In this document: positions 1-61,396 of the stretch, one piece after another | Position numbering within the stretch: the first letter of the stretch is position 1 | How the letters are laid out: every line of letters starts with the position of its first letter | Assembly: GCA_015493615.1 (NCBI GenBank) | Contig: WGCV01000066.1 | Coordinates: 1 to 61,396 of the forward strand | Origin: Melioribacteraceae bacterium | GTDB taxonomy: Bacteria > Bacteroidota > Ignavibacteria > Ignavibacteriales > Melioribacteraceae | DNA length: 61,396 bases | Reading direction: 5' to 3' | Program-made: the position numbers and the translations under genes | The notes under the pieces: generated by a model | The model's database searches: none | Told to the model about the DNA's origin: nothing | What the model saw: the letters and a program-made list of their open reading frames with translations, nothing else

Positions 1-181
1 AATCTTACTCGTTCTATTTGTAGCGCAGATTGATTAGTGAGCTTGCGAACGGTCAATCTGTGGCTGCAATTTAGCATTATGCTGTTTTTTCGCAGATTGC
101 AAGCAATCTACGTTACAAAGAATAGTATTTTTCTTAATAATTTTAGATTAGTAAAAATTCTAATGACAATTTTGGGTTTAT
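1..181 (+). repeat. Dispersed repeat family A, copy 1
   Basis: The core, 18-118, runs from TTGTAGCG to CGTTACAA, so its ends form an imperfect inverted repeat. Inside are two hairpins: CAGATTGA pairing with TCAATCTG (26-60), and CAGATTGC pairing with GCAATCTA (93-110). An AT-rich tail ending AATGACAATTTTGGG extends the similarity to about 181. The same unit recurs at 57413-57576 in the same orientation and at 61203-61396 inverted. No coding potential is seen; this is a non-coding, possibly MITE-like repeat. Confidence 0.8.
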
Positions 182-186
182 AATAA

Positions 187-214
187 AAAAGCGGAAGAAA
201 ACTCTCCCGCTTTT
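187..214 (-). terminator. Rho-independent terminator of the FadL-type gene
   Basis: AAAAGCGG (187-194) pairs with CCGCTTTT (207-214). Read on the minus strand the hairpin is followed by a T-rich run (TTTTTTATT). It lies about 28 bases beyond the stop codon of the outer-membrane protein gene. Confidence 0.75.
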
Positions 215-241
215 CACGACTCAAAATCGGAGTGGATGATA

Positions 242-1471
242 TTATAAATTATATCCGAAACCGACACTAAAGGAGTAAACATTTAAGAGGTGTTTCCCCG
301 GCATTGCATTCCCGGGTACCGCTTTTACTTCCCTTTCTGCGCCCAATAAATATTCGCCGGCAGCTTCAAGCTGCACTTTCCCGAGCGAGTATGTAAATCC
401 GGCGGAAAAAGCGTTATTGGTTGAGGAGGGGAATAATATATTTAAAGTTTCGTCCGGTGCGGGAGCGGGATCGTAGTAGTAGCCCAAACGGTAAGTGAAA
501 GCTTTTGAGACAGTGTGCTCAAATCCAACGCGGTACTGAATTGCGTCGTTCCAATTAAGGACAAAAACGCCTTCGCCCCAATTATCATATTTTGCGGTTA
601 ATTTATCAAGAGCTTTCCAGTTGCTGTATTGTGCGTCGAAGGTAACGGTCATATTGTTTTTCGGATGATATGCAACGCCGCCGGCAATCCACATAGGCCA
701 GGTTACGTCGCGCGTGAAATCATCTTTCATATTCACATCTGGAAGCTCGGCGGTTCCGTCCATCGTAACTTTGGTGGAGCTTCTGAAAGTTGCGCCTAAT
801 GATAATTTATTGTTTACATCATATTTTAATCCGAGAGTTACTCCGTAACCTAATCCCGTTGAGCTTTCGCTGTATTGAGGCAGCACATCAGGAACGCCGT
901 CGCCATTAAGATCCATAGGGGTGTCGTACGGTTTTTTAAGGTCGAACATTCCGTAGTAAACATTTAACGCCAAGCCGACTGAAAAGTTGTCTGTAACTTT
1001 GTAGGCAACTCCAGGAGAAATATTAATAACGGCTAACTTGGACATCCACTCGTAAGGTCCGAACGGCGCAGTTAAGTTTTTTAAGTCAGCTCCGTTGTAT
1101 TCCGCTCCAAGTCCGGCAGGAACATAAACTCCGAGTGCGAACGCCAATTTTCCCATTGTGTAGTTAATAATAAAATTAGGACTGATATAATTATTGGTTT
1201 TAATATTTGCGTCGATTCCCGCCGCGTCCATTTTGTAGTACCCGCTGGGAATTACATCCGTACTGAAAACGTAAATTCTCGAAGTTTGCCCGGCGAGGCC
1301 TGCGGGATTCCAGTAAAGCGCGGTTCCGTCGTTTGCCAAACCTACGAAGGCTCCGCCCATTCCAAGCGCTCTTGTTCCGATGCTGTTTAAACTTAATCCG
1401 TTTGCAAACATCGAGGATGTAAACAGTGCGAGGATTATCAGCGACAATTTTAACGATTTAATTTTCTTCAT
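242..1471 (-). CDS. FadL/OmpP1-type outer-membrane transport protein
   Basis: Likely an outer-membrane beta-barrel of the OmpP1/FadL/TodX family, which takes up long-chain fatty acids or other hydrophobic compounds. The mature N-terminus is typical of the family: after a signal peptide ending near MFA|NG comes NSIGTRALGMGGAFVGLAND and then a WNPAG motif. The rest alternates short polar turns and amphipathic strands as expected of a barrel, ending in SVGFGYNL. I chose the start at 1471 because a good AGGAG ribosome site precedes it; the reading frame stays open upstream to 1537, but that extension would overlap the next gene and bury the signal peptide. The gene at 1515-2606 is just upstream on the same strand, so the two may be co-transcribed. 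Substrate unknown. Confidence 0.85.
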   Translation of the reverse strand: MKKIKSLKLSLIILALFTSSMFANGLSLNSIGTRALGMGGAFVGLANDGTALYWNPAGLAGQTSRIYVFSTDVIPSGYYKMDAAGIDANIKTNNYISPNFIINYTMGKLAFALGVYVPAGLGAEYNGADLKNLTAPFGPYEWMSKLAVINISPGVAYKVTDNFSVGLALNVYYGMFDLKKPYDTPMDLNGDGVPDVLPQYSESSTGLGYGVTLGLKYDVNNKLSLGATFRSSTKVTMDGTAELPDVNMKDDFTRDVTWPMWIAGGVAYHPKNNMTVTFDAQYSNWKALDKLTAKYDNWGEGVFVLNWNDAIQYRVGFEHTVSKAFTYRLGYYYDPAPAPDETLNILFPSSTNNAFSAGFTYSLGKVQLEAAGEYLLGAEREVKAVPGNAMPGKHLLNVYSFSVGFGYNL

Positions 1472-1514
1472 TCTTTTTTCTCCTAAGTTGGTTGTTAGTG
1501 TTAAGGGATAAAAT

Positions 1515-2606
1515 TTATTTAATTCTGAACATTGCATGTTTTAAAGATTCATCTAACAATTTGGGCATGCTCATGTGGTTCATAAACGCTTTCATTCCGG
1601 CGTCCCAGAAAAACATATCCATTCTAAACATTTCGCGGGGAGTTCTCACAATAAGATTTTCCCCGTCACGGTAAATCACAACTTCAATCGGGAAAGCGCC
1701 GGCATGATCTATACCGGGACATTTATTTGTCGCAGTTTCCCTGCTTGCTCCTGCTATATCCATCGATAGTCCTTCGGTGCGCGGGCGTGTAATTCCCAAC
1801 AGCGCGGCGGTTTTGTCGGCGGAATAAATTTCGGCTACAATTTCCCATTTCAGAACGTCGGGGGATTTTGTGATACGATAATCAATATCATCTTCGCTTG
1901 GTTTTTCCGTTTTAATGTTAGTCTTTATTTTGTTGATTAGTTCCGCAATCTGAGTTTTAACGTTCTCCGCTTTCTCCTTATAAATTACGGGAAATTGATC
2001 TTCGTCGGTGAAAAACGTCATATGCCCGACCATCATAAACATATCTTTTGACGATTCGGCTAGGTCTTCGTCGCTTCTTATCGGAGGCATCGCTTTTTGA
2101 ACTGCTGTTCCTTCTTCTATATCATGGACTGCTTTGATAATTTTTGTACGGAACGACTTGGTTTTACTTATTACTTCTGAATACTTTGCTTCTTCGTCGT
2201 TATCGTACATGTCGTTGAATACTATTCTGTTTATTGTTTCCGGGTCAACAATGTTAACCTGCGTTCCATTGGGCGTTTGGTAAACCGCGGCTCTTAAAAG
2301 CGCTGCTGCAATATATTTTTTGCCGTAGCTTGTCAGAAAAGCAATATATTCGTCTGAAGTAAATAAAACCTCCATGGCTTTAAATCCGCACTGTTCCGAA
2401 GCTTTTTCACGGACTATATCGGGAGTAGCGACATCTCTGATTGCGAGAATTTTAAAACCTGCGGTTTTTAAATTCGTCGAAAGAGCTTCGCTTGTTTCGG
2501 TTAAATTTTTATTCGAGTTTTTAATAAGCCGGAGATAAATTCCGTGCTCGGAAGCAAATGAAACCGAGGTTAAAACAAATAAAACAAGAAATAATTTGCG
2601 TAACAT
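1515..2606 (-). CDS. Secreted protein, possibly DUF302-like, function unknown
   Basis: A 363-residue protein with a clear Sec signal peptide (MLRKLFLVLFVLTSVSFAS) and no further membrane segment, so periplasmic or exported. Residues about 20-130 (an N-terminal strand, a helix, then AAALLRAAVYQTPNG followed by VDPETINRIVFND) resemble the DUF302 fold pattern, but the match is by eye and weak. Residues 190-240 have helical character and the C-terminal part (about 280-363) contains HAGAFPIEVVIYRDG, also reminiscent of a DUF302 segment, suggesting two diverged related domains. AAAGGAG lies upstream of the ATG. It is followed 43 bases later by the FadL-type gene, so the two may act together at the envelope. 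No enzymatic motif recognised. Confidence 0.6.
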   Translation of the reverse strand: MLRKLFLVLFVLTSVSFASEHGIYLRLIKNSNKNLTETSEALSTNLKTAGFKILAIRDVATPDIVREKASEQCGFKAMEVLFTSDEYIAFLTSYGKKYIAAALLRAAVYQTPNGTQVNIVDPETINRIVFNDMYDNDEEAKYSEVISKTKSFRTKIIKAVHDIEEGTAVQKAMPPIRSDEDLAESSKDMFMMVGHMTFFTDEDQFPVIYKEKAENVKTQIAELINKIKTNIKTEKPSEDDIDYRITKSPDVLKWEIVAEIYSADKTAALLGITRPRTEGLSMDIAGASRETATNKCPGIDHAGAFPIEVVIYRDGENLIVRTPREMFRMDMFFWDAGMKAFMNHMSMPKLLDESLKHAMFRIK

Positions 2607-3294
2607 TTCCGCTCCTTTAGCTGATTGTTCTTGGATAAATGAAAAGTGAATGAGATAAGTAGAATGGGGGAATCTCTAGATTTTGTTTTTTTATTTTTGT
2701 GAAAAAAATCAACAGGATTTTTTCCTTAAATTTTTTTTCGATTTATTCTTTCACAAAACTACAAAGGAATAAAATAAAAAGAAAGGGATTTATATATCTT
2801 TTTTAAATATTTTTAATTTTTATGCGGAAATTTATCAAAATCGCAGTTTTTAAATAGGTTTTTTAAGTATGATTTAAAGCAATACGACAAATATTTTAGT
2901 GTAAAACAGTAGGATAATTATTGGCTTGTTTATTATTTAACGTCTTACGTTTAAGTCTTGCAAAACGACTAACTGTTGGAAAACCAATCTTGCGGATAAT
3001 TGGATTAATGAATGATTGGATGTCAGAAAACAGTGAAAAATATTCCGTTGCGCTGGTCACTGCTGCTTTTCGTTGTAATCGGAGAGAAAAAAATATTTTT
3101 ATAAAATCTGCGACAATCATAATCAATCATGATGAATCTGTGTCCTATCCTTTACAATCATTCGTGGAATCCGTATTCTATTAAATAATTTTATAATTTG
3201 AATTAAATTTGGGACAGGCGCGTTTAATTAATTTCTCCGAAATAAAAAATAAATTTTTGTAACATTTTGGAGTTTATATTCGTCTTTATATCAG
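2607..3294. other. 688-base intergenic region, mostly AT-rich
   Basis: Divergent spacer between the secreted-protein gene (minus) and the ECF sigma gene (plus), so it should hold both promoters, but I see no confident -35/-10 pair. 2940-2970 carries a short stretch read on the minus strand as GCAAGAC, TTAAAC, GTAAGAC, GTTAAA, resembling the 7-base periodic repeats near 57.6 kb. No credible gene: the small frames at 2896-3184 lie on both strands over the same DNA and look like chance. Confidence 0.5.
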
Positions 3295-3822
3295 ATGAGC
3301 ATTAAAAGCATTAAATATCGGACTTTGGTGGCGCGGCACAGAGAAAGCGTTTACTACTATGCTTTTTCTTTTCTGAAAAATGAGATGGACGCCGAAGACC
3401 TTTCGCAGGAAGTTTGGATTAAAGTTTGGAACAATCTTGACAAGTTTGGTTGGAATAAGGCGAAATCATGGATTTTAAAAACAACTCATAATTTGGCGAT
3501 TGACATACTGAGAAAGAGAAAAATGAATTTCAATGAGATAACTGAAAACGAAGTTGAGCTTTTATCGGATGAAAGCTATGAGTCAAATCCGGGCAAGCTG
3601 GCTGAAATAAGCAGCAGCATTTCAAATATTGAAGACGCAATTTCCCGGCTGCCCGAACAGCTTCGTTCCGTTTTTATTCTTTATGAAATTGAAGGATTTA
3701 AGTATAAAGAAATAGCCGAGATTCTTAAAATTCCCGTGAACAGCGTTAAAGTTTACTTAATGCGCGCGCGAATAAAATTGCAAGAAATGGTACAACCTCT
3801 TAAGAAGGAAATATATGAATAA
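3295..3822 (+). CDS. ECF-type RNA polymerase sigma factor
   Basis: A 175-residue sigma-70 family factor of the extracytoplasmic-function class. Region 2 is at about residues 10-80, with MDAEDLSQEVWIKVW (region 2.2 core binding) and AKSWILKTTHNLAIDILRKR (2.3-2.4, -10 recognition). Region 4 is at about 110-170 with RLPEQLRSVFILYEIEGFKY and a helix-turn-helix KEIAEILKIPVNSVKVYLMRAR. It is the first gene of a four-gene operon: its stop overlaps the start of the next gene by eight bases, and that gene encodes a single-pass membrane protein in the position normally held by an anti-sigma factor. It probably controls envelope genes, including its own operon. Confidence 0.93.
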   Translation: MSIKSIKYRTLVARHRESVYYYAFSFLKNEMDAEDLSQEVWIKVWNNLDKFGWNKAKSWILKTTHNLAIDILRKRKMNFNEITENEVELLSDESYESNPGKLAEISSSISNIEDAISRLPEQLRSVFILYEIEGFKYKEIAEILKIPVNSVKVYLMRARIKLQEMVQPLKKEIYE

Positions 3823-4324
3823 CGATAAAAAAGAATTGTTGATTAAAGCCGCCTACGGAGATTTGTCCCTGCCGGAAAAAGTTAAAGCTCTTGTTCTTAT
3901 CAAAAGGAGCGGAGAAGCGGAGCGTTTCTACAAAGCATACAAAAAGACGGCGGACGAAGTGCGAAAGCTGAGAAAAGGAAATTTACCTTCGGGAACGATT
4001 GAAAAATTAGACTCTTTGGTTGAAGAAAAAACCGGAAGAAAACGGAAAAAATCCTTCGCGGCGTCGCCGGGATTTGTGGTCGCGTTTTCCATTCTGCTGA
4101 TTGCGATTTTTACATTTACCTTTTTGAAAAGAAACACGAACTACTACGGCGACTACAATGAGCAGACAGTTGAAAACGCAACGCAGGAAACGCTCGCATC
4201 GTTAAAGCTCGTGGCGAAGATATTCTCGAAAACAAAAAAAATGGTAGTCAACGATATTCTTGTAAATAAAGTTTCCGAACCGATTAATAACGGTTTGAAT
4301 CAAGTTGAAAAAATAATCAAATAG
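3815..4324 (+). CDS. Putative single-pass anti-sigma factor
   Basis: 169 residues: a charged, helical cytoplasmic part (1-80), one membrane segment (about 86-104), and an extracytoplasmic tail of about 65 residues. The layout and the eight-base overlap with the ECF sigma gene suggest a membrane anti-sigma factor, with the N-terminus holding the sigma factor. It has no visible HXXXCXXC zinc anti-sigma motif, so the assignment rests on position and topology only. Downstream, at 11 bases, is the DUF4252 gene of the same operon. Confidence 0.65.
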   Translation: MNNDKKELLIKAAYGDLSLPEKVKALVLIKRSGEAERFYKAYKKTADEVRKLRKGNLPSGTIEKLDSLVEEKTGRKRKKSFAASPGFVVAFSILLIAIFTFTFLKRNTNYYGDYNEQTVENATQETLASLKLVAKIFSKTKKMVVNDILVNKVSEPINNGLNQVEKIIK

Positions 4325-4334
4325 GAGAAATAAA

Positions 4335-4967
4335 ATGAAAAAGAGAGCCGCAATATTTATACTGCTGATGTTCGGGTTCACTCTGAACAGTAAAGCGCAG
4401 GATTACGATTATTCCCAATACCCGGGATTTGTTGACTTTGGCAATCTCGAACAATTTGAAAACAGCGAGGAAAGCACGGAAGTTCTGATTAACCAAAACC
4501 TTCTGAAAATGGTGGCGAAAATGGGAAGCCACATGGATATTAACGGCAGGCGGGATTCCAGCTTTGCCGAAATGGTCGGCGGACTGAAGTTAATCAGGGT
4601 TAATGTTTTCGGCGTTGATTCGACTAAAACAAAATCCGTATTTAAATTATTGAGTAAGATAAACAGAGAACTTTTAAGAAAAGGATGGGACAGATTGGTC
4701 CGCCAGAAAAGTAAAGATGAACGCACAAATGTTTTTATTAAAACAGATCACAACAGTGTAATTCAAGGACTTGTTGTAACCTCTGTGGATAAATCTGAAG
4801 CGACGTTTGTTAATATTGTCGGGAAAATTGATTTGGAAAAACTCGGCGAACTCTCTTCAAACTTTGATATTCCCAATCTCGGCGATGTGATGAGCAAAAA
4901 AGGTAGAAACGGGAAAAAGAAAGTCAAGATTGAAATTCACAGCGATTCCGATTCTACTAATCACTGA
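4335..4967 (+). CDS. DUF4252 exported protein
   Basis: 210 residues with a signal peptide (cleavage near SKA|QD) and a DUF4252 pattern: GLKLIRVNVFGVDS, a helix LRKGWDRLVRQK, then NVFIKTDHNSVIQGLVVTSV and VNIVGKIDLEKLGELS. In Bacteroidota, DUF4252 proteins are typically found behind an ECF sigma / anti-sigma pair, as here; their biochemical role is unknown. The C-terminus is polar and Lys-rich (KKGRNGKKKVKIE). The gene follows AGGAG and sits between the anti-sigma-like gene and a lipoprotein gene, all in one direction. Confidence 0.85.
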   Translation: MKKRAAIFILLMFGFTLNSKAQDYDYSQYPGFVDFGNLEQFENSEESTEVLINQNLLKMVAKMGSHMDINGRRDSSFAEMVGGLKLIRVNVFGVDSTKTKSVFKLLSKINRELLRKGWDRLVRQKSKDERTNVFIKTDHNSVIQGLVVTSVDKSEATFVNIVGKIDLEKLGELSSNFDIPNLGDVMSKKGRNGKKKVKIEIHSDSDSTNH

Positions 4968-4981
4968 TTGAGGAGAGAGAA

Positions 4982-5593
4982 ATGAAAACGCACACTAAAG
5001 TGTTGAGCATGATTTTATTACTCGGACTGTTTACCCTGCAGGGATGTTTTACGGCTTCGTCCCAACTTCAGGATATCAAAACCGTTCTTCTTCAAAAAGA
5101 TGACAACGGCAATGACGATTTTGACGATACCGACGTGGAGATAAATGACGAACAGGACGATGACGAATTCGGTTTTTCAGCGGGGCCCGTTACTATCTTT
5201 TTTACATACGGATTAGCTTATTTTCTTTCTCCGTTGGACGAAGTGGATTTTGATATGGTTAAGGATGTTTTGAATAACATCGACGGACTTTCAATTTCGA
5301 CAACGACGTTTTCGGAAGAGCAAAAGATGCCGGATAAATCGACATTGAACAAATTAAAGTCCGAACTTTATTCCGATGGATTTGAACCCGTTGTGCTGAA
5401 CAGGGAAAAGGGGGAAATAAATATGGTTTTTGTCAGCAGAGATTTTGACGAAGACGGCGGTGAACTTCTTGTCGTTAATTTTTCCGAAAATGAGATGAAT
5501 CTGGTAACGGTTAAAGCTGATTTTGTCAAACTTCTGGAATATGCGGCAAAATACAACAATATTAATTTGGGTAATAAATTATCATTTAAATAA
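4982..5593 (+). CDS. Acidic lipoprotein, last gene of the sigma operon
   Basis: 203 residues with a type II signal peptide: the lipobox is LQGC with Cys22 as the likely lipidated residue. It is followed by a strongly acidic linker (residues about 40-62, runs of D and E) and a hydrophobic stretch VTIFFTYGLAYFLSP. The C-terminal half (DMVKDVLNNIDGLSIST ... MNLVTVKADFVKLLEYAAK) has the strand-helix rhythm of DUF4252, so it may be a diverged relative of the upstream protein; this is my inference. Preceded by a GAGGAGAG ribosome site and closed by a terminator. Function unknown. Confidence 0.75.
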   Translation: MKTHTKVLSMILLLGLFTLQGCFTASSQLQDIKTVLLQKDDNGNDDFDDTDVEINDEQDDDEFGFSAGPVTIFFTYGLAYFLSPLDEVDFDMVKDVLNNIDGLSISTTTFSEEQKMPDKSTLNKLKSELYSDGFEPVVLNREKGEINMVFVSRDFDEDGGELLVVNFSENEMNLVTVKADFVKLLEYAAKYNNINLGNKLSFK

Positions 5594-5637
5594 TTTTCCC
5601 AAACAGAAGCAAAAAAAAAGCCTTTCAGTTTAAGTTT

Positions 5638-5672
5638 AACCTGCGAGATTATTATTATCGCAGGTTTTTTTT
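5638..5672 (+). terminator. Rho-independent terminator of the ECF sigma operon
   Basis: AACCTGCGA (5638-5646) pairs perfectly with TCGCAGGTT (5658-5666), with an 11-base loop, followed by a run of T to 5672. It starts 45 bases after the lipoprotein stop. Confidence 0.9.
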
Positions 5673-5681
5673 CGACTATTG

Positions 5682-5778
5682 GAAGGCTTTGCATAATCCC
5701 CGAAATTTGTCATTCCGATCCTCCGCCAAGGCGGATTGGCGGACTTAATATGACAATTTTAGGTTTTGCAAAGGTCTC
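5682..5778. repeat. MITE-like repeat family B, copy 1
   Basis: Ends are GAAGGCTTTGCATAATCC (5682 on) and GGTTTTGCAAAGGTCTC (to 5778); these are inverted relative to each other around CTTTGCA. Between them lies a palindrome-rich stretch with CCGCCAAGGCGG. Other copies: 32001-32150, 39442-39590, 46886-46972, 60058-60300. Non-coding. Confidence 0.75.
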
Positions 5779-5865
5779 TATTATTAAAATTCGTTCCGGT
5801 AATAATTGTAATTATGCAGTGATTTCATTTACTTTTCTTATCTTTAATCAAAAAAAAATTATAGA

Positions 5866-6843
5866 ATGAAGACTTACATATCTCCCGGAGATTTTATTGA
5901 TTCTTACTACAGACTGAAAAATCATGGGATTTCCTTTTTTCTTAGGCGAGCGGGAATATCGAATTCCAAGCGGATTAAAGGCGCTTGGAACTCAATAACC
6001 GCAAGAAGCGATCTCCGCTGGTGGGACATTCCACCGGTGCGTGAAAGATGGAACAAACTTGTTACGGGAAATCCCCGGCTTGAGCCGAACGAATATTTCT
6101 TCGAAAAATATTTCCCCGACGGAGGAAATCTGAATTTGCTTTCCCCCGGATGCGGAACGGGAGATAAGGAGATTGCTCTCGCAGAATTTGAGCAAATCAG
6201 CCGTATTGACGCTTTTGATATTGCCGAGAAAAGAATTGAAAAGGCGGCGAGAAAAGCGGATAAAATGAATATCAAAAAGTTAAGTTTTTTTGTCGCGGAT
6301 ATTTCCCGACACGATTTCGGCAAGGGAAAATACGATATAATAATTTTCGATTCGTTTCTTCATCATGTTAAAGAAGTTGAGAATGTTTTAATTAAAACGA
6401 GCGCCGCTTTAAAAAAAGATGGTTTTTTAATCATTAACGAATATGTGGGACCTAACCGTTTTCAGTGGAGCGGAGAGCAGCTGAATAGAGCCAACGAATT
6501 ACTACGAGTGCTGCCCGATAATCTGAAACGGCGTACGAACGGGAAAATAAAGGGGAAAATTTATCGTCCGGGAATTTTGCGGATGATTCTCTCCGATCCT
6601 TCCGAAGCGGTAAACTCCGAGGCGATTTTATCCGGCTTGGAAAAATTTTTTACCCCCGTTGAAGTTCATCCGTACGGGGGAAATATTCTGCAGCTTCTGT
6701 TAAAGGATATCGAGCGCAATTTTTTTGATTTAACCGGTGAGGAGAAAACGGAGCTTGACAAAATTTTTGAAGCTGAAGATGAGTTTATTAAAAAAGGTAA
6801 AAGTGATTTCTTGTTTGGTATTTACAAACCGAAGCAAAGTTAG
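5866..6843 (+). CDS. SAM-dependent class I methyltransferase
   Basis: 325 residues. A Rossmann-type methyltransferase core starts near residue 90: motif I LSPGCGTGDKEI, an acidic loop DAFDIAEKRI, motif II region FFVADISRHDF, and YDIIIFDSFLHHVKEVE, then LKKDGFLIINEYVGPNRF. This order is typical of the Methyltransf_11/25 families. An extra N-terminal region of about 85 residues (YRLKNHGISFFLRRAGIS..., with WWDIPPVRERW) and a C-terminal region (VHPYGGNILQLLLKDIE) may hold the acceptor site; the substrate cannot be read from sequence. Stands alone between two repeat-rich spacers, just before the polysaccharide operon. Confidence 0.8.
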   Translation: MKTYISPGDFIDSYYRLKNHGISFFLRRAGISNSKRIKGAWNSITARSDLRWWDIPPVRERWNKLVTGNPRLEPNEYFFEKYFPDGGNLNLLSPGCGTGDKEIALAEFEQISRIDAFDIAEKRIEKAARKADKMNIKKLSFFVADISRHDFGKGKYDIIIFDSFLHHVKEVENVLIKTSAALKKDGFLIINEYVGPNRFQWSGEQLNRANELLRVLPDNLKRRTNGKIKGKIYRPGILRMILSDPSEAVNSEAILSGLEKFFTPVEVHPYGGNILQLLLKDIERNFFDLTGEEKTELDKIFEAEDEFIKKGKSDFLFGIYKPKQS

Positions 6844-6933
6844 TTTAAATAAGACGCGGATTTTTAGTGATGAGTTACGAGTAATGAGTAACGAATAAAT
6901 GATTTGCGTAGTGGCGGTTATTGCTCTCATGTA

Positions 6934-7131
6934 GAATGCGGCAATGCTATTCTCATTCACCCACTGATTTACCAGTGGGAAAAAGGGGCCCATAATTTCT
7001 GTAAGCGGTTCGCCGGTTTATGCGCCATGGAGTTAACAAAACCGGTAAACCGGTTGAACTTCATTTCCTTTACGTTCTAATCCCATTGCTGAAGCAATGG
7101 GTTAATTAAAAAACTCTTAAGTTGACGGCAT
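6934..7131. repeat. Palindrome-rich repeat family D, copy 1
   Basis: Three hairpins in a row: CCCACTG / CAGTGGG (6960-6979), a larger GGTTCGCCGGTTT / AAACCGGTTGAAC type hairpin (about 7007-7057), and CCCATTGCT-GA-AGCAATGGG (7082-7101), ending in CTTAAGTTGACGGCAT (7116-7131) and followed by the palindrome GCAGAATTCTGC. The whole is the reverse complement of 60953-61159. The left end lacks the CTTAAG part. No gene; the rest of 6844-7498 holds only this and the 8-base periodic repeat at 7275. Confidence 0.8.
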
Positions 7132-7274
7132 TGCAGAATTCTGCGGGGGGCGGTCTGTTTGTTCGTAAAGCTAAACCAAAATATTCAAATACGATCTAAC
7201 TTTTTTACACGGCGCGGCGGACTAAACTTATTCATAACTCTTTATTCTTAATCCTCTCTTGGTCTCGTCCTCGC

Positions 7275-7314
7275 CTTTGTGTCTTTGAACCTCTGTGCCT
7301 CAGCGCCTTTAATA
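7275..7314. repeat. Degenerate 8-base-period tandem repeat
   Basis: Five consecutive 8-mers: CTTTGTGT, CTTTGAAC, CTCTGTGC, CTCAGCGC, CTTTAATA. The reverse-complement form of the same pattern is at 39626-39657. Non-coding. Confidence 0.6.
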
Positions 7315-7498
7315 CTTTACAGATTGTCGGGAGAGAGTTAGCATGATTCGTCGTTCGTTTTTCCGTTGCCGATTGGATAAGGACGCGCCGAATCGCCGTA
7401 AAATAAAATTAAAGAAGTGCGATTAATCATTCCAAATTTTCACTATTTTTCTTAGCTTGATTTTTTAAAAATAAATTATTCGGATATTTTAAAGTAAC

Positions 7499-8908
7499 GT
7501 GAACAAACGCATTGAAAGAATTTTAATTCTTCTTATCGATTTCATTACAATAAATTTGGCGTGGATAAGCTACTACTATTTCAGAGTGGAAACCGGCTGG
7601 TTCGGAATGTTCTTCAAGCCGGAATTTCTTCTGCCGATGTTTGTAATTTATCTTTACTGGCTTTTTATATTTTTTGCCGTAGGAATGTACCGCCACTGGT
7701 TTGCGGCTTCTCGTTTTGATGAAATCTCTCGTCTTTTCAAAACAACTTTTCTCGGCGTTTTCGTACTGTTTGCATTGATTTTTTTCGACGATGCGGGACG
7801 GTCGGAATCCGTACACAGCACACGTCTGTTAATTCTGGTTTATTGGGGAATGCTTTTTTCGTTCGTCAGTCTCGGACGTCTTTTTATAAGAAGTTTGCAG
7901 AGGCGTCTTTTAATAAAAGGAATAGGAAGACGAAACACGCTTGTAGTCGGGTTTAATCCCAAATCTGTTGAAATTGCCGAAGCGATTAAACGGAATCCCC
8001 CGCTCGGATTAGACATTGTCGGTTTCGTCGCGGTGAAAGATTCCAACATAGGTAAAACCGGAGCGGGATTGAAAGCGCTTGACACGCTTGAAAATATCGA
8101 GCCGATTATCGATAAATATGACGTTAAGGAAATAATAATTTCTCTTGAAAAACATGAGAACGAGGAGATGCTCCGCGTAATAGCCGCATGCGACAGATTG
8201 GGCGTAACAATTAAAATAGTTCCCGATCTTTATCAGATAATAAGCGGACAGGTAAAAACCGCTTCCATTTACGGATTTCCACTTGTGGAAATTAATCCGA
8301 CATTGATGACAGAATGGGAGAAAAGAGTCAAACGGCTGATGGATGTTGTAATATCATTGATTTTATTAATAATTAGTTTGCCAATTATCATAATAACGGC
8401 TATTTTTATAAAGTTAGATAGTAAGGGACCTGTGCTTTACAAACAGGAACGCGTCGGACTTAACGGAAAATTATTTAACGTACTTAAATTTCGCTCTATG
8501 GTTAACGATGCTGAAAAACAAACCGGTCCGGTGTGGGCGGGCAAAGACGACCCGCGCGTTACGAAAGTCGGGAAATTTATCAGGAAAGTCCGCATTGACG
8601 AATTACCGCAGATGTACAATGTTCTTAAAGGGGAAATGAGTCTCGTCGGTCCCCGTCCGGAACGCCCGAAATTTGTGGAGCAGTTTGCAAAAGAGATTCC
8701 TCTTTACAAAAGGCGTTTGCTCGTAAAGCCGGGATTGACCGGCTGGGCGCAGGTAAAACATAAGTATGATGAAAACATAGAGGATGTAAAAACCAAATTA
8801 AAATACGATTTATTTTATATCGAAAATCAAACTTTAAGGATGGACTTAAAGATTCTTTTCAGAACAATATTTGTTGTGTTATTAGGCAAAGGGCATTTTG
8901 AGGAATGA
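7499..8908 (+). CDS. Polyprenyl-phosphate sugar-1-phosphate transferase (WcaJ/WbaP type)
   Basis: 469 residues; transfers a sugar-1-phosphate from a nucleotide sugar onto undecaprenyl phosphate, the first membrane step of exopolysaccharide or O-antigen repeat-unit assembly. Four N-terminal membrane helices (about 8-27, 43-62, 82-96, 108-127), a CoA-binding-like Rossmann domain (about 145-265), a fifth hydrophobic segment (about 280-303), then an intact catalytic core: VLYKQERVG, LKFRSM (329-334), the DELPQ motif with the Asp-Glu dyad (367-371), SLVGPRPERP (381-390) and KPGLTGWAQV. Start is a GTG with no strong ribosome site. First gene of the operon running to the flippase; its stop overlaps the next start (ATGA). 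Sugar specificity unknown. Confidence 0.92.
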   Translation: MNKRIERILILLIDFITINLAWISYYYFRVETGWFGMFFKPEFLLPMFVIYLYWLFIFFAVGMYRHWFAASRFDEISRLFKTTFLGVFVLFALIFFDDAGRSESVHSTRLLILVYWGMLFSFVSLGRLFIRSLQRRLLIKGIGRRNTLVVGFNPKSVEIAEAIKRNPPLGLDIVGFVAVKDSNIGKTGAGLKALDTLENIEPIIDKYDVKEIIISLEKHENEEMLRVIAACDRLGVTIKIVPDLYQIISGQVKTASIYGFPLVEINPTLMTEWEKRVKRLMDVVISLILLIISLPIIIITAIFIKLDSKGPVLYKQERVGLNGKLFNVLKFRSMVNDAEKQTGPVWAGKDDPRVTKVGKFIRKVRIDELPQMYNVLKGEMSLVGPRPERPKFVEQFAKEIPLYKRRLLVKPGLTGWAQVKHKYDENIEDVKTKLKYDLFYIENQTLRMDLKILFRTIFVVLLGKGHFEE

Positions 8909-9624
8909 AAAAAACTTTAGTTATAATACCGACTTATAACGAGATATATAATATCGGCAATATTATCGATGTTATAACCGACTACTATCCCGATTTCGAT
9001 ATTCTGATTGTTGACGATAATTCTCCGGACGGAACCTGGAAGTATGTTGAAGATAGGACTAAAACGGACGAAAGAATTCATCTTATCAAACGGGAAGGAA
9101 AAATGGGGCTGGGCACGGCTTATGTTGCCGGGTTTCGGTTTGCAATTGAAAACAACTACGAAATTGTAGTTCAGATGGATGCGGATTTTTCCCACGACCC
9201 GAAATCGATTAAGGATTTGGTTGAAAAAGTCGAGGAATTCGACCTTGTAATCGGTAGCCGTTATATTGAAGGCGTTAATGTCGTGAACTGGCCCATGTCA
9301 AGATTGCTGCTCAGTTATTTCGCAAATCTTTACACAAAAATAATTACCGGACTCCCGATTAGCGATGCAACGGGCGGATTTAAATGTTTCAGAATCGAAG
9401 CGCTAAAGGCGATTGATTTAAGTTATATTCGATCGAACGGTTACGCTTTTCAGATTGAGATGAATTTCAAAACATGGAAAAAAGGTTTCTCAATAAAAGA
9501 AATCCCGATAGTTTTTACAGATCGTTTGGAAGGCTCGTCCAAGATGTCGAAGAAAATTGTTCATGAAGCAATCTTTATGGTTTGGAAACTCCGGATACGA
9601 TCAATTTTAGGAACCCTTAAATAA
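8905..9624 (+). CDS. Polyprenol-phosphate mannose synthase-like glycosyltransferase (GT2)
   Basis: 239 residues, matching the short soluble DPM1-type glycosyltransferases. The N-terminus TLVIIPTYNEIYNIGNII, the DDNSPDGT motif, the DXD-like QMDADFSHDP, and IGSRYIEGV are family hallmarks, followed by SDATGGFKCFR and the C-terminal FTDRLEGSSKMS. Such enzymes transfer mannose or a related sugar from a GDP or UDP donor to a polyprenyl phosphate at the inner membrane. It overlaps the phosphotransferase gene by four bases and is followed after six bases by the GT2 fusion gene. Confidence 0.9.
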   Translation: MKKTLVIIPTYNEIYNIGNIIDVITDYYPDFDILIVDDNSPDGTWKYVEDRTKTDERIHLIKREGKMGLGTAYVAGFRFAIENNYEIVVQMDADFSHDPKSIKDLVEKVEEFDLVIGSRYIEGVNVVNWPMSRLLLSYFANLYTKIITGLPISDATGGFKCFRIEALKAIDLSYIRSNGYAFQIEMNFKTWKKGFSIKEIPIVFTDRLEGSSKMSKKIVHEAIFMVWKLRIRSILGTLK

Positions 9625-9630
9625 CCTGTT

Positions 9631-11616
9631 ATGGTTGACCTTTCGGTAATAATAGTAAGCTACAACGTAAAGGAATTTTTACAAAATCTTCTCGTCTCGA
9701 TTGAAAAAGCTTCCGGCAAACTCAGCGTTGAGACAATAATAGTTGATAACGCATCCGAGGACGGAACGGTAGAAAGTATTGCAGAAAGATTTCCTTCCGT
9801 TAAACTGATAGCCAACAAAGAGAATCTCGGTTTCGGCAAAGCCAATAATGAGGCGATGAAAATTGCGCAGGGAAAATTTTTTCTTCTGATTAATCCCGAT
9901 ACGATCGTTCGCGAAGACACGTTATCCGAGATGATTCGGTTTATGGAGAAAACTCCCGACGCAGGAATGGCGGGCTGTAAAGTGCTGAATCCGGACGGAA
10001 CGCTGCAACTCCCATGCAGGCGCAGCTTTCCCGGTCCGTGGGTTTCGTTTACAAAAATTTCGGGACTGAGTCAGCTTTTCCCGAAATCCAAAATGTTTGC
10101 AAAATACAATCTTACTTATCTCGACGAAAACGAAACTTATCCCGTCGATGCAATTTCCGGCTCGTTTATGTTTTTGCGCAGAGAAGTTTATGAGAAAACT
10201 TCCGGCTTTGACGAGGATTTTTTTATGTACGGCGAGGATCTCGATTTTTGTTACCGCGTAAAAGAAGCCGGATATAAAATTTATTATTATCCTGAAACCG
10301 AGATTATTCATTACAAAGGTGAAAGCGCCAAAAGAAGCGGCATCGATGAAACAAGAATTTTTTATCAGGCAATGGGACTTTTTGTCGAGAAGCATTTCGC
10401 TTCTTCGTGGATTGTAAAGATTCTTCTGAAAATCGCGATTATTTTCAGAGAAGGTTTTGCCTTTGCCAATAAAAACAAGCTCGTAATTATTCCGGCTATT
10501 ATTGATTTTATCGGCTTTATGCTTCTGCTTTATGCTGCTGAACAGATTTACACTTTTCGTCCGAATTGGAACGGATTTCACGCCGACACCAAACCGTTGA
10601 TTTATATACTTCCCGCCCTTTTTCAAACGATTATTTCTTTTTTCGCCGGAGTATATAAAAGGAATTCGTTAAGCGTTTCAAGGACGATACTCGCGCTCTT
10701 TATCGGTTTTGTGCTTATTGCGGCTTCTACTTTTTTCTTAAAGCAGTATGCGTTCAGCCGCGCCGTAGTACTGATTACGTATGTTTTGGTTTTCTTCCTT
10801 TTTACATTTTGGAGAATTATTCTCAAAGTGTTTTTTAAAGTCGGAATCGAAAATATTTTAACGAAGAGAAAGACCGTGATTGTAGGAACTGGAAATTCGG
10901 CGCGCTCCCTCTACAGAAAATTAAAGAAGAATATTCAAACTCACGATGAAATTTTAGGATTTATCTCAACCGATATGAAAGAGGTCGGTAAGAAGATTGA
11001 GGAAGAGATTCCCGTTCTCGGTTCGATAAAAAACATTCAGAAGGTTCTAAAGGATTTGAGCGTCGAGAAAGTTATTTTTACTTCCGACGAAATTCCTTTT
11101 TCCGATATTTTTTCAATTGTGTCGAACGAACGGAGCGATAATGTTAATTTTCTTATTGCGGGCGGAGAGCTTGATTATATAGTGGGTAAATCGGCGGTAA
11201 CGATTTTGGACGATATTTCCCTCATGGAAATAAGCTACAATATCAGTTCTCCTTCGCACAAAATCAGCAAAAGGATTGTTGACGTTTTACTGACGCTCCC
11301 GATTTTGCTGTTAATTTATCCTTTTGTATTTTTATTTTTTAAAGGAAAAAGGAGTGAGTTTACCCGTTTTGTTCTTTCTACGCCTGATGTTTTATTCGGC
11401 AGAAAAAGTTTGGTCGGTCCGAAAACAAGTAAATCAAAAGGCGACTTATTTCTCGGGAAACCCGGACTAACAGGCTTTTGGTTTACGGAAAATATTAACG
11501 ATGAAGATTCCGCCGACTTTGAAAAGCTTGATCTTTATTATGCAAAGAATCAGAATGTTTGGCTGGATTTGGATATTTTGGGTAAAACGATTATGAAAAT
11601 GTTTAACGGAGAATAA
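9631..11616 (+). CDS. GT2 glycosyltransferase fused to a degenerate polyprenyl glycosylphosphotransferase
   Basis: 661 residues in two halves. Residues 1-270 are a WbbL-like (rhamnosyltransferase type) GT2 domain: SVIIVSYNVKEFL, VDNASEDGT, INPDT (87-91) as the DXD equivalent, and MYGEDLDFCYRVK (199-211). Then follow four membrane helices (about 286-304, 324-342, 352-370, 376-396), a Rossmann domain (VIVGTGNSARSLYRKL at 416-431) and a C-terminal remnant (545-661) of the phosphotransferase core. The remnant keeps SLVGP (593-597), KPGLTGF and the closing YYAKNQNVWLDLDIL, but lacks the KFRSM and DELPQ motifs with the catalytic Asp-Glu pair, so the second half is probably inactive and may serve as a membrane anchor or a partner of the intact enzyme encoded at 7499-8908. 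Middle gene of the operon, three bases before accA. Confidence 0.85.
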   Translation: MVDLSVIIVSYNVKEFLQNLLVSIEKASGKLSVETIIVDNASEDGTVESIAERFPSVKLIANKENLGFGKANNEAMKIAQGKFFLLINPDTIVREDTLSEMIRFMEKTPDAGMAGCKVLNPDGTLQLPCRRSFPGPWVSFTKISGLSQLFPKSKMFAKYNLTYLDENETYPVDAISGSFMFLRREVYEKTSGFDEDFFMYGEDLDFCYRVKEAGYKIYYYPETEIIHYKGESAKRSGIDETRIFYQAMGLFVEKHFASSWIVKILLKIAIIFREGFAFANKNKLVIIPAIIDFIGFMLLLYAAEQIYTFRPNWNGFHADTKPLIYILPALFQTIISFFAGVYKRNSLSVSRTILALFIGFVLIAASTFFLKQYAFSRAVVLITYVLVFFLFTFWRIILKVFFKVGIENILTKRKTVIVGTGNSARSLYRKLKKNIQTHDEILGFISTDMKEVGKKIEEEIPVLGSIKNIQKVLKDLSVEKVIFTSDEIPFSDIFSIVSNERSDNVNFLIAGGELDYIVGKSAVTILDDISLMEISYNISSPSHKISKRIVDVLLTLPILLLIYPFVFLFFKGKRSEFTRFVLSTPDVLFGRKSLVGPKTSKSKGDLFLGKPGLTGFWFTENINDEDSADFEKLDLYYAKNQNVWLDLDILGKTIMKMFNGE

Positions 11617-11619
11617 ATT

Positions 11620-12573
11620 ATGGCAGCCCCCGTATTGGAATTCGAAAAACCGATTATCGAATTGGAAAATAAAATTGAAGAGATGAGACGATATCAGGAT
11701 AATCTTGATATTCGTGCCGAAGTTGAGAATCTCGAAAAAAAAGTTGAAGAATTAAAAAAATCGATATATAAAAATCTTACTCGCTGGCAGCGGGTTCAGC
11801 TTGCGCGTCATCCGGAACGCCCTTATACATTGGACTACATCTATCTTATGACGGAAGATTTTGTCGAACTACACGGCGACAGACTTTACGGCGACGACAA
11901 AGCTATCATAGGCGGTTTCGCGAAAATTGACGGTAGAAAAGTAATGATTATCGGGCATCAGAAAGGACGCGACACGAAATCGAATCTTTACAGAAATTTC
12001 GGTATGCCTAATCCGGAAGGTTACCGCAAGGCGCGCCGATTAATGGAGCTTGCGGCAAAGTTTAACGTTCCCGTTGTTACGTTGATTGACACTCCCGGAG
12101 CTTTCCCCGGATTGGAAGCTGAAGAACACGGACAAGCCGAAGCGATCGCCAAAAACCTCTTTGTAATGTCGCGGCTGAGAGTTCCGATAGTCGTTGTCAT
12201 CATCGGCGAAGGCGCAAGCGGCGGAGCTTTGGGAATCGGAGTGGGCGATAGAATTTTGATGCTTGAAAATACTTGGTATTCGGTTATCAGTCCCGAATCA
12301 TGTTCCAGTATTTTGTGGCGCAGTTGGGATTACAAAGAACAGGCTGCCGAAGCGCTTAAACTGACTCCGAACGATTTGCTGTCGCAGGGAATAATTGACA
12401 GAATTGTTCCCGAGCCGCTTGGAGGCGCGCATAAAGACCACAAAAAAACCGCAGAAACTTTAAAAAACATTTTGATTGAGGAGATTGAGGCTCTCTCTAA
12501 ACTTTCCGAAGTTAAACTGATTAATTCACGGCTTGAAAAATTCGGAAAGATGGGCGTTTATGAGGAAGGGTAA
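11620..12573 (+). CDS. accA: Acetyl-CoA carboxylase carboxyltransferase subunit alpha
   Basis: 317 residues, the usual AccA length. With AccD it moves the carboxyl group from biotin to acetyl-CoA, making malonyl-CoA for fatty acid synthesis. Evidence: the N-terminal helical segment [19 protein letters not shown], then [61 protein letters not shown], and [16 protein letters not shown], followed by [15 protein letters not shown]. It sits three bases behind the GT2 fusion in a polysaccharide operon, an unexpected place; accD is not in the window. It may tie lipid supply to envelope polysaccharide synthesis, or be a simple hitch-hiker. Confidence 0.97.
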
Positions 12574-12613
12574 TCGGAAAAATTAATGATCCTCAAAAAA
12601 TTTCAGGTGAAGT

Positions 12614-13036
12614 ATGATTGTTCATAAGCACGTTATCAGAGTCCGTTACGCCGATACCGACGCAATGACTTTTGTTTACAACGGGAAATATTTCGAATAT
12701 TTTGAAGTCGGAAGAACCGAACTTCTCCGCAGTTTGGGTTTGCCTTACAGCGAAGTGGAAAAACGAGGTTACCAGCTTCCTCTTATCGAGGCGGGAATCA
12801 AATATAAAAAGCCTGCTTTCTATGATGACTTGCTCGAGATAGAAGCGCGTTATTCTTTGGAGTCTTCTCCGAAAGTGCGTATCGAATATATAATCAGAAG
12901 AGAAGGCACGGACAAAATAATTACGGAAGGGTTTACCGAGCATTTATTTATAGACGCCGAGACTAAGCGCCCCGTACGTCCCCCGAAATTTTATGTGGAT
13001 ATAGTTAAAGCGGCAGAAGAAAAAGCAAACGGTTAG
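12614..13036 (+). CDS. YbgC-type acyl-CoA thioesterase
   Basis: 140 residues with a single hot-dog fold. The motif RYADTDAMTFVYNGKYFEYF holds the catalytic Asp (D16) of the 4-hydroxybenzoyl-CoA thioesterase family; the rest (GIKYKKPAFYDDLLEIEARY, and TEGFTEHLFIDAETKRPVRP) follows YbgC-like proteins. It would hydrolyse an acyl-CoA in the cytoplasm. It lies 40 bases after accA and five bases before the flippase gene; the paralog at 19386-19829 is of the same fold. Substrate unknown. Confidence 0.88.
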   Translation: MIVHKHVIRVRYADTDAMTFVYNGKYFEYFEVGRTELLRSLGLPYSEVEKRGYQLPLIEAGIKYKKPAFYDDLLEIEARYSLESSPKVRIEYIIRREGTDKIITEGFTEHLFIDAETKRPVRPPKFYVDIVKAAEEKANG

Positions 13037-13041
13037 CCGGA

Positions 13042-14499
13042 ATGTTCTCTAAGATCAAAGAACTCTCAAAGGATACCGCCGTTTACGGTATTAGCACGAT
13101 TATCGGCAGGTTCCTCGGTTTTTTGCTTGTTCCTTATTACACTAATCTGATTGCCGCGGCGGATTTCGGTATTTACTCCAATATTTACGCATACTTGGCG
13201 TTTCTGAATATCGTTTATATTTACGGAATGGACGCCGCTTTTATGAAGTACGCGTCCGTTGACAAATCAAATCTTAAAAAGATTTTTTCCACCTCCTATT
13301 TAACAATGGGATTAACTTCCGTTCTTTTTACGCTACTATTGTATCTCGTACGAAATCCGATAATCGATTTAACGCAGCTCGGAGAGGCTCATGCTCAAAT
13401 ATATTATTATGTGCTCGCTATTTTATTTTTGGATTCGCTTTCCATTGTTCCTTTTGCTCACCTCAGATTGGCGCGGAAAACCAAAAAGTTTGCCTTCATC
13501 AAAATCACAAATATTATTATCAATCTGTTGCTTAACATCTATTTAATCAGTTTTAAACATTACGGAATCGAGGGAATTTTCATCGCAAATGCAGCAGCGT
13601 CTCTTTTTTCGTTGCTTGCGCTATTTCCCGACATCATCAAACATATCGAACTTAGGATTAATATTCCGTACCTGAAGCAGATTCTTAAGTTTGGAATTCC
13701 TTATCTTCCGGCAAGTATGGCGGCGATGATAGTTCAGGTTATTGACAGACCTCTCGTCCTTGCTATGAAAGGGAAAGCGGTTCTCGGTATTTATTCGGCA
13801 AACTATAAACTCGGCATTTTCATGATGCTTTTTGTCTCAATGTTTCAATATGCGTGGCAGCCCTTTTTTCTGAATAACGCCAACGATAAGAACGCAAAGA
13901 ATATTTTTTCCAAAGTGCTTACGCTTTTCCTTACCGTCGCGGCTATTCTTTGGGTTTTCGTTTCTCTCTACATTGACGATTTTGCCCGAATTGAACTTCT
14001 GCACGGGCGTTTCCTAGTCGGTAAAGCTTATTGGGCGGGAGTTTACATTGTGCCGATTATTTTACTCGCTTATGTTTTTCACGGGATGTACGTTAATTTT
14101 CAAGCGGGAATTTATATCGAAGAAAAAACTAAATATTTCCCTTACATAACTTTTACCGGAGCGTTAGTAAACATTGTTATTAATGTGATTTTTATTCCGG
14201 TCTGGGGAATTTTCGGCGCGGCGGTTGCAACCTTGGCAAGCTATATTACAATGGCGGGAATTTCGTTTTATTTTTCCCACAAATATTATCCCGTTGATTA
14301 CGAATACGGCAAAGTGCTTAAAATATTGGGTCTGCTGATTTTTGGAATTACGGCATACTATCTGCTCTATGTTACAGAACAACTCACTTTCCCGAATAAA
14401 TCTTTTCTTCTTCTGATTTTTATTTCGGGAATGTTTCTGCTTCGAATTATCAAAATATCGGATTTTAAGTCAACTCTTAAAATGCTAACCGGAAAATAG
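13042..14499 (+). CDS. Lipid-linked oligosaccharide flippase (Wzx/MATE-like)
   Basis: 485 residues with about 12-14 membrane helices and a fused, mostly hydrophobic profile typical of the polysaccharide biosynthesis protein / MurJ-Wzx superfamily. The N-terminus (KELSKDTAVYGISTIIGRFL) is characteristic. It should move undecaprenyl-linked repeat units made by the upstream transferases to the periplasmic face. Last gene of the run that begins at 7499, starting five bases after the thioesterase gene. No polymerase or ligase is in the window, so the product's fate is unknown. Confidence 0.88.
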   Translation: MFSKIKELSKDTAVYGISTIIGRFLGFLLVPYYTNLIAAADFGIYSNIYAYLAFLNIVYIYGMDAAFMKYASVDKSNLKKIFSTSYLTMGLTSVLFTLLLYLVRNPIIDLTQLGEAHAQIYYYVLAILFLDSLSIVPFAHLRLARKTKKFAFIKITNIIINLLLNIYLISFKHYGIEGIFIANAAASLFSLLALFPDIIKHIELRINIPYLKQILKFGIPYLPASMAAMIVQVIDRPLVLAMKGKAVLGIYSANYKLGIFMMLFVSMFQYAWQPFFLNNANDKNAKNIFSKVLTLFLTVAAILWVFVSLYIDDFARIELLHGRFLVGKAYWAGVYIVPIILLAYVFHGMYVNFQAGIYIEEKTKYFPYITFTGALVNIVINVIFIPVWGIFGAAVATLASYITMAGISFYFSHKYYPVDYEYGKVLKILGLLIFGITAYYLLYVTEQLTFPNKSFLLLIFISGMFLLRIIKISDFKSTLKMLTGK

Positions 14500-14593
14500 C
14501 GTACTTTTTTATTTATCTATGAAACCCTATTAAAAACTTCACGTCTGATAAGATGTTATAATTCGAGACAACAAATATAGGAGAGTCGTAAAT

Positions 14594-14833
14594 ATGAGAA
14601 ACAAACTTGATTCACAAAAATGGCCTTGGCTGCACGGATTTCTCGGCTTTTTAGGATTTCTCGGTTTGGAAGCGTTCAGCCGGCACGATCCGTGGCAGTT
14701 ATTCTATCTCGGCTTTTTCGGGTTTTTCTCTTACTTCAAATATATTAAGGAAGAGCTGAAATATCTCGGATTACTCGGCATTCTCGGATTTATCATTGGC
14801 TTACTCGGCGTATTCGGGGTAATAAATGTTTAG
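14594..14833 (+). CDS. Small Gly/Leu/Phe-rich membrane protein
   Basis: 79 residues with two or three hydrophobic segments built from repeats of the form LGFLGFLG (residues about 17-24) and LGLLGILGF. AGGAG precedes the ATG. The repeated LGFLG pattern recalls DUF3796-type small membrane proteins, but that is by eye. It follows the flippase by 94 bases and has no clear partner. Probably a real gene, given the ribosome site and the membrane-like composition; function unknown. Confidence 0.6.
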   Translation: MRNKLDSQKWPWLHGFLGFLGFLGLEAFSRHDPWQLFYLGFFGFFSYFKYIKEELKYLGLLGILGFIIGLLGVFGVINV

Positions 14834-14953
14834 TTGGTTTTATAATATAGGTCATTATATTTTGTAGCGATACGGGGTCAAATATATTTTATTAAGATAG
14901 AATAAGTTAGTAATAAAAATAAAAACAATTTTAGTACTATTGTAAAAAGGGAA

Positions 14954-15050
14954 AACCGGTGAACCGGTTAAAATATTAATTGTTTATCATTAACCAACGG
15001 CTTAAGCCGTTGGTTAACAACTTAGCGTAGCAATAACCGTTTTAACGGTT
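14954..15050. repeat. Three-palindrome repeat, related in style to family D
   Basis: Three perfect palindromes in 97 bases: AACCGGT-GA-ACCGGTT-like at 14954-14969, a 28-base perfect palindrome at 14990-15017 (half-site TTAACCAACGGCTT), and AACCGTT-TT-AACGGTT at 15035-15050. Stems differ in sequence from those of family D, but the order (CCGG hairpin next to a TTAACC.. hairpin) is alike. The rest of 14834-15243 is AT-rich with nothing else recognised. Confidence 0.65.
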
Positions 15051-15243
15051 TATGGATATAAAAATTAAATAATATTTTGTTCTCCGAATCGCTGATATAT
15101 TGGCAATATTTTTCTTTTATTCTTGAAATATCGATCTTTCAGTTCGTACTAATACATCGGAACACAAAAAAATCTCTAAAAAGTTTCAAAAAGACTTGAA
15201 GAATCAAGAAAACATTTATATATTTGAAGTTCGTTTTTTGAAT

Positions 15244-15317
15244 GGCGGGGTAGCTCAGTTGGTTAGAGCAGTGGAATCATAATCCACGTGTCGGGGGTTC
15301 GAATCCCTCCCCCGCTA
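15244..15317 (+). tRNA. tRNA-Met (anticodon CAT)
   Basis: Cloverleaf can be folded: acceptor GGCGGGG / CCCCGCT, D arm GCTC / GAGC, anticodon arm GTGGA-ATCATAA-TCCAC with anticodon CAT, T arm GGGGG-TTCGAAT-CCCTC, discriminator A. CCA is not encoded. CAT could also be a tRNA-Ile2 with modified C34, but the GGAATCATAATCC arm is what elongator tRNA-Met genes usually show. It sits 22 bases before secG. Confidence 0.92.
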
Positions 15318-15338
15318 CAAATTTTATTTGGAGTAGAA

Positions 15339-15734
15339 ATGTACACGATTTTAATGATTTTGGCTTTGTTTATGTCTTTTCTCTTAATTATTGTAGTGTT
15401 ACTGCAAGCAAGTAAGGGAGACGGACTTTCCGGAACTTTCGGCGGCGCATCAGGTTCACTGACATCCGCTTTCGGAAGCAGAAAAACAGCCGACCTTTTA
15501 AGCAAAACAACTTGGTGGCTCGGAGGCGGATTACTTTTTATCGCTCTTTTGGTTAACCTGTTTTTTCTTCCCGGTCAAACAACGGACGCACAGAGAAAAA
15601 GTATCGTTCAACAAGCCGCCGCAAATGAAGTCCCTTCGGCTCCTGCTTTACCGCAGAATATCGCGCCGAATGTTCCCACGACTCGGCAGAAAGCTCCGGC
15701 TCAGCAACCTAAGACAGAGCAGAAGAAAAAATAA
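15339..15734 (+). CDS. secG: Preprotein translocase subunit SecG
   Basis: 131 residues. SecG is a small two-helix subunit of the SecYEG channel. Helix 1 is MYTILMILALFMSFLLIIVV, followed by LLQASKGDGLSGTFGG, the signature loop, then helix 2 (WWLGGGLLFIALLVNLFFL) after RKTADLLSKTT. The C-terminal 40 residues are a Pro/Gln/Ala-rich tail. I start it at 15339, behind TTTGGAG; the frame is open further up into the tRNA gene, but that part is not coding. It lies between tRNA-Met and a terminator. Confidence 0.95.
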   Translation: MYTILMILALFMSFLLIIVVLLQASKGDGLSGTFGGASGSLTSAFGSRKTADLLSKTTWWLGGGLLFIALLVNLFFLPGQTTDAQRKSIVQQAAANEVPSAPALPQNIAPNVPTTRQKAPAQQPKTEQKKK

Positions 15735-15740
15735 ATTTTT

Positions 15741-15770
15741 AATCCCGGCTTTTTAGTCGGGATTTTTTTT
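15741..15770 (+). terminator. Rho-independent terminator of secG
   Basis: AATCCCG (15741-15747) pairs with CGGGATT (15758-15764), extended by GCT/AGT inside, followed by eight T. It begins 6 bases past the secG stop. Confidence 0.9.
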
Positions 15771-15815
15771 GTCCGCAAAAATAGGCGATTTAATATTTCC
15801 GATGAAGGAGTTATT

Positions 15816-17159
15816 CTAAACCTTTGCCCGCAGTATTTTTAAGTATGCCATTCCCGTCATTACCCTATTTATTTCGCTTTTGTTCAGAGGAGTTTCAAGT
15901 TTGTTTAGAATAAACATTTGCCGGAGAGCTTCAAAACCATCGATATCGGGATAAACCGAATCCCTAAGGAAATGTATCATTTTCAAAGTGCGGAATCCGT
16001 CGAACCAGAATTTTTTTTGCTTTTCCAACTGCTTGATAGTTTTGGAAGAAGCTGTAATCTTAGTCCAAGCTTCCTTAAAATTCTGTTGGGATAAAAACTC
16101 CCTTAGTTCGGGAAGTATTGCCTCGGCTCTGCGTAACAAATTTTCTGCGGAATCGGTTTCGCTTAAATTAAATATTCTAAGCCATTCCTTTAATATTTTA
16201 AAAGAGTTCGGAGAATGAAGAAGAAACTCTTTTTTCTCATCTTCGAGAAATTTCTCAACCGCTTTTCCCGTTCCGAAGGGCACGCGCCACGAACCACGCG
16301 GAGAAGGATAAATTACGGTATCTCTAATTTCCTTTATCTCAAAGCGTTTGGCTAATTTCTCCATAAAATAAAAATCTTCGGCGGCTTTCCGTTTGTTCAT
16401 TCCCTCTACTGAAACGTACGCTTTGTAATCTGAAATCATGGTTGAGCCGATTGTATAAAAAGCGTAGGGAGATTCGGCGTATCTCAATCCTAGCGTGTAA
16501 TAACGGAGAAAAATTTCATATAAAATTATTGCCTCGGAGTATGGATTAATATCTACGGGATGTTCAAAGCGCACATATCCGGCAGAGAAATCTCTGAGAA
16601 CGGCGCGTTTGTATATTGCGGCGAGATAATTTTCCTCGACGGTACAATCCGAGTCGAGGCAGATCAGCAAATTATTATTTCGAGTATGATAATCCAAAAC
16701 GTTTAGAGCCAAATCCATACCGATTTTTCTTGCCAATCCCACTCCGCCCGTTTTTGCCGGAAGTTCTTTCCCATTACCGCTTGCGTCAATCAGCCCGATG
16801 TTTAACCCTGATTTCTCGATTTCCCGGGCAAATAAATCGTTGGAGTAACGGTTAATAATTCCGGATAAAAAAATTATTGATTTACGGTTTTCGTCAATAA
16901 CTTTCGATGAAATGTTTTTAATATTATTTACAACGAAAAGGATAAGGAATTTGTCAAAATAGCTCTTATCGTTTTTTATTAGCGAGGATAGAAGATTCTT
17001 AAGATTTTCATATTCCGCAAGCGTAGGAATTACAACGACGGATTCATACTTCCTTTTGTCCGGCAACAGAAGTTCCCAATTCCTGGCGCTGTATTTATGA
17101 AGATATTTGGATACGTCCGGCGGCAGGGGAAAATCGAAATGTTTGATTCTAACGCTCAT
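15816..17159 (-). CDS. GT2-like glycosyltransferase, function unknown
   Basis: 447 residues. The fold of a family 2 nucleotide-sugar transferase is visible from residue 40: SVVVIPTLAEYENLKNLL, LICLDSDCTVEENY with a DSD (169-171) metal motif, and a later AEDFYFMEKLAKRF where the general base of GT2 enzymes lies. A long C-terminal helical part (about 310-447) is specific to this protein and has no recognised domain. No membrane helices. It overlaps the miaA start by four bases, so the two are translated together, but there is no metabolic link. Substrate unknown. Confidence 0.75.
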   Translation of the reverse strand: MSVRIKHFDFPLPPDVSKYLHKYSARNWELLLPDKRKYESVVVIPTLAEYENLKNLLSSLIKNDKSYFDKFLILFVVNNIKNISSKVIDENRKSIIFLSGIINRYSNDLFAREIEKSGLNIGLIDASGNGKELPAKTGGVGLARKIGMDLALNVLDYHTRNNNLLICLDSDCTVEENYLAAIYKRAVLRDFSAGYVRFEHPVDINPYSEAIILYEIFLRYYTLGLRYAESPYAFYTIGSTMISDYKAYVSVEGMNKRKAAEDFYFMEKLAKRFEIKEIRDTVIYPSPRGSWRVPFGTGKAVEKFLEDEKKEFLLHSPNSFKILKEWLRIFNLSETDSAENLLRRAEAILPELREFLSQQNFKEAWTKITASSKTIKQLEKQKKFWFDGFRTLKMIHFLRDSVYPDIDGFEALRQMFILNKLETPLNKSEINRVMTGMAYLKILRAKV

Positions 17160-18064
17160 AAGCGCTGCAACTCGGAATCTATTATATTTTCGGCTTTCTC
17201 GAAATCGGGCGAATTGAGATAATGGATTTTAATTCCTTCTTTTTCAAACTTACGAATCCAAGTAATCTGCCTTTTGGCAAATCGTTTAATTGCGCTTGCA
17301 AGTTTTTGCCGCATATCATTGTAGCTTAATTTGCCATGCAGATATAGGGAAATGTAGCGGTACTCCAATCCGAATCTTTCCAATCTTTCATACGATACGC
17401 CCTGTTCAATTAACCGCTCAACTTCTTCAATCATGCCGTTTTGCAGACGCACGTTTAATCTTGCGTCAATTCTTTTACGGATAATTTTTCTGTCGGGCAG
17501 AACGCAGAGGTTCACAAAGTTCAACGCGGGAGCTTCAATAAAATCAGCGCCTTCGGCTTCCGCAATTAATATTGCCTTGATAATCCTTTCGCGTTCAAGC
17601 AAATCGGTTGTGTTGTGCTGACGCGGAGATAAATCCGTTAAGCGTTTTCTCAGTTTGTTGTCGGTAAGTTTTTTTAATTCATCTATTTTTGTTTTATCAA
17701 ACTCTGCTTTGTTAAGTTTATAGCGATTAAACGCGGCATGGAGAAATAAACCGGTTCCGCCCACCAAGATGGGGAGTTTTCCCGCTTTTTTGATTTTCTT
17801 TACCGCTTTGTTAAATTCCGTTAGAAACATGAACAAGTTAAATTCGTCCTGCGGCGAGATTATATCAATCAGATGAGCCGGTATTCTTTTTCCGTCAATA
17901 AAATATTCATTTAAATCTTTTCCCGTGCCGATATCCATTCCCTTGTAAACTTGCCGTGAATCGGCGGAGATGATTTCACCGTTGTATTTATTTGCAATCT
18001 TTACTCCCAGAGAAGTTTTACCTACGGCGGTCGGTCCGATAACGGATATTGCTAAGTTTTTCAT
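17156..18064 (-). CDS. miaA: tRNA dimethylallyltransferase
   Basis: 302 residues, full length. MiaA adds a dimethylallyl group to N6 of A37 in tRNAs reading codons that start with U. Evidence: the P-loop GPTAVGKTSL (10-19), SADSRQVYKGMDIGTGK, HLIDIISPQDEFNLFMF, ILVGGTGLF and the C-terminal KRFAKRQITWIRKF. It lies head to tail with the cNMP/HATPase gene upstream (no gap) and overlaps the GT2-like gene downstream by four bases. Confidence 0.97.
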   Translation of the reverse strand: MKNLAISVIGPTAVGKTSLGVKIANKYNGEIISADSRQVYKGMDIGTGKDLNEYFIDGKRIPAHLIDIISPQDEFNLFMFLTEFNKAVKKIKKAGKLPILVGGTGLFLHAAFNRYKLNKAEFDKTKIDELKKLTDNKLRKRLTDLSPRQHNTTDLLERERIIKAILIAEAEGADFIEAPALNFVNLCVLPDRKIIRKRIDARLNVRLQNGMIEEVERLIEQGVSYERLERFGLEYRYISLYLHGKLSYNDMRQKLASAIKRFAKRQITWIRKFEKEGIKIHYLNSPDFEKAENIIDSELQRL

Positions 18065-19210
18065 CTATTCCACAACAGGCAGAATTATCGAAATAACCGT
18101 TCCGCTCGGCTCCGTACTTTTCACAGCCATCTTTCCGTTATTTCCTCTGATTATCTTATCCGCAATTGCAAGTCCAAGCCCGATATGATTTTCTTTTCCG
18201 TAAGAGAAAAAAGGCTCAAATATTTCAGATGAAAATTCAAGTGGAACTCCCTTTCCCGAATCGGCAATCAGTATCTCCGCCAAATCCGTATTTTTGTTTA
18301 CTTGAATAATAACCGGCTTAGGTTCTTCCATAGCTTCGCAGGCGTTGGCTATAACATGCTCCAGCGCAGCCTGAAAGCTGATTTTATCCGCCTCAATTCC
18401 TATAATTTTATTCGACTCTACTTTAACTTCGCATCCGAATTTTTCGGTAAGGTTTTCGGCAAACTCGTTGAGTAAGCTTGTCAGTTCATATACTTCGGTT
18501 TGATATTCGGAAGGCAGAGCTGAAAAAACACGCGCTTTTTTTGCCGCGGTTTCTATCAGATCGTTTCGTTCTTGTATCGCGTTCAACTTTTCAATTATAT
18601 TTTCATCCTCAATCTCAGTTGAAATATCGTTCAATAATTCGGAGGAAAAATGCGCCGGACTTTCAAAAACCGAGGCGATAATTTCGGCGGCTTTTATACT
18701 GTCGAATTTTAACTCGATAATTTTTTGTTTCTCTTCATGTTCGGGAAAATCGGATAGAATTTCCTTTTCGATATTATTCGCTGTTTTTTCATCCGCATTG
18801 TTTTCAAGTTCGTCATCGGAATGAATAATCGCGTCGAAATCCTTTTCAAGATTTTCCGATAACTTCTGGTTCTGCGCGATGAGAGAAATTGCTTCATCGG
18901 AAGTCAATCCAAGCAGCAGCGTATCTTTGTCGGCGACAGCAATATAACCGTAAACGGGTTCTCCTTTTGCAGCCTCCTTACCGAAAAAACTGTTTTCACA
19001 TAGAACATTCTTTTCTCCTTTCCGGCTTGTAGTAACTTCGCCATCGATAATCAGATAAAAGTTTTCGGCAAGCGAATCGGTTTTAATAATGAACTCGCCG
19101 CTTTTCTTAAAAACCAGCGCGCCTTTTATTGAGGAAAAATCGAGTTCGTCAATATCGACATCCTCGAAAAGAAGATTATTTTTTATGTAATTTTTAATAT
19201 CGTTTCCCAT
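18065..19210 (-). CDS. Cyclic-nucleotide-binding domain fused to a histidine-kinase-type ATPase
   Basis: 381 residues. Residues about 25-115 look like a cNMP-binding domain (FKKSGEFIIKTDSLAENFYL, IDGEVTT, SFFGKEAA). A polar linker (120-170) leads to a helical region (170-250) where the dimerization/phosphoacceptor domain should be, but I see no convincing H-box; the only candidate is SPAHFSSELL (184-193). The ATPase domain is intact: N-box HVIANACEA (285-293), G1 DSGKGVP (317-323), F-box FEPFF (331-335), G2 HIGLGLA (342-348). No response regulator is near. It could be a kinase with an unusual phosphorylation site. The ATG is preceded by AAAGGTTTTTTT, and miaA follows directly. Confidence 0.8.
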   Translation of the reverse strand: MGNDIKNYIKNNLLFEDVDIDELDFSSIKGALVFKKSGEFIIKTDSLAENFYLIIDGEVTTSRKGEKNVLCENSFFGKEAAKGEPVYGYIAVADKDTLLLGLTSDEAISLIAQNQKLSENLEKDFDAIIHSDDELENNADEKTANNIEKEILSDFPEHEEKQKIIELKFDSIKAAEIIASVFESPAHFSSELLNDISTEIEDENIIEKLNAIQERNDLIETAAKKARVFSALPSEYQTEVYELTSLLNEFAENLTEKFGCEVKVESNKIIGIEADKISFQAALEHVIANACEAMEEPKPVIIQVNKNTDLAEILIADSGKGVPLEFSSEIFEPFFSYGKENHIGLGLAIADKIIRGNNGKMAVKSTEPSGTVISIILPVVE

Positions 19211-19385
19211 AAAAAAACCTTTAAAATTTTAATTAATCCCGGATTTTTAATAAGAACTGTCCGTTTAAATTTTTCTAAAAGTAAAGCATTGAAGCGCAAA
19301 AGTCAATCAATAAAGAATAAAATCATCATTACGGCAGATTTAACATGACTGAATTCTCTTGTTTCGTGGAAGCGTCTGAACAACG

Positions 19386-19829
19386 TTATCTCATTTCGTC
19401 GTTTTTTATTGCGTCTATCACTTCTCCGGGCAGCGGCGACGGCGTTTTCGTATCTTTGTCGATGTGAACCACAACTCCGCGTCCGTGAGTGATTATTTCG
19501 CCCGTATCATCTTTTACGATTACATGCTCGTAACCGTAGCTCGATTTCTTTACAAACTCGATTCTTGTGTAAACGGTCAGCTCATCGTCTAAAAACGCCG
19601 GCTTAAAATAATCGGCTTCGTTATGCGCCATTATGAAATAGGACTGATTTTGAAAGAACTCCTTAAGATTATATTTTCTGACCATTTCCTTTGCAAACTC
19701 AAGTCGAGCGTCTTCAAAATAATTAAAATAGACAGCGTTGTTGCAGACGCCGAGCAAATCGACTTCATGAAATTTAACTTTTTCTTTTACCGTATGATTA
19801 AACTTTGTTAAATCAAATTCCTTTTTCAT
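19386..19829 (-). CDS. Hot-dog-fold acyl-CoA thioesterase
   Basis: 147 residues with a 4-hydroxybenzoyl-CoA thioesterase type fold: VKFHEVDLLGVCNNAVYFNY with the family's Asp, then FEDARLEFAKEM, and SSYGYEHVIVKDDTGEIITH. I start it at 19829 (MKKEFDLTKF) because that ATG follows the threonine aldolase stop (19831) immediately; the frame extends upstream into that gene. Translational coupling with the aldolase is likely. Related to but distinct from the thioesterase at 12614. Confidence 0.85.
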   Translation of the reverse strand: MKKEFDLTKFNHTVKEKVKFHEVDLLGVCNNAVYFNYFEDARLEFAKEMVRKYNLKEFFQNQSYFIMAHNEADYFKPAFLDDELTVYTRIEFVKKSSYGYEHVIVKDDTGEIITHGRGVVVHIDKDTKTPSPLPGEVIDAIKNDEMR

Positions 19830-19830
19830 A

Positions 19831-20862
19831 TTAATCGCCAAATACTTTTGATAGAATACTTTTTGCTTTTTCAACTTCGTCAAACGAAACATCAAGGTGA
19901 GTAACGGCGCGTATTTTTCCTATTCCTCCTTTGCCGAGAAGTAAACCGTTTTCGGCGCACATGGCGATTCCTTCTTCTACGGAAATTGCTTTCGGAGCAA
20001 AACTTAAGATATTTGTTTGCACGGAATCCAAATCTACTTCAACGCTTTCAATCCCGGAAAGATGGATGGCTAAAATTTTAGCTTTCTCGTGATCTTCTTT
20101 TAATCGCGGGATGTTATTTTCAAGCGCGTATAATCCGGCTGCGGCGATAATTCCCACCTGCCGCATTCCGCCGCCCCAGGCTTTTCTTACTCTAAACGCT
20201 TCCTCAATAAAATCGGCGCTTCCGAGTATTAAGGAGCCGATAGGCGCGCCCAAACCCTTTGAGAGACAGACCGAAAGCGAATCGAAGTAGCCTGCGTATT
20301 CCGAAAGGGGAAGCCCCGTCTCAACATGTGCATTCCAGATTCTTGCTCCGTCAAGATGCATTGCAAGGTGATATTTGTCGGCAAGACTCCTCATTGCAGA
20401 AATATTTTCTATCGGATGAATTGTTCCGCCGGCCACGTTGTGCGTGTTCTCAATTTCAATAACTTTAGTCCGCGGCATGTAGTATGCGCTTTTCGGGCGT
20501 ATGGCTTCTCCCACTTGTTCCGGAGTGAAAACGCCGCGCTTTCCTTCGATTAAGTTTAGCTGAAGCCCGCTTAATCCCGCAGCGGAGCCGGATTCATAAA
20601 CAAAAACGTGAGCGGTTTTTTCAAGAATAATCTCATCCCTCGGGTTTGTATGTACGTTAAGGGATATTTGATTCCCCATTACTCCGCTGGGAACAAAAAG
20701 CGCCGCTTCCTTTCCGAAAAGTTCGGCGGCATATTTTTGAAGCCGGTTTACTGTCGGATCTTCGCGGTAAACGTCGTCGCCGACCTCAGCTTCAAACATT
20801 GCCTTGCGCATTTTGTCAGTCGGTTTGGTAACGGTATCGCTTCGTAAATCTATAGGTTTCAT
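19831..20862 (-). CDS. ltaE: Low-specificity L-threonine aldolase
   Basis: 343 residues, normal length for a fold-type I PLP enzyme that cleaves threonine (or allo-threonine) to glycine and acetaldehyde. The N-terminus IDLRSDTVTKPTDKMR is diagnostic; also DDVYREDPTVNRLQ, GKEAALFVPSGVMGNQ, HLDGARIWNA (PLP Asp171), and SVCLSKGLGAPIGS with the PLP lysine K202. In a minus-strand run with the thioesterase gene. Confidence 0.93.
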   Translation of the reverse strand: MKPIDLRSDTVTKPTDKMRKAMFEAEVGDDVYREDPTVNRLQKYAAELFGKEAALFVPSGVMGNQISLNVHTNPRDEIILEKTAHVFVYESGSAAGLSGLQLNLIEGKRGVFTPEQVGEAIRPKSAYYMPRTKVIEIENTHNVAGGTIHPIENISAMRSLADKYHLAMHLDGARIWNAHVETGLPLSEYAGYFDSLSVCLSKGLGAPIGSLILGSADFIEEAFRVRKAWGGGMRQVGIIAAAGLYALENNIPRLKEDHEKAKILAIHLSGIESVEVDLDSVQTNILSFAPKAISVEEGIAMCAENGLLLGKGGIGKIRAVTHLDVSFDEVEKAKSILSKVFGD

Positions 20863-20909
20863 AAGTTTTTATTTCCTCTTTATATTTTGCTCTGAATTAG
20901 GGCAATTAA

Positions 20910-22535
20910 TTATTTGTTGCTGTGTGAATGTGTTTTTCCTCTTTTATTAAAAAACGAAAAGATAATCATCAACAGAGAAATCCCCAAACTTATTCCGGGA
21001 ATTAAGTAAGGATAAGCTGTATAAAATGTTTTTTCTCTTTCCGGATAAATATCGGCGACTAAAACCGTCTGTGTGAAAAGATAAGTTTTTGCGGTAACTT
21101 TTCCGGTCGGGGAAATCACGCAGCTTATTCCGCCGTTGGCGTCGCGGATAACCCAGCGGCGGTTCTCAACCGCTCGTAGAATGGAATATGCCGCGTGCTG
21201 ATAAGGACCGCTCGTTTTTCCGTACCAGCTGTCGTTTGTAATTACTGCAAGTATATTCGCCCCTTTCCGGACAAACTCGGACGCGTACTCGGGATAAATC
21301 GACTCGATGCAAATCAGCGTCCCGATTTTAAGCGAATCCGAAAGGGTAAAATTCACAGGACCTTCGCCGACGTTCCAACTCGAGATGCCGACATTCCATC
21401 TGAAAAACTTCTCAAGGAAAGGAAATTCCTCGACAAGAGGAATTTTTTCGCCGAACGGAACAAGCTTCTCTTTGTGATATTCCTGAATACCGTTTTTATG
21501 CGGCGAGAAAAAATAAGCGGCATTGTATGTTGTGTAATATCTGTCGCTGTTTTTTATTCTTTTGGCGTCCGGGGGAGCGTCTAAAGAATCGTAAAAATTT
21601 ATGTCGGGCATTCCCGTTAGAAGATATACGTTGTTCGTATCAACGAATTGATGAAAACGGCGAAGTTCGCGCCAATATGAAGGCACGGTTAAATATACGG
21701 GGAGAGCGGATTCGGGAAACAGAATCAGTTTTGCGCCTTTTTCAATCGCCTTTTGGGAAAGTGAAAAATAGAGATTAATTTGCTCGTGAAGATTCCCAGC
21801 ATCCCACTTTTTCCAAGGGTTCAAGTTCGGCTGAACCAATCCGACTGTTACCGGTTTACCGTCGGGCTTATCATATTTCCCCGAATTGAAAGAATAAAAA
21901 ATCGGTATAATAAAAAAAAGTATCGCGACGGTAAAATATCTATCAGCCGATTTTCTGTCGCTTTTGAAATTACGAACCGTTTCGAAAAGGAAATAATTGA
22001 TATAAATGATTATGAGCGTTAATCCGTAAACTCCGATAACATCCGCGATTTGTATAAACGAGTTAAAATAAGGCTGACTGTTGCCGAGCGTAAGCCACGG
22101 GAAACGGAAATCTGTTACGCTGTACAAAAATTCATACGAAACCCAGAAAAAAGGGAGAAGCAGAAAAGCAATATTCCCGCTTATTTTCTTTTTTGCAAGA
22201 TAGAAAAGGGAAGAGGGAATTAAAAAAAGAAGGGGATTAAAAAAAAGTAGAACCGTTCCCGATATCATTAAAAAAGGGTCGGCATCCTTCGTCCAGCTCC
22301 CGACCCAGTAAAGCGTAATTAAATTAAAAACAAAAGCGAACAGATAAGTAATTCTGTTTATCTCGGCTAAGCCGTTTCTTCTATCGAAAAGGAAAAAGAG
22401 GGGAATCAGCGCGACAAATGCCAAAAGGTAGAAATGGAACGGCGGAAAAGAAAGTCCGAGCAGTACGCCTGACACTACCGCAAGAAGCATGTCGCGTTGG
22501 GTTTTTTTATTTTGCGGAAACAAGGTAATTTTCAT
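20910..22535 (-). CDS. lnt: Apolipoprotein N-acyltransferase
   Basis: 541 residues. Lnt adds the third acyl chain to the N-terminal Cys of lipoproteins in the inner membrane. About seven N-terminal membrane helices lead into a nitrilase-like periplasmic domain (about 225-500) with the catalytic triad visible: Glu275 in LFPESALP, Lys357 in YHKEKLVPFGEK, and Cys409 in TLICIESIYP. A last helix is near the C-terminus. It matches the lipoprotein seen at 4982. The dedA gene is 10 bases upstream on the same strand. Confidence 0.96.
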   Translation of the reverse strand: MKITLFPQNKKTQRDMLLAVVSGVLLGLSFPPFHFYLLAFVALIPLFFLFDRRNGLAEINRITYLFAFVFNLITLYWVGSWTKDADPFLMISGTVLLFFNPLLFLIPSSLFYLAKKKISGNIAFLLLPFFWVSYEFLYSVTDFRFPWLTLGNSQPYFNSFIQIADVIGVYGLTLIIIYINYFLFETVRNFKSDRKSADRYFTVAILFFIIPIFYSFNSGKYDKPDGKPVTVGLVQPNLNPWKKWDAGNLHEQINLYFSLSQKAIEKGAKLILFPESALPVYLTVPSYWRELRRFHQFVDTNNVYLLTGMPDINFYDSLDAPPDAKRIKNSDRYYTTYNAAYFFSPHKNGIQEYHKEKLVPFGEKIPLVEEFPFLEKFFRWNVGISSWNVGEGPVNFTLSDSLKIGTLICIESIYPEYASEFVRKGANILAVITNDSWYGKTSGPYQHAAYSILRAVENRRWVIRDANGGISCVISPTGKVTAKTYLFTQTVLVADIYPEREKTFYTAYPYLIPGISLGISLLMIIFSFFNKRGKTHSHSNK

Positions 22536-22545
22536 AATTCAACCG

Positions 22546-23154
22546 CTACTTAATCTTTTTCTTTTTGTAAAAATATTTAACAATAAAAAAGAGGACTACG
22601 GCGCCTGTTAAAATTAAGCCGTAAGTTGTGTATTTCCCGAGATAATAATCAATCAATTTTATGTTTGAGCCTAAAATTATTCCCAACCAGAAAATAAAAA
22701 TATTCCAAAGGAAAGCGCTTATCGTGGCGTTGGTAAAGGTCTTGAGCGGTTTTAATTTATGAACGCCCGAAAAAAAACTGACAACGGAGCGCGTGCCCGG
22801 AAGGAACCTGTTAAGAAGAATCAGTTTGTAGCCGTACTTATTGAACCAAGCGTCAACCTTCTCCAAGTCGGATTCATGAATGAACTTAATCTTTTGCGAC
22901 CTGACAATTTTCATACCGAGTTTTTCACCGACATAGTACATCATCATAAATCCGGTGGAACTTGCAAAGCTTGTCGCAATAAGCGCGGGCAAAAGCGGTG
23001 CGTGCAGTTTAACGAGAACCGAAACGCCCACGATAACAATTACGTCGCTCGGGGAAGGCGGGAAGAGGTTTTCCGTTAAGGCAAATAATATGACTATAAC
23101 GTAAACGTAAACAAGACCCGCATGCCCCATGTACGCCAGCAGGCTTTCAAGCAT
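22546..23154 (-). CDS. DedA-family membrane protein
   Basis: 202 residues with about five hydrophobic segments. It has the DedA/SNARE-associated signature: ALTENLFPPSPSDVIVIVG, the amphipathic RFLPGTRSVVSFFSGVHKL, and FLWNIFIFWLGIILGS. DedA proteins are undecaprenyl phosphate or lipid carriers that return or redistribute lipids across the inner membrane. The ATG overlaps the ispF stop by one base (TGATG), so it is translationally coupled with ispF. Confidence 0.9.
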   Translation of the reverse strand: MLESLLAYMGHAGLVYVYVIVILFALTENLFPPSPSDVIVIVGVSVLVKLHAPLLPALIATSFASSTGFMMMYYVGEKLGMKIVRSQKIKFIHESDLEKVDAWFNKYGYKLILLNRFLPGTRSVVSFFSGVHKLKPLKTFTNATISAFLWNIFIFWLGIILGSNIKLIDYYLGKYTTYGLILTGAVVLFFIVKYFYKKKKIK

Positions 23155-23639
23155 CAGGCGTTATCCCTAATTAAAAGAACTGTCGCGAAAGCTTCGACTC
23201 CTTCTTCGCGCCCGACAAAGCCCAAACGTTCGCTTGTCGTTGCTTTTATTGAGATATTCTCAATAGGGGAATCGAGAATAGCGGAGATATTTTTCCGCAT
23301 CATTTTAATCTGGGGTCTCAGTTTCGGACGCTGCATCACAATGGTTGCATCAAGGTTATTCAATTTGTAGCCGTTTTCACGAACCAAATCGTAAACTTTT
23401 CCGAGGAGGATTTTACTGTCCAAGTCTTTGTTCGCTTCGTCCGTATCCGGAAAGTGAAGCCCTATATCGCCCAATGCCAGCGCGCCGAGCAGTGCGTCGG
23501 CAATCGCGTGAAGAAGGACGTCGGCGTCTGAGTGTCCGAGCAGTCCAAGCTCAAAGGGGATTTCAACTCCTCCGAGAATTAACTTTCTTCCCGAAACCAG
23601 TTTATGCACATCGTATCCGGAGCCTACTTTAATATTCAT
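23154..23639 (-). CDS. ispF: 2-C-methyl-D-erythritol 2,4-cyclodiphosphate synthase
   Basis: 161 residues, usual length. IspF closes the cyclic diphosphate in the MEP isoprenoid pathway. Evidence: [10 protein letters not shown] (zinc ligands Asp10 and His12), [34 protein letters not shown] and the C-terminal [19 protein letters not shown]. It precedes dedA with a one-base overlap; the acylphosphatase gene is two bases upstream. The MEP pathway feeds the undecaprenyl carrier used by the polysaccharide operon and the isoprenyl donor used by miaA. Confidence 0.97.
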
Positions 23640-23641
23640 CT

Positions 23642-23926
23642 CTAATACCTAATCTCAAATGTTCTAAATTCCCCTTTATATTCTTCTCTGCTGATTTTTA
23701 TTCTCCTCACATCGGAGCGCTGAGGTCCGATTTTCATTTTGGCAATTAAATCCTCAACGAGATATTCTTTCCCCTCGACAACGGCAAAAACTTCTCCGGT
23801 GTAAAGGTTTTTTACATATCCGGTCAATCCCAAAGCGAGCGCATTACGCTGAACAAAGTATCTGTAGCCGACTCCTTGAACCAAACCGGAGACCAATATT
23901 TCCGCTCTTATTTTTTTGCTTTCCAT
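23642..23926 (-). CDS. Acylphosphatase
   Basis: 94 residues, the full length of the small acylphosphatase fold. The catalytic Arg is in [14 protein letters not shown] and the Asn in [17 protein letters not shown], both intact. It hydrolyses acyl phosphates. It overlaps the EamA-type transporter gene upstream by 19 bases and precedes ispF by two bases, so it belongs to the era-to-lnt transcription run. Confidence 0.95.
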
Positions 23927-24855
23927 TTTTGAACCGCTAAATCAAAAGTTTCCGAAGTAATTAATCCCATAAAAATTAGCGCGCTTCCGATAAGTCCAAA
24001 GTTACTGATTTTTTCACTCAATACAAAAAACGCAATTATGGAGGCGAATATCGGTTCGAGCGCATATATTATTCCCGCTTTCGCCGGGGGCATCGCCTTT
24101 TGATATTTAGTAAGGATAGCGGTAGTCAGCAGCGTTGTAATCAACGCCGTGTAAGCTATGCCGAAAAGCGCGTTATCTGTAAGGTTTAATCTTACCGGTT
24201 CAAAACCGAAAAGGTTAAAAAGATAAGCAAAGATAAAAGCGAGCGCGGCGGTTACAAAAATCTGCATAACAAAAATCGGCCAGAACTCAGCCCGTTGGGA
24301 AATGTAATCGAGATAGACAATATAAGCTGCGAAGGAAACGGCGCATATCAGCGTAAGGAAATCTCCGAAGTTAAAGTTGGAACCGATATCCGCAAGAAAA
24401 GTTAAAACGGAATTACCTCCGGATGAGAGCATAAGAATTCCGATAAAGACCAGAGCGACGCCGATAAGCGTTCCGTTTGCCGGACGCCTTTTTTCGATTA
24501 GAATCTGCAGCACGGGCACAAGAACAACCGAGGCGCTTGTAATAAAAGCCGAGCGCGTTGCCGTGGTCAGTTGCAGTCCGGCTGTTTGCGAAGCGAAGCC
24601 GAGAAAAAGAATAACGCCGAGAATAGAACCGCCGATTATACCCTCGCGAGCGAACTGCGCTCTAAACTTAAAAACAAACGGAATAAGAAGGATAAAAGCT
24701 ATCGTAAACCGGAGGGCGATAAACAGCATCGGAGAAATATCCTGAAGCGACTCCTTAACGATAACGAACGTTGCTCCCCAAAACATTACGGCAATTATCA
24801 GCGCTATTTCAGCCGTGCGTTTGTTTGGCTTTTGCGAAAGAGCGGCGTTAGTCAT
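23908..24855 (-). CDS. EamA/DMT-family transporter
   Basis: 315 residues with about ten membrane helices arranged as two EamA repeats (about 15-150 and 165-300). Typical landmarks are IAVMFWGATFVIVKESLQDI at the start and the second-repeat LEPIFASIIAFFVLSEKISN. Likely a drug/metabolite exporter in the inner membrane; no substrate can be inferred. It overlaps era by eight bases upstream and the acylphosphatase gene downstream. Confidence 0.88.
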   Translation of the reverse strand: MTNAALSQKPNKRTAEIALIIAVMFWGATFVIVKESLQDISPMLFIALRFTIAFILLIPFVFKFRAQFAREGIIGGSILGVILFLGFASQTAGLQLTTATRSAFITSASVVLVPVLQILIEKRRPANGTLIGVALVFIGILMLSSGGNSVLTFLADIGSNFNFGDFLTLICAVSFAAYIVYLDYISQRAEFWPIFVMQIFVTAALAFIFAYLFNLFGFEPVRLNLTDNALFGIAYTALITTLLTTAILTKYQKAMPPAKAGIIYALEPIFASIIAFFVLSEKISNFGLIGSALIFMGLITSETFDLAVQKWKAKK

Positions 24856-25747
24856 TCAAATCATACCCGAATTGTTTCAGCATCATGGGGTTTGAACGCC
24901 ATTTGGGACGGACTTTTACGCGCAGCTCGAGGTAAACCGGTCGCTGCAGAAACTCTTCAATTTCTTCTCTCGATTTCTTCCCCAACTCTTTAATCTTTGC
25001 CCCTTTTTTTCCAATTATAATAGGCTTCTGAGATTCCCGTTCCAAAATAATCGAGGCGGAGATATAATCCTTTCTCCCTTCCCGCTCGACAAACTCGTCG
25101 ATTACAACTTCGGTACTGTAAGGAATTTCATCCTTGTACATTTCAAAAATCTTCTCTCTGATAATCTCCGAGACAAAGAAGCGTTCGTTGGCGTCGCTCA
25201 ACTGGTCGTCCGGATAAAACTTAGGATGCTCGGGAATGAACTCTTTAATCGCGGCAAGTAAGTCGGGAACGCCGAATGCGCCGATTGCAGAGACCGGAAT
25301 GATTTTTTTGAAAAGCTCCCGTTTTTCAAATTCTGTTACAAGATAAGTTAAACGCGCCGTGTCGATTAAGTCGATTTTATTAATAGCAAGAATTTTAGGC
25401 GTTTCAAACTTCAGCAATCTTTTTATCTGCTCGCTTTCAAAAAATTCCGTTAAAACTTTCGGGTTCCCCGCGTCAATCAGAAAGAGGAGCAAATCGGCAT
25501 CCTTTGCCGAGAGAATAACCTGGTCGAGCATCTTTTCCTGAAGAAGATACTCGGGGTTCAAAATTCCCGGAGTATCGAGAAAAATTATTTGCGTTTCCTC
25601 GTCGTTGTAAATTCCCAAAACCCGTTTGCGGGTAGTCTGCGGTTTGCTTGTTGTAATGGAAAGTTTCTCGCCGAGAATTGCATTGAGCAATGTAGATTTC
25701 CCGACATTCGGCTTACCAATAATTGTGCAATATCCTGCTTTCGTCAT
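24848..25747 (-). CDS. era: GTPase Era
   Basis: 299 residues, full length. Era is a GTPase that helps assemble the 30S ribosomal subunit. N-terminal GTPase domain: G1 GKPNVGKSTLLN, switch region TTSKPQTTRKRVLG, G3 DTPGI, G4 NKID. The C-terminal KH RNA-binding domain includes IIIGKKGAKIKELGKKSRE. First gene of the minus-strand run that ends with lnt or beyond. The spacer upstream (25748-25980) shows nothing I can name. Confidence 0.97.
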   Translation of the reverse strand: MTKAGYCTIIGKPNVGKSTLLNAILGEKLSITTSKPQTTRKRVLGIYNDEETQIIFLDTPGILNPEYLLQEKMLDQVILSAKDADLLLFLIDAGNPKVLTEFFESEQIKRLLKFETPKILAINKIDLIDTARLTYLVTEFEKRELFKKIIPVSAIGAFGVPDLLAAIKEFIPEHPKFYPDDQLSDANERFFVSEIIREKIFEMYKDEIPYSTEVVIDEFVEREGRKDYISASIILERESQKPIIIGKKGAKIKELGKKSREEIEEFLQRPVYLELRVKVRPKWRSNPMMLKQFGYDLND

Positions 25748-25980
25748 AATAACCTGAAGTTGAATATTAAATAATTTGAACTTATAAATTTATGGAAATA
25801 CAATTAATCTTTTTGGCTTTTTTGTTAGGTTATATCGACAATATTGCATCGTCAGATTTTTATCCATAGGATAAAATATGGGGAAATAACTAAGAATCAC
25901 TAATACAAATATTCATTTTTCTTTAATACAACCTATTTGCTTTTGATAAGGACAGAACTCAAAAAAGAGAGCTACAGTTG

Positions 25981-26271
25981 TTATTTGAATTTTTTATAAA
26001 CTTGAGTATGTTTTCCCAACATAACAAGCGTCAAAAATTTATCATCCGTTTTAAAAATAAGGAGCCAATCATTTTTTATATGTATTGAGTCGTAACCGCT
26101 TAATTGTCCTGACAGAGAATGCCTATTATATTTCTTCTCAATTTTTCTTTTCTTTTGAAGCAATTCTATTATTGATTTTAATGTATCAAAATCCTTTTGA
26201 GAGTATTGTCCGCTTCTTTTATCTCTTAGGATATCTTTTTTGAAAGACCTTTCAATTTTTATTTCCAGCAA
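25981..26271 (-). CDS. YafQ-family type II toxin (mRNA interferase)
   Basis: About 96 residues. The order of motifs fits YafQ: RHSLSGQLSGYDSIHIKNDW, LLIFKTDDKFLTLVMLGKH, with His residues and an Asp in the positions that form the RNase site of YafQ. YafQ toxins cut mRNA on the ribosome. I start at the TTG at 26271 (LEIKIERSF...), two bases after the antitoxin stop and eight bases after a GGGGA ribosome site; an alternative TTG at 26292 would overlap the antitoxin gene. The toxin is translationally coupled to its antitoxin. Confidence 0.85.
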   Translation of the reverse strand: MLEIKIERSFKKDILRDKRSGQYSQKDFDTLKSIIELLQKKRKIEKKYNRHSLSGQLSGYDSIHIKNDWLLIFKTDDKFLTLVMLGKHTQVYKKFK

Positions 26272-26272
26272 C

Positions 26273-26527
26273 TTAAATCCCCAAGTCTTCAAATAATTCG
26301 TTAGCGGAATTATAAACTTGTGTGTTTTTATTACCCTCTAAATTATTAATCCTTTTTTCAAGTTCTTTCGAAGGTAGGCTAAGATCAAAAGGTATAGCTT
26401 TTTCCATTGCTACTTTGGCCAGAAAAATATTTACGGCATCGCCAAATGACAAACCGAATTTTGAAAAGACTGTTCTCGCCTCATCATATAATGTATTTTC
26501 AACTCTTACGCTTGTTTGTATTTTCAT
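26273..26527 (-). CDS. RelB/DinJ-family antitoxin
   Basis: 84 residues. The N-terminal ribbon-helix-helix KIQTSVRVENTLYDEA, and KFGLSFGDAVNIFLAKVAMEKAIPF, match DinJ/RelB antitoxins, which bind DNA and neutralise the toxin through their C-terminal part (NELFEDLGI). The promoter just upstream contains a perfect palindrome that is the likely operator. The toxin gene follows directly. Confidence 0.9.
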   Translation of the reverse strand: MKIQTSVRVENTLYDEARTVFSKFGLSFGDAVNIFLAKVAMEKAIPFDLSLPSKELEKRINNLEGNKNTQVYNSANELFEDLGI

Positions 26528-26552
26528 AATTCACTCTTCAATTTTTATTTTA

Positions 26553-26581
26553 AATATACACCAAATGGTGTATAAGGTCAA
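26553..26581 (-). promoter_or_regulatory. Promoter and operator of the toxin-antitoxin operon
   Basis: On the minus strand: -35 TTGACC (26581-26576), a 17-base spacer, and -10 TATATT (26558-26553), close to the sigma-70 consensus. Between and overlapping these lies a 20-base perfect palindrome, TATACACCA-two bases-TGGTGTATA, at 26555-26574. It should be bound by the antitoxin dimer, blocking RNA polymerase, as in other RelB/DinJ operons. The start codon is about 25 bases downstream of the -10. Confidence 0.85.
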
Positions 26582-26615
26582 GATGTTTTTATGAAAAAAA
26601 AACGTTAAATAAGTA

Positions 26616-26649
26616 TTACCCCGAAGGCAAAAATTTGCCTTCAGGGTAA
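26616..26649 (-). terminator. Terminator downstream of the M16 protease operon
   Basis: TTACCCCGAAGGCAAA (26616-26631) pairs with TTTGCCTTCAGGGTAA (26634-26649) with one mismatch and a two-base loop. On the minus strand an interrupted T-rich tract follows, including a run of T near 26590-26600. It separates the protease pair from the toxin-antitoxin operon. Confidence 0.75.
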
Positions 26650-26659
26650 AGTGAAAGGA

Positions 26660-28735
26660 TTAATCTACTTTAAAAAAATCATCTTTGACGCCGGAATTGA
26701 TTTTAACTTCCTTTACGGTCATATCAATTGTTTGCGGACCGACTGTTTGAACAATTTTGCCCGGATATTTAATTCCGTTCCAATCTTTGTAATCGGAAAA
26801 ATCCACCGTTGTGGCAAATTCGCCCTGCGGAGTTTTTCTTGAGGAGGCTTCTCTCAGTTTAAGTCCCGTGTCGGCGTCAATGTAAATAACGCTGCTGTTG
26901 CCGTTAGGAAAAGTAAGTTTAACTTTGTAAGCGGACTTATCGTTTACTTTTCCCAAGCCAATCAGCTCAGGCTTAATCCCAAGTTCCTTATAACGAAGCA
27001 GCGGATACATTTCGCTTTCTTCCTTAAGAGCTTCAAGCTGGTCGCCTTCCAGTTTTTTACTTTGTCCCATTCCTGAAACTACAGCATTCTTTCCGTCAAA
27101 TTTTTGCGTTTGCTGCATAGCTCCCAAATCGAGATTGAAATAATATTTATTGGGGAATTTTCTGACAACGGTAATTTTAATATTCATTCCCTGAATATTT
27201 CCTTCCATTGCAACAGTTTCATCCTTGATATTTGCAATCTTATCTTTTCCGCCTATCGCTTTAAGATAATTATCAATTACTTGATCAACCGTAATGTCGG
27301 CGGGCAGCTTCTCGGCGTCGGGATCGACTTTGTTTCCGTATGTGTCGTAATAATCTATCTTACCGCTCAAACTGAACTTCTTCAGCTTTTTCCCGACTTC
27401 GCTATTGTTGCCTACAACCAGCACGTAAGCTTTATCCGGCTTAATATATTTTTTCGAAGCTTTGTAAACATCGTCCACGGTAACCGCGTCGAGGTTTTTC
27501 AGATAATTTTTGTAGTAGTCCTTAGGCAAATTGTATCTTTCAATGTTGATTGCAAAGCGGGCAATCGTTGAAGGATTTTCGAGCGAGCGCGCAAATTGTC
27601 CGATCATAAATTTCTTTACCGTGTTTAATTCATCTTCGGTAACTTTTTCGCTTCGCATCTTTTTCATCTCATATAGGAATTGAGTAACGGCGCTGTCGGT
27701 AACCGCATTGCGAGCCTCGCAAGTCGCGTCGAACTCTCCCATATAGATATCGTCGTCCAAGGTTGAATGCGCTCCGTAAGTATAAGCGTGCTTTTCGCGC
27801 AAATCCATATTTAATCGCGAAACAAACGCTCCGCCGAGAATTGCGTTTGCGACTTTTGCCGCAAAACCGAGTTTATCACCCGGTTTAAGTTTTACGGGAT
27901 AAGTTATATGAATTACGGATTGAACGGCGGATGGGCGATCAACCATTGCAACTTTTCTGATAAGGGGAGGACGTTTCGACTTAAACTTAACCGCGGGAAC
28001 GTTTCCCTTTTTCCAGTTCGCAAAATATTTATCAGCAAGATTTTTTGCCTCGTCCAAATTAATATCCCCGACTATTGCGAGATAACTTACGTTCGGACGC
28101 ATATAATTGTCGTAAAACTCAACGCATTTATCAATAGTAATGTTCTTAACGGTTTTTTCCGTTTCGATTTCTCCGTAAGGGGAATCTTTTCCGAAGTCGA
28201 GAACATTTTTAACATTATCCGCAATAGTGGAAGGTTCCTTTTCACCCGCCTTAAGTGAAGAAATAGTTCTCTTCTTAATTTTATCCAATTCTGTTTTTTC
28301 AAATTTCGGATTGGCAACAATGTCGCCCATAATTTTAGCAAGCACATCTATGTTTTTCTTCAAAGCGTTTCCGTAAACGCCTTTTGCTGAAGTTGAAAGA
28401 GTCGCGCCGATGAAATCAATGTTTTCATCAATTTCATCTTTAGTCATAGTTTTGGTAGCGGTTCCGAGCAGACTGCCCGTAATGTTTGAAAGTCCGGCGT
28501 ATTCTTTTTCAGAAACAGGAGGATAATTAAACATAATCGAAAAAGATACTTCCGGCAGTTTGTGATTCTCCACCACGAAAACTTTTAGTCCGTTATCGAG
28601 AGTAAAAGTTTCGGCATCCGCTATTTTTATTTCAGGAGCCGGTCCCGGTTCGGGCATTTTACTTCTGTCAACCTGGGCAAAAAGAGTTGCGGAGGTTAGC
28701 AGAATTATTAGCGTTAAAAATTTTTTAATATTCAT
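26660..28735 (-). CDS. M16-type protease subunit without zinc motif, with C-terminal LolA-like domain
   Basis: 691 residues, signal peptide ending FAQ. Residues about 45-480 form two M16 repeats. Where active M16 enzymes carry HXXEH, this protein has GLSNITGSLLGTA, so it cannot bind the catalytic zinc and is the non-catalytic partner. After about residue 490 comes a second module (VDQVIDNYLKAIGGKDKIAN, then FPNKYYFNLDLGAMQQTQKF, PNGNSSVIYIDADTGLKL, and TTVDFSDYKDWNGIKYPGK), with the strand pattern of outer-membrane lipoprotein-sorting (LolA-like) domains. The catalytic subunit is 18 bases upstream (28754-30079), and the two should form a periplasmic heterodimer. Confidence 0.85.
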   Translation of the reverse strand: MNIKKFLTLIILLTSATLFAQVDRSKMPEPGPAPEIKIADAETFTLDNGLKVFVVENHKLPEVSFSIMFNYPPVSEKEYAGLSNITGSLLGTATKTMTKDEIDENIDFIGATLSTSAKGVYGNALKKNIDVLAKIMGDIVANPKFEKTELDKIKKRTISSLKAGEKEPSTIADNVKNVLDFGKDSPYGEIETEKTVKNITIDKCVEFYDNYMRPNVSYLAIVGDINLDEAKNLADKYFANWKKGNVPAVKFKSKRPPLIRKVAMVDRPSAVQSVIHITYPVKLKPGDKLGFAAKVANAILGGAFVSRLNMDLREKHAYTYGAHSTLDDDIYMGEFDATCEARNAVTDSAVTQFLYEMKKMRSEKVTEDELNTVKKFMIGQFARSLENPSTIARFAINIERYNLPKDYYKNYLKNLDAVTVDDVYKASKKYIKPDKAYVLVVGNNSEVGKKLKKFSLSGKIDYYDTYGNKVDPDAEKLPADITVDQVIDNYLKAIGGKDKIANIKDETVAMEGNIQGMNIKITVVRKFPNKYYFNLDLGAMQQTQKFDGKNAVVSGMGQSKKLEGDQLEALKEESEMYPLLRYKELGIKPELIGLGKVNDKSAYKVKLTFPNGNSSVIYIDADTGLKLREASSRKTPQGEFATTVDFSDYKDWNGIKYPGKIVQTVGPQTIDMTVKEVKINSGVKDDFFKVD

Positions 28736-28753
28736 TTATTTCTCCTCTTAAAA

Positions 28754-30079
28754 TTACTTTTTGGCTGACTTAGGTAAATAGTAAAGAATAACTCTTGAGT
28801 TCGGAGCAAAATATTTCTGCGCCGCTTTCAGCAAATCTTCTTTGGTAACTTTCATGTAGCGGTCGATTTCCGTATTAATCAAATTAGCGTCTCCGAAATA
28901 AACATAGTAGTTTGCAAGCTGTTCGGCGATGCCCAAATTTGTTGAAGCTTTTGAAACGAAGTTCGTTTCTATCTGATTTCGCAGTTTCTGAAATTCTTTG
29001 TCGGAAATTTCTGTGGTTCTGACTTTTGCTATTACGCTGTCGATATCGCTTTCCAACTGTTGAGGTTTTACTCCGGCGTTCGCGATTCCAAATACGATAA
29101 ACAAACCCGGGTCTTCAAGGGCAAAGGGAAAAGCTCCGGTATATAGTGCGGCTTGCTTTTTGTCAACAAGAGTTTTCTGAAGCCAAGAACTTTTACCTTG
29201 CGAAAGTAAAGTAGTAAGCATGTTAATTGCGTAGTAATCTTTAGTTCCCTGAGCGGGAATTCTGTATGTTTCGACAACGGCGGGAAGCTGAATATTATCA
29301 TAAACAGTATCTCTTATTTCGTGTGTAATGGGAGGTTCGACAACTGTCGGTCGGTTCATCTTCCTTGTTCCTCTCGGTATGTCCGCAAAATATTTTGCCA
29401 CAAGTTTTTTTGCTTCGTCAATGTTGATATCGCCCGAGATTGAAAGCGTTGCATTATTCGGCACATAATAAGTTTTGTAAAAATCCATAAATTCCTTTAG
29501 GGAAGCTTTATCGATGTATTGATCGGAACCGATTGGAGTCCACCTGTAAGGATGAACTTTGTAGGAATGCTTAAAAACTTCTTCCAATAACGAACCGTAG
29601 GGCTGGTTATCAATGCGCTGTTTCTTTTCCTCTTTCACTACTTTACGCTGTGTCTCAACTCCGATAGAATCAATTTTAAGATGAAGCATTCTTTCCGATT
29701 CAAGCCACAAACCGAGCGCCAGCTCGTTCGAGGGAAGAACTTCGTAATAGAAAGTTCTGTCGAAAGTTGTGTTGGCGTTCAATGTTCCTCCGTTGCCCTG
29801 AACAATTTTGAAATATTGTCCGCGGGCAATATTATCGGAGCCTTCAAACATCAGATGCTCAAAAAAGTGAGCGAATCCGGTTCTGTTCGGCTGCTCGTTT
29901 TTGGAGCCTACGTGATACATCACCGATACTGCGACGATTGGGGTAGAGTGATCTTGATGAAGAATAACGTGAAGTCCGTTCGGCAGGTTGTACTCCGTAA
30001 AATTAATTTTCTTTTCCTGCGCTTTTATTCCGATCTGCATAAGGAACAAAGCCGCAATTACGAATAATTTTTTGCTCAT
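28754..30079 (-). CDS. M16-family zinc protease, catalytic subunit
   Basis: 441 residues with a signal peptide ending IKA|QE. Contains the inverted zinc motif HXXEH as HFFEH (71-75) within TGFAHFFEHLMFEGSDN, with a downstream KVVKEEKKQRIDNQPYGS that supplies the third zinc ligand glutamate. This is the normal active M16B (pitrilysin-like) half. Paired with the zinc-less subunit encoded downstream on the same strand. Its role in the periplasm is probably peptide clearance; substrates are unknown. Confidence 0.93.
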   Translation of the reverse strand: MSKKLFVIAALFLMQIGIKAQEKKINFTEYNLPNGLHVILHQDHSTPIVAVSVMYHVGSKNEQPNRTGFAHFFEHLMFEGSDNIARGQYFKIVQGNGGTLNANTTFDRTFYYEVLPSNELALGLWLESERMLHLKIDSIGVETQRKVVKEEKKQRIDNQPYGSLLEEVFKHSYKVHPYRWTPIGSDQYIDKASLKEFMDFYKTYYVPNNATLSISGDINIDEAKKLVAKYFADIPRGTRKMNRPTVVEPPITHEIRDTVYDNIQLPAVVETYRIPAQGTKDYYAINMLTTLLSQGKSSWLQKTLVDKKQAALYTGAFPFALEDPGLFIVFGIANAGVKPQQLESDIDSVIAKVRTTEISDKEFQKLRNQIETNFVSKASTNLGIAEQLANYYVYFGDANLINTEIDRYMKVTKEDLLKAAQKYFAPNSRVILYYLPKSAKK

Positions 30080-30408
30080 AGTTTAACTCGCTTTGTTTGT
30101 TAATTATTAAAATCCAAAATATAAATATATGACGAACAATATTATATTTTGTTCACTAACCTTTTGAATCAATTTCCCCTTTTAGAAACCGGTGATAAAA
30201 ATATTTTCCCTATAATTTTAAACAACGTGTAATTCAGATTGATTAGAATTTTCTTATAATTTATACTAAAATTAATTACCTTCGCAAGCATAGAACCTTT
30301 AAGGAACAAGTACCTTAAAGGTTGCTGTTTCCCTTTTAATCTCCTCTGAACCTTGCGGTTTGCCGCAACAGAAAAATATTATTTTCTTTAATTTGAAGCT
30401 ATATGTAA

Positions 30409-30593
30409 CTCAGATTGATTAGCGGAGCGGTCAATCTGAGAGAACCCCAAAACCTGAAAACGAAATCGTGGGTTAGTTATATTAAGCGAAACAGTTTCTG
30501 GTCATTCTGAGCGGAGCGAAGAATCTCAAAGTTAGATTATGCGCTGGTGCTTGTTATGAGATTCTTCTCCCGCCAAGGCGGTGCCAGAATGAC
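30409..30593. repeat. Hairpin modules of families A and C
   Basis: 30409-30440 is a family A hairpin (CTCAGATTGA pairing with TCAATCTGAG). 30501-30593 is a family C unit pair in inverted orientation: GTCATTCTGA...AGAATCTCA then TGAGATTCTTC...CCAGAATGAC, with CCCGCCAAGGCGG in the second arm. The remainder of 30080-30733 is AT-rich and has no recognised gene. Confidence 0.7.
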
Positions 30594-30733
30594 AGAAGGG
30601 GGAGCAGTCTGAATTTTGCCATTAAAAAAATAGATATAACCTATTACGAATTTATGGCGACTTGCTTATTCCTCCGCCAATTTTTTATGAACTTGTACTA
30701 TGTAATTTGTTAAAAGTATATGTAATTTAAAAT

Positions 30734-30991
30734 ATGAAATTAAATACTTTTGAAAAGGTCTATCTGTTTATTGTCAAGCTGCTGGCATTCCCGATATCCT
30801 TGATTATCCGCGGTTACCAGATTTTCATTTCCCCCGTTTTTCCTTCGTCGTGCCGCTATATCCCAACTTGTTCCGAGTACGCCATTCAGGCGCTCAGGAA
30901 ATACGGATTATTAAAAGGGGGCTGGCTGGCAATTAAACGAGTTTCGCGCTGTCATCCTTGGGGAGGAAGCGGATACGATCCCGTTCCGTAA
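30734..30991 (+). CDS. yidD: Membrane protein insertion efficiency factor YidD
   Basis: 85 residues. The family pattern is complete: [20 protein letters not shown] (residues 26-45), then [20 protein letters not shown], and [15 protein letters not shown]. YidD assists YidC-dependent insertion of membrane proteins. It is not beside rnpA, dnaA or yidC here, unlike in many bacteria; it stands alone before tRNA-Arg. Confidence 0.95.
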
Positions 30992-31052
30992 AAATTCTTC
31001 TTATTTAAGAAAAGTTTATTTATTAATTTTACAATTCAAAATTTGCTTATTT

Positions 31053-31124
31053 GCCCCCGTAGCTCAGTGGATAGAGCAGCGGCCTCCGGAGCCGCGTGCG
31101 CAGGTTCGATTCCTGCCGGGGGTA
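31053..31124 (+). tRNA. tRNA-Arg (anticodon CCG)
   Basis: Acceptor GCCCCCG / CGGGGGT, D arm GCTC / GAGC, anticodon arm GCGGC-CTCCGGA-GCCGC with anticodon CCG, T arm GCAGG-TTCGATT-CCTGC, discriminator A. No encoded CCA. Reads CGG. Confidence 0.92.
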
Positions 31125-31176
31125 CTTTTCCCTCTCCTTAACAAAAACCTTTGCTGGAATCTAAACTGCCGCCAAA

Positions 31177-31890
31177 TTATAAATCAATCCAATCTTTAAC
31201 GTATTCTCTCATTCTTTCAAGCCACGATTCGTCATCCAATTCCATTGTAATATACTGAGCATAGCTGTTAAGAGCTATCACGGCATTCCGGCTTGAATCC
31301 CGCATCTCAATCTCGGCAAGTTTACTTACAACATGACGGTTAACCTGTTCGATGTCGTTATAGATTTTTCTCAGCTTTACTAATTTCCAGTCAATTTTTT
31401 TGTTCTCCTTAGCGCGAAAAAATTGAGCTAAAATATACATCGCCAAAACCTTGTACTCGGTTTCCGCGAGAGAGGCAAAAGGAAGATGAAAACGAACAAG
31501 AGATTTTAATTGTCCGATGATCGGGCAGCCGCTCGACGCCATGAAAAGTCCCATCATGCTGGAAATTCCGGTTTGAACGCTGGTGTATTTGTAGCTTCCG
31601 CGTTCGGCGGTTTCCACGCTGATTTTGGCTTTCTCAAAAGAGGGAAAATCGGAAAAGAATTTTATAACTTTGTTTACTCTGAGGGCAAGGGGACAGTAAG
31701 TTGTTTCTCCCGATTCTATCGGGCAAATAGGGCACTTAAACCAGTCCATTCTCGCCCAGTCGGGATTTTCACCGATAAGGGGAGATTTCTCAAGAAGAGT
31801 TTCGCCGTCAATAATGATTTTAAACTGTTTGATTTCCCCATTGTTGAAGTAGAAAGTGTAAAGGAAAATAAAGTCTTCTTCAGCGCTCAT
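31177..31890 (-). CDS. Cysteine-containing protein, possibly DUF6901-like
   Basis: 237 residues, soluble, unrecognised with certainty. An N-terminal beta-rich part (FLYTFYFNNGEIKQFKIIID) is followed by a cysteine cluster: Cys53 and Cys56 (FKCPICP), Cys66 (TTYCPLA), and Cys122 (SGCPIIG). The pattern recalls DUF6901 proteins, but this is by eye. Four cysteines in this spacing could bind a metal or iron-sulfur cluster. The C-terminal half is helical. I choose the ATG at 31890, behind GTGAGGAT, over the upstream GTG at 31902. No obvious partner gene nearby. Confidence 0.6.
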   Translation of the reverse strand: MSAEEDFIFLYTFYFNNGEIKQFKIIIDGETLLEKSPLIGENPDWARMDWFKCPICPIESGETTYCPLALRVNKVIKFFSDFPSFEKAKISVETAERGSYKYTSVQTGISSMMGLFMASSGCPIIGQLKSLVRFHLPFASLAETEYKVLAMYILAQFFRAKENKKIDWKLVKLRKIYNDIEQVNRHVVSKLAEIEMRDSSRNAVIALNSYAQYITMELDDESWLERMREYVKDWIDL

Positions 31891-32000
31891 TTTAATCCTC
31901 ACTTTTTACGAAAGTACAAAATAATTGATAAAGTTTAAACTTTTTTCTTCTTTATTGAAAGAATCGGAACAAACCGGAGAAAGTTTAGAGAAGATTAAAA

Positions 32001-32150
32001 GAGACCTTTGCAAAACCTAAAATTGTCATATTGAGGACGGTGAGAGCCGTCCTCAATATCTCTAAACTCGGTACTATTACCGGTTTTGAGATTCTTCATT
32101 CCACTTCGCTTCATTCAGAATGACAAATTTCGGGGTTATGCAAAGCCTTC
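32001..32150. repeat. MITE-like repeat family B, copy 2
   Basis: Starts GAGACCTTTGCAAAACC and ends GTTATGCAAAGCCTTC, inverted ends. Inside: a perfect hairpin GAGGACGG / CCGTCCTC (32034-32055) and a family C unit (GAGATTCTTC...CAGAATGACA). Very similar to copy 3 at 39442-39590. Non-coding. Confidence 0.8.
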
Positions 32151-32190
32151 TAAAACTTAAAAAAAAACAAACTGCGCAACAGGGTAAAAA

Positions 32191-32811
32191 CTATTCCAAT
32201 ACCGATATTTCTGCGTAGGGGAGTTTGTTGCTGATTTTCTTTGTTATTGTAAGTCCTGCTTCCTTTGCGAGATTCTCAATTCCGCCGGTTCTGATAAAAT
32301 GCCTGAAGTTTTTGAAATGATCGGGACCCGCGGAAAATTCAACTAACTGAACGCTTATTCCCCAGAAACTTTTCGGCTGTGGGACTCTGTAATCGCCGAC
32401 GATAATTTTATCCGCAAATTTTCTCATTTTTTTTAACGCCGCGATTCTCATTTCGGGGGACATTTCGTGCAGAACGTAGGAAGTTAAAGCGTAATCAAAA
32501 TGCTTATCTGTATATTCTTCCAATTTTAAAATTGAGCCGTGTATAAAACTTACATTTTCATAACCGAATTCTTTAAGGTGCATATTTGCATACTTAATAT
32601 TCAGAGAGGACAAATCCAATCCCACAACTTCTTTACAATGGTTTGCAAGTTGAAACTCAAGGCGTCCGGTTCCGCACCCGACATCAAGCAGCGTAGAATC
32701 TTTTTCTATTAATGTTTTAAACAATCTGAAAATTAAATCTTGATGAGGAGCGATAAACCTATCATAGAACAATCCGTCATACCAGTGTTTTTTATCTTCC
32801 ATATTTTTCAC
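32191..32811 (-). CDS. SAM-dependent class I methyltransferase
   Basis: 206 residues. Core of a Methyltransf_25-type enzyme: LLDVGCGTGRLEFQLANHC (motif I), GLDLSSLNIKYAN, SFIHGSILKLEEY, and DYALTSYVLHEMSPEMRIA with a typical post-motif. The C-terminal part has GIENLAKEAGLTITKKISNK. The GTG at 32811 directly follows the stop of the TSUP gene, so they are coupled; an internal ATG at 32802 is an alternative start. Substrate unknown. Confidence 0.85.
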   Translation of the reverse strand: MKNMEDKKHWYDGLFYDRFIAPHQDLIFRLFKTLIEKDSTLLDVGCGTGRLEFQLANHCKEVVGLDLSSLNIKYANMHLKEFGYENVSFIHGSILKLEEYTDKHFDYALTSYVLHEMSPEMRIAALKKMRKFADKIIVGDYRVPQPKSFWGISVQLVEFSAGPDHFKNFRHFIRTGGIENLAKEAGLTITKKISNKLPYAEISVLE

Positions 32812-33558
32812 TCAAATTATGTTAATCAATTTTGCAGCCATTAAAAGCATCACAAATATAAGAATTATTTTTATTGCCTTCTCTCCTTTCTTAACCGCAA
32901 ACTTAACAGCGAGTTTTGCCCCGAGCATATTTCCGAAAGCAAGAGCGAGTCCCAATCCCCAATTAATATTTCCCGATAAAATAAAGACTAACAATACCGG
33001 AATTGTGTAAAGCCAAACAATAAAGACCTTGTGCATGTTCACTCTGATTAAATCAAACTTCATCAAATTATGAAGAATTGTCATAAGGATAAAGCCGACT
33101 CCGGCTTGAATTGTCCCGCCGTAAAATCCTGCGACAAACATTGCAAGATAAGCCCATGCGGAAACATGCTTGTCGTCGCTTTTTCGAAGCGCCTTAGATT
33201 TGGGGATGAAAAGGGTTGCAATTACAAATATTATAACTCCGGTTAAAATCTTTTTAAAAAGCAAATCGTCAATATGTATTGCCCAAAAAGCTCCGGCGAG
33301 CGCTCCGGGAAGTGTGAATAAAGCAAGTTTCAAACTGAGTTTTGTATCGCTGAAACTTTCCTTCTTAAAGGAATAAATAGCGGAGGAATTTTGCAGAAGA
33401 ATCGCCAGACGGTTAGTCCCGTTTGCGGTTGCGCCGTCTAATCCCATAAAAATCAATATGGGAAGCGTTAAAGTTGAACCGCCTCCTGCGTTAACGTTAA
33501 TAAAGCCGGCAAAAATTCCGACGAGAAAAAGAATAGAAACGGATAGGATTTCGTTCAT
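32812..33558 (-). CDS. TSUP-family sulfite exporter TauE/SafE-like
   Basis: 248 residues with about seven membrane helices. Both halves show the family's GxG-rich helix starts: AGFINVNAGGGSTLTLPILI near the N-terminus, and AGFYGGTIQAGVGFILM in the middle. TSUP proteins move sulfite, sulfonates or other organic anions across the inner membrane. The methyltransferase gene follows immediately. No sulfur-metabolism gene is close, so the substrate is open. Confidence 0.9.
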   Translation of the reverse strand: MNEILSVSILFLVGIFAGFINVNAGGGSTLTLPILIFMGLDGATANGTNRLAILLQNSSAIYSFKKESFSDTKLSLKLALFTLPGALAGAFWAIHIDDLLFKKILTGVIIFVIATLFIPKSKALRKSDDKHVSAWAYLAMFVAGFYGGTIQAGVGFILMTILHNLMKFDLIRVNMHKVFIVWLYTIPVLLVFILSGNINWGLGLALAFGNMLGAKLAVKFAVKKGEKAIKIILIFVMLLMAAKLINII

Positions 33559-33944
33559 AAAATTCTCTTATTAAAAAGTAAATTAAAATTACAAAAAAGA
33601 AGTCAAATGAGGAACGGCATTATTGCCGCGGTTTGGTAAGATTGATTAAGAACGCGAAACAGAAGAGGTACAATGAATGGTAAAAACGTAAAACGGTTTC
33701 AAGCCCGATTGCGCTTTAGGCGCTTATCAGTAAAATTTGTGTTTGTTGTGGGGAGAATATTTCCTAAATACTATTAAGTCTCTTGTTGATAAGGTTTTCA
33801 GAGATTTTTTCCCCGCTTTTCTCCCCTTTTGGTTCGGGCTTGTCCAGACTGGGTTTCACCGGTAATTTTTTTTGTTTTCTCTCAGCATTAATGGTCTGCT
33901 GTTTTTAATTTTAAGTTTACAATTATTTTTTTAGAGGAAACAAA
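33559..33944. other. 386-base intergenic spacer
   Basis: Divergent spacer between the TSUP gene (minus) and the acyl-CoA synthetase gene (plus). A GAGG ribosome site lies before 33945. I see no repeat, RNA gene or clear promoter in it. Confidence 0.4.
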
Positions 33945-36017
33945 ATGAGCGACAAAATTTCAAATTTCTTTTATCCTGAAACACTCTGCGTTGCCGGAGC
34001 TTCTACTAAGGAAAAAAGCATCGGATACGAATTGCTGAAATCAATAAAAGTTTACGGATACAAGGGAAAAGTATTTCCCGTAAATCCGAAGGCGGACGAA
34101 ATTCTCGGCTACCAATGCTTTAATTCGATTGAGGCGATAAAGGAGAAAATCGATTTGGCGATTGTCGTTGTTCCTAAAAGGTTTGTCGAGCCGACGGTAG
34201 CTTCCCTATTAACGAAAGGGGTTAAATCAATTGTTATTGTTACGGCAGGCTTTAGGGAAACGGGAAAAGAGGGAGCGGAACTCGAGGAAAAGATTTTATC
34301 TTTGGCAAAAAAAGCGCGTGCGCGCGTTGTCGGACCGAATTGCATGGGCGTTATAAACTCGCTTGATTCCGTGAAATTGAACGCGACTTTTGTAGCCGAG
34401 AAACCTGGAACGGAAGCCGTCGGATTTCTTTCGCAGAGCGGGGCGCTTGGAGCCGCAGTTATTAATTCACTTCGTGAAACGGATATCAGATTTGCTCACT
34501 TTATCAGTGTTGGAAACAAGGCGGATATAAATGAAAACGATTTGCTCCGTTTTTGGGAAAAGGATAAAAACATTAACGTTACAACCTACTATCTCGAGAG
34601 TTTTGTTGACGGTGAAAATTTTATCAAACCGTTTCTTTCCGGAAAGATTAAGAAACCTTCGATTGTGTTGAAAGCAGGTCGTTCAAAGTCCGGTATGAAA
34701 GCGGCTTCCTCTCACACCGGCGCGCTTGGCAGTAAGGACAAGGTAGTTGACGCGCTACTGAAACAGGCGGGAATTATTCGCGTCGATACAATCTCCGAAA
34801 TGTTTAATCTGGTGAAAGGATTCGAAAACTTTGCCGCGCCGAAAGGGAACAGAATAGCGGTCGTTACAAACGCCGGAGGTCCGGCTATACTTGCCGTTGA
34901 CGCTCTGCAGCGCGAGGGACTTGAACTGGCTGAGTTTTCGGAAAGAACGTTACAAAAATTAAGTAAGATAGTTCCGAAAGAAGGCGCAAAAAACAATCCT
35001 ATCGATTTACTCCCGGGGGCAACGGCGGAAGTTTACACAGAAGTTAATAAGATTGTTTTGGCGGATAAAAACGTTGACGCCGTTATTTCGATTTTTGTGG
35101 AGCCTGTCATGGTTGCCCCCTTGCCTGTAGTGCAATCGGTTATCAACATAAAATCGAAAAAACCGGTTTATCAAGTTGTGATGCCTCTTCCCGAGTTTTG
35201 GAGCGAGTACAAAAAAAATCAATCTCCCTTTGTACCTTTATTTAAAAATCCGGAAGAACCTGCAAAAGTAATTTCAGGAATACTATTTTATAAGAGGAAG
35301 TTTTTAGAGAGAAGAGCTAACAAAAAACTAATGGCGGATTTATTTTCCGGATACAACAAAAAGCTGATAAAAGGGAAGGGCTTATTAGATAATAAATTGA
35401 CTTTTACTGTAGCGCGTAAATACGGAATTCCCATTCCAAAATCTAAAATTGTTTTACCCGAAGAAATAAAATCTTTTTCCGGAATTGATTTTCCCCTTGT
35501 CGTTAAAGGGATTAATAAATCATTCACCCACAAATCCGATGTAGGAGCCGTTCAGGTAAATATTAAAAACAAAAAAGAATTGCTCACGGCAGTCAGAAAA
35601 ATCACTGGTTCACTTAAACAAAAGACTCTGACTGCGGATGAATTTTTAATTCAGAAATTTGTAAAACCTAAGTTCGAGCTTCTTGTAGGCGGTTTTCGAG
35701 ATCCCTCTTTCGGGCCTGTAATTATGTTTGGAGCCGGTGGGAAATATGTTGATTATCTAGATGACACCGTTATTCGCTCAGCTTTTATTACCGAAGATGA
35801 AGTTCTTGCAATGATTAAAGAAACTGTAATCGGAAAAATTATTGCAGGAGTAAGAGGTGAAAAAGGAGTAAATCTAAAGAGCGTTGCACAGATTATTTTA
35901 AGGTCTGCTAAGATACTCCGTGAAAACAAAAATATAATTGAGTTTGATATCAACCCATTAATTATTGATGAAAACTTAAAACTCTCGGCTGTTGATATAA
36001 GAATAAAAGTAGAATGA
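33945..36017 (+). CDS. Acetate/acyl-CoA ligase (ADP-forming), fused alpha-beta
   Basis: 690 residues. ADP-forming acetyl-CoA synthetase makes ATP from acyl-CoA, typical of fermentative or peptide-degrading anaerobes. The N-terminal alpha part (about 1-450) has the CoA-binding fold starting FFYPETLCVAGASTKEKSIG, VGPNCMGVIN, and the SSHTGALGSKDKV stretch with the phosphohistidine. The C-terminal beta part (about 470-690) is an ATP-grasp domain with FPLVVKGINKSFTHKSDVGA and GGFRDPSFGPVIMFGAGGKY. All domains of the fused type are present. AGAGGA precedes the ATG. OsmC follows after 78 bases. Confidence 0.93.
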   Translation: MSDKISNFFYPETLCVAGASTKEKSIGYELLKSIKVYGYKGKVFPVNPKADEILGYQCFNSIEAIKEKIDLAIVVVPKRFVEPTVASLLTKGVKSIVIVTAGFRETGKEGAELEEKILSLAKKARARVVGPNCMGVINSLDSVKLNATFVAEKPGTEAVGFLSQSGALGAAVINSLRETDIRFAHFISVGNKADINENDLLRFWEKDKNINVTTYYLESFVDGENFIKPFLSGKIKKPSIVLKAGRSKSGMKAASSHTGALGSKDKVVDALLKQAGIIRVDTISEMFNLVKGFENFAAPKGNRIAVVTNAGGPAILAVDALQREGLELAEFSERTLQKLSKIVPKEGAKNNPIDLLPGATAEVYTEVNKIVLADKNVDAVISIFVEPVMVAPLPVVQSVINIKSKKPVYQVVMPLPEFWSEYKKNQSPFVPLFKNPEEPAKVISGILFYKRKFLERRANKKLMADLFSGYNKKLIKGKGLLDNKLTFTVARKYGIPIPKSKIVLPEEIKSFSGIDFPLVVKGINKSFTHKSDVGAVQVNIKNKKELLTAVRKITGSLKQKTLTADEFLIQKFVKPKFELLVGGFRDPSFGPVIMFGAGGKYVDYLDDTVIRSAFITEDEVLAMIKETVIGKIIAGVRGEKGVNLKSVAQIILRSAKILRENKNIIEFDINPLIIDENLKLSAVDIRIKVE

Positions 36018-36095
36018 GGAATTTTATTTTTTGCGGTTTTTCCCTTATTATTAGAACTTAAAATTTTGATTATTTGAAAAATAAGAGGATAACAG

Positions 36096-36530
36096 ATGGC
36101 TACTAAAACTGCATTTATTAAACAGCTGCGCGGATTAACCCTTGTGGGAAAAACAAACTCGAACAACTGGGTTACAATGGACGGACCGGAAAACTTTTTC
36201 GGTAGCAACGCGGGAATTCGTCCGAAAGAAATGTTGCTGCTTAGTCTCGGCGGCTGTACGGCAAGCGATGTAATTGCAATACTTCAGAAGAAGAGAGTTA
36301 AGTTGGAAAATCTCGAAATGAATATTACAGCCGAAGAAACAGAAGAACATCCCAAAGTTTACAGAACAATCAACTTGGAATATGTGTTCTACGGTAAAGA
36401 TATTAAAACCAAAGATGTCGAAAGAGCGATACAGCTTTCGCAGGAAAAATATTGCGGAGTAACCGAGATGTTGCGACACTCCGTTGACATCTCGCACAAC
36501 TACAAAATAGTTGATACTTCCGAAGAATAA
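36096..36530 (+). CDS. OsmC-family peroxiredoxin-like protein
   Basis: 144 residues with the two conserved cysteines of the family: Cys54 in LSLGGCTASDV and Cys120 in SQEKYCGVTEML. OsmC proteins reduce organic hydroperoxides; some YhfA-like members have unclear targets. Followed by a strong terminator, downstream of the acyl-CoA synthetase gene on the same strand. Confidence 0.92.
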   Translation: MATKTAFIKQLRGLTLVGKTNSNNWVTMDGPENFFGSNAGIRPKEMLLLSLGGCTASDVIAILQKKRVKLENLEMNITAEETEEHPKVYRTINLEYVFYGKDIKTKDVERAIQLSQEKYCGVTEMLRHSVDISHNYKIVDTSEE

Positions 36531-36542
36531 ATAAATTGCCGC

Positions 36543-36568
36543 AAGCCCCGTTTTTACGGGGCTTTTTT
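36543..36568 (+). terminator. Rho-independent terminator of osmC
   Basis: AAGCCCCGT (36543-36551) pairs with ACGGGGCTT (36556-36564), four-base loop, then T run. It lies between the converging osmC and glnE genes. Confidence 0.92.
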
Positions 36569-39338
36569 ATTGCAGCATTCTTTCAAAAAAATTTGCGTAA
36601 TTGTTTAATACTCCTTTCTTTAATCGAAGAAGATTCTCGTTAATATTTATGTCGTCCGCGGCGGCGCTTAAACGTAGCCGCCGATTTTTATCGACCGGAA
36701 AAATCCCATTGTTAACATCGAATAAGGATTGAACCCGCAATAAAATATTGCGGTAATAGGAAAAAGCTTGAGGCGTTTCTTCGCTTATTAATTTTCTTTC
36801 GGAAAGCGTTTCTAATTTTTTGGATGAAGTTTCCCCAATCAGCTCGCGGAAAATAATTCGATTACTAACAATCACAGCGGCGGTTAAAAAATCAATTGTC
36901 GTTAAGAATCCGTGACTTCGTTTTAAATCGATTCTGTTTTTATTAAGTACGCTTCCTTTTTCGGCTAAAATTTTTCGATACATTCTTAAAGATTCATTCC
37001 TTATTGTTTCGGAGTTAAAACGCTCAGAACCGCCGTAAACATTGGACTTAAACTTCTCAAAAAGATTTTCGTCGCCGGAAACAAAACGGAGTTTTGTTAA
37101 TGATAAAAATTCCCATACGGAAGCTCTTGTCTTCAAATATTTTTCGTAAGCGTTTATTCCCCAAATTAGGCGGGAACTTTCTCCCTCGGGGCGAAGGCGG
37201 AAATCGATTTGAACTGAGCGCAGCTCGGATTGAAGCGCTAAAATGAAATCCGCCGCGGCTTTTTCAAAATCTTCGGATTCCTTTTCGGCGACAATCAGCA
37301 AATCCAGGTCGGAAGCGTAAGTAAGCTCGGAGTTTCCGAAACTTCCGAGTCCCGCGACGAAGAACTTTCCGCTCAATTCGGAATCGCAAATGGCAGATTT
37401 AATTTTTTCGTCGTAAAACTTCTGTAGCGCAGAAGAAAATTCATCGGCGGAAATAAGTCCGTGCGCAAATTGCAGATTCAGATAAAAAAGAAATTTCTCC
37501 AAACTGATCTTTTTGAAATTCACGTTTGGATCAAAAGCGGCGCGGGAAAGGAAATCATCAATAAATCCGGGATGTTCCAAAATACCGGTAGTGAATCTGT
37601 CGGATAAAAGAATAGACTTAAAAAGAAGATTGAGAAATTTTTTATTTCTCATCTCCGAGTATAAAAGGGAAGGAAGCGAAACGCTTTCAATAATTTTACG
37701 CAAATTCTCGAGGATCAAATCGGGAAAAAGGGATTTGCTCAACTCGTTTTTTATTAAAGGTAAAATCTCAGCCGAAAGTTTTATCGTGCGGGAATCAAAT
37801 TTTTTGTTTCCGGTTACGTTTTCCCCTTTTGAAATAAAGAGTATATTCTTGGCGGCGCGTGTTCGATCAATAAAATTAATGATTACGTCAGTGTCCGATT
37901 CTTTTTCTTCTTCGCGTTCCACGTTTACAATTCTGAGAAAAATTTCACGGACACGGTTAAAATTATTATTCAAAAAGGAGATAAATTCGTCAGCCGTTCT
38001 AAAATTCATAAATAGAGACAGACGTTCCAGCTCCGTGCCCGCACCGGGAAGCGTGTGAGTTTGTACGTCGTTCCGTAGTTGAAGAAAATGCTCGACTTTC
38101 CTATAAAAGACATACGCTTCTTCCAATCGGCTTGCTTCCGTTTCATCCAGCAGACTATGCTCTTTCAATCTTCGGATAGCTTCAAGCGTATTTCCGGTTC
38201 TAAGCTGCGGCATTTTTTTTCCGTAAAGAATTTGCAAAGCTTGAACGGAAAATTCAATGTCTCGTATTCCTCCGGCGCGCCGTTTAATATCCGAACCGCT
38301 TCCGCTTTCTTTTTCGATCTGTTTTTTCATTTCCCAAACTTGTCTGAGATACTTTTTCGGAGATGACGAGATAGAAAGAAACGGCGCAATCAGGGAATTA
38401 AATCTGTCGTAAACGCGTCTATCTCCTCCTATGAAATCAAGTTTCAGAAGCGCCTGCTTTTCCCAATCTTCCCCTCTCGTTTCGTAATAATTGAGATAAT
38501 CAAAATAGGTTTTTGCGAGAGGCGAATATTTCCCGTCGGGACGTAAGCGGATATCGACGCGGTATATAAAGCCGTCGGCAGTCTGCTCGGAGGCTTTTTC
38601 CGTAAATAGTTGTATCGCTTCGTGAAGCAGTTCATAGTATTCGATATTATTATCGCCTGTTTCTTTGTTCTTGCCGAAAAAGAAAATCAAGTCAATGTCG
38701 GAACTGTAATTCAGCTCCCTACCGCCGAGTTTTCCCAGTGCGGCGATTGCGTAATCGTTTCTGATGTTGGGAGGGACGCCCTGTTTTTTACGGATTTCTT
38801 CAAAGCAGAGATTAAAAAATTCGGATGCGATTACTTTTGCCGCAATCGATAAATCATGCACGGTTTTTTCGAAATCATTAAAGCCGAGTAAATCCGCCAC
38901 GCCTATTTTCAGCGTTAAAATATTTTTTAATCTTCGAAAATATCTTATTCTATACTCGAACTTTTTATATTTCATCATTGACGTAAAAACTTCGGTTCTA
39001 AGCTTTTCTTCGTCTAACGGAGCGCGCAAATAACCGAGAGAAAATACGCGGTGGAGATATCCCGGACTTTTCACGACTACATCGGTCAGGTAGTTGCTGT
39101 TCGCTGCAATCTGCGATACAATCTCGAGATGATGTTCATATTTCAAAGCGTCTTTTATAAAATCGGTCAGATTGAAGCGAGTAAAAATAATCCTTTCAAG
39201 ATTGGCAAACTCCGAAGAAGTGAAACGCAGTTGTTCGGTTTTGGAATTTACGGCGCTAAGGAATGCGTCAAGTTCTCCGGATGAAAGAAACCCTTTGGTT
39301 TTATCAATGATATGAAGTTCAAAGTCTTTGCTAAGCAT
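36567..39338 (-). CDS. glnE: Glutamine synthetase adenylyltransferase (GlnE-type)
   Basis: 923 residues. Bifunctional adenylyl-removing/transferring enzyme that switches glutamine synthetase. Two nucleotidyltransferase domains are visible: the first with ALGKLGGRELNYSSDIDLIF and a second with VAGLGSFGNSELTYASDLDL, each followed by a helical domain; RLRPDG and FRLRPEGESSRLIWG are the expected substrate motifs. Neither glnA nor glnB is in the window. Ends just past the osmC terminator. Confidence 0.93.
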   Translation of the reverse strand: MLSKDFELHIIDKTKGFLSSGELDAFLSAVNSKTEQLRFTSSEFANLERIIFTRFNLTDFIKDALKYEHHLEIVSQIAANSNYLTDVVVKSPGYLHRVFSLGYLRAPLDEEKLRTEVFTSMMKYKKFEYRIRYFRRLKNILTLKIGVADLLGFNDFEKTVHDLSIAAKVIASEFFNLCFEEIRKKQGVPPNIRNDYAIAALGKLGGRELNYSSDIDLIFFFGKNKETGDNNIEYYELLHEAIQLFTEKASEQTADGFIYRVDIRLRPDGKYSPLAKTYFDYLNYYETRGEDWEKQALLKLDFIGGDRRVYDRFNSLIAPFLSISSSPKKYLRQVWEMKKQIEKESGSGSDIKRRAGGIRDIEFSVQALQILYGKKMPQLRTGNTLEAIRRLKEHSLLDETEASRLEEAYVFYRKVEHFLQLRNDVQTHTLPGAGTELERLSLFMNFRTADEFISFLNNNFNRVREIFLRIVNVEREEEKESDTDVIINFIDRTRAAKNILFISKGENVTGNKKFDSRTIKLSAEILPLIKNELSKSLFPDLILENLRKIIESVSLPSLLYSEMRNKKFLNLLFKSILLSDRFTTGILEHPGFIDDFLSRAAFDPNVNFKKISLEKFLFYLNLQFAHGLISADEFSSALQKFYDEKIKSAICDSELSGKFFVAGLGSFGNSELTYASDLDLLIVAEKESEDFEKAAADFILALQSELRSVQIDFRLRPEGESSRLIWGINAYEKYLKTRASVWEFLSLTKLRFVSGDENLFEKFKSNVYGGSERFNSETIRNESLRMYRKILAEKGSVLNKNRIDLKRSHGFLTTIDFLTAAVIVSNRIIFRELIGETSSKKLETLSERKLISEETPQAFSYYRNILLRVQSLFDVNNGIFPVDKNRRLRLSAAADDININENLLRLKKGVLNNYANFFERMLQ

Positions 39339-39395
39339 ATTTGCAAAATATCAAAATCAGAAAATTAATCCTATCGTTCTATCGATAAGTTTAAA

Positions 39396-39422
39396 ATAAA
39401 AAAGCCCGGCAAAATCCGAGCT
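39396..39422 (-). terminator. Possible terminator, minus strand
   Basis: AGCCCGG (39403-39409) pairs with CCGAGCT (39416-39422) with one mismatch. On the minus strand it is followed by a T run (39402-39396). The nearest minus gene upstream is the CBM48 protein at 40027, about 600 bases away, so its job is uncertain. Confidence 0.45.
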
Positions 39423-39441
39423 GAAAATTAAACCAATAGAA

Positions 39442-39590
39442 GAGACCTTTGCACAACCTAAATTTGTCATATTGAGGACGGTGGAAACCGTCCGAAATAT
39501 CTCTAAATTCGGTATAATTACCAGTTTTGAGATTCTTCTCCCGCCAAGGCGGGATCAGAATGACATTTTACGGGGTTATGCAAAGCCTTC
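39442..39590. repeat. MITE-like repeat family B, copy 3
   Basis: Begins GAGACCTTTGCACAACC and ends GTTATGCAAAGCCTTC. Inside: GGACGGTGGAAACCGTCC hairpin and a family C unit with a CCCGCCAAGGCGGG palindrome. Differs from copy 2 mainly in that palindrome, which replaces the AAGCGAAGTGG-type arm. Confidence 0.8.
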
Positions 39591-39625
39591 TAGAAATTAA
39601 TTGGGGAGCATCCGACAACCAAAGA

Positions 39626-39657
39626 AGGTTTAGAGGCGCAAAGGCACAAAGGTTCAA
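39626..39657. repeat. Degenerate 8-base-period tandem repeat
   Basis: Four consecutive 8-mers: AGGTTTAG, AGGCGCAA, AGGCACAA, AGGTTCAA. This is the reverse complement of the pattern at 7275-7314. The spacer 39339-40026 also holds family B and C repeats but no gene. Confidence 0.6.
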
Positions 39658-39829
39658 TGATACAAATCAGCGATTAGTCTGCCGAGGCGGGTTACGATTG
39701 ATGTTTCGCGTTTATATTTAGCCGCAAAAATCCGCCTTGGCGAATAAAAAATCTGCGTCATCCGCGTTCTATATTTTTTGTTTTGTCGAGGGATGCTCAT
39801 AAAATAAAGATTGGTTAAGACGCTTGATA

Positions 39830-39890
39830 TGAGATTCTTCATTTCATTGGCTGTTATTTGCAATAGTCCGACGGTGTCCTTCAGAATGAC
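39830..39890. repeat. Family C hairpin module
   Basis: TGAGATTCTTC at 39830 and CAGAATGAC at 39882-39890 with a diverged middle. Same unit as at 30501, 57651 and 60172. Confidence 0.55.
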
Positions 39891-40026
39891 AATATTGGGA
39901 TTGAACAAATGGTTTTTTCGTTTTGCGTCTCTCTATCCTCTAACTTCTAACCTCTTCCTATTTTGCCGGATTTTTATTCCTTCCGAAATTTTTCACAAAA
40001 AAAAGAGCCAAATTGTAATACAATAA

Positions 40027-40335
40027 TTAAACGATTATAACCGAATCTTCATCGTCCCCGAACGGGGTCGGAACCGATTTGTCGGCGTCTTCGTCATTGT
40101 CCCAGGTAATTCCATCAAAAAGATAGCGGAACTTATACTCTTCGTTTGTTTCCAAATCGATAGAGATGGAAAAGCCTCCGTTTTTTAGTTTTTTCATCGG
40201 AGTCGCTTTAGTGTCCCATTCGTTAAAATCCCCGAGTAAGTATGCGGAATTATATTTTTTCCCTTTTTCCGGTGCGATCTTAAATGTTACTTTGCAAACG
40301 GGTCTTGTTTTTAAAAATTTTTTTGTAATTGCCAT
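40027..40335 (-). CDS. Isolated CBM48 / isoamylase N-terminal (early-set) domain protein
   Basis: 102 residues: a single immunoglobulin-like early-set domain of the AMPK-beta / glycogen-binding type. The hallmarks are AYLLGDFNEWDTKATPM, then GGFSISIDLETNEEYKFRYLFDG, and WDNDEDADKSVPTPFGDDED. It probably binds glycogen or a similar alpha-glucan in the cytoplasm and is not an enzyme by itself. Rather acidic at the C-terminus. Alone, with a repeat-rich spacer downstream. Confidence 0.85.
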   Translation of the reverse strand: MAITKKFLKTRPVCKVTFKIAPEKGKKYNSAYLLGDFNEWDTKATPMKKLKNGGFSISIDLETNEEYKFRYLFDGITWDNDEDADKSVPTPFGDDEDSVIIV

Positions 40336-40454
40336 TTTATATCATTCCTGAAATTTTTTCGTTCTTACCCTGCAAAGGTAAATAAATTCCCGTTAAAATA
40401 AAATTTACACGGTTTTGTTTTTTTCTTCTTACGTTAATGTTTAACAAATTGGCA

Positions 40455-40498
40455 CAAAAAAAAGGGTTTTCCCAATAATAATAAAGAGAAAACCCTTT
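40455..40498 (-). terminator. Rho-independent terminator of sucC
   Basis: AAAGGGTTTTC (40461-40471) pairs with GAAAACCCTTT (40488-40498). On the minus strand it is followed by a long T run (to 40455). It begins about 22 bases past the sucC stop. Confidence 0.92.
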
Positions 40499-40520
40499 AA
40501 CTTAAGATTAAAACAATCTT

Positions 40521-41684
40521 TTATGCGTTAAGAACCTTCGTAACTTTCTGAGCGGCTTCAGCCAGATTGGAAGCGACTTCAAATTTCAGTCCTGAACTTT
40601 TAAGTAATTCAGCTCCTTCTATTGCGTTAGTTCCGTCTAACCTTACAACAATCGGAACATCCACGTTAATTTCTTTAACCGCGTCGATAACGCCTTGCGC
40701 AACTCTGTCGCAGCGGACGATTCCGCCGAAAATGTTAATGAGAATTGCTTTTACGTTAGGTTCTGAAAGAATAATTTTAAATCCGTTGGCGACTGTTTCT
40801 TTATTTGCAGTACCTCCGACATCCAAAAAGTTTGCGGGATCGCCGCCGGCAAGTTTGATAATATCCATTGTCGCCATTGCAAGTCCGGCGCCGTTAACCA
40901 TGCAGCCGACGTTTCCATCGAGTTTGATGTAGTTCAGATTGAATTTGCTGGCTTCGGTTTCCAGCGGATCTTCTTCGCTTAAGTCTCTGTATTCCACAAT
41001 ATCGGGATGGCGGTAAAGAGCGTTGTCGTCGAAGTTCATTTTTGCGTCGAGCGCCATTACATCGCCTTCCTTCGTTACAACCAAAGGATTGATTTCGGCA
41101 ATTGATGCGTCGGTTGCTTCGTAGGCGTTGTACAGAGCCATGAAGAACTTAACGCCGTTCTTAAATTGAGAGCCTGTAAGTCCCAAACCAAAAGCGATTT
41201 GACGCGCTTGATATGCCTGCATTCCGACAGCCGGTTCGATTGTAACTTTCAAAATTTTCTCGGGCGATTCTGCGGCGACTTTCTCAATTTCAACGCCGCC
41301 TTCGGTGGAAGCCATAAAAACATTTTTCGATTGAGCGCGGTCAAGAACAATTCCGACGTAAAGTTCGCGGTCAATGTTAATGCCTTGTTCGATTAAAAGT
41401 CTTCTTACTTCTTTGCCTTCCGGACCGGTTTGGTGAGTTACAAGAGTTTTACCTAAAATTTCTTTTGCATATTTTCTAACTTCACGGAGACCTTTGGCAA
41501 CTTTAACTCCGCCCGCTTTGCCTCTTCCGCCGGCATGAATCTGAGCTTTGACTACCCAAACTTTTCCTTTCAATTCTTTCGCGGCGGCAACGGCTTCATC
41601 AACTGAGAATGCAACTTTACCTTTCGGAACAGCTACGCCGTACTTTTTTAATATCTCTTTGGCTTGATATTCGTGGATTTTCAT
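40521..41684 (-). CDS. sucC: Succinate-CoA ligase (ADP-forming) subunit beta
   Basis: 387 residues, full length. SucC forms the nucleotide-binding half of succinyl-CoA synthetase in the TCA cycle. Evidence: the N-terminus [20 protein letters not shown], the ATP-grasp motifs [39 protein letters not shown], and [17 protein letters not shown]. sucD is not next to it in this window, so the alpha subunit must be elsewhere. GAGGAAAAA precedes the ATG. Confidence 0.97.
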
Positions 41685-42198
41685 TTTTTCCTCTATTAAC
41701 TTTTTTAGTTTAGTTAATTTCTTTCAATTGTAAAAAATAAAATTACTTTTTTTGTTTTTAATAAGCAATTAAAAGGGACTTATTTATTCAATTATTTCTC
41801 CGAATGTTAATATTTTTCGGTTGATGAGATAAATTTTTCACCGAAACATAGTATTGCCATGAAAATTCTTTTCCTTTATAAAATAGAATATAGTGAAATA
41901 GTAGAATTTAGAATTGCAAAACGAGACGCCAACAACTAATTTCCCAAAGGGACAAAATTCAACTATCCATTCATCCGGTCATTCGTCTATCCAATAAAAA
42001 CAGCGCGCGGGGAACACGGACTTGTTGTAAATTACGCGGATAAGAATTTCCGGTTTCCGTGCGCTTTTGCTCTTCTTGTAAAGCGCAACTCTAAATGTTA
42101 TATTAATAAAGTTACTTTTAAAAAGGTTAGCGGCTTGTTTCGTTCGGTCTCCGAGCGATAAACCGCCTTTAACAATAATTGAAAAAATTGCGGGAAAT
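41685..42198. other. Intergenic spacer with structured leader upstream of thrC
   Basis: Divergent spacer of 514 bases. The part nearest thrC can fold: GCGCTTT / AAAGCGC (42061-42086), and a longer hairpin at 42122-42170 whose inner stem is TCGTTCGG / CCGAGCGA (one G-U) and outer stem GCGG / CCGC. No T run follows the second hairpin. A remnant ATTACGCGGATAAG (42031-42044) resembles sequence at 57911-57936. No gene seen. Confidence 0.4.
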
Positions 42199-43401
42199 AT
42201 GAAAAAGTACCTTTATAAATGCTCAAACTGCGGAGCTGAATACAGCGCCGAAAAAATTGAAAACGAGTTTATTTACCTCTGCCCCGAATGCGGTTCGGCG
42301 GCGAAAAATCAGCCTTTAACGGGAGTATTAAAAGTAGTTTACGATTATGCCGAGATAGGGAAGTCGTTTGACAAAGAAAAATTACTTTCGCTCCGGCCGG
42401 GAAAATTCTGGCAGTATCCCGAACTTCTACCTCTCGATATTTCCAGATTTTCGGAAGATTTTTTAAACCGGCTTGCTTTGCCGGAACAGCAGCTTACAAA
42501 ATACATTTATGATGATAACGAAATATTAATCCAGGATGAAACTCGCAATCCCACGCTTTCATACAAGGACAGAGCTTCAAGCTTGGTCGCGCTTAAAGCG
42601 ATTGAGCTTGGGATTGACGTAATAGCCGCGGCATCAACCGGAAACGCCGGCTCTTCGCTTGCGGGCATTGCAGCGCGACTCGGTTTGAAGTCGCGCGTTT
42701 ACGTACCTCAAAATATTCCCGATGCTAAGCGAATTCAGATTGAAGCTTACGGTTCCGACATCGTTGTGGTAAACGGCGATTACGATTTCGCATTCGACAC
42801 ATGTTTGGAAGAAAGCTTAAAAAACAACTGGTACAACCGCAACACGGCTTACAATCCTCTGACAGTCGAAGGGAAGAAAACCGCCGCTTACGATATTTTT
42901 ATTTCTACGGGTGGAAATCTTCCCGACAATATTTTTGTCCCTGTGGGAGACGGCGTTATTATCTCAGGATTATTCAAAGGATTTGAAGAATTAAAGGAGC
43001 TTGGACTAATCGAAAAGTTCCCACGTTTGATTGCGGTTCAAGCAGAAGGAAGCGCCGCCGTTGCGCGTTATATTCAAACGGGCGCGTTTAATTATGAACC
43101 GGCAAGCACCGTTGCCGACAGTATTTCCGCGGGCGCGCCTCGCAATTTGTACTTGGCGGCTGAATCGGTGAAGCTGAGCGGCGGGGAGGCGGTTGTTGTT
43201 TCCGACGAGGAAATTTTAAGAGCGCAGAGTTTAATCGCCGTGAATTTCGGAATTTTAAGCGAGCCATCTTCAGCTGCAACTTTTGCCGGCTGGCTCTGTT
43301 TAAGTAAAGATGATAATATTTTCGGAAAAAGAAATTTGTTGCTTATTACGGGAAACGGACTTAAAGATTTGAATTCACTTAAACTGAGCGTTAATAGTTA
43401 A
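42199..43401 (+). CDS. thrC: Threonine synthase
   Basis: 400 residues. Converts O-phosphohomoserine to threonine with PLP. It carries an N-terminal zinc-ribbon (Cys8, Cys11, Cys28, Cys31) as many threonine synthases do; the PLP lysine is Lys124 in NPTLSYKDRAS, with AASTGNAGSSLAGIAARLG as the phosphate loop and IFVPVGDGVIISGLFKGFEE further on. The stop overlaps the ATG of the next gene by one base. Threonine supply contrasts with the threonine aldolase encoded at 19831. Confidence 0.95.
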   Translation: MKKYLYKCSNCGAEYSAEKIENEFIYLCPECGSAAKNQPLTGVLKVVYDYAEIGKSFDKEKLLSLRPGKFWQYPELLPLDISRFSEDFLNRLALPEQQLTKYIYDDNEILIQDETRNPTLSYKDRASSLVALKAIELGIDVIAAASTGNAGSSLAGIAARLGLKSRVYVPQNIPDAKRIQIEAYGSDIVVVNGDYDFAFDTCLEESLKNNWYNRNTAYNPLTVEGKKTAAYDIFISTGGNLPDNIFVPVGDGVIISGLFKGFEELKELGLIEKFPRLIAVQAEGSAAVARYIQTGAFNYEPASTVADSISAGAPRNLYLAAESVKLSGGEAVVVSDEEILRAQSLIAVNFGILSEPSSAATFAGWLCLSKDDNIFGKRNLLLITGNGLKDLNSLKLSVNS

Positions 43402-44654
43402 TGAAGAAATTATTCGCCGCAATATTGCTCCTGAATTTTATTTTAATCGGGCAAACAAAGCTGCTGATAAATATGGACTTGAAGCAGACCGACCATCTGA
43501 AGGCATACGGAATAACGTTTAATTATTTGGAAGAAGGAGGAAAAGCGGATTGGCTTCTGAACTACAAAGGAGGTTCTTTCCTTTTTGACTATTCCGATAA
43601 ACTTGCAAACACTTGCCGATTAAAGGGCGTAGCGTTTACGACGCTTAATCAAAGTCAGACGGTTGATCTTTACGCATTTGTTCAAAGCGAAGATCAAAAC
43701 ATGGATGTGGTGAGATTGGAGAAAGCTCCGAAAATTGCCGTTTACGTTCCGCCGAATTTCCAGCCGTGGGACGACGCGGTAACGCTTGCGCTGGAGTATG
43801 CCGAAGTCCCTTACGATAAAATTTGGATTGACGATATTCTAGGCGGGAAACTTTCCGAATACGATTGGCTTCATCTTCATCACGAAGATTTTACGGGGCA
43901 GTACGGCAAGTTTTACGCAAGCTTTCGTAACGCGCAATGGTACATTGAGCGGCAAAACCTTTATGAAACCGAAGCAAAAAAAATGGGATTTAAAAAAGTT
44001 TCGGAGATGGAAAAAGCGGTAGCGGAAACAATCAAAAGGTTTGTCGGCGCGGGCGGATTTTTGTTTGCGATGTGCTCCGCAACAGACACTTACGACATCG
44101 CTCTCGCTGCGCATAACGTCGATATTGTTGACTGGATGTACGACGGCGACCCGCCAGATCCCGACGCTCAGAAAAAGTTGGATTTCGGCAACACACTTGC
44201 TTTCACTAATTTCAAATTGGAGATGAATCCTTACGTTTACGAATTCAGCAACATTGACATCTCGCCTCAGGAAATCGGACCGGAAAAGAATGATTACTTC
44301 ACACTTTTTGATTTTTCGGCAAAGTACGATCCTGTCCCTACAATGCTTACTCAGGATCACGTAAATGTGATTCACGGATTTATGGGGCAGACAACAATGT
44401 TTCGCGAAGAACTGATTAAAAAATCAGTAGTGATTCTTGGTAAGCGCGAAGGAACAGACCAGGTGAAATATATTCACGGCAATTACGGACGAGGGACTTT
44501 TACCTTTTACGGCGGACACGATCCTGAAGACTATCGCCACGCCGTGGGAGACCCTCCGACCGATTTAAGTCTGCACAAAAATTCTCCCGGGTACAGATTG
44601 ATATTGAACAATATCTTATTCCCCGCCGCAAAAAAGAAAAAGCAGAAAACTTAA
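43401..44654 (+). CDS. Exported protein of a family often labelled asparagine synthetase B
   Basis: 417 residues with an N-terminal signal peptide (MKKLFAAILLLNFILIGQT). The region LLINMDLKQTDHLKAYGITF and WLLNYKGGSFLFDY is typical of a Bacteroidota family which public annotation tends to call asparagine synthetase B; I see no glutamine amidotransferase or AsnB ATP-binding motif, so that name is not supported by the sequence. The middle has HHEDFTGQYGKFY and GGFLFAMCSATDTYD, and the end YGRGTFTFYGGHDPEDY, suggesting a possible glutamine-amidotransferase-like Rossmann fold with an added Cys (FAMCSA). The signal peptide places it outside the cytoplasm. Directly coupled to thrC. Confidence 0.65.
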   Translation: MKKLFAAILLLNFILIGQTKLLINMDLKQTDHLKAYGITFNYLEEGGKADWLLNYKGGSFLFDYSDKLANTCRLKGVAFTTLNQSQTVDLYAFVQSEDQNMDVVRLEKAPKIAVYVPPNFQPWDDAVTLALEYAEVPYDKIWIDDILGGKLSEYDWLHLHHEDFTGQYGKFYASFRNAQWYIERQNLYETEAKKMGFKKVSEMEKAVAETIKRFVGAGGFLFAMCSATDTYDIALAAHNVDIVDWMYDGDPPDPDAQKKLDFGNTLAFTNFKLEMNPYVYEFSNIDISPQEIGPEKNDYFTLFDFSAKYDPVPTMLTQDHVNVIHGFMGQTTMFREELIKKSVVILGKREGTDQVKYIHGNYGRGTFTFYGGHDPEDYRHAVGDPPTDLSLHKNSPGYRLILNNILFPAAKKKKQKT

Positions 44655-44672
44655 CAAACAGGAGAAGACAAA

Positions 44673-44996
44673 ATGGAAATGATTGCGGAAACGCCGGAAG
44701 TTCCCTATTATGCCGTTATCTTTACATCCGTTAAAAACGAAGAGGATCACGGATACTCCGAAACGGCGGCTAAACTTGTCGCCAAAGCTCAGAAACAAGA
44801 AGGGTTCTTAGGACTTGAGTCGGCACGAAATGAACTTGGAATAACAGTTTCATATTGGAAAGATTTGGAATCAATTGAAAAATGGAAAAACGATATAGAT
44901 CATATTTCCGCAATTGAACTGGGGAAAGAAAAATTTTATAAAAATTTCAGAGTAAGAATTGCAAAAGTTGAAGTTGAACTTGGGAAAAAAGATTAA
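44673..44996 (+). CDS. Antibiotic-biosynthesis-monooxygenase (ABM)-like protein
   Basis: 107 residues. It has the dimeric ferredoxin-like fold of ABM proteins: YYAVIFTSVKNEEDHGYSET, AQKQEGFLGLESARNELG, and YWKDLESIEKWKNDIDHI. These small proteins may act on heme or reactive small molecules, or have only structural roles. It lies in a plus-strand run with thrC and the FAH protein; AGGAG precedes the ATG. Confidence 0.8.
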   Translation: MEMIAETPEVPYYAVIFTSVKNEEDHGYSETAAKLVAKAQKQEGFLGLESARNELGITVSYWKDLESIEKWKNDIDHISAIELGKEKFYKNFRVRIAKVEVELGKKD

Positions 44997-45027
44997 ATAA
45001 AGATATCGATACTTAACAGGAAGGAAA

Positions 45028-45690
45028 ATGAAAAAAGTTAATTTAAACGTCAACAATGAAAAGAGAGAATATGAAGTTGGGAAAATAGTCTGCGTTGGGC
45101 GCAACTATGTTGCACACGCCGAAGAATTGGGAAATGAAGTTCCCGCATTTCCTTTGATTTTTCTTAAGCCTCCGTCAAACTTAATTTTTAACGGCGATGT
45201 CATCGTTCATCCCGACTACTCCAACGAAATGCACCACGAAGTGGAATTGGTACTGCTGATTGGAAAAACAGTTAAGAACGCCGACGACGAAACGGCAAAG
45301 AATGCAATTGCAGGTTACGCGGTAGGTTTGGATATGACATTGCGCGACCTACAAAGCGAACTGAAAAAGAAAGGGCACCCGTGGACGCTTGCCAAATGTT
45401 TTGACGGCGCGGCGGCGGTTTCCGATTTTGCAAACGCCGGAGATATTGATTTTAAGGGAGCTGAGAAGATTACTCTGAAAGTCAATAATGAAATCCGTCA
45501 GGATTCCACTCTCGACAAGATGATTTTTTCGCCCGTTGAAATCGTAAAATATATCTCATCAAAAATGACTTTGGAAGAAGGAGATTTAATTTATACCGGC
45601 ACTCCCAAAGGAGTAAATAAAGTTGAGCGAGGAGATAAACTTTTCGCCTATATCGAAAATATTGGTAAATTAGAAGTTGAAATAAAATAA
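45028..45690 (+). CDS. Fumarylacetoacetate hydrolase-family protein
   Basis: 220 residues. A compact FAH-fold protein: VCVGRNYVAHAEELGNEVPA, FLKPPSNLI, HHEVELVLLIGKTVKN with the acidic metal-ligand residues, and GYAVGLDMTLRDLQSE. Family members hydrolyse C-C bonds of beta-diketo acids or tautomerise oxaloacetate; this small type includes the oxaloacetate tautomerase and acylpyruvase group. AGGAAGG precedes the ATG. Neighbour of the ABM-like gene and the aldolase. Confidence 0.9.
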   Translation: MKKVNLNVNNEKREYEVGKIVCVGRNYVAHAEELGNEVPAFPLIFLKPPSNLIFNGDVIVHPDYSNEMHHEVELVLLIGKTVKNADDETAKNAIAGYAVGLDMTLRDLQSELKKKGHPWTLAKCFDGAAAVSDFANAGDIDFKGAEKITLKVNNEIRQDSTLDKMIFSPVEIVKYISSKMTLEEGDLIYTGTPKGVNKVERGDKLFAYIENIGKLEVEIK

Positions 45691-45730
45691 TTTATATCTG
45701 TAAATTTATCATAAAAAAAGAGGTAATAAA

Positions 45731-46780
<1,050 letters not shown>

Positions 46781-46802
46781 AACTCTTTTTGTTTGATTAT
46801 AG

Positions 46803-46836
46803 AAAAGGCATCTCTGTTCGGGGATGCCTTTTTTAT
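46803..46836 (+). terminator. Rho-independent terminator after the aldolase gene
   Basis: AAAAGGCATC (46803-46812) pairs with GATGCCTTTT (46823-46832), ten-base loop, with further T. It starts 22 bases past the stop. Confidence 0.92.
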
Positions 46837-46885
46837 TTATCCGTAAATTGTTAAATTGAATATCAAGCTGCGGTAATAAATCTAA

Positions 46886-46972
46886 TACCGATTTTGAGAC
46901 CTTTCGGACGGCTTACACTCCGCCATGGCGGACTCAATATGACAATTTTAAGTTTTGCAAAGGTTTCTACTA
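46886..46972. repeat. MITE-like repeat family B, copy 4
   Basis: Left side ATTTTGAGACCTTTCGGACGG and right side GTTTTGCAAAGGTTTCT, inverted CTTTGCA-type end, with CCGCCATGGCGG between. The left end is eroded or joined to other sequence. It lies upstream of meaB, and the meaB reading frame runs into it; the true start is downstream. Confidence 0.65.
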
Positions 46973-46998
46973 AACAATTAAAAACAATAACAAGTATT

Positions 46999-48120
46999 AT
47001 GGAAAACGGTTCAGGAAATAAATATAAAAATCCCGAGTGGCACGACGAAAAGAACAAGGATAAATTTGCCGTTAAAATAGTCGCGGCGGAACCTGTAAAA
47101 AAATCCGTTGATAAAACCGGTCCCGCAGAAAAAAATTCCCGTGAAATTAAAATCGATGAACTTGTAAAAAAAATCTTGGATAGAGACAGGGCGGCGCTTG
47201 CTCGCGCCATAACCTTGGTTGAAAGTAATTCCGAACAACATTATGAAAAATCGAAACAACTGCTTGAAAAAATACTTCCTTACTCGGGAAACTCAATCAG
47301 AATAGGGATAAGCGGAATTCCTGGAGCGGGAAAAAGTACGCTGATTGAAGCTCTCGGACTTTATCTTATTTCACTCGGGCACAAAATTGCGGTGCTTGCC
47401 GTTGACCCCAGCAGTTCGATAACAAAAGGAAGCATACTCGGGGACAAAACAAGAATGGAACGTTTGTCGCGCGAACCGAATTGCTTTATTCGTCCTTCCC
47501 CGGCAGGCGGAACACTCGGAGGCGTTACGCGGAAGAGCCGGGAAACTATGGCGCTTTGCGAAGCCGCCGGATACGATGTGATAATTGTTGAAACCGTGGG
47601 GGTCGGGCAGAGCGAAATAGCCGTTCGTTCAATGGTGGATTTTTTCCTGCTTTTGATGGTTGCGGGTACCGGCGACGATTTACAGGGAATAAAAAAAGGG
47701 ATTGTTGAAATCAGCGACGCTCTGGTTTTCAATAAAGCCGATGGTGAGAATCAAACTCGTTCCGAAATCAGCGCCGAGGAATTCAAGAACGCCCTTCATT
47801 TTTTGCGTCCTTATACCGAGGGCTGGAAGCCTAAAGTTTTAACCGCTTCGGCATTGAATAACGAGGGAATTGAGGAAATCTGGAATACGATTGAAACTTT
47901 CGTAAAATATAGTAAAGAAAAAGGAATTTTTGATAAACGGCGGAAAGAGCAAACTCTGGATTGGGTTTATTCGACAATAGAGAATGAATTAAAAAGGCGT
48001 TTTTATTCTTCGCCGGCTGTAAGGGAAAATCTTCCGAAAATAAAAGAAGATATTCTTTCCGGAAGGATGCCGGCGGTTGAAGCCGTTGAAAAATTACTTA
48101 AAGTTTATTTTAATAATTAA
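46999..48120 (+). CDS. meaB: Methylmalonyl-CoA mutase-associated GTPase MeaB (ArgK family)
   Basis: 373 residues. MeaB is a GTPase that protects and reloads B12-dependent methylmalonyl-CoA mutase. The P-loop GISGIPGAGKSTLIEALG is at about 103-120, followed by VDPSSSITKGSILGDKTRME, TVGVGQSEIAVRSMVD and NKADGENQT. I start at 46999; a polar, Lys/Glu/Asn-rich N-terminal extension of about 48 residues precedes the core. The mutase genes are not in the window. The frame further upstream reads through a family B repeat and is not coding. Confidence 0.9.
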   Translation: MENGSGNKYKNPEWHDEKNKDKFAVKIVAAEPVKKSVDKTGPAEKNSREIKIDELVKKILDRDRAALARAITLVESNSEQHYEKSKQLLEKILPYSGNSIRIGISGIPGAGKSTLIEALGLYLISLGHKIAVLAVDPSSSITKGSILGDKTRMERLSREPNCFIRPSPAGGTLGGVTRKSRETMALCEAAGYDVIIVETVGVGQSEIAVRSMVDFFLLLMVAGTGDDLQGIKKGIVEISDALVFNKADGENQTRSEISAEEFKNALHFLRPYTEGWKPKVLTASALNNEGIEEIWNTIETFVKYSKEKGIFDKRRKEQTLDWVYSTIENELKRRFYSSPAVRENLPKIKEDILSGRMPAVEAVEKLLKVYFNN

Positions 48121-48134
48121 TCGGGAGGGGTGTG

Positions 48135-48575
48135 ATGGATTTTAAACAATTTGATTTTTATCAAAAATTGAAGATTCAAATAGGAGATTGGCTTAAGGGA
48201 AAAAATAGCGAGGAATTCAAATGGAAAAAGTATGTGGCTATTTTACCGGATTGTTTCTACTTTGTTTCCGAATTAGCCGTCGATAATTCCCTTCCCATGC
48301 CGGTAAAAGAAAAACTTGCCAAAGCTATTGCCTATGTGATTTCCCCTTGGGATTTTTTACCGGAAGAAGTTGTCGGTCCGGCGGGATTTTTAGATGATGT
48401 AACCGTGTGCGCTGTTATCTTAAACCAAGTTATTTCAGATATTGAGAAAGATGTTTGGCAAAAATATTGGAAAGGTAACGAGGATTTAATTCCGCTTATC
48501 GGAAAAGTTTTGGACGATGCGGAGGAAATGCTCGGGAAAGAACTATTGGGTAAAATCCTCGAAAAGTTTGCTTGA
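48135..48575 (+). CDS. DUF1232 protein
   Basis: 146 residues. The core VKEKLAKAIAYVISPWDFLP, followed by VGPAGFLDDVTVCAVILNQV, is the DUF1232 (YkvA-like) hallmark: a helical protein with a PWDFLP turn. Function unknown. The ATG at 48135 is used because GGGAGGGG lies six bases upstream; a GTG at 48132 overlaps it. It follows meaB by 14 bases. Confidence 0.85.
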   Translation: MDFKQFDFYQKLKIQIGDWLKGKNSEEFKWKKYVAILPDCFYFVSELAVDNSLPMPVKEKLAKAIAYVISPWDFLPEEVVGPAGFLDDVTVCAVILNQVISDIEKDVWQKYWKGNEDLIPLIGKVLDDAEEMLGKELLGKILEKFA

Positions 48576-48687
48576 TTGATATTCCTGAAATTTTTTTCTT
48601 AACTTTAGTTAGCTGTGGATGATTTTCTGAGTTTTTCTCAGATAAAGTTTTAATCATTCTCATGATTGGATAATAATCACTCTACTC

Positions 48688-49233
48688 TCAACCTTCAATT
48701 TTTTCGGGAGTTAATCTTCCGACAATTTCACCTACGAAGAAAGAGAAAATAATCAGCATTATTGTAAAAACTATTGTAAATCTTAGTCCGAAGTAAAATA
48801 CCATCACAGGCATAATCTGAAGTTTGACCGCGCGGTTGTACATAAACACTGTGATTAACTTGTTTGTCATTCCGTGTCGTTTTAAATCGTGCAGCAGCGG
48901 GAACCAAACATAAACCGGACCAACCGAAAGTATTCCTACTACGGAAGTAACCGCCAAAGCTTTTATTCCGGATTTATTTCCGAAGATTTTTTTAGCTTTC
49001 TCCGGTGTTATCAGCAGCTCAGAAAGAAACATAAGAAGAAAAATTAAGAATAAGTAAGGAGCAAACTGTAGTATCATCTTCCAAAGTGTATTTGCCGACT
49101 TAACAAAAAGCTCGTTGTCGGCAAAATAAATTACGGCATAAACAAGAATCATCAACAGAGAAAGAAGCGTTGAGGTTTTTCCTTTCCCGCTGTTTTTTTT
49201 CTGCTCGGACGATATATTATTTTTATCTACCAC
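48688..49233 (-). CDS. Permease half, DUF318/ArsP-like (C-terminal half)
   Basis: 181 residues with about four membrane helices. Contains KALAVTSVVGILSVGPVYVW, the second conserved hydrophobic repeat seen in DUF318 permeases (ArsP/YraQ group), then FPLLHDLKRHGMTNKLITVF. The other half is encoded by the gene immediately upstream (49227-49658), with which it overlaps by seven bases; in most bacteria these are one protein. The substrate is unknown; ArsP relatives export organoarsenicals. Confidence 0.75.
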   Translation of the reverse strand: MVDKNNISSEQKKNSGKGKTSTLLSLLMILVYAVIYFADNELFVKSANTLWKMILQFAPYLFLIFLLMFLSELLITPEKAKKIFGNKSGIKALAVTSVVGILSVGPVYVWFPLLHDLKRHGMTNKLITVFMYNRAVKLQIMPVMVFYFGLRFTIVFTIMLIIFSFFVGEIVGRLTPEKIEG

Positions 49234-49658
49234 AGATGAATAATTAAGTTTATTAATATCGCCAGAATAATGGAGGCAAAAAACGAAACCGTATTACGGA
49301 TAAAAGCAAACTTTTTACCGAAGTAATGAATTTCAACCGGAAGCTGTACAATCCCGACTGTTACCCACGCTAACAGAAAGGCAGTAATCGCTACAATGCT
49401 GATTCCCTCCTTTACCAACTCGCCCCCGATTAAATAGCTCCCGATCGGATTCCCGAATGAAATACTTCCGAGTAAAGCGCCCGTAAATGAATCGACAACC
49501 GGATTGTTGATAAAAAGAGAAGAATAAAAATTATGAGGAATTATATTTTGCAGTAATGCCACAACCGAAAAAATTATGAATATAATATAGAGCGCGGAGG
49601 AAAATTGCTTCCAAGTTTTTTTCAGCGCCTTTATTGATTTGTTTTCTGATTCGGGCAT
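49227..49658 (-). CDS. Permease half, DUF318/ArsP-like (N-terminal half)
   Basis: 143 residues with about four membrane helices. GALLGSISFGNPIGSYLIGG is the first conserved repeat of the family, analogous to the GILSVGPVY of the partner protein, so both halves of the pseudo-symmetric permease exist as separate chains. A short gap (4 bases) separates it from the DUF59 gene upstream. The two halves must assemble together to work. Confidence 0.75.
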   Translation of the reverse strand: MPESENKSIKALKKTWKQFSSALYIIFIIFSVVALLQNIIPHNFYSSLFINNPVVDSFTGALLGSISFGNPIGSYLIGGELVKEGISIVAITAFLLAWVTVGIVQLPVEIHYFGKKFAFIRNTVSFFASIILAILINLIIHLW

Positions 49659-49662
49659 TAAA

Positions 49663-49968
49663 TTATAACTTCCAATTAGCTTGTGAAAGCGAGAAAAATT
49701 TTGTCCTTTCTTCTTCCGTCATTTCGGCGAGTTCCACGCTCATTTTGGTCGCTTTTCCTTTAAGCGCTACGCCGAGGGAGTTAAGAATCATATCTCTGAT
49801 TTCAACGGGAATGTTCAGCATGGGAAGAACCAGCGTAAAAGAAACGGCTCCGGTTTCCTCGTTTAATTTGATGTCGCGAAGCATTCCCAATTCGTCAAGA
49901 GTATTGGCAATTTCGGGATGCTCAACGCTGTTCATAAGATTTTCTATTTCTTGTTGAGTTACGTTCAT
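49663..49968 (-). CDS. DUF59/MIP18-family protein lacking cysteine
   Basis: 101 residues. The N-terminal pattern HPEIANTLDELGMLRDIKL is that of iron-sulfur carrier DUF59 (MIP18/PaaD-like) proteins, and the strand VSFTLVLPMLNIPVEIRDMI follows. Where typical members have a Cys (LTSPGCP-like), this protein has LPMLNIP, and no cysteine at all is present, so iron-sulfur loading through a Cys is unlikely. First gene of a three-gene operon with the two permease halves. Confidence 0.8.
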   Translation of the reverse strand: MNVTQQEIENLMNSVEHPEIANTLDELGMLRDIKLNEETGAVSFTLVLPMLNIPVEIRDMILNSLGVALKGKATKMSVELAEMTEEERTKFFSLSQANWKL

Positions 49969-49997
49969 TGATAAATCCTTTAATTAATTTTTATAAT
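49968..49997 (+). promoter_or_regulatory. Candidate promoter of rpsU
   Basis: TTGATA (49968-49973), 18-base spacer, TATAAT (49992-49997), close to the sigma-70 consensus on the plus strand. It would give a leader of about 105 bases before the S21 start. Overlaps the start of the DUF59 gene on the other strand. Confidence 0.45.
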
Positions 49998-50110
49998 GTT
50001 TAAAATTAATGAATAATAAATTGGAAATGAATAGCCGGTTGCATTTAAAGAGAAGAAAATTTAACTTTGTGCTCGTTTTTTAATTAAAAAAAAGAAAGTA
50101 GGTGAGTTAG

Positions 50111-50305
50111 TTGGTTGGTATCATCGTTCAAGAAAACGAGAATATTGACAGAGCTCTCAAGCGATTCAAAAAGAAGTATGAAAGATCCGGCGTACTCAAA
50201 GAGTACAAGAAAAGAACTTTCTACACAAAGCCTTCCGTCGAAAAACGTATGACGAGAATCAAGGCGGAGAGAAGAATCGCTAAAGAAAACCGTTACAGAA
50301 AGTAA
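50111..50305 (+). CDS. rpsU: 30S ribosomal protein S21
   Basis: 64 residues. The S21 pattern is clear: [19 protein letters not shown], then [19 protein letters not shown], ending in a basic [16 protein letters not shown]. The start is a TTG (50111) behind AGGTGAG; the next Met is far inside, so the TTG decides the start. Single-gene transcript between a candidate promoter and a terminator. Confidence 0.96.
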
Positions 50306-50311
50306 TTTCGC

Positions 50312-50341
50312 AAAAGGGCTGCTTTGAAGGCAGCCTTTTTT
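50312..50341 (+). terminator. Rho-independent terminator of rpsU
   Basis: GGCTGC (50317-50322) pairs with GCAGCC (50330-50335), extended by AAAAG / TTTTT, seven-base loop, then T run. It starts 7 bases past the stop. Confidence 0.9.
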
Positions 50342-50439
50342 GTTTCTCAAATCATGTTTCGTTAAATCGTCAATTTGAAAAATCACATATATTTCTTACC
50401 TTAAATATCATTATTAATAAAGAAAAAGGACTGAAATCG

Positions 50440-51573
50440 GTGGAGACTTCATTAAAAAATAACCAGATTAGAGTAGGAAGTTTTTTCGGAATACCTGTTA
50501 CATTTGATTTCTCTTGGTTTCTGATTGTAATTGTTCTCGCTTGGATTTTAGCGGTCGGCTATTTCCCAAAGGAATATAAAGGCTGGACTGAGATCCAATA
50601 TTGGGGCGTGAGTATCGTTACTTCCGTTTTCTTTTTCTTAAGCGTTGTTCTTCACGAATACGGACATTCAATTGTCGCAAAAAAATATAATTATGAAGTT
50701 AAAGGAATAAAACTTTTCATCTTCGGCGGCGTTTCCGAGATTGCTGTTGAACCGAAAAATCCAAAGGAAGAGTTTTTAATTTCAATTGCCGGACCGGTAG
50801 TTTCGCTCCTTCTCGGCGGAATTTTTTACTATGCGGCAACCGCTTTTAACGATAAAGGGATGATTTATGCTTTCGCTCATTATCTCGGCTGGATTAATAT
50901 TATTCTCGGATTATTTAATTTGCTTCCGGGATTTCCTCTCGACGGCGGAAGAATTTTTAGAGCTATTGTTTGGGGAATAACAAAAGATTATAAAAAAGCT
51001 ACTCACTGGTCGGCTACCGCAGGGCGTTTTATCGGGTTTTCCCTTATTTTTGTCGGCTTAATGGAAATGATGGCGGGATTCGTAACCGATGGAATTTGGG
51101 TGGCTTTAATCGGCTGGTTTTTGGAAAGCGCAGCTTTCGCGCAGCTTCAGCAGCAGGAACTTAAGAAACTCCTTTCGGGGCATAAAGTCGCCGACGCATA
51201 TTCCCGCAATTATATGCTTGTTCCCGATGACATTACGATACTGGAATTTTTTGACGGAAATGATTTTTACAAAAACAGAAGTTTTTTCTTTGCTGAGAAT
51301 AACGGTGAAATTACCGGAGTTTTTACTTTACAGGATTTGTTGAACATCCCGAAGTCGAAATGGGAAAGCGTTAAAATCAGCGATGTTATTATACCTATTT
51401 CCGATACGATAAAAACAACTCCCGATACTCCGCTGGTTGACGCGCTGAAAATTATGGACGAAAACAGCTTTAATCAGCTTCCTGTTTTTGAAAACGGAAA
51501 GTTAATCGGCGTACTTTCGCGTAAATCTTTGGTAGCTTATTTATCGCAAATGAATACGCACGCGAAAAGATGA
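50440..51573 (+). CDS. Site-2 protease-like (M50) metalloprotease with CBS domains
   Basis: 377 residues with a GTG start. The active site is HEYGH (72-76) in a membrane helix, with the second metal-site motif LLPGFPLDGGRIFRA (about residues 160-174). About six membrane helices in the N-terminal 230 residues, then two CBS domains (about 245-370), the first degenerate. Site-2 proteases of this kind cut membrane-bound regulators such as anti-sigma factors; CBS domains usually bind adenosine ligands and could gate activity. It is 47 bases upstream of the sensor gene, so it may belong to the same transcript. Confidence 0.92.
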   Translation: METSLKNNQIRVGSFFGIPVTFDFSWFLIVIVLAWILAVGYFPKEYKGWTEIQYWGVSIVTSVFFFLSVVLHEYGHSIVAKKYNYEVKGIKLFIFGGVSEIAVEPKNPKEEFLISIAGPVVSLLLGGIFYYAATAFNDKGMIYAFAHYLGWINIILGLFNLLPGFPLDGGRIFRAIVWGITKDYKKATHWSATAGRFIGFSLIFVGLMEMMAGFVTDGIWVALIGWFLESAAFAQLQQQELKKLLSGHKVADAYSRNYMLVPDDITILEFFDGNDFYKNRSFFFAENNGEITGVFTLQDLLNIPKSKWESVKISDVIIPISDTIKTTPDTPLVDALKIMDENSFNQLPVFENGKLIGVLSRKSLVAYLSQMNTHAKR

Positions 51574-51620
51574 GCTTCTTACTTTATTTTTCTGATTTTT
51601 TTTCGATAATAAATAACTGA

Positions 51621-53594
51621 ATGAACATTAAAGGTCTTATGGAAGAGAATAAAGAACAGCAATACGGAACAAGGACAAAAAAGCTAATTGAGTTTAGTAA
51701 AAAAGCTCCTTTTTTTACATCTGTTGCAAGTTTGTTTTATGAAACGACTAACGTTTTATATTCCGAACTTAAATACAGAATGCTTTTCTTTTCGCTCGCT
51801 GAAGATGAGTTCGGTTATCCTGAGATTTACACCTTTGAAGGAAAAGATCTTGTTACCGGAAACGGTTCGTGTCAATGTTATTCCAAAGCCCAAATTATAG
51901 AGTTTTCGCAACTGCTTAATTCCTTTGACCGTCCGGTATTACTGCCGAAAGAAAGAATTGCTACCGGGATTAAGAAATCGGGAAAGGAATTGCCGGAGTT
52001 TCTTCCGGAAACCGCTTTAACTACTCCGATTAAAGATCGCTTCGGTGAAAAACTCGGTTTTATGTTTATCTGTTCGGAAGAGCGTCTGGACAGGGAAGAT
52101 TTGGAGTTCTTTGTTAACACTTCGGAAATTGTTGGCGCCGGATTAAGCGTTTTGGAAAAACTGGAACAAGACGATACTTTTTTTGACGACCATGTGGCGC
52201 ACAGTCCGATAGGTTTTATGAAAATTTCGGATGACTATAAAATTCTTTCCGTTAACGATAAGTTTGCCGAGATTTTGGGTTTTAAAAACACAAAGGAATT
52301 TTTTAGCGATAAAAACCAAACTTATGTTAAAAGATTGGAACGCTCAAGGAATTTAATCCAAGCCCTTCTTAAGTTGAAAAAAAGTCCCGCGCTTTCCGTC
52401 GAAAGAGAAATGCTTGCAATTGACAGATACAGGAATAAACGCTGGCTCGAAATTCACGGGCGGTATCATGTTTCCGATAGTTTTGCCAATAATTTTTTTG
52501 AGATTCTCGTTGTTGATATTACCGATTTAAAGAAGCTTGAGAGAGAGTTCTCCAACTTGCTTATTTTACAGGACAGTTTACTGAACCTTTCCAAAGACGG
52601 AATTGTTATCGAAGATGAAAACGGAACTATTCTCGGAATAAACCGGATACTAACCGACAGATACGGCAAGTCCCCCGATTTTCTTATCGGAAAACATGTG
52701 AGCGTCCTCGGCGGCGACAAGAGAACGATTCAGGAAAATATTCGAATTCTACAAGACGGCAAGCCTCATATTCAGACGATTGAACACCTTACTCCCGACG
52801 GAAAGAGATATTTTTATGAACTTTCGGAGCAGTTAATAAAATTCCCGAACGGTAATAAAAGAATTGTGTCGTATTCAAGGGACATTACAAAACAGGTCGG
52901 GTTCGAGCAGAAAATCATTAAGCTGAAAACCGATTTACAGAAGTACAAAAATTTCCAGAGTTTATTTGTAAAAACGGTCTCGGATAGGAAAACCGAATTT
53001 TTTGAGCTGATTGATAACATCAATCAAATTTTAGCTCAAGCGAAGCGCCTTGACGGCGCGGAAGAAATTCTTACCAAAATAAATTTGTTTAAAGAAGAGG
53101 CGATTAAAGAAAAAATCACTTTGGATTTATATACGGCAATAAATTTTGCTTTTTCAGATAAGGAAAGTTATAAAAAATCGACATTTGAATTGAATTTTAT
53201 TCTCCGGCGGAGTTTTTTCCCGAGAATCAAAAAATATCTTGAAGTATTCGGGGCGGAATTTAATGCCGAGATTACCGCAGAGGATTTCGTTATTGAAGCG
53301 GAGAAAGAAGTTTTACTCAACCTTTTAAAGCTGATAATCGAATCGCTTATTAATAATAAAAAGTTTTCGAGAATTAATTTTACGGTAAAAGAAGGAAATC
53401 GGCGGAACAGAATTATTGAAATTACTCTTGAAGAAGATGTTTTAAGCGAAGATTTGTTAGGGAAAATTTTTACGCCGCCAAGCCCGTTAAAGGAATATTA
53501 TGTTTATATTCCCCAATTATTTTCTCTTGCCGAGAGGTCCGAAGTCGTTCTGCAGTCGGGAGAGAAAACAAAAATAAAGATAAATATTTTTTAG
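51621..53594 (+). CDS. GAF-PAS-PAS sensor with degenerate histidine-kinase end
   Basis: 657 residues, no membrane segment. Order: a GAF-like region (about 20-185); PAS 1 (about 190-305, HSPIGFMKISDDYKILSVND); PAS 2 (about 315-430, with LSKDGIVIEDENGTILGINR, ending SYSRDITKQVGFEQ); then about 225 residues that should be DHp plus ATPase. In that part no H-box His is seen, the N-box is reduced (EVLLNLLKLIIESLINNKKF), and G1 and G2 are missing; only an IFTPPSP piece recalls the F-box. It is probably a pseudo-kinase that signals by protein contact. An ATG at 51639 behind AAAGG is an alternative start. First gene of a tight cluster to 57208. Confidence 0.8.
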   Translation: MNIKGLMEENKEQQYGTRTKKLIEFSKKAPFFTSVASLFYETTNVLYSELKYRMLFFSLAEDEFGYPEIYTFEGKDLVTGNGSCQCYSKAQIIEFSQLLNSFDRPVLLPKERIATGIKKSGKELPEFLPETALTTPIKDRFGEKLGFMFICSEERLDREDLEFFVNTSEIVGAGLSVLEKLEQDDTFFDDHVAHSPIGFMKISDDYKILSVNDKFAEILGFKNTKEFFSDKNQTYVKRLERSRNLIQALLKLKKSPALSVEREMLAIDRYRNKRWLEIHGRYHVSDSFANNFFEILVVDITDLKKLEREFSNLLILQDSLLNLSKDGIVIEDENGTILGINRILTDRYGKSPDFLIGKHVSVLGGDKRTIQENIRILQDGKPHIQTIEHLTPDGKRYFYELSEQLIKFPNGNKRIVSYSRDITKQVGFEQKIIKLKTDLQKYKNFQSLFVKTVSDRKTEFFELIDNINQILAQAKRLDGAEEILTKINLFKEEAIKEKITLDLYTAINFAFSDKESYKKSTFELNFILRRSFFPRIKKYLEVFGAEFNAEITAEDFVIEAEKEVLLNLLKLIIESLINNKKFSRINFTVKEGNRRNRIIEITLEEDVLSEDLLGKIFTPPSPLKEYYVYIPQLFSLAERSEVVLQSGEKTKIKINIF

Positions 53595-53604
53595 GTTATT
53601 ATAT

Positions 53605-54507
53605 ATGATTGAACCGGAACGCCTTACAATATTAGTTAAAGATATAGATAAAATCGAGTTGGTTAAAAACAAGATTTTAAGAATTTTAAGGGAAATTCCC
53701 GTCACGGAACAGCAGTACAGAATGTATGTTGACACCGGCGACAGAACCGTAATACACATTGTGCTCGAGAATGTTTTAGTTGAAAGATTTATTTACGAGG
53801 CGTTAAATCATCAAATCACTTTTGTGGCTACTAACTCGAAAGTCAGGCGAATTCTTGATATGCTTGCAATCGACTTTGAAGATAAAATGGGGAAGGACAA
53901 AGTCGGGAAGGGGCGAAAAACAAGTTCCGGAGATGACGACGATGAATATTTTGATATTAAAGACTTTGACGAATCGACATACAAAATGGGGAAAATTCTT
54001 TCTCTTACCGAGCCTGACGATATAATTGATAATGTTGAGGATTTGCAGAAAGAGGGAGAGAAAATAATCTCCGAGACAACCGAGATTCTGCGGAAAACTG
54101 TTGAAGTTGAAATAGAGAAAAGCGAGAATGTTACCGTTAAGGACGGAGCGGAAAAATTTGAAAACGCTCTGAAACGCCTTAAAGAAATAATGACCGAAAC
54201 CATTTTGACAAGAAAAGAGTTGGCTGATTTGTCGTATAAAGCCGGATTAAGTTTTTTTAATTTGGTAAAAGGAAACGATAAATACAACGACGATTTGAAA
54301 GAGCTGATTGAGAATGAAAATGTTGATGATTATTTAAGATTAAAAGCCGCGGAGACTTTAATCGAAAATATGAGAAAACAGCATTACCGTCTCGAAGAAA
54401 TAAAAAAGGCAATGGATATTGAAGTTTTATCGGCTCTTTACGGTAAGCAGAAAGATAATTTGGAAAATAATGAGATTTCACAAATAAAAGCTCTATTGGA
54501 ATTTTAG
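53605..54507 (+). CDS. Uncharacterised protein, first of two tandem paralogs
   Basis: 300 residues, soluble. N-terminal domain (about 5-90): ERLTILVKDIDKIELVKNKI, a helix and strands ending ITFVATNSKVRRILDML. A very acidic linker (107-123, DDDDEYFDIKDFDE). C-terminal helical domain (about 200-300): YKAGLSFFNLVKGNDKYNDD followed by DDYLRLKAAETLIENM. The next protein shows the same two anchors (VLATTNEIKKKV; RQAGLSAVIIAKNNPKYHYE), so the two are diverged duplicates. No known domain recognised. It starts 10 bases after the sensor gene. Confidence 0.75.
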   Translation: MIEPERLTILVKDIDKIELVKNKILRILREIPVTEQQYRMYVDTGDRTVIHIVLENVLVERFIYEALNHQITFVATNSKVRRILDMLAIDFEDKMGKDKVGKGRKTSSGDDDDEYFDIKDFDESTYKMGKILSLTEPDDIIDNVEDLQKEGEKIISETTEILRKTVEVEIEKSENVTVKDGAEKFENALKRLKEIMTETILTRKELADLSYKAGLSFFNLVKGNDKYNDDLKELIENENVDDYLRLKAAETLIENMRKQHYRLEEIKKAMDIEVLSALYGKQKDNLENNEISQIKALLEF

Positions 54508-54508
54508 A

Positions 54509-55432
54509 ATGAAGTTTGAAACAATTTCTTTTGTACTCGAAAAAAAAGAAGAAATAGACGAAGTAAGACAAGCGCTTGTTGAATTCAAAAACGAATTTCC
54601 TCAAGCTAAACTGGGGAAACCGAAATTCGGCGAATTAAGCAAAAAAATAATCATAACATTTAAAGTCGAAAACGGTTACACTTCCGAGCTGATTAAGATT
54701 TTCACAATGCACTACATAAAAGTTCTTGCGACTACAAACGAAATTAAGAAAAAGGTTTTCGAAGCGACCTCGTCCTATGTTGAAGCTCTCGCAAAACAGG
54801 ATAAGGGCTGGGACGAACTTAAAATCGAACAGCCGGAAATGAGCGTTTCAGAACTTGAGGTTTTCGCCCAGAAAGGGAATTACGAAGAAGTTATCCGCAT
54901 TGCGGGCGATTTATTCCACTACGGCGAAACGATAGTTGAAAAAGCGAGAGATGTGTTGGATATCAGTCTGCAAAAGGCAATTGAAAAGGCGGTTAAAGAC
55001 GCGGAAAAATTTCCCGACCACGCGGGAAAATCGATTGGCGAACTTATTAAAATGGCGTCGAGCCGGAAAGTTAAAAGCTACAATAAGATTAACATAATGC
55101 GTCAAGCGGGGCTTTCGGCCGTAATTATCGCAAAAAACAATCCCAAGTATCATTATGAATTGATAAAAATCACAAACAACACACATCTCGATAATTTCAT
55201 AAATGTTTCCGCTTTTATTGCTTTGGGCGAAATAATTATGCCGAATCCCGAAAAATTTTCATTGGAATTGGACAACGCGCGTAAATTGCTGAACCTGAGG
55301 TGGTTGGAAATTGCTTACGATGTAGCCGAGAAACTTCTCGATTCGAATCAGCAGAAAAAATTCAAAGAGTTTATGAAATTCCTAAAAGAGAAACGAAGCG
55401 AAAAACCGATTTCTTCAGGAGCTAAGGAATAA
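54509..55432 (+). CDS. Uncharacterised protein, second of two tandem paralogs
   Basis: 307 residues, soluble, one base after the first paralog. N-terminal domain (about 3-90) FETISFVLEKKEEIDEVRQA, then KIIITFKVENGY and IKVLATTNEIKKKVFEA. Middle (about 110-180) a helical insertion with repeat-like ELEVFAQKGNYEEVIRIAGD. C-terminal domain (190-250) with INIMRQAGLSAVIIAKNNPK, YELIKITNNTHLDNFINVS. The C-terminus is Lys/Glu-rich. Alignment with the first paralog gives shared AGLS, K.N.KY, and N..xDxx..A..L positions. Function unknown; possibly partners of the upstream pseudo-kinase. Confidence 0.75.
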   Translation: MKFETISFVLEKKEEIDEVRQALVEFKNEFPQAKLGKPKFGELSKKIIITFKVENGYTSELIKIFTMHYIKVLATTNEIKKKVFEATSSYVEALAKQDKGWDELKIEQPEMSVSELEVFAQKGNYEEVIRIAGDLFHYGETIVEKARDVLDISLQKAIEKAVKDAEKFPDHAGKSIGELIKMASSRKVKSYNKINIMRQAGLSAVIIAKNNPKYHYELIKITNNTHLDNFINVSAFIALGEIIMPNPEKFSLELDNARKLLNLRWLEIAYDVAEKLLDSNQQKKFKEFMKFLKEKRSEKPISSGAKE

Positions 55433-55434
55433 AT

Positions 55435-56250
55435 ATGGTTCGGTTTTTTCTATTATATTTTCTTTCTTTTGCGTTGGTTTCCGGGCAGAATCTTACGCTT
55501 GTAAACTCAGTCGGGGATTTTGACAACGCCTCCTCCTTCACATTTTCCCCTTCCGGATTTTACGTCGCCGATAAGGGAAATAACACTGTGGTAAAAATTG
55601 ATTCAGCCGGAAACGTGGAGAAATTTATCGGAGGTTACGGTTGGGACGAATCCTCTTTCGACGATCCCGCCGATATTTTTTCAACGACGCTTCGCGTTTA
55701 CGTCGCCGATAAAGACAACAACCGCGTTCAGATTTTCGACAGATTTCTTAACTACCTTTTTTCAATAAAATCGGACGAGACATTTTATCCTTCCGGGTGC
55801 GCGGTGTCGGCTCAGGGAGATATTTTTATTCTTGACGCCGATAATGTTTCGATCCTGAAATATGATATGTCGGGACATTTTATCGACAACATCGGGGAGA
55901 TTTCATCCGGCGAGTTTACGCTTGAGGCGCCGAAAGCGATCGCCGTTTCAAAGGACAATTATCTTTATGTCGCCGATAAAAACCGTATTCTTATTTTTGA
56001 TTTGTTCGGAAGCGGGAAGTCCATAATCAAGCTCAAAATCACTCCGGAAAACATATCCGTTAACTCGGGGCTTATCACGGTCGCGACTAAGAAAAAAGTT
56101 TACATGATTGATTTGAAACAGACTAAAATTAAAGAGCTTGATCTTTCCAAAAAGTTGAACGACGAGGAGATTGTTGACGCTCATTTTGAGGGTTCCAAAC
56201 TTTATGTGCTCACGCAAAATCAAATTTTGGTTTACTCTGTTTCAAAATGA
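55435..56250 (+). CDS. Exported NHL-type beta-propeller protein
   Basis: 271 residues with a signal peptide (MVRFFLLYFLSFALVSGQN). At least three or four NHL-like blades are visible through repeated YVADKGNNTVVKID, VYVADKDNNRVQIFD, and LYVADKNRILIFD, each with the same VADK(x)NN(R/T)V core. Such propellers bind partner proteins, RNA or ligands; here it sits in the envelope. Starts two bases after the second paralog and overlaps the DUF2085 gene by four bases. Confidence 0.85.
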   Translation: MVRFFLLYFLSFALVSGQNLTLVNSVGDFDNASSFTFSPSGFYVADKGNNTVVKIDSAGNVEKFIGGYGWDESSFDDPADIFSTTLRVYVADKDNNRVQIFDRFLNYLFSIKSDETFYPSGCAVSAQGDIFILDADNVSILKYDMSGHFIDNIGEISSGEFTLEAPKAIAVSKDNYLYVADKNRILIFDLFGSGKSIIKLKITPENISVNSGLITVATKKKVYMIDLKQTKIKELDLSKKLNDEEIVDAHFEGSKLYVLTQNQILVYSVSK

Positions 56251-56705
56251 AAAAAGTTCGTCTGTTAATTTTTCTGCTGATCTTAGTTTGGAACCTCGGA
56301 AATTTTATTCAAGCGCTTGCCTTGCTTAATCATATTTTTTTATTTGCGTTTCCCGTCTTAAAACCGACTTACCACCTTGTTTGTCATCAGCAGCCGGATA
56401 AATTAATTCATATTTTCGGGACTTCCACATTGCTTTGCGCACGTTGTACGGGAATATATCTCGGCGGACTTGCCGGAGCGTTTGCGCTGATTTTTACCGG
56501 AAGAAAATTAAGTTTGCCGACAAAATATCTTCTCTATTCTTCCCTCCCGATGTTTTTGGATGTCGGATTTGTGATGCTCGGCGTTTATTCATATTCTAAG
56601 CTGATTGCATTATTAACCGGCTTGCTTTTAGGTTCGGTCGGAATTGTTTATCTTACCGAACTTATTGAAAAATTTTTATCTCAAAATCGGAGTTTTACAG
56701 AGTGA
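56247..56705 (+). CDS. DUF2085 membrane protein
   Basis: 152 residues with about four membrane helices. The family core is intact: YHLVCHQQPDKLIHIFG, then STLLCARCTGIYLGGLAGAF. The cysteine and histidine positions (CHQQP, CARC) suggest a metal site, but the role of DUF2085 is not known. Start overlaps the propeller gene (ATGA); the next gene starts with GTG in its stop (GTGA). Confidence 0.9.
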   Translation: MKKVRLLIFLLILVWNLGNFIQALALLNHIFLFAFPVLKPTYHLVCHQQPDKLIHIFGTSTLLCARCTGIYLGGLAGAFALIFTGRKLSLPTKYLLYSSLPMFLDVGFVMLGVYSYSKLIALLTGLLLGSVGIVYLTELIEKFLSQNRSFTE

Positions 56706-57208
56706 AACGATTATATCCTGTTCTTATCGCCGGATTTTCAGCCGGAGTTTTTGAAATTGTGCCGATGGCAAAAAGTTTAAGCTGCTGCCTGATAATTCCC
56801 ACCGCGGCTTTGTTTGCTCTTTATCTTGAGATGAAATCAACCAACAGACCGGAACCGTTTGATATTTCAATCGGAGTAAGATTCGGATTATTAACCGGAA
56901 TTTTTGCCGCGCTATTCGGCGTTACAATTGAAACAATCGTTACTCTGATTACCAAAACAAACGATTTGGTCGAATCTTTCCCTCAGATGCAGCAGATGCT
57001 TGAAACTTTTCCCGTGGATAAAATGACCCGCTCGGAAGTCGTTGGGATGCTTAAAACGGTTGCCGAACAAATTAGAACCGCGGGGTTTGCTCCGTTATAT
57101 ACTTTTGCTTTGCTGGTTAATACTTTGATTGTAAATTCTATTTTCGGAATTATCGGCGGAATGATCGGAGTGAAATTATTGAACAACAAATATTACGGCG
57201 GGAAGTAA
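56702..57208 (+). CDS. Integral membrane protein, unknown
   Basis: 168 residues with about four membrane helices, GTG start overlapping the DUF2085 stop by four bases. Landmarks: FSAGVFEIVPMAKSLSCCLI (two adjacent Cys), FGLLTGIFAALFGVTIETIV, an exposed helical loop LVESFPQMQQMLETFPVDKM (membrane-external or cytoplasmic), and NSIFGIIGGMIGVKLL at the end. The layout (three N-terminal helices, a hydrophilic loop, one C-terminal helix) is like DUF4199 proteins, by eye only. Last gene of the cluster; no terminator is visible downstream. Confidence 0.7.
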   Translation: MKRLYPVLIAGFSAGVFEIVPMAKSLSCCLIIPTAALFALYLEMKSTNRPEPFDISIGVRFGLLTGIFAALFGVTIETIVTLITKTNDLVESFPQMQQMLETFPVDKMTRSEVVGMLKTVAEQIRTAGFAPLYTFALLVNTLIVNSIFGIIGGMIGVKLLNNKYYGGK

Positions 57209-57412
57209 ATTTTACATTGGGAAAGCCATTCGGAATTTTCTATTTTGTCGAAATATTAAACTCAAAATTGTCAATAGGCTGAAAATTTCTAATGACCGCC
57301 ATAAGGAAAAGGTTGAGATAAGTTATTAAAAAACAATAAGTTGACTAACGTAAAAATGTGAAGTTTAGACAAAAAACACATAAGAAAATCTTACATATCA
57401 AACTTGTTCTAC

Positions 57413-57576
57413 TTGTAGCACAGATTGATTAGTGAGCTTGCGAACGGTCAATCTGTGGCAATAAATAATTTAGCCTTATGTTTGTTTTCTCGCAGATTGC
57501 AAGCAATCTACGCTACAAAAAACGGTTTATTAGAGTTTTTAGAGTGGAAAAATTTTTCTAATGACAATTTTGGGTT
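57413..57576 (+). repeat. Dispersed repeat family A, copy 2
   Basis: Same orientation as copy 1: TTGTAGCA at 57413, the CAGATTGA / TCAATCTG hairpin, the CAGATTGC / GCAATCTA hairpin, CGCTACAA at 57511-57518, then the AT-rich tail with AATGACAATTTTGGG to about 57576. Part of the 896-base spacer 57209-58104, which holds this and the periodic repeats that follow but no gene. Confidence 0.8.
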
Positions 57577-57598
57577 AAATTTTGTTTTACCTCGAAAT

Positions 57599-57633
57599 GT
57601 GAGACGTAAAACGTAAGACGCGAGACGTAAAAT
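57599..57633. repeat. 7-base-period tandem repeat
   Basis: Five consecutive 7-mers: GTGAGAC, GTAAAAC, GTAAGAC, GCGAGAC, GTAAAAT. The period is exact; the bases vary. Confidence 0.6.
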
Positions 57634-57650
57634 ACAATCCTAATGTTGTA

Positions 57651-57752
57651 ATTCTGAGTCCCTCAAGAAGCGGGACGAAGAATCTCGAAGTTAGAATTTG
57701 CTCATATCCTACATTCGTCATTCTGATCCCGCCTTGGCGGGAGAAGAATCTC
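57651..57752. repeat. Family C hairpin modules in direct orientation
   Basis: Two units, both in the ATTCTGA...AGAATCTC direction: 57651-57685 with a GTCCC / GGGAC arm, and 57717-57752 (GTCATTCTGA...) with a CCCGCCTTGGCGGG palindrome at 57728-57741. Elsewhere the units face each other. Confidence 0.6.
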
Positions 57753-57853
57753 CTGTTCAGCATTTTCACCGATCTTTATTTTGTGAACCTTTCTCAGCTA
57801 AAGCTAATAAAATAGGACGTTGATGACACGGATTTATTATGATTTACACGGAT

Positions 57854-57881
57854 AAGAAACGAGAAACGTAAGACGAAAATC
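57854..57881. repeat. 7-base-period tandem repeat
   Basis: AAGAAAC, GAGAAAC, GTAAGAC, GAAAATC in register. Same family of 7-mers as 57599-57633. Confidence 0.5.
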
Positions 57882-57948
57882 CTATTATTCTTCCAATAAA
57901 AAAATAGAAAGCAGATTACGTGAATTTACGCAGATGAGAATTTTGGTT

Positions 57949-58039
57949 GTGAAACGAAAGATGCAAGCCGGAAAACGTAAGTAAAATTATCCAATCAACC
58001 AACCAAGAACCAAGAACTAAGAACCAATGACCAATCCCC
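57949..58039. repeat. Two further 7-base-period stretches
   Basis: 57949-57983: GTGAAAC, GAAAGAT, GCAAGCC, GGAAAAC, GTAAGTA. Then 58005-58039 in a second style: AAGAACC, AAGAACT, AAGAACC, AATGACC, AATCCCC, preceded by CCAATCA and ACCAACC. Both keep a seven-base register while bases drift. Confidence 0.55.
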
Positions 58040-58104
58040 CAAGACGGACTAATAACCGCTCATCCGATTTTTATAACTGAACCTCTTGGTTTTGTCGCCG
58101 TGCG

Positions 58105-58512
58105 TTATTTTAAGCCCTTCTTCTGGAAAAAATCAATGTATTTTCTGTCTTCACCCTTAATGTGATTTATCAGCCAATCTTTTAAGAATTCCAATAAATC
58201 ATCCGAAAGCGTTGCGGAGCCGTCGTAATATGCTTCTTTAAAATCGGTAACCTTATCAACAAAACCGGAATGAGCGCGCTGATGTTTTTCTGTTTCAGGG
58301 TATCTGAACCTGATAAAATATTTTTCTTCGGTTGTGAAATGCACGAAGGAATAGTTAATAAGTTCATCTAAAATGGGGAGTAAAAAATTTTTGTCCCGCC
58401 CTTCTTTCTTTGCTTTGTACAATTCGTTTATAAGACGTATAAGCTGCTTATGCTGATCGTCAATTTCGTTAACTTTAACGCTTAAACTGTCATCCCACTC
58501 AATAAAATCCAT
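58105..58512 (-). CDS. Bacteriohemerythrin
   Basis: 135 residues. All ligands of the non-heme diiron oxygen-binding site are present: His21 (DDQHKQLI), His58 and Glu62 (VHFTTEEKYF), His77 and His81 (EKHQRAH), His117 and Asp122 (NHIKGEDRKYI). The protein binds O2 reversibly, for storage, sensing or scavenging. It stands alone on the minus strand; 60 bases separate it from the dehydrogenase gene upstream, so they may share a transcript. Confidence 0.95.
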   Translation of the reverse strand: MDFIEWDDSLSVKVNEIDDQHKQLIRLINELYKAKKEGRDKNFLLPILDELINYSFVHFTTEEKYFIRFRYPETEKHQRAHSGFVDKVTDFKEAYYDGSATLSDDLLEFLKDWLINHIKGEDRKYIDFFQKKGLK

Positions 58513-58572
58513 TACTTGCTTCTCCTGAAAAAATTAATGTTTTAAACCTAAAAAATTAATTAGATAGAAACT

Positions 58573-59940
58573 CTATTTTTTTATCCAAACCGATTTAATA
58601 TTTACAAATTCCTTAATTCCGTAATGAGAAAGTTCTCTGCCGTAGCCCGATTTTTTTGCGCCTCCGAAAGGTAATCTCGGGTCGGATTTTACAAGTCCGT
58701 TTAAGAATACGGCGCCTGCGTCAATTTCCTTTACAAGCTCTTTTCCATGATTAATATCTTTTGTCCAAAGAGACGCTCCCAAACCGAATTCCGTATCGTT
58801 TGCAATTCGTATGGCGTCTTCCTCATCTTCGGCTTTAATTAAAATTGCAGCCGGTCCGAAAAGCTCCTCTTCGTAAGCCGCCATCCCTTTTTTTACGTTT
58901 GCGATTACGGTCGGAGCGTAATATGCGCCTTCTTTGTCCAATCTTTCGCCGCCCGTTAAAATTGTCGCTCCCTGTTTTACGCTAGTTTTGATTTGAGCGT
59001 CAAGTTCAAGCAGTAAATCTTCTCTCGCAATAGGTCCCAAATCGGTGGTCTCATCCATCGGATTGCCTACTTTTATTTCTTCCATTCTCTTAACGAATTT
59101 CTCTTCGAACTCGTCGGCAATTTCCTTTACATAAATAAATCTTTTTGCGGCGATGCAGCTTTGCCCGTTATTTATTAACCGAGCCGTAACCCCGACGTTT
59201 ACGGCTTCCTCAATATCGGCATCCGCAAGCACGATGAACGGATCGCTTCCTCCCAACTCCAAAACGGTTTTTTTTATTTCCTTTCCCGCAAGTTCCGCTA
59301 CGCGGCTTCCCGCTGGTTCGCTTCCGGTAAGCGTTGCCGCTTTTACTGCGGGATGCTTAATTATTTTCTCGACAGGTTTGGAGCCTATTAAAAGCGTTCT
59401 GAAGGTGTTTTCCGGAAAACCGGCTTTGTGAAATACTTCCTCGATTGCCAACGCCGACATCGGGACATTGGACGCGTGTTTTAAGATTCCGACATTTCCC
59501 CCCATAAGCGCCGGAGCGGCAAATCTGAAAACCTGCCAGAAGGGGAAATTCCAAGGCATTACCGCAAGCACAATTCCGATCGGATCAAACTGAACAAAGC
59601 TCTCGTCCGCGTCTGTGGCAATTACTTCCTTGCTTAAAATTGCTTCGGCGTTGTCGGCGTAGTAATCGCAGACCCAAGCGCATTTTTCCGCTTCGGCTTC
59701 AGCCTGCATGATGGTTTTTCCCATTTCCATCGTCATTATTTCCGCATACTTTCGTTTGTTTTCCCTTAAGACTTTTGCCGCGTTGTGCATCAAATGGCTT
59801 CTCGTAAGAAAGGACGTTTTCTTCCATTCTTTGAATTCGCGGTTAACATCTTCTATAATGCTGAAAATTTTTTCTTCGGGAAATTCATGAAATGATTTGA
59901 GTAATTTTCCGTTTGCGGGGTTTATCGATTGGATTGCCAT
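58573..59940 (-). CDS. NAD(P)-dependent succinate-semialdehyde-type dehydrogenase
   Basis: 455 residues. An aldehyde dehydrogenase with the catalytic Cys262 in NNGQSCIAAKRF and the general-base Glu228 in VLELGGSDPFIV. The N-terminus MAIQSINPANGKLLKSFHEF and the AVMPWNFPFWQVFRFAAPAL motif are those of the succinate-semialdehyde dehydrogenase (GabD/Sad) group, 455-residue short form, so it probably oxidises succinate semialdehyde to succinate. The exact aldehyde and whether NAD or NADP is used cannot be read with certainty. Confidence 0.9.
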   Translation of the reverse strand: MAIQSINPANGKLLKSFHEFPEEKIFSIIEDVNREFKEWKKTSFLTRSHLMHNAAKVLRENKRKYAEIMTMEMGKTIMQAEAEAEKCAWVCDYYADNAEAILSKEVIATDADESFVQFDPIGIVLAVMPWNFPFWQVFRFAAPALMGGNVGILKHASNVPMSALAIEEVFHKAGFPENTFRTLLIGSKPVEKIIKHPAVKAATLTGSEPAGSRVAELAGKEIKKTVLELGGSDPFIVLADADIEEAVNVGVTARLINNGQSCIAAKRFIYVKEIADEFEEKFVKRMEEIKVGNPMDETTDLGPIAREDLLLELDAQIKTSVKQGATILTGGERLDKEGAYYAPTVIANVKKGMAAYEEELFGPAAILIKAEDEEDAIRIANDTEFGLGASLWTKDINHGKELVKEIDAGAVFLNGLVKSDPRLPFGGAKKSGYGRELSHYGIKEFVNIKSVWIKK

Positions 59941-60057
59941 GGCGTCTCCTAAATTTCTTGAAATGATTATTCTAAATTATATAAAAAAAAGAATTTGGTA
60001 AAGAAGATATTAAGGAATTTTTATTTAATTTTGTTTGTTATAGGTAAAAAGTATTAT

Positions 60058-60300
60058 GAAATCTTTGCATAACATAGAATTGTCATATTGAGTCCGCTAA
60101 GCTTGCCCCAACTGCTTTTTGTTGGGGGAGGGATTCAGAATAACAAATAACTATTTAGCTTAATTCCAATTTGTCATTCTGATCCCGCCTTGGCGGGAGA
60201 AGAATCTCCAAATAAACACCTGCGCAAATTCCAACTCTGAGATTCTTCTTACTGACTTTGTCTGAAATCAGAATGACATATTATTAGTTTTTGCAAAGCC
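60058..60300. repeat. Repeat family B, copy 5 (composite)
   Basis: Left end GAAATCTTTGCATAACA, right end GTTTTTGCAAAGCC. Inside are a CCCCAAC / GTTGGGG hairpin (60107-60127) and two family C units facing each other (60172-60210 with CCCGCCTTGGCGGG, 60237-60277), so the copy looks like B with C modules nested in it. The rest of 59941-60351 has nothing else recognised. Confidence 0.65.
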
Positions 60301-60351
60301 ATTTATAAATTTATAAAGGGAGAAGAAATTAAAAGTTTAATCGCAAAAATA

Positions 60352-60846
60352 TTGTTGTTTTTAACGATTGTAATTTCAGCGGTACAGCAGGCTTATTACT
60401 ATCCTAAGCTCCCATACAAGGTGGCAATTCATTTTAATGCAAGCGGCTTTCCCGATAATTTTTCCGATAAGCTTTTTTCGGCTTTAATGCAGGTAGGCGT
60501 TGTAATTTTTATGGCTTTAGTTGTTCTTGTTTCCGATTATTTTGTTAAACACGGTTCCGATAATTTTATCAACATTCCCAACAGACAATATTGGCTTGCG
60601 CCCGAACGCCGCGAGCGGACAATCGACTTACTCTCCTCCTTTGTTTATTGGCTCGGAATATTAACAAACCTGTTCCTCATTTTTGTTTCACAAAGAATTA
60701 TTAATGTAAATCTTAATCCGGAAATGACATTAGGACGTCATTTTTGGGCTTACCTTACGGCGTACCTGCTTTCCCTTTTTATTTCGATTTGGATTTTCTT
60801 CAGAATTTTAAACAGCAGCAAAAAAGATAAAACAAAGGCGGATTAA
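60352..60846 (+). CDS. DUF1648-type membrane protein
   Basis: 164 residues with about four membrane helices. The motif YYPKLPYKVAIHFNASGFPD is the DUF1648 (SdpI-associated) hallmark, followed by a second helix pair and NIPNRQYWLAPERRERTIDL. No known function beyond the family. The start given is TTG at 60352; it lacks a ribosome site. Eight codons upstream an in-frame ATT (60328) follows GGGAG closely and would add eight residues (KSLIAKI). See findings. Confidence 0.75.
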   Translation: MLFLTIVISAVQQAYYYPKLPYKVAIHFNASGFPDNFSDKLFSALMQVGVVIFMALVVLVSDYFVKHGSDNFINIPNRQYWLAPERRERTIDLLSSFVYWLGILTNLFLIFVSQRIINVNLNPEMTLGRHFWAYLTAYLLSLFISIWIFFRILNSSKKDKTKAD

Positions 60847-60952
60847 CTGCTGAAGTTGAAGAAAAGGCAAACAAGCTCCGTAGAAAAAGCTGAAAGATTA
60901 TGTGTGGAGCAGTCCGCCTAAGGCGGAGATTAGTCCTCCCGTTTTTTTACCG

Positions 60953-61159
60953 ATGTTGCCAACTTAAGATTTTTTTTAATTAACCCATTGCTTCAGCAAT
61001 GGGATTAGAGTGTAAAAAAAAATTAGGTTCAACCGGTTTAGTTAACTCTATGGTGCACAATAAACCGGTGAACCGATTACGGCAGTTATGGATTTCCTTT
61101 AACCCACTGATGAATCAGTGGGTTAATGAGAATGATTATTTCCTTAAGTTGACAGCATT
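60953..61159. repeat. Palindrome-rich repeat family D, copy 2
   Basis: Ends are inverted: ATGTTGCCAACTTAAG (60953-60968) and CTTAAGTTGACAGCAT (61144-61159), 14 of 16 bases matching. Inside: CCCATTGCT-TC-AGCAATGGG (60984-61003), GGTTCAACCGGTTTA / TAAACCGGTGAACC (61026-61074), CCCACTGAT-GA-ATCAGTGGG (61103-61122). It is the reverse complement of copy 1 (6934-7131). Confidence 0.85.
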
Positions 61160-61202
61160 TGCATTTTTACGGGGGGGACGGTCAATCCGCGAATAGTTAT
61201 GT

Positions 61203-61396
61203 TAAACCCAAAATTGTCATTAGAATTTTTTCTAATCTAAAATTTTTAAGAAAAATACTATTCTTTGTAACGTAGATTGCTTGCAATCTGCGAAAAAACA
61301 GCATAATGCTAAATTATTTCCGCCACAGTCCGCCGTGGCGGAGACCGTTCGCAAGCTCACTAAACTCCGCCTTGGGCGGACTGCGCTACAAATAGA
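61203..61396 (-). repeat. Dispersed repeat family A, copy 3 (inverted)
   Basis: Reverse complement of copy 1. TTGTAACG (61265) and CGCTACAA (to 61391) bound the core; the AT tail AACCCAAAATTGTCATTAG lies at 61204-61222. In the arm where copies 1 and 2 have CAGATTGA / TCAATCTG, this copy has CCGCC-type palindromes (CAGTCCGCC / GGCGGACTG) on both sides. The window thus begins and ends in inverted copies. Confidence 0.8.

Follow-up and report, generated by a model that had tools for sequence, protein, structure and literature searches.

Which genes of a tightly packed six-gene cluster in a Melioribacteraceae bacterium belong together, and what do the two paralogs at its centre, here called A1 and A2, do? 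The first-pass annotation of the window (the whole 61,396-nucleotide stretch of contig WGCV01000066.1 that was analysed) described the six genes as tightly packed and read them as a signalling path across the membrane. All six open reading frames (ORFs) lie on the + strand in that arrangement, as listed here with the neighbouring protease gene:

50440..51573, + strand: neighbouring M50/S2P-type protease with CBS domains (Pfam Peptidase_M50 E 2.5e-26)
51621..53594, + strand: sensor-like protein (657 aa) with two PAS domains and a possibly degenerate kinase-like C-terminus (ORF; Pfam)
53605..54507, + strand: A1, diverged paralog, 300 aa (ORF; BLASTP; model pLDDT 76.6; tree)
54509..55432, + strand: A2, paralog nearer the family core, 307 aa (ORF; profile search; model pLDDT 86.5)
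55435..56250, + strand: NHL-repeat propeller protein, N-terminus signal-peptide-like as judged by eye (Pfam NHL E 2.7e-14)
56247..56705, + strand: DUF2085 membrane protein (Pfam E 5.2e-19)
56702..57208, + strand: membrane protein, weakly DUF4199-like (Pfam E 0.00019, 22.3 bits, under the cut-off of 32.3)

The S2P gene ends 47 bases before the sensor gene starts; along the cluster, gaps of 10, 1, and 2 bases are followed by two 4-base overlaps, at the DUF2085 and membrane genes, and the six genes are presumably co-transcribed as an operon. PADLOC models of known defence systems, searched up to E 1, matched none of the six proteins.

Where the three layers of the cluster occur

The cluster combines three layers that differ in distribution: the NHL-DUF2085-membrane genes as an old unit, the A1-A2 tandem followed by NHL, and the PAS-PAS protein, a possible degenerate kinase, with the S2P gene. 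A conserved gene order had been expected, and the survey bears this out for A1-A2-NHL, present in 4/5 genomes of the genus with the fifth broken by contig ends, but not for the sensor, whose ortholog occurs in 2/58 genomes (E 1e-20 or better), namely, the window genome and its near relative G004, and was not found in G001, G002, or G003 at that threshold. Loci L082 to L085, which duplicate contigs of G001 to G003 and G014, were counted once. The PAS-PAS protein and the S2P gene turned up only in the window genome and a single close relative, and conservation gives no support to the earlier suggestion that the protease is part of the pathway (ortholog in just 2/13 genomes at E 1e-30 or better); it probably lies outside the system.

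If sensor, pair, and NHL-DUF2085-membrane unit formed one trans-membrane route, with control running in either direction between the pair and the envelope proteins, the close succession of A2 and NHL would be expected. NHL follows A2 in all four genomes showing A2, with the DUF2085 and membrane genes next in three of those four, and because A2 and NHL overlap by 14 (G001), 14 (G003), and 8 (G002) bases or lie 2 bases apart (window), their translation may be coupled. However, the unit faces ExbB-ExbD-TonB genes in 16/16 loci from other genera, where no A1/A2 family gene was seen in the 3.0 to 6.6 kb covered upstream of NHL, and of the 48 loci with family matches elsewhere than at A1-A2 (two of them, L090 and L091, without a true member), none holds an NHL, DUF2085, or membrane gene. 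The membrane gene has a homolog in 53/58 genomes, whereas a family member is present in 36/97; in G002, the membrane gene lies on a different contig with no DUF2085 gene alongside. Together with the rarity of the sensor, these distributions speak against the single sensor-to-envelope path proposed earlier, and we consider one route unlikely.

The NHL-DUF2085-membrane unit is old and, in the loci from other genera, separate from the A1-A2 pair. We suggest that this older envelope unit joined the operon in this genus and probably sits on a shared transcript; a role for it in carrying the signal has no support. Its order-wide arrangement facing ExbB-ExbD-TonB would be a separate lead on DUF2085. 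DUF2085 is scarcely mentioned in those parts of the literature that the search returned.

Three layers, each with its own distribution, could also reflect operon drift, that is, unrelated genes on a shared transcript without a common function. Against this stand the retention of the A1-A2 tandem in 4/5 genus genomes despite the fast divergence of A1, the sensor-A1 junction kept in G004, and purifying selection on the sensor. Between the window and G004, dN/dS is 0.05 to 0.14 for the S2P, sensor, DUF2085, and membrane genes, and a 93-codon A1 fragment has no amino-acid change. Drift seems to us the least probable of the alternatives weighed here.

The A1/A2 family and its predicted structure

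A1 and A2 are paralogs, as had been proposed: pairwise BLASTP aligns them at E 3e-9 over the C-half only, and A2, used as the sole query against the genome, recovers A1 at E 1e-5 across A2 residues 8-294. A1 scores far better against the family profile than in this single-sequence search, but it was itself among the training rows of that profile. Both anchor regions pointed out earlier are present (FVATNSKVRR/VLATTNEIKK and KAGLS...KGNDKY/QAGLS...KNNPKY). The failure to recognise a family likewise stands, with no convincing match in Pfam, NCBIfam, or PADLOC, a best E of 0.3 against PDB sequences, and, in Foldseek searches of PDB and viral libraries with the A2 model, no match reaching E 0.001. 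Rows for 14-3-3 proteins in the Foldseek output, with low probability and TM-scores of 0.13-0.20, were set aside. None of the libraries searched describes the family, and the portions of the literature retrieved with the wordings used contain no account of it.

We gathered 52 distinct members, all but one from a single order. Fusions with known domains are absent among the matches listed, and full members reach 361 aa. Two weak matches were dropped as chance: an ORF of 389 aa in L091, which by eye resembles a cysteine desulfurase, and one of 464 aa (E 7.5e-4) in G389, a genome among the 37 of the profile search set. The models divide both proteins into two domains:

53605..53829, + strand: A1 N-domain, ACT-like fold, about residues 1-75 (model, fold comparison)
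53971..54501, + strand: A1 helical C-domain, about residues 123-299 (model)
54509..54733, + strand: A2 N-domain, ACT-like fold, residues 1-75 (model, fold comparison)
54737..55399, + strand: A2 helical domain, residues 77-297, with AG, NN...N.KA, and LN.RWL family motifs (model, conservation)

In the A2 model, the N-domain has the beta-alpha-beta-beta-alpha-beta order of an ACT domain. It superimposes on YdjB (Z 9.3, 67 residues, 1.9 A) and AcuB (Z 9.2, 70 residues, 2.2 A), and that of A1 on AcuB (Z 9.7, 71 residues, 2.5 A); we take the aligned AcuB segment to be its ACT domain. Pfam searches up to E 5 list no ACT family for either paralog, and ACT is absent from the best 25 of the 77 families matched by 44 members. 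The C-domain gave no consistent Pfam repeat match and no convincing fold match, its best score, Z 9.0 against a 26S proteasome entry chain (116 residues, 3.2 A), lying inside the range that helical proteins attain by chance.

The four A1 copies form a long-branch clade in the family tree. Family residues R264 and W265 are kept in none of them, and the Asn at A2 N262, kept by 48/48 other members, is lost in three of the four; A2 keeps all three. To judge from these comparisons, A1 is a long-branch derivative that has lost conserved C-domain residues.

The sensor and the neighbours of family members

The sensor had been described as a GAF-PAS-PAS pseudo-kinase. Two PAS domains are found (PAS_9 E 3.7e-17, also PAS_8), but no GAF domain is listed by Pfam up to E 5. 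Its C-terminal half can be set out as follows:

52575..52895, + strand: second PAS domain, residues 319-425 (Pfam PAS_9/PAS_4/PAS)
52908..53591, + strand: possible degenerate kinase region, residues 430-657 (hhalign; boxes by eye; dN/dS 0.18)

A degenerate kinase is plausible: an hhalign comparison with five kinases from related genomes leaves at most a trace of the kinase layout (E 0.041 for a single comparison, probability 1.3%, 56 columns), but Pfam detects neither HisKA nor HATPase_c, even with the C-terminal fragment alone. Matched by eye to AHDIR, in a stretch outside the hhalign coverage, the H-box His appears to give way to Asp in the window sensor and to Glu in its G004 ortholog, and the N and G boxes are unrecognisable.

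Elsewhere in the order, a minority of family members are likewise tightly linked to signalling genes. Nine family genes, including the broken copy L115, have a non-family upstream partner in the same direction within 50 bases, and in five of these, the window included, the partner is a signalling gene, confirmed by Pfam:

10 bases upstream: window sensor
27 bases upstream: PAS-PAS protein (L036)
22 bases upstream: histidine kinase (L038)
8 bases upstream: receiver protein (L046)
15 bases upstream: CheW (L110)

Signalling genes occur in 10/161 of the remaining tight pairs of these loci (about 6%; one-sided Fisher p 3e-4, for a test picked after the loci were inspected). Among 120 of these 161 background pairs, the 25 commonest Pfam families include 3 HATPase_c, 3 PAS, 2 CheW, and 2 receiver matches. 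The classifier seeds included the family's own neighbours; with independent seeds, it recovers the kinase, receiver, and CheW proteins and misses the two PAS-only ones. The L036 member clusters weakly with a CheW-linked clade in the tree, so the five cases may represent fewer independent events. Looser CheW links occur in the clade of L110, at 109 bases (L097) and 194 bases (L100, a CheW fragment).

The association holds for tight upstream partners but not for all immediate neighbours, where there is no signalling excess: the 88 neighbours (92 listed, less four NHL genes belonging to the genus cluster) gave 6 HATPase_c, 5 PAS_4, and 3 receiver matches, compared with 7, 8, and 10 among 122 control genes 3 to 5 places off. 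The controls were 130 drawn from 206 genes under 1300 aa, with 8 excluded (five genus cluster genes, an antisense ORF at window 49634, L097:1713-2027, and L041:10587-14000). Members in other bacteria of the order also tend to follow sensor genes when tightly packed, and this hints at a lineage-specific signalling adaptor.

The commonest neighbour is enolase (10/88, nine genera, the window genome among them), which, together with the ACT-like fold, would suit a metabolite-sensing or housekeeping regulator whose ACT-like domain binds a small molecule and whose signalling neighbours are incidental. We find this improbable, since the conserved glycine of the N-domain, G41 (32/48 members), lies between strands 2 and 3, away from the strand 1-helix 1 turn that we take to be the ACT ligand-binding site, the strongest family conservation falls in the helical domain, and signalling genes are enriched among tight pairs.

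A possible adaptor and its relation to known systems

Our best reading, held tentatively, is that A1/A2 are a signalling adaptor; it is possible, with similar reserve, that both are cytosolic, non-enzymatic regulators of a family almost wholly within one order. A1 and A2 would pair through their ACT-like domains, with the helical domain probably serving partner binding. The PAS-PAS sensor would have lost its histidine kinase function, and its state would be read by the pair through direct contact instead of phosphate transfer, the signal being handed on by A2, which holds the conserved helical residues. A wider version is speculative and rather unlikely: the family would found an order-specific adaptor class, with ACT-like pairing and a helical receptor-binding domain, serving several kinds of sensor, including kinases without a phosphorelay, and in Melioribacter it would have specialised into a hetero-pair and, in addition, captured an old envelope unit that had separated from its ExbBD-TonB genes. 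The family would offer a testable way into Ignavibacteria signalling. If A1/A2 bind the degenerate kinase directly, they would be a case of contact signalling without phosphate transfer, for which the diverged duplicate would be a natural control.

Among known systems, PAS-containing histidine kinases share two PAS domains with the window sensor, which has at most a trace of their kinase layout, unlike them lacks HisKA/HATPase matches, and apparently has Asp (Glu in G004) in place of the H-box His. The C-domain of A1/A2 is predicted as stacked helices, as in HEAT/ARM/PCI-type repeats, but it differs from them in having no consistent Pfam repeat match and a best Z in the chance range. ACT-domain regulators such as AcuB, the acetolactate synthase small subunit, and the aspartate kinase regulatory domain resemble A1/A2 in predicted N-domain fold (Z up to 9.7), whereas A1/A2 have no Pfam ACT match, join this fold to a helical domain where those proteins have CBS or an enzyme, and do not conserve the canonical ligand turn. 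Finally, although no search matches A1/A2 to CheW and the predicted architecture is different, they may function as CheW and comparable kinase-linked scaffolds do, providing a non-enzymatic connection next to sensors, with some members lying directly behind CheW genes.

Layout of the cluster and its sensor

The six genes lie on the plus strand at exactly the coordinates of the first-pass annotation, and the close packing it described is borne out, with successive gaps of 10, 1 and 2 bases and then two overlaps of 4 bases. Between the end of the S2P-type gene and the sensor start lie 47 bases.

50440-51573, S2P-type gene
51621-53594, plus strand, sensor
53605-54507, plus strand, A1 of the tandem paralog pair (300 aa)
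54509-55432, plus strand, A2 of the pair (307 aa)
onward to 57208, plus strand, NHL, DUF2085 and membrane genes, in that order
within 49227-49968, upstream, minus strand, iron-sulfur assembly P protein (E 2.1e-6)
within 49227-49968, upstream, minus strand, piece of an ArsP-like permease (under the Pfam cut-off)

Counted by eye, the 47-base spacer between the S2P-type and sensor genes (51574-51620) has four differences from the near relative G004, a divergence below that of synonymous sites in the flanking genes (dS 0.33 and 0.37), and a promoter or another signal may lie in it. Downstream of the operon, 57209-58104 (~0.9 kb) is without a called gene of at least 80 aa and has several short near-repeats such as aaacgtaagacg.

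The sensor had been read as a GAF-PAS-PAS pseudo-kinase; its two PAS domains are clear, and searches for GAF, HisKA and HATPase domains gave no match. The kinase-like region aligns faintly with five kinases of related genomes (E 0.041 in a single comparison, probability 1.3%, 56 columns), and ATP-binding motifs are unrecognisable in this alignment. The H-box histidine position, by eye, is Asp in the window and Glu in G004. Purifying selection acts on the region (dN/dS 0.18).

The A1/A2 family and its signalling neighbours

Neither A1 nor A2 has a Pfam or NCBIfam match above cut-off or a matching PADLOC model, PDB sequences gave a best E of only 0.3, and the 44 family members scanned show no consistent match to any known family, so the earlier failure to recognise a family stands in all libraries searched. 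Their paralogy is confirmed by BLASTP (E 3e-9, C-half) and by a genome search with A2 only, which recovers A1 (E 1e-5, residues 8-294). Searching with A2 gave relatives in 36 of 97 near genomes, one of which is its own, and the 44-member profile had matches in 37 of the 391 Ignavibacteria (class) genomes, one of them (G181) outside the order Ignavibacteriales, and 14 of 395 genomes of the phylum, all 14 within the class; 52 distinct members were collected. One match among the 37, in G389, is probably due to chance.

Several members depart from the usual form. In the sole member outside the order (L089:7543-8322, in G181) the profile matched the helical domain only (positions 112-296) and detected no ACT-like domain. 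L086, L087 and L088 are longer (344-361 aa), the last two with N- and C-domains apparently set apart by a long linker, and the copy at L115:1816-2708 (G301) is interrupted by stops and readable only as separate pieces.

In the tree the four A1 proteins group together as a single clade, whose placement is unsure because its branch measures 2.5 changes per column, and the four A2 proteins form a separate clade. Asn at A2 N262 is present in 48/48 non-A1 members and one of four A1s. R264 occurs in 37 and W265 in 39 of the 48, and both are missing from all four A1s; from these residue losses, A1 appears to be a specialised duplicate. The gene is not in decay, since the 93-codon A1 fragment common to the window and G004 has no nonsynonymous changes and dN/dS is 0.23 between G001 and G003.

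The 88 proteins encoded immediately next to family genes show no excess of signalling domains over the 122 encoded 3-5 genes away. Among tight pairs, with a co-directional gene at most 50 bases upstream, five of nine family cases have a signalling partner against 10 of 161 other pairs at these loci (one-sided Fisher test, p 3e-4, the test being picked after the loci had been seen), by a classifier that was seeded with some of the same genes and may miss background signalling genes. For these reasons Pfam was run on 120 of the 161 background genes, and the 25 commonest families include 3 HATPase_c, 3 PAS, 2 CheW and 2 receiver domains; assuming a 10% background, the chance of 5/9 is about 0.001 by our own arithmetic, for a test likewise picked afterwards. 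The five partners, all Pfam-confirmed, are the window sensor, a PAS-PAS protein (L036), a kinase (L038), a receiver (L046) and CheW (L110); the four remaining tight cases are L035, L040, L051 and L115, the broken copy. Family members of the window, L038 and L046 lie apart from each other in the tree, and the CheW-linked members L097, L100 and L110 form one clade, which the L036 member joins with weak support (80/83). Most members are without a tight upstream partner. Overall, the findings leave an undescribed protein family, specific to the order, that leans towards signalling and includes one tandem pair.

Enolase accounts for ten of the 88 neighbours, at ten loci in nine genera (L041, L043, L048, L050, L098, L103, L104, L109, L112, L113). 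The family and enolase genes are divergent in 9 of the 10, and one such member lies in the window's own genome (contig C57, L043).

The NHL, DUF2085 and membrane genes in other genera

The membrane gene is present in 53 of 58 genomes. In all 16 other-genera loci read, the best-scoring of the membrane-gene search (11.9-15 kb each; L145:4854-8712 in G021, and L146-L160), the NHL, DUF2085 and membrane genes stand together in this order, facing ExbB, ExbD and TonB-like genes, with ExbB, ExbD, TonB_C, DUF2085 and NHL Pfam-confirmed in one locus and assigned in the rest by similarity to it. This arrangement suggests a place for DUF2085 and NHL in an energised envelope system. No family gene occurs in the 3.0-6.6 kb viewed upstream of NHL at these loci, and the NHL, DUF2085 and membrane genes are all absent from the 48 loci retrieved for family matches other than the A1-A2 loci. 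An extra membrane protein of ~100 aa often lies between the two facing sets. In the window's own genome (3.15 Mb in 67 contigs), the ExbB-ExbD-TonB-like genes are on a different contig.

Within the genus, A1-A2 are followed by NHL in G000 (the window's genome), G001, G002 and G003, and NHL by DUF2085 and the membrane gene in G000, G001 and G003, not G002. In G004 the cluster is split between contig ends, with sensor and A1 at one of them and NHL, DUF2085 and the membrane gene at another; the search gave no A2 in this genome, and the gene presumably lies in the gap between contigs. The S2P-type gene was found in 2 of 13 genomes (E 1e-30). A signalling path across the membrane, as first proposed, is unsupported as a conserved system: the NHL unit is separate in 16/16 other-genera loci, and the sensor was found in 2 of 58 genomes (E 1e-20). 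A role of the unit in the same path is possible because the A2 and NHL genes overlap in G001, G002 and G003, but its occurrence on its own in other genera speaks against any need for the A1-A2 pair.

Predicted folds and a candidate adaptor

In the A2 model (pLDDT 86.5, pTM 0.60, from nine sequences) residues 1-75 form a beta-alpha-beta-beta-alpha-beta N-domain, and the C-domain is helical; the model of A1 (pLDDT 76.6, pTM 0.52) is alike in architecture, with a low-confidence linker at 92-122. No fold match of the helical C-domain models exceeds the chance level of helical proteins. In the reading preferred here, A1 and A2 would form a hetero-oligomeric adaptor for the sensor, pairing through their ACT-like domains and using the helical domain to bind partners. 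The analysis shows gene order, paralogy, distribution, tight-pair enrichment and predicted folds, whereas binding, partner choice and signal direction are inferred. Both predicted N-domains align with ACT and related ferredoxin-like domains at scores modest for a common fold: YdjB (Z 9.3, 67 residues, 1.9 A) and AcuB (Z 9.2, 70 residues, 2.2 A) with A2, and AcuB with A1 (Z 9.7, 71 residues, 2.5 A).
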